Shown here: positions 1 through 13,320 of the stretch, piece after piece
Numbering within the stretch: the first letter of the stretch is position 1
Layout of the letters: every line of letters begins with the position of its first letter
NCBI GenBank assembly: GCA_002686955.1
Contig: NYZA01000233.1
Span: 1 to 13,320, forward strand
Origin: Gemmatimonadota bacterium
GTDB lineage: Bacteria > GCA-2686955
Direction: 5' to 3'
DNA: 13,320 nucleotides
The notes under the pieces: generated by a model
Database searches by the model: none
Told to the model about the DNA's origin: nothing
What the model saw: only the letters and a program-made list of their open reading frames with translations
Program-made: the position numbers and the translations under genes

Positions 1-1131
1 GAGGGGCTGCCGGAGGTGTCGCCGGAGCGGGGCGAGCTGGAGCAGCTGCTGAGTCGGGCGAACGAGGCGATCGCGCGAGAACATCTCGATGCGGCGGAGG
101 CGTATCTGGAGGCGGACGAGAACGACAAGGCAGTGGAGCGGGCGGCGCTGGCGCGCGATCTGGCGGTTTCGAAGGAGTCGAGGAAGAGGGCGTCGAAGAT
201 CCTGCGCGGTCTGGCCGACGGAACCAAATGGAGCAAGGCGACGCAGGCGCACATGATTGACCGCGATCAGGATCTGGTGGCCGATTCAGGCACCGATCAG
301 GAGATCGAGGCGCTGTTCGACGCTCAGGGGGAGCGGGCGGATCAGTACCGCACCCATGGAATCGAGCTCGGGCGGGCGCTGCAGGCGGCGGCGGAGGACG
401 ATCTGCCCGAGGCGAAATCGATCCTGAAGACGCTTCAGCGGAAATCGCCGAAAGACCCGATCATCGCCTTCGAGCTGGGGCACACCTTGCACGCATTGGG
501 AGACCACACCGGAGCAGCGAGGAATCTGCGCAAGGCGGTTGATGGGGATCCGGGGCGGGCCGAGGCTGTGCTCGAGCTGACCGAGGTGAGCTTGGGGCTG
601 GGGCACAAGAAGGGGGCCGTCGAAGCGCTGGAGAAGTTCGCGGGCGAGGACCCTCGCGTGACCCAGCGCTTGGGGGAGATCTTGATCGCGACCGGCAAGC
701 TCGACAAGGCCGAGGCGATGCTGGAAGAGGCCGTGGGCACCGAGAAGGAGAGTGCGGCGGTCTTTCGGCTCTTGGGCGAGATCGCCGAGCGACAAGAGGA
801 CTACAAGAAGGCGGGGCGCTTCTACGACAAGGCTTTCGCCAAGGGGCCGAACGACCCGATGAACGCGCTCTGGCTCGCGCGCTTCCTGAGCGGTCCGGGG
901 GACGACGCGATCCGGGCGATCGATACCTACAACGCATTGGCCGATCGCGATCCCTCGGGGCGCTTCCTCTACTTCCGGCAGGTGGGCGAGCTCTATCTGA
1001 AGCTCGGCCATGTCGGCGAGGCGATCGACATTCTCTCGAACGCCAAGGGATTGACGCCACCGAGCCGGCAGGAAGATCTGAAGGCGGTCGAGGAGCTGTT
1101 GGAGAAGGCGTACGCGGCGGGGGACGATTGA
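1..1131 (+). CDS. Tetratricopeptide-repeat (TPR) protein, possibly 5'-partial
   Basis: This is a helical-repeat scaffold protein with no visible enzymatic domain. A GTG start is available at 16, with a purine-rich GAGGGG nine bases upstream, giving 371 residues. The frame is also open to base 1, so the true start may lie outside the window. From about residue 110 to the end, 34-residue-like helical pairs recur with TPR spacing of small and aromatic residues: FELGHTLHALGDHTGAARNL, then RLGEILIATGKLDKAEAMLE, then LLGEIAERQEDYKKAGRFYD, then QVGELYLKLGHVGEAIDILS. The composition is rich in Glu, Ala, Lys and Asp. There is no signal peptide or membrane segment in the visible part. TPR arrays usually bind proteins, but nothing here identifies the partner. 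The next gene is a toxin-antitoxin cassette with its own promoter, so the two are probably not functionally linked. The TPR fold is secure; the specific role is unknown. Confidence 0.85.
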   Translation, partial: EGLPEVSPERGELEQLLSRANEAIAREHLDAAEAYLEADENDKAVERAALARDLAVSKESRKRASKILRGLADGTKWSKATQAHMIDRDQDLVADSGTDQEIEALFDAQGERADQYRTHGIELGRALQAAAEDDLPEAKSILKTLQRKSPKDPIIAFELGHTLHALGDHTGAARNLRKAVDGDPGRAEAVLELTEVSLGLGHKKGAVEALEKFAGEDPRVTQRLGEILIATGKLDKAEAMLEEAVGTEKESAAVFRLLGEIAERQEDYKKAGRFYDKAFAKGPNDPMNALWLARFLSGPGDDAIRAIDTYNALADRDPSGRFLYFRQVGELYLKLGHVGEAIDILSNAKGLTPPSRQEDLKAVEELLEKAYAAGDD

Positions 1132-1134
1132 TGC

Positions 1135-1167
1135 GTGATGCGCGCCATGTTGACGCGCGCGCATCAC
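1135..1167. promoter_or_regulatory. Perfect 11-bp palindrome, candidate VapB/VapBC operator
   Basis: The arms GTGATGCGCGC (1135-1145) and GCGCGCATCAC (1157-1167) are perfect inverted complements separated by 11 bases. The palindrome sits four bases after the TPR stop codon and surrounds the -35-like box of the antitoxin promoter. VapB-type antitoxins, alone or with VapC, are known to repress their own promoter by binding inverted repeats, which makes this a good operator candidate. The alternative is a terminator for the TPR gene. The stem is strong enough, but the following bases (TTGCTTAGATTGG) lack a run of T, so an intrinsic terminator is less likely. Confidence 0.55.
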
Positions 1168-1178
1168 TTGCTTAGATT
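1150..1178 (+). promoter_or_regulatory. Sigma-70-like promoter of the vapBC cassette, probably leaderless
   Basis: TTGACG at 1150-1155 (five of six -35 consensus bases) is followed after exactly 17 bases by TAGATT at 1173-1178 (four of six -10 consensus bases). A start site about seven bases downstream falls at about 1185, which is the A of the antitoxin ATG. No Shine-Dalgarno-like sequence lies between the -10 box and the ATG, which agrees with a leaderless transcript. The -35 box lies in the loop of the 1135-1167 palindrome, so a bound repressor would block it. This was read by eye. Confidence 0.6.
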
Positions 1179-1184
1179 GGTCCC

Positions 1185-1427
1185 ATGCGAACGACTCTCA
1201 CCCTCGATCCGGACCTGGCGGCCGAGCTGAAACGGCTGTCGCGGCTGAGTGGCGCAGCCTGGAAAGATGTGGTCAACGAAACGATCCGCAAGGGGTTGGC
1301 CGCCACGCCTCCGGTGGAGCCATCTCGGTACGAAACCCCAGTCTCCGATCCGGGGCCACCCGCGGTGCAGGGGATCCATGGGGTCCATGAGCTTCTGGCG
1401 ATCGCGGAGGGCGACGACTACAGGTGA
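1185..1427 (+). CDS. vapB: VapB-type ribbon-helix-helix antitoxin
   Basis: This is an 80-residue DNA-binding antitoxin predicted to neutralise the downstream PIN-domain toxin and repress the cassette. Residues 2-7 (RTTLTL) form the N-terminal beta strand of a ribbon-helix-helix fold. Helices follow at about 9-20 (PDLAAELKRLSR) and 25-39 (AWKDVVNETIRKGLA). The C-terminal tail (41-80) is Pro/Gly-rich and then acidic (HELLAIAEGDDYR), as expected for the flexible toxin-binding segment. The ATG is chosen because the family begins at or near the strand and because the promoter points to it; there is no Shine-Dalgarno sequence. The stop codon overlaps the toxin GTG by four bases (GTGA), so the two are translationally coupled. 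The family is well supported. The exact cognate pairing follows from the overlap. Confidence 0.82.
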   Translation: MRTTLTLDPDLAAELKRLSRLSGAAWKDVVNETIRKGLAATPPVEPSRYETPVSDPGPPAVQGIHGVHELLAIAEGDDYR

Positions 1428-1852
1428 TTCTGGTCGATGCGAACCTGCTCCTTTACGCGCGTCTGTCGTCGTACGATCAGCACGCGGCCGCCCATCGCTG
1501 GCTCGACGAGAAGCTGAACGGGAGGGCTGGCGTTGGCCTGCCATGGGAATCGCTCCTGGCATTTCTGCGGCTCGCGACCAGCCCGAGGCTCTTCCCGCGT
1601 CCGCTTCCGATGGACGAGGCTTGGAGCCAGGTGCGGGCCTGGCTCGCGCTTCCTACCACGTGGATCCCAACGGCGGGCGAGGGGCACGAAGGCACACTGG
1701 ATCGTTTGGTGCGGGGGCGGGGATTGACGCCGAAGCTGGTCATGGATGCCCACCTCGCCGCTTTGGCCATCGACCATGGCCTCTTGCTCTGCTCGGCGGA
1801 CCGGGATTTCATGCGCTTCGAGGAGCTGCGCTTCGTGGATCCCTTTGCTTGA
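1424..1852 (+). CDS. vapC: VapC-type PIN-domain ribonuclease toxin
   Basis: This 142-residue PIN-domain protein is the toxin of the pair; VapC enzymes are magnesium-dependent RNases that cut tRNA or rRNA and stop translation. The acidic centre is complete: D5 in MILVDANLLLYA, E42 in PWESLLAFLRL, D108 in KLVMDAHLAALA, and D126/D128 in SADRDFMRF. The length is typical of the family. It starts with GTG at 1424 inside the antitoxin stop codon (GTGA), an arrangement that keeps toxin synthesis dependent on antitoxin translation. Nothing is truncated, so the toxin is predicted to be active. The RNA target cannot be read from the sequence. The gene ends just before the structured intergenic repeat. 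Confidence 0.88.
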   Translation: MILVDANLLLYARLSSYDQHAAAHRWLDEKLNGRAGVGLPWESLLAFLRLATSPRLFPRPLPMDEAWSQVRAWLALPTTWIPTAGEGHEGTLDRLVRGRGLTPKLVMDAHLAALAIDHGLLLCSADRDFMRFEELRFVDPFA

Positions 1853-1857
1853 AGAGC

Positions 1858-2039
1858 TAACCCGCATTTCTCGCAAACTTTCGTCGCGAGGGGGCGCAGA
1901 TTCGTGCCCTCGCGGTGCTTCGCACCGTTTCGCGCTGAGGCGTGCTGGTTGCACGTCGCACAAAGCGAAACGGGGGGAAGTGCTGCCAGGGTGCGGAGAT
2001 GCGTCGCCACAGCAGAAAATTGGTGAGAAATGCGGGCTA
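1858..2039. repeat. MITE-like intergenic element with terminal inverted repeats
   Basis: The gap between the convergent vapC and lyase genes is almost filled by this element. Its left end CCCGCATTTCTC (1861-1872) is matched exactly in inverse at its right end GAGAAATGCGGG (2025-2036). Two further outer bases also match across one mismatch, so the ends read TA-A-CCCGC and GCGGG-C-TA. The TA at each edge could be a duplicated TA target. The interior carries no long open frame and is packed with smaller palindromes. This is what a small non-autonomous transposable element looks like, but I cannot name the parent transposase family. A folded repeat or a bidirectional terminator for the convergent genes is also possible. 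Confidence 0.5.
1885..1973. other. Nested palindrome cluster inside the intergenic element
   Basis: Four perfect inverted repeats lie side by side or nested. CGCGAGGG (1885-1892) pairs with CCCTCGCG (1907-1914). CGGTGC (1913-1918) pairs with GCACCG (1922-1927) around a TTC loop. CCGTTTCGC (1925-1933) pairs with GCGAAACGG (1965-1973). Within that last loop, CGTGC (1941-1945) pairs with GCACG (1951-1955). Some stems share a few bases, so they cannot all form at once. The dense pairing would allow a cruciform or a multi-stem RNA. There is no T tract typical of an intrinsic terminator. Confidence 0.55.
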
Positions 2040-2060
2040 AGGGTCCGCGCAAGAATAGCG

Positions 2061-3497
2061 TCACCGATGTCGAATGCCGATCTCGTTGAAGAAGGCGGTC
2101 AGAAGCGCGTCTCTCGCCTCGATCGGGAGGATGTTCAGGATCTCATTGATCTCGGCCATATCGCCCGGGAGCTTTCCGCCACCGAGCCCCGCCGCGCCGA
2201 GCAGCGCTTCGATCGCATCGGGCGTCAACGAAGCGAGATCGACCCCTTTTAGCGTGTCGAGCAGAGGATTTGGAGGCGCTTTCGTGGCGCGCATGGTGTG
2301 CAGCGCTTCCTCCAGATCGTGCAGGAAGGCACCGGTTGTGCGCAGAGTGACGGGAACAATCGTCAGGTGGATGCTCTCCGGCACATCACCGAATCGCAGC
2401 TGCGGCTGCACGTGCCAACCGTTCCGCTTGAGCTCATCGGCGAGACGGAAGAGGTTCACCGAATCGGAGCCGAATGCCACGATGCTCATCGATGGCTCTC
2501 CGATGAGGTGGATGTCTTCCAAGTTCTCCACGCCGGCGATGATCTCATCGGTCGATCGCTTCAGCGCACGAGCGATCTCCAGATAGCCCTCCTCTCCAAA
2601 GTGTTGCAGCAACGTCCATGCGGCGGCCACCGGCCCGCCCGATCTGGAGCTCTGGATCGTTGGGTTGACCACGGCGTAGCCCGTCCACCCGGAGCAGGAG
2701 AAGATTTGGTGTCTTCTGAGGGACTTGTCTCGATAGAGGATGACCGACGCGCCCTTCGGAGCGAAGCCGTATTTGTGTAGGTCCATCGAGATCGAGCTGA
2801 CCCCGGGAACGCCGAGGTCGAAGTCGGGGATCGCCGCTCCCAGTTTTCGCAGGAAGGGCATGAGGAAGGCGCCGATGCATCCGTCGACGTGGAAAAGGAG
2901 GTCTGCTTCTTGCGCTATCGCGCCGATCTCGCGGATCGGGTCGAGGACTCCATGCGCGTACGAGGGGGCCGACGCGACCAGTAGAATCGTGGAGGGTGTG
3001 ATGGCCCGTCGCATCACTTCGGGATCTACGCGACACGAAAGCGGATCGACCGGGACGACGACAGGCTTGATGCCGAAGTACTCGCAGCCCTTGTGGAAAC
3101 AGGCATGAGCCGTAATCGGGAGCACGAGCTCGGGGGCTTCGATCTCAGGGCGGTTGGCGCGCGCCCAATCCCGGGCGGTCTTGACGGAGAGCAACACGCT
3201 CTCCGTGCCGCCGCTGGTGAAGTTACCGACAGTGTTCTCGTCTCCCCCCAAATGGCCGGCCGCCATGGCGATGATCTCGGATTCCATCTCGACCAAGCTC
3301 GGGCAAACCGTGGGATCCAAAGCGTTTTCCCAGAGAAACATCCTGCTGGCGGCCTCTACCAGCTCTCTGGCCTCGCGATCGGGGGCGAATACGTAGGCGA
3401 ATGTCTTGCCCTCGGACCAGTCGACATCGTTCGCGCGCTTGGAGCGCAAGCGGGCAAGGACTTCGGCGGGGCTTTGGCGTTCTCTTGGTGGTTTCAT
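2061..3497 (-). CDS. PLP-dependent lyase/decarboxylase, sphingosine-1-phosphate lyase-like
   Basis: This is a 478-residue fold-type I pyridoxal-phosphate enzyme of the group II decarboxylase superfamily, closest in pattern to sphingosine-1-phosphate lyase. That enzyme cleaves a phosphorylated long-chain base into a fatty aldehyde and phosphoethanolamine. Visible landmarks are TSGGTES (94-100, phosphate cup), AHACFHKG with H131 as the likely ring-stacking residue, HVDGCIGAF with D205 for the pyridine nitrogen, and SISMDLHKYGFAPKGAS with K242 as the Schiff-base lysine. The last motif and the following ILYRDK strongly resemble the lyase, whereas SSRSGGPVAAAW replaces its usual SRPG segment. There is no N-terminal membrane anchor, as in soluble bacterial homologues. 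It is the last gene of the - strand series, 72 bases after the HemJ-like gene, with only a weak ribosome-binding site. A glutamate or other amino-acid decarboxylase is a less likely alternative. The substrate is inferred. Confidence 0.8.
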   Translation of the reverse strand: MKPPRERQSPAEVLARLRSKRANDVDWSEGKTFAYVFAPDREARELVEAASRMFLWENALDPTVCPSLVEMESEIIAMAAGHLGGDENTVGNFTSGGTESVLLSVKTARDWARANRPEIEAPELVLPITAHACFHKGCEYFGIKPVVVPVDPLSCRVDPEVMRRAITPSTILLVASAPSYAHGVLDPIREIGAIAQEADLLFHVDGCIGAFLMPFLRKLGAAIPDFDLGVPGVSSISMDLHKYGFAPKGASVILYRDKSLRRHQIFSCSGWTGYAVVNPTIQSSRSGGPVAAAWTLLQHFGEEGYLEIARALKRSTDEIIAGVENLEDIHLIGEPSMSIVAFGSDSVNLFRLADELKRNGWHVQPQLRFGDVPESIHLTIVPVTLRTTGAFLHDLEEALHTMRATKAPPNPLLDTLKGVDLASLTPDAIEALLGAAGLGGGKLPGDMAEINEILNILPIEARDALLTAFFNEIGIRHR

Positions 3498-3550
3498 CGG
3501 GCTCAGCTCATTGGGGTTCGCGCAACAACAACTTCCCGCTTTGGCGGCGA

Positions 3551-3571
3551 GATCTGGACCGGATCCAGATC
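3551..3571 (-). other. 8-bp hairpin between hemJ and the lyase gene
   Basis: GATCTGGA (3551-3558) and TCCAGATC (3564-3571) form a perfect stem around a five-base loop that overlaps the hemJ stop codon. No T run follows on the - strand, so it is not a convincing terminator. It could slow ribosomes or processing nucleases and so lower expression of the distal lyase. Confidence 0.35.
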
Positions 3572-3992
3572 AGAAGGGCCGCAGTACGGCCAACGAAAGA
3601 ACCGCCCACAAGCCCAAGATCGAAGCTATCTCCATCATCGAAAAAAAAGTTGTTTTCATCGATTGCCCGGATGCAAGCGACGATATTTTCGCCCGCAGAA
3701 CCTGATCGGCGGCGACCAAGAACAAAACGAGAAGCAGCTTGGCGTGCATCCATCCGCCCGGGGGCATGCCCATAACGAGCAACATCGCTCCGCCGCCGAT
3801 GAGAGTGAGCAAGATGCCGGGAATCGCACCCTTGTTGTAGATGCCGCGGGCCAGCGTCACCATGCCCTTCTTCGCACTCTCGTCTTGCTCGCCCGCCATG
3901 GCGGCCAGAAGCCGACACAGATTGATGAGCGCGCCGATCCAGAGAAAAGCACCGCCTATGTGCAGCAGCTTGAAATAGAGAATGGACTGCAT
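3570..3992 (-). CDS. hemJ: HemJ-like (UPF0093) four-helix membrane protein
   Basis: This 140-residue integral membrane protein resembles HemJ, the oxygen-independent protoporphyrinogen IX oxidase of many bacteria that lack HemY and HemG; it makes protoporphyrin IX for haem. Four hydrophobic segments lie near residues 5-30, 57-75, 84-97 and 118-137. Family-type residues are H11 in KLLHIGGAFLWIGAL, R27 in NLCRLL, and the W81-M-H83-A-K85 motif at the start of the third helix, where the His and Lys are the conserved functional residues. The ATG at 3992 is preferred over longer upstream frames because AGGGAG lies eight bases ahead and the first helix begins directly. It follows metH by five bases, so it is translationally linked. 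A CopD-like copper or haem membrane protein is an alternative; the WMHAK motif favours HemJ. Confidence 0.72.
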   Translation of the reverse strand: MQSILYFKLLHIGGAFLWIGALINLCRLLAAMAGEQDESAKKGMVTLARGIYNKGAIPGILLTLIGGGAMLLVMGMPPGGWMHAKLLLVLFLVAADQVLRAKISSLASGQSMKTTFFSMMEIASILGLWAVLSLAVLRPF

Positions 3993-3997
3993 GTTTT

Positions 3998-6900
3998 CTA
4001 CTCCCTGTATGAATCTCCCACGGAGAAATATCTGGCATCGGGATGGTGAAATACGATTGCTGAAACACTCGCCTCCGGGTCCATCATGAAGTCCTCGGTT
4101 AGCTCGACTCCGATCTCCTCCGGCCGTAGAAGACCGAAAAGGGCGGCCTGATCGGAGAGATCGGGACAGGCCGGGTAACCGAAGGAGTAACGCATGCCAC
4201 GATAGCGTGCGCGAAAGCGGTCGGTCATCGTCAGGTCTTCGCCGTCGGGGAATCCCCAGGCGGATCGTAGGCGGGCGTGGAGCCATTCGGCCGCGGCTTC
4301 TGCGGTCTCGAGGGCGAGGGCTTGTACGATATGCGAAGCGAGGTACTCGCCTCGCTCACGCAGCTCGGCGGCTCGCTCGCGCACGCCAACGCCGGCGCTC
4401 GTCACGAGTAGGGCCACGTGATCGGTGACACCGTCCGGGCCGATCGGTTGAACCAGATCGGATAGACAGAGGCGATCTCCGTCCGGCTGGCGCTTGAACG
4501 AGAAGGTGTGGACCGGCGCCCCGCTTCCCTCCGGGTCGAAAAGATGGAGCGCATCCCCTTCACTTCCCGCCGGGAAGAAGCGCCAGGCTGCATTGACGGT
4601 TGGCGGATGGCTGCTTCTGATCTCGCGTACGGCGTTATCCAGACCGATCGCACGCTGGTCGCCGTCTTCGATGAGCTCCGCGAGCTTCCCTTTCAATCCC
4701 AGGTGTTTGCCGAAGAGCATCTGAGGATTCACCCAGCTCCACAAGAGGTCGAAAGGGATCTCTCGGATCAGATGCCGTTCGGTGTCGGGGTTGCGCGGAG
4801 CGGATGCCACTAAGAGTCGCTTATTGGCCTCAGCCTTCTTCGGTGTCTTCCTTCGGGGGCGCCTTCCCGCGGATGAGCTCCGGGCCTCGTGCGTTGCCGA
4901 GACGCTTCCGCCTTGCTCTGCCACTCCCCGCAAGAGCGAAAGGCCCGACATCGCGTCCTTTGCGTACATGACCGGGCCGCCGTAGACCGGGGCGATCCTC
5001 TCGTTCGCGAACCTCGCGCTGAGCGCCGCTCCCCCGACCAGCAGAGGTAGATCGATCCCTTCTTCGTGGAGGTCCTGTGCCGTTGCCACCATCTGATGAG
5101 CCGATTTGACGAGCAATCCCGAGAGACCGATGGCGCCGGGTTGCTCTCGCCTAACAGCCTCGATCAATGCAGCGGGTGGCACCTTCGTCCCCAGATCGAC
5201 AACGCGGTAACCGTTGTTGCTGAATATGATCTGCACTAGGTTCTTGCCGATATCGTGCACATCCCCCTTTACTGTTGCCAGCAGCACCTTCCCGCGAGAT
5301 GCCGCGTCGCTTCTTTCCATATGGGCTTCGAGCTGCGAGACCGCCAGCTTCATCACCTCGGCGCTTTGCAATACCTCCGCCACGATCAGCTCGTTGGCAT
5401 TGAAGAGCCTGCCAACCTCCGCCATCCCCTCCATCAAAGGTCCGTTTACGATCTCCAAGGCCGGCGTTTCCTCCAACTTCCTATCGAGATCTCGCGCCAA
5501 ACCCTCTCGCGTGCCCTCGACGACATAGGCGGCCAGCCGTTCGTCGAGTGGCAATTCGTGCTTCTTTTCGGAGGGCGCTCGCCTTCCGCTCGCGCCACGA
5601 AAATGGGCAACGAACTCCCCGATCGGATCTTGCCCGCGACTCAACAGCAGATTGGTGGAGAGCTCGACTTCGGCTGGGGGAATCGAGGCGTAACGCTCGA
5701 GCTTCTGTGAGTTCACGATCGCCAAGTCGAGACCGGCCTTCGTCGCCAGGTAAAGAAAGACCGAGTTGAGCACTTCGCGGCCGGCCGGGGGGAGTCCAAA
5801 CGAAATGTTGCTGACCCCCAGGATCGTCTTCGATTCCGGATATGCCTGCTTGATCAAACGGATACCTTCGATCGTCTCTTCCGCGCTGCCTTCGTAAGCA
5901 CTGTCTCCAGTAGCGCAAGGAAAGGTCAGGGGATCCCAGATCAGATCTCGGTCCCGCAGGCCGTACTTCCGCGCAAGTATGCCGTGCAATCGATGGGCGA
6001 CATCAAGCTTGCGAGCCCGGGTGACCGCCATCCCCTCTTCGTCGATCGTACCCACCACGAAGAGGGCGCCGAATCGCCTCGCCATCGGTACGACCGCATC
6101 GAGCCGATCCTCACCCTCCTCGAGGTTGATCGAGTTGACGATCGTCGCGCCCTGGCAATGGGGTAGCGCCACTTCGAGTACACGGGGATCGGTGCTGTCA
6201 ACCATGATCGGCGCCTTCACCACCCGAGTGAGGCGCTGCAGGAAGGCGTCCATGTCGGCGGCCTCGTCTCTATCGGCTTCGGCCAGACAGACGTCGATGA
6301 TCTGAGCGCCTGCGCGCACCTGCGCTCGCCCGACTTCCGCGGCCTCGGCAAGCTTGCCCCCTTCGATCAAGCGGCGGAACTTCCTCGAGCCGACGACATT
6401 CGTGCGCTCGCCGACCAGAAGGGGCCGATTCTCTTCTTCGATCGCTACGAAATCGATGCCGCTGACGGCGCAGCGATCGTCGCCCTCGGGCGTGCGGGGG
6501 CGCTTCCCTTCGACCATGCCGGCCAATGCGCGGATATGTTCCGGTGTGGTGCCGCAGCAACCACCAACCACGTTCAGCCACCCGCGATCGACGAAGCGCT
6601 CCATGACCAAGGCGAGCTCTTCGGGGCTTTCGAGATATCGGCCCTCTTCATCGGGAAGACCGGCGTTCGGGATGCAGGCGACATTCGTCGTCGCCATGGC
6701 GGCGAGGGCGCGCAGATGGTCGGTCATGAAATCGGGGCCGGTGCCACAGTTGAGACCGACGATCAGCGGATCGGCGTGGCGGATCGAGGTAAAGAACGCT
6801 TCAACGCCCTGCCCGGCGAGCATCGTCCCGGTCGGCTCGATGGTGCACGAGATCATCAAGGGCGCCCGGGAGGCCCCACGCGCGATCGCGTCCTCGACGC

Positions 6901-7435
6901 CGAGAAGCGCGGCCTTCACATTGCGTGTGTCCTGCGCGGTCTCGATCGCCAACAGATCTACACTGCCCTCCAGCAGCCCCTGCGCCTGCTCGCCATAGGA
7001 GTGTCGCAGCTCTTCGAAGGTAGCGCCTCCGGTTACCGAGATCGCCTTGGTCGTTGGTCCCATCGACCCGGCGACCCACACGGAGCGACCCCTCTCTCGC
7101 GACCGATCGGCGACGCTTCGTGCGATGCGCGCGGCTTCACGATTCAGCTCGATCGATCTCTTCTCGAGACCGTACTCGGCCAGCACGATCGATGCGCCAC
7201 CGAATGTATTGGTCTCGATGATGTCGGCTCCGGCCTCAATATGCGCCAGGTGCAGTTTTTCGACGACGTCGGGTCGCGAGACGTTCAGATGCTCGTTGCA
7301 ACCCTCGTACTCTCGCCCGCCAAAATCGTCGGCCGTCAAACTCTGTTGCTGCATCCAGGTGCCGGTAGCGCCGTCGACGACCAAGATCCGTTCCCGCAGA
7401 GCGGTTTCGAGATCGTTGCTTCTTCTCTTGGCCAT
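3998..7435 (-). CDS. metH: Cobalamin-dependent methionine synthase (MetH)
   Basis: This cytosolic enzyme moves a methyl group from 5-methyltetrahydrofolate through cobalamin to homocysteine, making methionine and tetrahydrofolate. All four modules are present in 1,145 residues, slightly shorter than the 1,227-residue E. coli protein. The homocysteine domain (about 10-310) carries zinc ligands C230 in GLNCGTG and C293/C294 in GGCCGTTPEH. The pterin domain (about 330-600) includes GERTNVVGS and MVDSTD. The cobalamin cap and Rossmann domains (about 630-840) include GDVHDIGKN with axial ligand H727. The reactivation domain (about 885-1140) ends in the SAM-binding RGMRYSFGYPACPD. An unusual Arg/Lys-rich linker (about 848-873) joins the cobalamin and reactivation domains. 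The ATG at 7435 has GGAG about ten bases upstream. Only 45 bases separate it from the methyltransferase, so there is no room for a cobalamin or SAM riboswitch directly in front. Confidence 0.96.
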   Translation of the reverse strand: MAKRRSNDLETALRERILVVDGATGTWMQQQSLTADDFGGREYEGCNEHLNVSRPDVVEKLHLAHIEAGADIIETNTFGGASIVLAEYGLEKRSIELNREAARIARSVADRSRERGRSVWVAGSMGPTTKAISVTGGATFEELRHSYGEQAQGLLEGSVDLLAIETAQDTRNVKAALLGVEDAIARGASRAPLMISCTIEPTGTMLAGQGVEAFFTSIRHADPLIVGLNCGTGPDFMTDHLRALAAMATTNVACIPNAGLPDEEGRYLESPEELALVMERFVDRGWLNVVGGCCGTTPEHIRALAGMVEGKRPRTPEGDDRCAVSGIDFVAIEEENRPLLVGERTNVVGSRKFRRLIEGGKLAEAAEVGRAQVRAGAQIIDVCLAEADRDEAADMDAFLQRLTRVVKAPIMVDSTDPRVLEVALPHCQGATIVNSINLEEGEDRLDAVVPMARRFGALFVVGTIDEEGMAVTRARKLDVAHRLHGILARKYGLRDRDLIWDPLTFPCATGDSAYEGSAEETIEGIRLIKQAYPESKTILGVSNISFGLPPAGREVLNSVFLYLATKAGLDLAIVNSQKLERYASIPPAEVELSTNLLLSRGQDPIGEFVAHFRGASGRRAPSEKKHELPLDERLAAYVVEGTREGLARDLDRKLEETPALEIVNGPLMEGMAEVGRLFNANELIVAEVLQSAEVMKLAVSQLEAHMERSDAASRGKVLLATVKGDVHDIGKNLVQIIFSNNGYRVVDLGTKVPPAALIEAVRREQPGAIGLSGLLVKSAHQMVATAQDLHEEGIDLPLLVGGAALSARFANERIAPVYGGPVMYAKDAMSGLSLLRGVAEQGGSVSATHEARSSSAGRRPRRKTPKKAEANKRLLVASAPRNPDTERHLIREIPFDLLWSWVNPQMLFGKHLGLKGKLAELIEDGDQRAIGLDNAVREIRSSHPPTVNAAWRFFPAGSEGDALHLFDPEGSGAPVHTFSFKRQPDGDRLCLSDLVQPIGPDGVTDHVALLVTSAGVGVRERAAELRERGEYLASHIVQALALETAEAAAEWLHARLRSAWGFPDGEDLTMTDRFRARYRGMRYSFGYPACPDLSDQAALFGLLRPEEIGVELTEDFMMDPEASVSAIVFHHPDARYFSVGDSYRE
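4001..4006 (-). promoter_or_regulatory. Ribosome-binding site of hemJ within the metH stop region
   Basis: On the - strand, the last two sense codons of metH, AGG GAG, followed by TAG, form AGGGAG eight bases before the hemJ ATG. The site fixes the hemJ start at 3992 and ties its initiation to ribosomes ending on metH. Confidence 0.7.
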
Positions 7436-7480
7436 GGGGGCTTGTCTCCGGCGCGGTGCGTATCCGGTGCCGCACGCCGC

Positions 7481-8125
7481 TCAATGCTCGATGTCTACCC
7501 TCACGAAGTAGTCACGGGCAATCGTCTCGATCGAGACGTTCTCGAACTCCGAAAAGAGCCCCTCGAGTCGAGGGCGATCGTAGAGGTAGAGATCACAGCG
7601 CGACCGATAGCGGAATCGCCGCTGCCAGCCTAGAATTCCCCCCGCCGCGGGGAAGCTGAAGAAGCCCCTGCGCGTCGCCATCCCCATCGCCTTCCGGATG
7701 ATTGTCGCTGGATCGGGTGTGTAGTCCATGAAACCGTTGAGAATGACGTAGTCGAAAGGCCGCTTCGGTTCGAAATCTTCGAAACTCGTATGAACCAGCT
7801 CGCAACGATCCGCCACGCCACAAGTTTCGGCGCGGGCGCCGGCAATCTCGAGCATGCCTTCGGCAAAGTCGAGTCCGACCGCACGCGCGGCTCCGCGACG
7901 GAGCAAGGCGACGAGGTAGTGCCCGGGGCCGCAGCCGACATCGAGTACCTCCGCGCCCTCGATCGGGTCACAGCTTTCGAGGGTGCGCTGGTAGCGCAGC
8001 TTCATGCTTCTGCGCAGCAGTGGATTCACTACGCGGTTGATCAAGCTCCGGCGCGTCCCGTATAGCGCGTCGAAGTCGGCTGCATATCCGTCGAAGAACT
8101 TCTGTGTGCGTTCAAGCGTTGGCAC
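7481..8125 (-). CDS. Class I SAM-dependent methyltransferase
   Basis: This is a soluble Rossmann-fold methyltransferase of the broad Methyltransf_11/25 type. From the GTG at 8125 it has 214 residues. Motif I, EVLDVGCGPGHY, is followed by VGLDFAEGMLEIA, where the acidic residue after the second strand binds the SAM ribose. A post-motif strand FDYVILNGFMDYTPDP follows. The N-terminus ERTQKFFDGYAADFDALYG is typical of small-molecule and quinone or cell-surface methyltransferases. An ATG at 8167 would add 14 residues and overlap the deacetylase by 56 bases. The GTG at 8125 is preferred because it overlaps by only 14 bases and has GGGGG about eight bases ahead. The substrate cannot be read. Coupling to a polysaccharide deacetylase suggests sugar or surface-polymer methylation; coupling to metH, which supplies methionine for SAM, may be coincidental. 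Confidence 0.83.
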   Translation of the reverse strand: MPTLERTQKFFDGYAADFDALYGTRRSLINRVVNPLLRRSMKLRYQRTLESCDPIEGAEVLDVGCGPGHYLVALLRRGAARAVGLDFAEGMLEIAGARAETCGVADRCELVHTSFEDFEPKRPFDYVILNGFMDYTPDPATIIRKAMGMATRRGFFSFPAAGGILGWQRRFRYRSRCDLYLYDRPRLEGLFSEFENVSIETIARDYFVRVDIEH

Positions 8126-8996
8126 GAGCTGCGCCCCCAGCCGACGTGCCGGCCAGACATGCCCCAAAGGTCGTGACCGGAAAATCGTCCAGCAATCTTG
8201 ATACCTTCAGGTAGGTTCCGTCAATGCAAGTGTAGGACTTGAAACGCCTCTTCGCGGAAAGGGGGAGGCGTGGATGGCCCGGATCGACCTCGCGGGGGTG
8301 CAGGTAGAAGGCGACCGGGCGCCCCTCGGCGATCACTCGGCGCGCCATCGACCGCACCAGGAGATAGGGGGACACACGCAGATATCCGCCCCCGAAGAAG
8401 CAGAGCGGCCGCCCCAGAACCGAGACGACCGACACCGGAAACTCGATGATCTTGCCCGCCGGCGTGGCGATTCGATGAGGCGCGACCGGAGCGCCCGGGA
8501 GTCCACCGTGGCCATGGGCCGCGGGAAAGACCGACGAGTCGTGTGTGTAGCCCGTACGCGCCAGCTCCTCGAAGAACCAGGGGGCATTTTCGGTCACCGA
8601 GAAGCCGGCCGCGCGATGCCACCGAACCGGCTCCCCGATCAGATCTTCCAATACATGGCGAGAGCGCAGGGCATCGTCGTGGAAGAGGTCGGCGCCCATG
8701 GAGCACACGAGTCGGTGGCGATGGCCGTGAGAGCCGATCTCGTGGCCCCTCGCCCAGGCTTCCCGCACGAGATGCGGATGCCTCTCGGCCACCCAGCCCA
8801 GGAAGAAACAGGTGACCGAAACACCTTTTTGGGAGAAGAGATCCAGGAGCCGCATGAAGCCTCGCTCCACGCGCGAGGGCAAGTCGTCCCAATCGGCCGC
8901 CGCGGGAGCGTTCTCGACTTCGAGAAGATGGAACCAGTCCTCGACATCGACCGAAAAGGCGGCCCCTCCTGCCGTCTTCAGTACTTCGGTCTTCAT
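8112..8996 (-). CDS. NodB-type polysaccharide deacetylase, XrtA/PEP-CTERM-associated (DUF3473) type
   Basis: This 294-residue carbohydrate esterase-4 enzyme is predicted to remove N-acetyl groups from an exported glycan. The start FSVDVEDWFHL (14-24) and the late FYLHPREVDPGHPR (230-243) are hallmarks of the deacetylases found with exosortase A and PEP-CTERM exopolysaccharide loci. Metal ligands are the Asp of VDVED and H90/H94 in EIGSHGHRH; H233 is the likely catalytic His near the end. Where relatives usually have a YRAPSFS-like motif, this protein has WHRAAGFSVT (126-135), so the loop has changed. There is no signal peptide, so it may act on the cytoplasmic side as its relatives are thought to do. 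The ATG at 8996 overlaps the rtcB remnant stop (ATGA) and has a strong ribosome-binding site. No exosortase gene is visible in the window. Confidence 0.85.
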   Translation of the reverse strand: MKTEVLKTAGGAAFSVDVEDWFHLLEVENAPAAADWDDLPSRVERGFMRLLDLFSQKGVSVTCFFLGWVAERHPHLVREAWARGHEIGSHGHRHRLVCSMGADLFHDDALRSRHVLEDLIGEPVRWHRAAGFSVTENAPWFFEELARTGYTHDSSVFPAAHGHGGLPGAPVAPHRIATPAGKIIEFPVSVVSVLGRPLCFFGGGYLRVSPYLLVRSMARRVIAEGRPVAFYLHPREVDPGHPRLPLSAKRRFKSYTCIDGTYLKVSRLLDDFPVTTFGACLAGTSAGGAARANA

Positions 8997-9657
8997 CCTT
9001 TGATCACCGCCAGGGGCACCAGTCGCGCAACTTTGCGCGCAATGCCGACCTCGCAGAAGTGATTTCCCGAACCGAGCGAGCCGAGCTGATCACGGCCCCG
9101 CTCCCGGGCTCGAGCGGAGACGAGGCGAGGCTCCGATCCTTCAAGCCTGCCGTCCTCTTCGGTCGATTCGATGTCCTCCCGGCGCGCGAGTCCGCGATCG
9201 ACCGCCCAGGAGACCCCATGCGCGTGAGCTCGGCATCGTTCAGCTTATTGCGTCCGGGGCGGCCGACCCCCGCGGGAACAGCGTCGAAGAGGGCGGTCGC
9301 CAACTCGTCGAGTCGCGGGATGAGCTCCTCGCGGGGCACCAAAGTCGATAGCAATCGCACACCGCAATTGATGTCGTAGCCGACACCGCCGGGACTGACG
9401 ACCCCCTCATCGAGATCGAAGGCCGCCACTCCGCCGATCGAAAACCCGTAGCCACGGTGGATGTCGGGCATTGCGATCGAGGCAGCGACGATGCCGGGTA
9501 GATGGGCGACGTTCGCGACCTGCTCGGCGCCTCCGTCGCGCCGAATGTCCGCGATCATCCGCTTGGTCGCGAAGATCAAGCCGGGCACCCGCATGCCACC
9601 GGTCTTCTGTATTCGCCACCGGTAGCGATCGATCTGCTCGAGTTGCGGAGAGCTCAT
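8993..9657 (-). pseudogene. rtcB: Frameshifted, C-terminally truncated RNA ligase rtcB
   Basis: Intact RtcB (about 480 residues) joins RNA 2',3'-cyclic phosphate or 3'-phosphate ends to 5'-OH ends using GTP and manganese. The first about 144 residues here are a good RtcB N-terminus: [19 protein letters not shown], then [16 protein letters not shown] with metal ligands D95 and C98, then FDAVPAGVG. Near 9220-9228 the frame breaks. The match resumes one frame over with [20 protein letters not shown], then [14 protein letters not shown] and GSGNHFCEV, and ends at a TGA at 8993-8995. Against the family, about three codons plus one base appear to be missing at the break. Everything after GSGNHF is gone, including the later metal-binding histidines and the histidine that carries GMP. 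Left in its original frame, the protein would end at 9004 as 217 residues with a nonsense tail. It begins at ATG 9657 inside the dehydrogenase stop (ATGA). It cannot be an active ligase. Confidence 0.85.
9002..9011 (-). promoter_or_regulatory. Extended Shine-Dalgarno site of the deacetylase gene
   Basis: On the - strand GGCGGTGATC matches the extended anti-Shine-Dalgarno complement GGAGGTGATC at nine of ten positions and ends five bases before the deacetylase ATG (8996). It lies within the last codons of the rtcB remnant, so the remnant's tail is also the neighbour's initiation site. Confidence 0.65.
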
Positions 9658-10604
9658 GGTGTTATCAGCACTTTCAATGCGTCGGGCCCGGCGGCGACGT
9701 CGAGAGCCCTGACGCCCTCATCGAGTGGGAAGATGTGTGTAGCCAGAGGGCGAGGATCTACGAGTCCAGCGGCGAGCAAGCGTAGAGCGGGCTCGAAGGG
9801 ACCGCAGCGAGAGCCGACCAGCGTGATCTCGTCGACGACCCAAGGAACGGAAGTCACCGCGGCCGCATCGTGGGTCGTGGTCTTCAAGACGATCGTGCCT
9901 CTTGGGCGGACCAGACGGGTGGCCAAAGCGATGCCATCGGTCGATCCGGTGCAATCCACGACGATATCGGCGCCGGCCAGGGTATCAGCATCGCCCGCAT
10001 GCACCGATTCGACACCGGGCGGCAAGAGATCGAAACGAGAGCTGTTTCGGCTCAGCGCTTGAACGCGAGAGCCGGTCAGGGCGAGAACACGGGCACAGAG
10101 CTGCCCGAGACGGCCGATGCCGAGCACGACGACGCGGTCGGTGGGTCGGATGTGGTTCGCCTCGACGATTTCGCAAGCCGCCGCGAGCGGTTCGGCGAAG
10201 ACAGCGGCCCGATCGTCCACCTCCTCGGGAACCGCGCGCAGATTCGCGACCGGCATGCGAAAGTGCTCCGAAAACGCGCCCTCGCGTCCCATGATGCCCA
10301 TGACGCTGCGCGAGGGACAATGGGATGGACGACCGCCGCGGCAGGTCGGACAAGTGCCACACGAGCAATTGATGCTCCCTACGACTCGCCTTCCGATCCA
10401 CGACCGATCCGGAGCTTCCTCGACGACGCCGACCCACTCATGCCCGAGCACGCCGCGATGATGCATATACCCTCGGACGAGTTCGATATCGGTAGCGCAT
10501 ATGCCGGCGACCAGAAGGCGGATCAGGGCTTCTTCGGTCGACGGGGGATCAGGGTAGTCACGGATCAGGCTGGGACCGCTGTCTTCTAGAACCAAGGCGC
10601 GCAT
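9654..10604 (-). CDS. Zinc-dependent medium-chain alcohol dehydrogenase-like protein
   Basis: This 316-residue NAD(P)-dependent oxidoreductase belongs to the medium-chain dehydrogenase/reductase superfamily. The catalytic zinc site is C36 in GICATD and H55/E56 in LGHEWVG, with E138 in [10 protein letters not shown]. The structural zinc lobe has four cysteines, C82, C85, C88 and C96, in [16 protein letters not shown]. The nucleotide fold is [14 protein letters not shown] (158-171). The start ATG at 10604 (MRALVLED) is a standard family N-terminus; longer frames run into the RND gene and are not used. It lies 35 bases after the RND stop and overlaps rtcB by ATGA. It is somewhat short for the family (typically 330-350 residues), with a compact C-terminal half. 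The substrate is unknown: sugar, polyol or alcohol are all possible. Confidence 0.86.
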
Positions 10605-10639
10605 GGGTGCGATAGTACTCGATCCTGGAATCGGCGCGA

Positions 10640-13320
10640 TCAGCGACGATGGGCGAATCGCGGAAGCGCCCGCCTCGCGACCGACCCCACATCCTCCACG
10701 CCGGTGTACCAAACCGGCAAAGCCACGAGTGTGAACACAGTCGATGTCGCCAAGCCGCCGATCATCGCGGTCGCGAGAGGCCCCATCGGAGCGCCACCGA
10801 CCGCGAACGCCGAGGCTGCCAGGGGAATCAGTCCGAAAATCGTGGTCAGAGCCGTCATCAGCACCGGACGCAGCCGGTCGCCACAGCCCTCGATCAATGC
10901 ATCGACGCGATCCATCCCCTCTCGACGCAGTGTGTTGACATGGTTCACCATCACGATTCCATTGTTCACGACAATTCCGATCAGGAGTACCAATCCAAAG
11001 AACGACACCGGATCCAAGACATGCCCGCCGATCCAGAGGGCCCAAAACGCGCCGAAGAAGGCGAGAGGAAGGGTGATAACAATGGCCAAGGGTTGGCTGA
11101 ACGATTCGAATAGCGCCGCCATCAACATGATGACGACCAAAAGCGACAAGAGCACACCGTTGGTCATCGTTTGAAGTGTGTCGTCGTGCCGTTCCCCCAT
11201 GCTGCCCCAGCTCCAGCTATACCCTTGCGGCAGCTCGAAGCCCTCCATCGCCTCACTGACCCGCTCCCGGCCCTCCTCCGTGTTGGCAACCGCCTCCTTA
11301 TCGAACTGAACCCCGACCCAAGCGGTTGCCGCGCGGTCTTCGCGCCAAACGCCCCTCGGCGTTCGCGCGATCTCGATCGATGCCACCGACGCGAGCGGAA
11401 CCGGGGCCCCCGCGATGCGCGGAATCGGCAGATCGGCGAGTGCGGATACACCGGGTCGGGCATCTTCGGGCAGGCTCAATACCACGTCGACCTCGTGGTC
11501 GCCGCGATCGATCCTCTGCATCATCCGGCCTCTGAATGCGACGTTTGCCGAGGCGGCGACCGATTCGGGTGTCACGCCGAGGGCGTGCGCCCGTTCCGGA
11601 TCTACATGGATGCGCAGCTCTTTCTTCCCTTCGACACTGGGACCGAAAACGTCGATCGCATCTTCGAGTTCCCGCAGCCGCGCCTCGGCGCGGGTCGCCA
11701 ACACTTGAAGAAACTCGGGATCGGTCCCTCGAATCGACAGATTGATGCGCCGCTCTCCTTGAAATCGCCTGCGCCACCACTGTTCCTCACCCATGGTGAG
11801 CGATACGCCCGCGATCTTCGGCAGCACGGGGCGAACCCGTTCGCGCAAGCGGTCCAACATCTCTTTGCTGATTCGCCCCGGTGGGAGGTAGAGCCTCGTC
11901 ATCGTGCCGCCGTTCTCGTCGAACCAGGAGTACATGCTGTCGTAGCCCAGCTCCTCTTGTCGATCGGACAGATACGATTCCACCAAGTTTACGTGACTCT
12001 CCAACACCTCTTTCGTACTGGGATCGTGCACGCCGTATGTGATGGTGACGTAGCGCTCGACTACCTGAGGCTCATCCACCTTTTCGATCTCACGGAAAGG
12101 GACGATCGCGGTGGCGGCAAGGCTCAAGAGCGCTAAGAGCGTGAGGAGACGGTGGCGAAATGTCCATTGCAAGAGACGGCGGTAGGCCGGGTTGAGGCGA
12201 ACGGCTAGAAATCCGGACCCGGCACTTTTGCGCGCGGGGAATCGGGCGGCGATGAGCGGGATGAATGTGAGGGAAATCAGGAGCGAGGAAGCGACAGCCA
12301 AACAGATCGGCAGTGCCGCCGCACCGGCTTGGATGGTGAGCTCGCTTCGCTCCAAAATGAGCAGCCAAGACCAAACGATGACGGTTGTTGTCGTCGCGGC
12401 CACGACCGCTAGCGAAACCTGTCTCGCGCCGAGGCGAGCCGCCTGGCGCGGCCTGTGGCCGAGGTCCCCCAGCCGGTGGATGTTCTCGCTGACGACGACC
12501 GCGTTGTCGACCATCATTCCAACACCGAGGGCCAGCCCCAGCATGCTCAACACATTCAAGGTCTTGCCGAGCAGGAACATGCCGGCGCAGGTGACCAGAA
12601 GCGAGAATGGGATCGCCGTGGACACCAGCAGGGTCGTGCGGATGCTGCGCAGGAAGGCGTAGAGCATGAGCACGGCGAGGAGACCTCCCAGGAGACCCGC
12701 ATTTCTTAGTCCGGTGATCGCCGCATGGATCTCCTCGCCCTGGTTCTCCCATACGAGCAGCTTGATGCCCGCGAGCTTGGGATCGGTCTCGATCTCATCT
12801 ATTCGCGCCATCACCCGATCGACCGTTTCGACGGTGTTGGCGGTCGGCTCGCGATAGACGCCGATGCCGATCGCGAAATTTCGGTCGAGATGGCGCCCGT
12901 AGGACAGCCGCGGCTCACGGAGCTCCACATCGGCGACGTCGCCCACCCGAAGCTTCGTGCCGGGCAAGCGAAGCTCCCCAATCTCTTCGACATTCTCGAA
13001 ACGGGACTCCGAACGCACATCGAAGCGCAGCAAATCTCCTCGCAGAGCGCCCAGATCGAGATCGAAGTTGGCCGCATCGATCGTGCTGATGATTGCATCG
13101 GGCGACACGCCGTGGCGTGCCAGTGCATCGAGGTCGAGATCGATTCGCATCTGTCGCGGCTCGACTCCGTAGAGATCAACCCGGGCAACCCCGCGGATCC
13201 GCTCCAGCGGTCGCTTGATTCTGCGATCGAGCAGATCCCACGATTCCGAAAGATCGCGATCGGCCGAAATCCTCCCCTCGATGATCGCCCCCCCTCCGGG
13301 GCCTGAGATCTCACCCTCGA
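10640..13320 (-). CDS. RND-family efflux permease (5' end outside window)
   Basis: This is the inner-membrane proton-driven pump of a tripartite resistance-nodulation-division exporter. The frame is open to the window edge; 892 residues are visible and roughly 130-200 N-terminal residues are missing. The edge reads IEGRISADRDLSESWDLLDR then VARVDLYGVEP, the periplasmic porter domain, so the internal ATG at 13150 is not the start. The first membrane block includes ALGVGMMVDNAVVVSENIHR, where the fourth helix has Asp-Asn instead of the classical Asp-Asp pair (D codon at 12506-12508). The second porter half follows (VTITYGVHDPSTKEVLESHV), and then the C-terminal helices (PLAFFGAFWALWIGGHVLDP; GLVLLIGIVVNNGIVMVNHV). 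The protein ends RFAHRR. No adaptor or outer-membrane partner is in view; they may lie upstream. The sequence type is the heavy-metal or multidrug-like HAE group, and the substrate is not readable. Confidence 0.93.
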   Translation of the reverse strand, partial: EGEISGPGGGAIIEGRISADRDLSESWDLLDRRIKRPLERIRGVARVDLYGVEPRQMRIDLDLDALARHGVSPDAIISTIDAANFDLDLGALRGDLLRFDVRSESRFENVEEIGELRLPGTKLRVGDVADVELREPRLSYGRHLDRNFAIGIGVYREPTANTVETVDRVMARIDEIETDPKLAGIKLLVWENQGEEIHAAITGLRNAGLLGGLLAVLMLYAFLRSIRTTLLVSTAIPFSLLVTCAGMFLLGKTLNVLSMLGLALGVGMMVDNAVVVSENIHRLGDLGHRPRQAARLGARQVSLAVVAATTTTVIVWSWLLILERSELTIQAGAAALPICLAVASSLLISLTFIPLIAARFPARKSAGSGFLAVRLNPAYRRLLQWTFRHRLLTLLALLSLAATAIVPFREIEKVDEPQVVERYVTITYGVHDPSTKEVLESHVNLVESYLSDRQEELGYDSMYSWFDENGGTMTRLYLPPGRISKEMLDRLRERVRPVLPKIAGVSLTMGEEQWWRRRFQGERRINLSIRGTDPEFLQVLATRAEARLRELEDAIDVFGPSVEGKKELRIHVDPERAHALGVTPESVAASANVAFRGRMMQRIDRGDHEVDVVLSLPEDARPGVSALADLPIPRIAGAPVPLASVASIEIARTPRGVWREDRAATAWVGVQFDKEAVANTEEGRERVSEAMEGFELPQGYSWSWGSMGERHDDTLQTMTNGVLLSLLVVIMLMAALFESFSQPLAIVITLPLAFFGAFWALWIGGHVLDPVSFFGLVLLIGIVVNNGIVMVNHVNTLRREGMDRVDALIEGCGDRLRPVLMTALTTIFGLIPLAASAFAVGGAPMGPLATAMIGGLATSTVFTLVALPVWYTGVEDVGSVARRALPRFAHRR

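Follow-up and report, generated by a model that had tools for sequence, protein, structure and literature searches.

The window analysed here is a stretch of 13,320 nucleotides that makes up one entire contig of a Gemmatimonadota draft genome (4.28 Mb, 270 contigs, 84.5% complete). On its minus strand, three genes follow one another in the order dehydrogenase, rtcB remnant and deacetylase, and each joint is a 4-nt ATGA overlap. The upstream gene (9654-10604) encodes an intact zinc-dependent dehydrogenase of the MDR family, 316 amino acids in length, that is recognized by the Pfam domains ADH_N and ADH_zinc_N and by NCBIfam dehydrogenase matches. The downstream gene (8112-8996) encodes an intact XrtA-type polysaccharide deacetylase with a DUF3473 domain (Pfam PF11959 and PF01522); its NCBIfam score against TIGR03006 is 274.8 bits, slightly below the cut-off of 276.2. 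Between the two, at 8993-9657, Pfam and alignments to relatives and to the Pyrococcus horikoshii protein (1uc2) place the remnant of rtcB, the gene for RNA 3'-phosphate ligase, with its native start, its native stop and two internal lesions. The sequence bears out the original prediction of ATGA overlaps on both sides: the dehydrogenase TGA shares 9657-9654 with the rtcB ATG, and the native-frame stop of rtcB shares 8996-8993 with the deacetylase ATG. The probable ribosome-binding stretch of the deacetylase, GGCGGTGATCAAAGG-ATG, sits within the 3' end of rtcB.

Elsewhere in the window, metH is full length. The minus strand also carries an RND-type efflux permease at 10640-13320, its start cut by the contig end and its frame open to the last base, and a PLP-dependent decarboxylase of the tyrosine/glutamate decarboxylase group at 2061-3497, for which the best NCBIfam match is MfnA, under the cut-off. 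On the plus strand, positions 1185-1852 hold an 80-aa ORF (1185-1427, beginning MRTTLTLDPDLAAELK) overlapped by a 142-aa ORF (1424-1852, beginning MILVDANLLLYA). Judged by eye, the second ORF is PIN-domain-like and the two are probably a VapBC-type toxin-antitoxin pair.

RtcB homology had been claimed to span two reading frames, and Pfam bears this out with PF01139 matches in two minus-strand frames (E 3.2e-33 for 9004-9657 and E 6.1e-18 for 8996-9223). The first block, at 9217-9657, is read in frame 0 and comprises 147 codons (MSSPQLEQ to ELTRM) that include, by alignment to 1uc2, the equivalents of Asp65, Asp95 and Cys98. From the Gly-Val-Ser-Trp codons at 9217 onward, the homology moves out of frame 0. 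The second block (9044-9217, GVSWAVDRG and onward), delimited by Pfam and by the alignments to relatives and to 1uc2, continues in the native frame and holds the equivalents of Asn202, His203, Phe204 and Glu206. A final stretch at 8993-9043 encodes 16 residues of the RtcB C-terminus, including the Lys480 equivalent, followed by TGA. Frame 0 itself stops at 9004-9006, which ends the 217-aa ORF of the ORF list 7 nt ahead of the deacetylase ATG. In a structure database search, P. horikoshii RtcB was matched at residues 5-213 and 462-481 only. Compared with that protein (1uc2/4isz, PF01139), the N-terminal ~205 and the last ~20 residues align throughout, whereas the window gene is frame-shifted and lacks approximately residues 208-464. 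Nowhere does the remnant offer a single open frame of ~480 codons.

Two separate lesions account for this arrangement in the alignments to 29 relatives and to 1uc2. The first, at 9212-9235, is a frame change with a net loss of ~3 codons plus 1 nt, as the full-length relatives and P. horikoshii RtcB carry three extra residues at this point. The simplest reading of the alignment would therefore be a net loss of ~10 nt and not of one base from a G homopolymer. The frame shift proposed near 9220-9228 thus holds in position and fails as a bare 1-nt shift. A programmed-frameshift gene was also considered as an account of the site and was rejected, given that the relatives run through it uninterrupted and hold three extra residues there. 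The second lesion is the junction of an in-frame deletion of ~256 codons (~768 nt) at 9041-9052, between GNHFCEVG and IARKVARL. A median of 256 residues is missing there, and the count is the same against most of the 29 relatives. Adding both losses back gives a restored length of 221+3+256 = 480 aa, as compared with 481 in P. horikoshii RtcB. At the ends of the large deletion, no clear direct repeat emerged: the relatives' DNA matches at 3.2 of 9 nt as against 2.6 of 9 by chance, only a slight excess. The gap pattern of the lesions is absent from all 29 long homologues aligned.

The original prediction had the gene stopping directly after GSGNHF. That part does not stand, because the native frame runs past this region into the 16-residue tail and then TGA, and the tail is a true RtcB C-terminus. 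Its 16 residues match P. horikoshii RtcB residues 466-481, and the final 20 residues align to 462-481, the exact C-terminus of that protein. By itself the 20-residue alignment to 1uc2 is too short for significance; its weight comes from its position and from a profile test. In a profile built from the last 20 residues of the 29 relatives, the remnant tail scores 48 bits, while the relatives themselves span 39.9 to 66.4 bits. The next best 20-mer in ~223 kb of the same genome, translated in six frames (324,519 20-mers), reaches 11.4 bits, and when the tail was shuffled 100,000 times, no shuffled version reached 48 bits against the same profile. Full-length RtcB proteins of other genomes share this ending, for example GISRKVARLRPIGVIKG, and the characteristic C-terminus VARLxPLxVIKG-stop is present in the remnant. 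Because the tail score lies so far above the rest of the genome, the 3' end of rtcB is native. It follows that no deletion joined the middle of rtcB straight to the start of the deacetylase, as had been suggested, since the native C-terminus and stop lie between them. The proposed loss of the C-terminal catalytic half is correct for the catalytic middle and incorrect for the last 16 residues and the stop, which are still there.

The missing middle bears directly on function. The Mn(II) ligands of RtcB are Asp95, Cys98, His203, His234 and His329, and the GMP carrier is His404 (PMC10630183). Asp65, Asp95, Asn202, His203 and His404 are each needed for ligation, and archease gives no rescue (PMC3973293). 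By alignment to 1uc2, the remnant keeps equivalents of Asp65, Asp95, Cys98, Asn202, His203, Phe204, Glu206 and Lys480, while those of His234, His329 and His404 fall in the deleted part. Judged from these residues, the remnant cannot work as a ligase, even with both frames read as one, because the GMP-accepting His404 and the metal ligands His234 and His329 are missing. A functional mini-RtcB is conceivable nonetheless, in which frameshifting would yield a 221-aa protein that keeps Cys98, Asn202, His203 and Lys480 and has been recruited to a new task, for instance to bind RNA or metal. Conservation of the native frame on both sides of the first lesion and retention of the tail would fit such a protein; however, it would be without the GMP-taking His404 and two metal ligands, the first lesion costs ~10 nt, the relatives show no frame change there, and no second example occurs among the 29 long homologues aligned. 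This reading is accordingly regarded as highly improbable.

What remains of rtcB still resembles a working gene. Where the relatives are at least 90% conserved and the remnant still has the position, it keeps the consensus residue in 40 of 42 cases; in the other two, one Ala and one Thr have each become Ser. On either side of the first lesion, the native frame has codon scores of 0.219 and 0.131 per codon, against a genome coding mean of 0.149 and an off-frame mean of -0.116; the frame-0 reading after the shift scores -0.134 per codon. No further stop or shift was found in the native frame of the remnant. Since the conserved positions are kept, codon usage is gene-like and further stops are absent, the loss of rtcB looks recent on this sequence evidence, or else the lesions are an assembly error. 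Recent loss had been among the explanations put forward at the outset, and these observations agree with it.

A search of the genome for a full rtcB or for the missing part, as the original prediction had proposed, gave no other RtcB piece in the assembly: neither a second RtcB match nor the missing middle lies on any other contig of this 84.5% complete genome, of which 15% may be missing. Archease (PF01951), a partner gene of RtcB that is common and not universal, was also not found in the same 84.5% complete genome. In the sole other genome of the same phylum that was compared, there was no RtcB and no deacetylase match either. More widely, 20 of the 60 genomes searched are without RtcB, and the loss is therefore tolerated. 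Among 80 loci from other lineages, none placed rtcB beside the deacetylase within the flanks examined. In three genomes (G028, G020 and G039), the RtcB homology is split inside open frames 940 to 1416 codons long, the picture that intein-bearing RtcB genes would give.

The main rival to a pseudogene is an assembly error, which is the less likely of the two. Here the organism's rtcB would be intact, and the assembly, or a minority-strain consensus, would have dropped ~10 nt and ~770 nt. An intact gene in the organism would explain why the remainder is conserved like a working gene; the draft is also fragmented into 270 contigs, and single Ns occur in 2 of the 20 contigs sampled. The occurrence of two lesions in one gene with all else clean also points in this direction. 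Against this, the missing middle is on no other contig, and a simple miscount of homopolymer length explains neither lesion, the first costing ~10 nt. Of the other protein genes inspected in the window, none is broken, and the frame of the RND gene runs open as far as the contig end. Frequent indel errors were likewise not evident in a coarse frame-break screen of the sampled contigs. Segmentation of ~201 kb of coding sequence by codon usage returned seven raw frame-break candidates; the sites looked at closely, in L124 and L127, turned out to be normal overlaps between genes or regions around starts, and the remaining flags are in L121, L125, L128 and L133. With both sides considered, an artefact of assembly remains a serious but rather unlikely explanation. 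As to details of the draft itself, the single N bases lie at position 10599 of L118 and position 4222 of L119, two other contigs of the same genome, and are a sign of unresolved draft positions. The coarse codon screen also called plus-strand coding at 8997-9226, a call that is overridden by the RtcB homology.

A further possibility is that the remnant is selected as a translational bridge or leader, with the enzyme part lost and its sole job being to couple translation of the dehydrogenase to that of the deacetylase. The geometry permits coupling. A spacing between -8 and +10 nt is regarded as compatible with termination-reinitiation coupling and as predictive of it (PMC10666635); frame-0 translation ends at 9006-9004, 7 nt ahead of the deacetylase ATG and within this range, and the native-frame stop overlaps the ATG as well. 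Nevertheless, coupling can need no more than the final 15 nt of the gene upstream (PMC10666635), so that ~600 nt of remnant would be unneeded. The 71 sense codons that stay open in frame 0 after the shift have a chance of 19-31% of doing so in this genome, and it is the GTGATC of the conserved Val-Ile pair in the RtcB C-terminus that supplies the frame-0 stop. What is conserved, moreover, is the RtcB sequence of the native frame and not that of frame 0. The edges, in turn, need no selection on the remnant. Coupling probably persists as a by-product, and selection of the remnant for that purpose appears very unlikely.

The explanation that probably holds is a recently inactivated rtcB inside a tightly packed operon, in which two internal deletions have left both native ends in place. 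A short deletion near 9220 would have shifted the frame, and an in-frame deletion of ~770 nt would have removed the part with the nucleotide-accepting and metal-binding histidines. Both deletions would be spontaneous events inside the gene that spared its first codons as well as its last 16 codons and stop. The product would be a 217-aa out-of-frame truncate without ligase activity. Translation of the deacetylase could persist by coupling, with the stop of the truncate 7 nt ahead of the ATG in the context GGTGATC-AAAGG-ATG. The assembly itself shows both lesions, the genuine ends, the missing catalytic residues and the lack of a second copy, from which we infer that the organism carries the lesions, how old they are and that coupling occurs.

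Because both deletions are internal, such a history would leave the ATGA overlaps unaltered. The edges can stay clean without upkeep of the remnant, as they coincide with the stop codon of one neighbour and the start codon of the other. Precise edges had been thought unusual for a decaying gene; internal deletions simply leave both edges as they were. The main argument of the original prediction for something unusual is therefore gone, since the edges are the own ends of rtcB and require no special maintenance, and among the three explanations it offered, only recent loss survives.

The recently inactivated rtcB finds ready counterparts among known bacterial pseudogenes that carry internal deletions and frameshifts, which occur as clusters and as singletons (PMC3711429). 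With these it shares a gene defined by homology, a broken frame, a missing segment and no evident recoding motif, and nothing sets it apart from them except its intact ends and both operon overlaps. The rtcB of the window is thus most likely an ordinary pseudogene, a further recent loss of a gene from which many bacteria do without. Internal lesions can leave perfect ATGA edges, and precise edges are hence no proof of a selected remnant. Where a gene appears truncated, the last codons past the apparent truncation are worth comparing with the C-terminus of the family.
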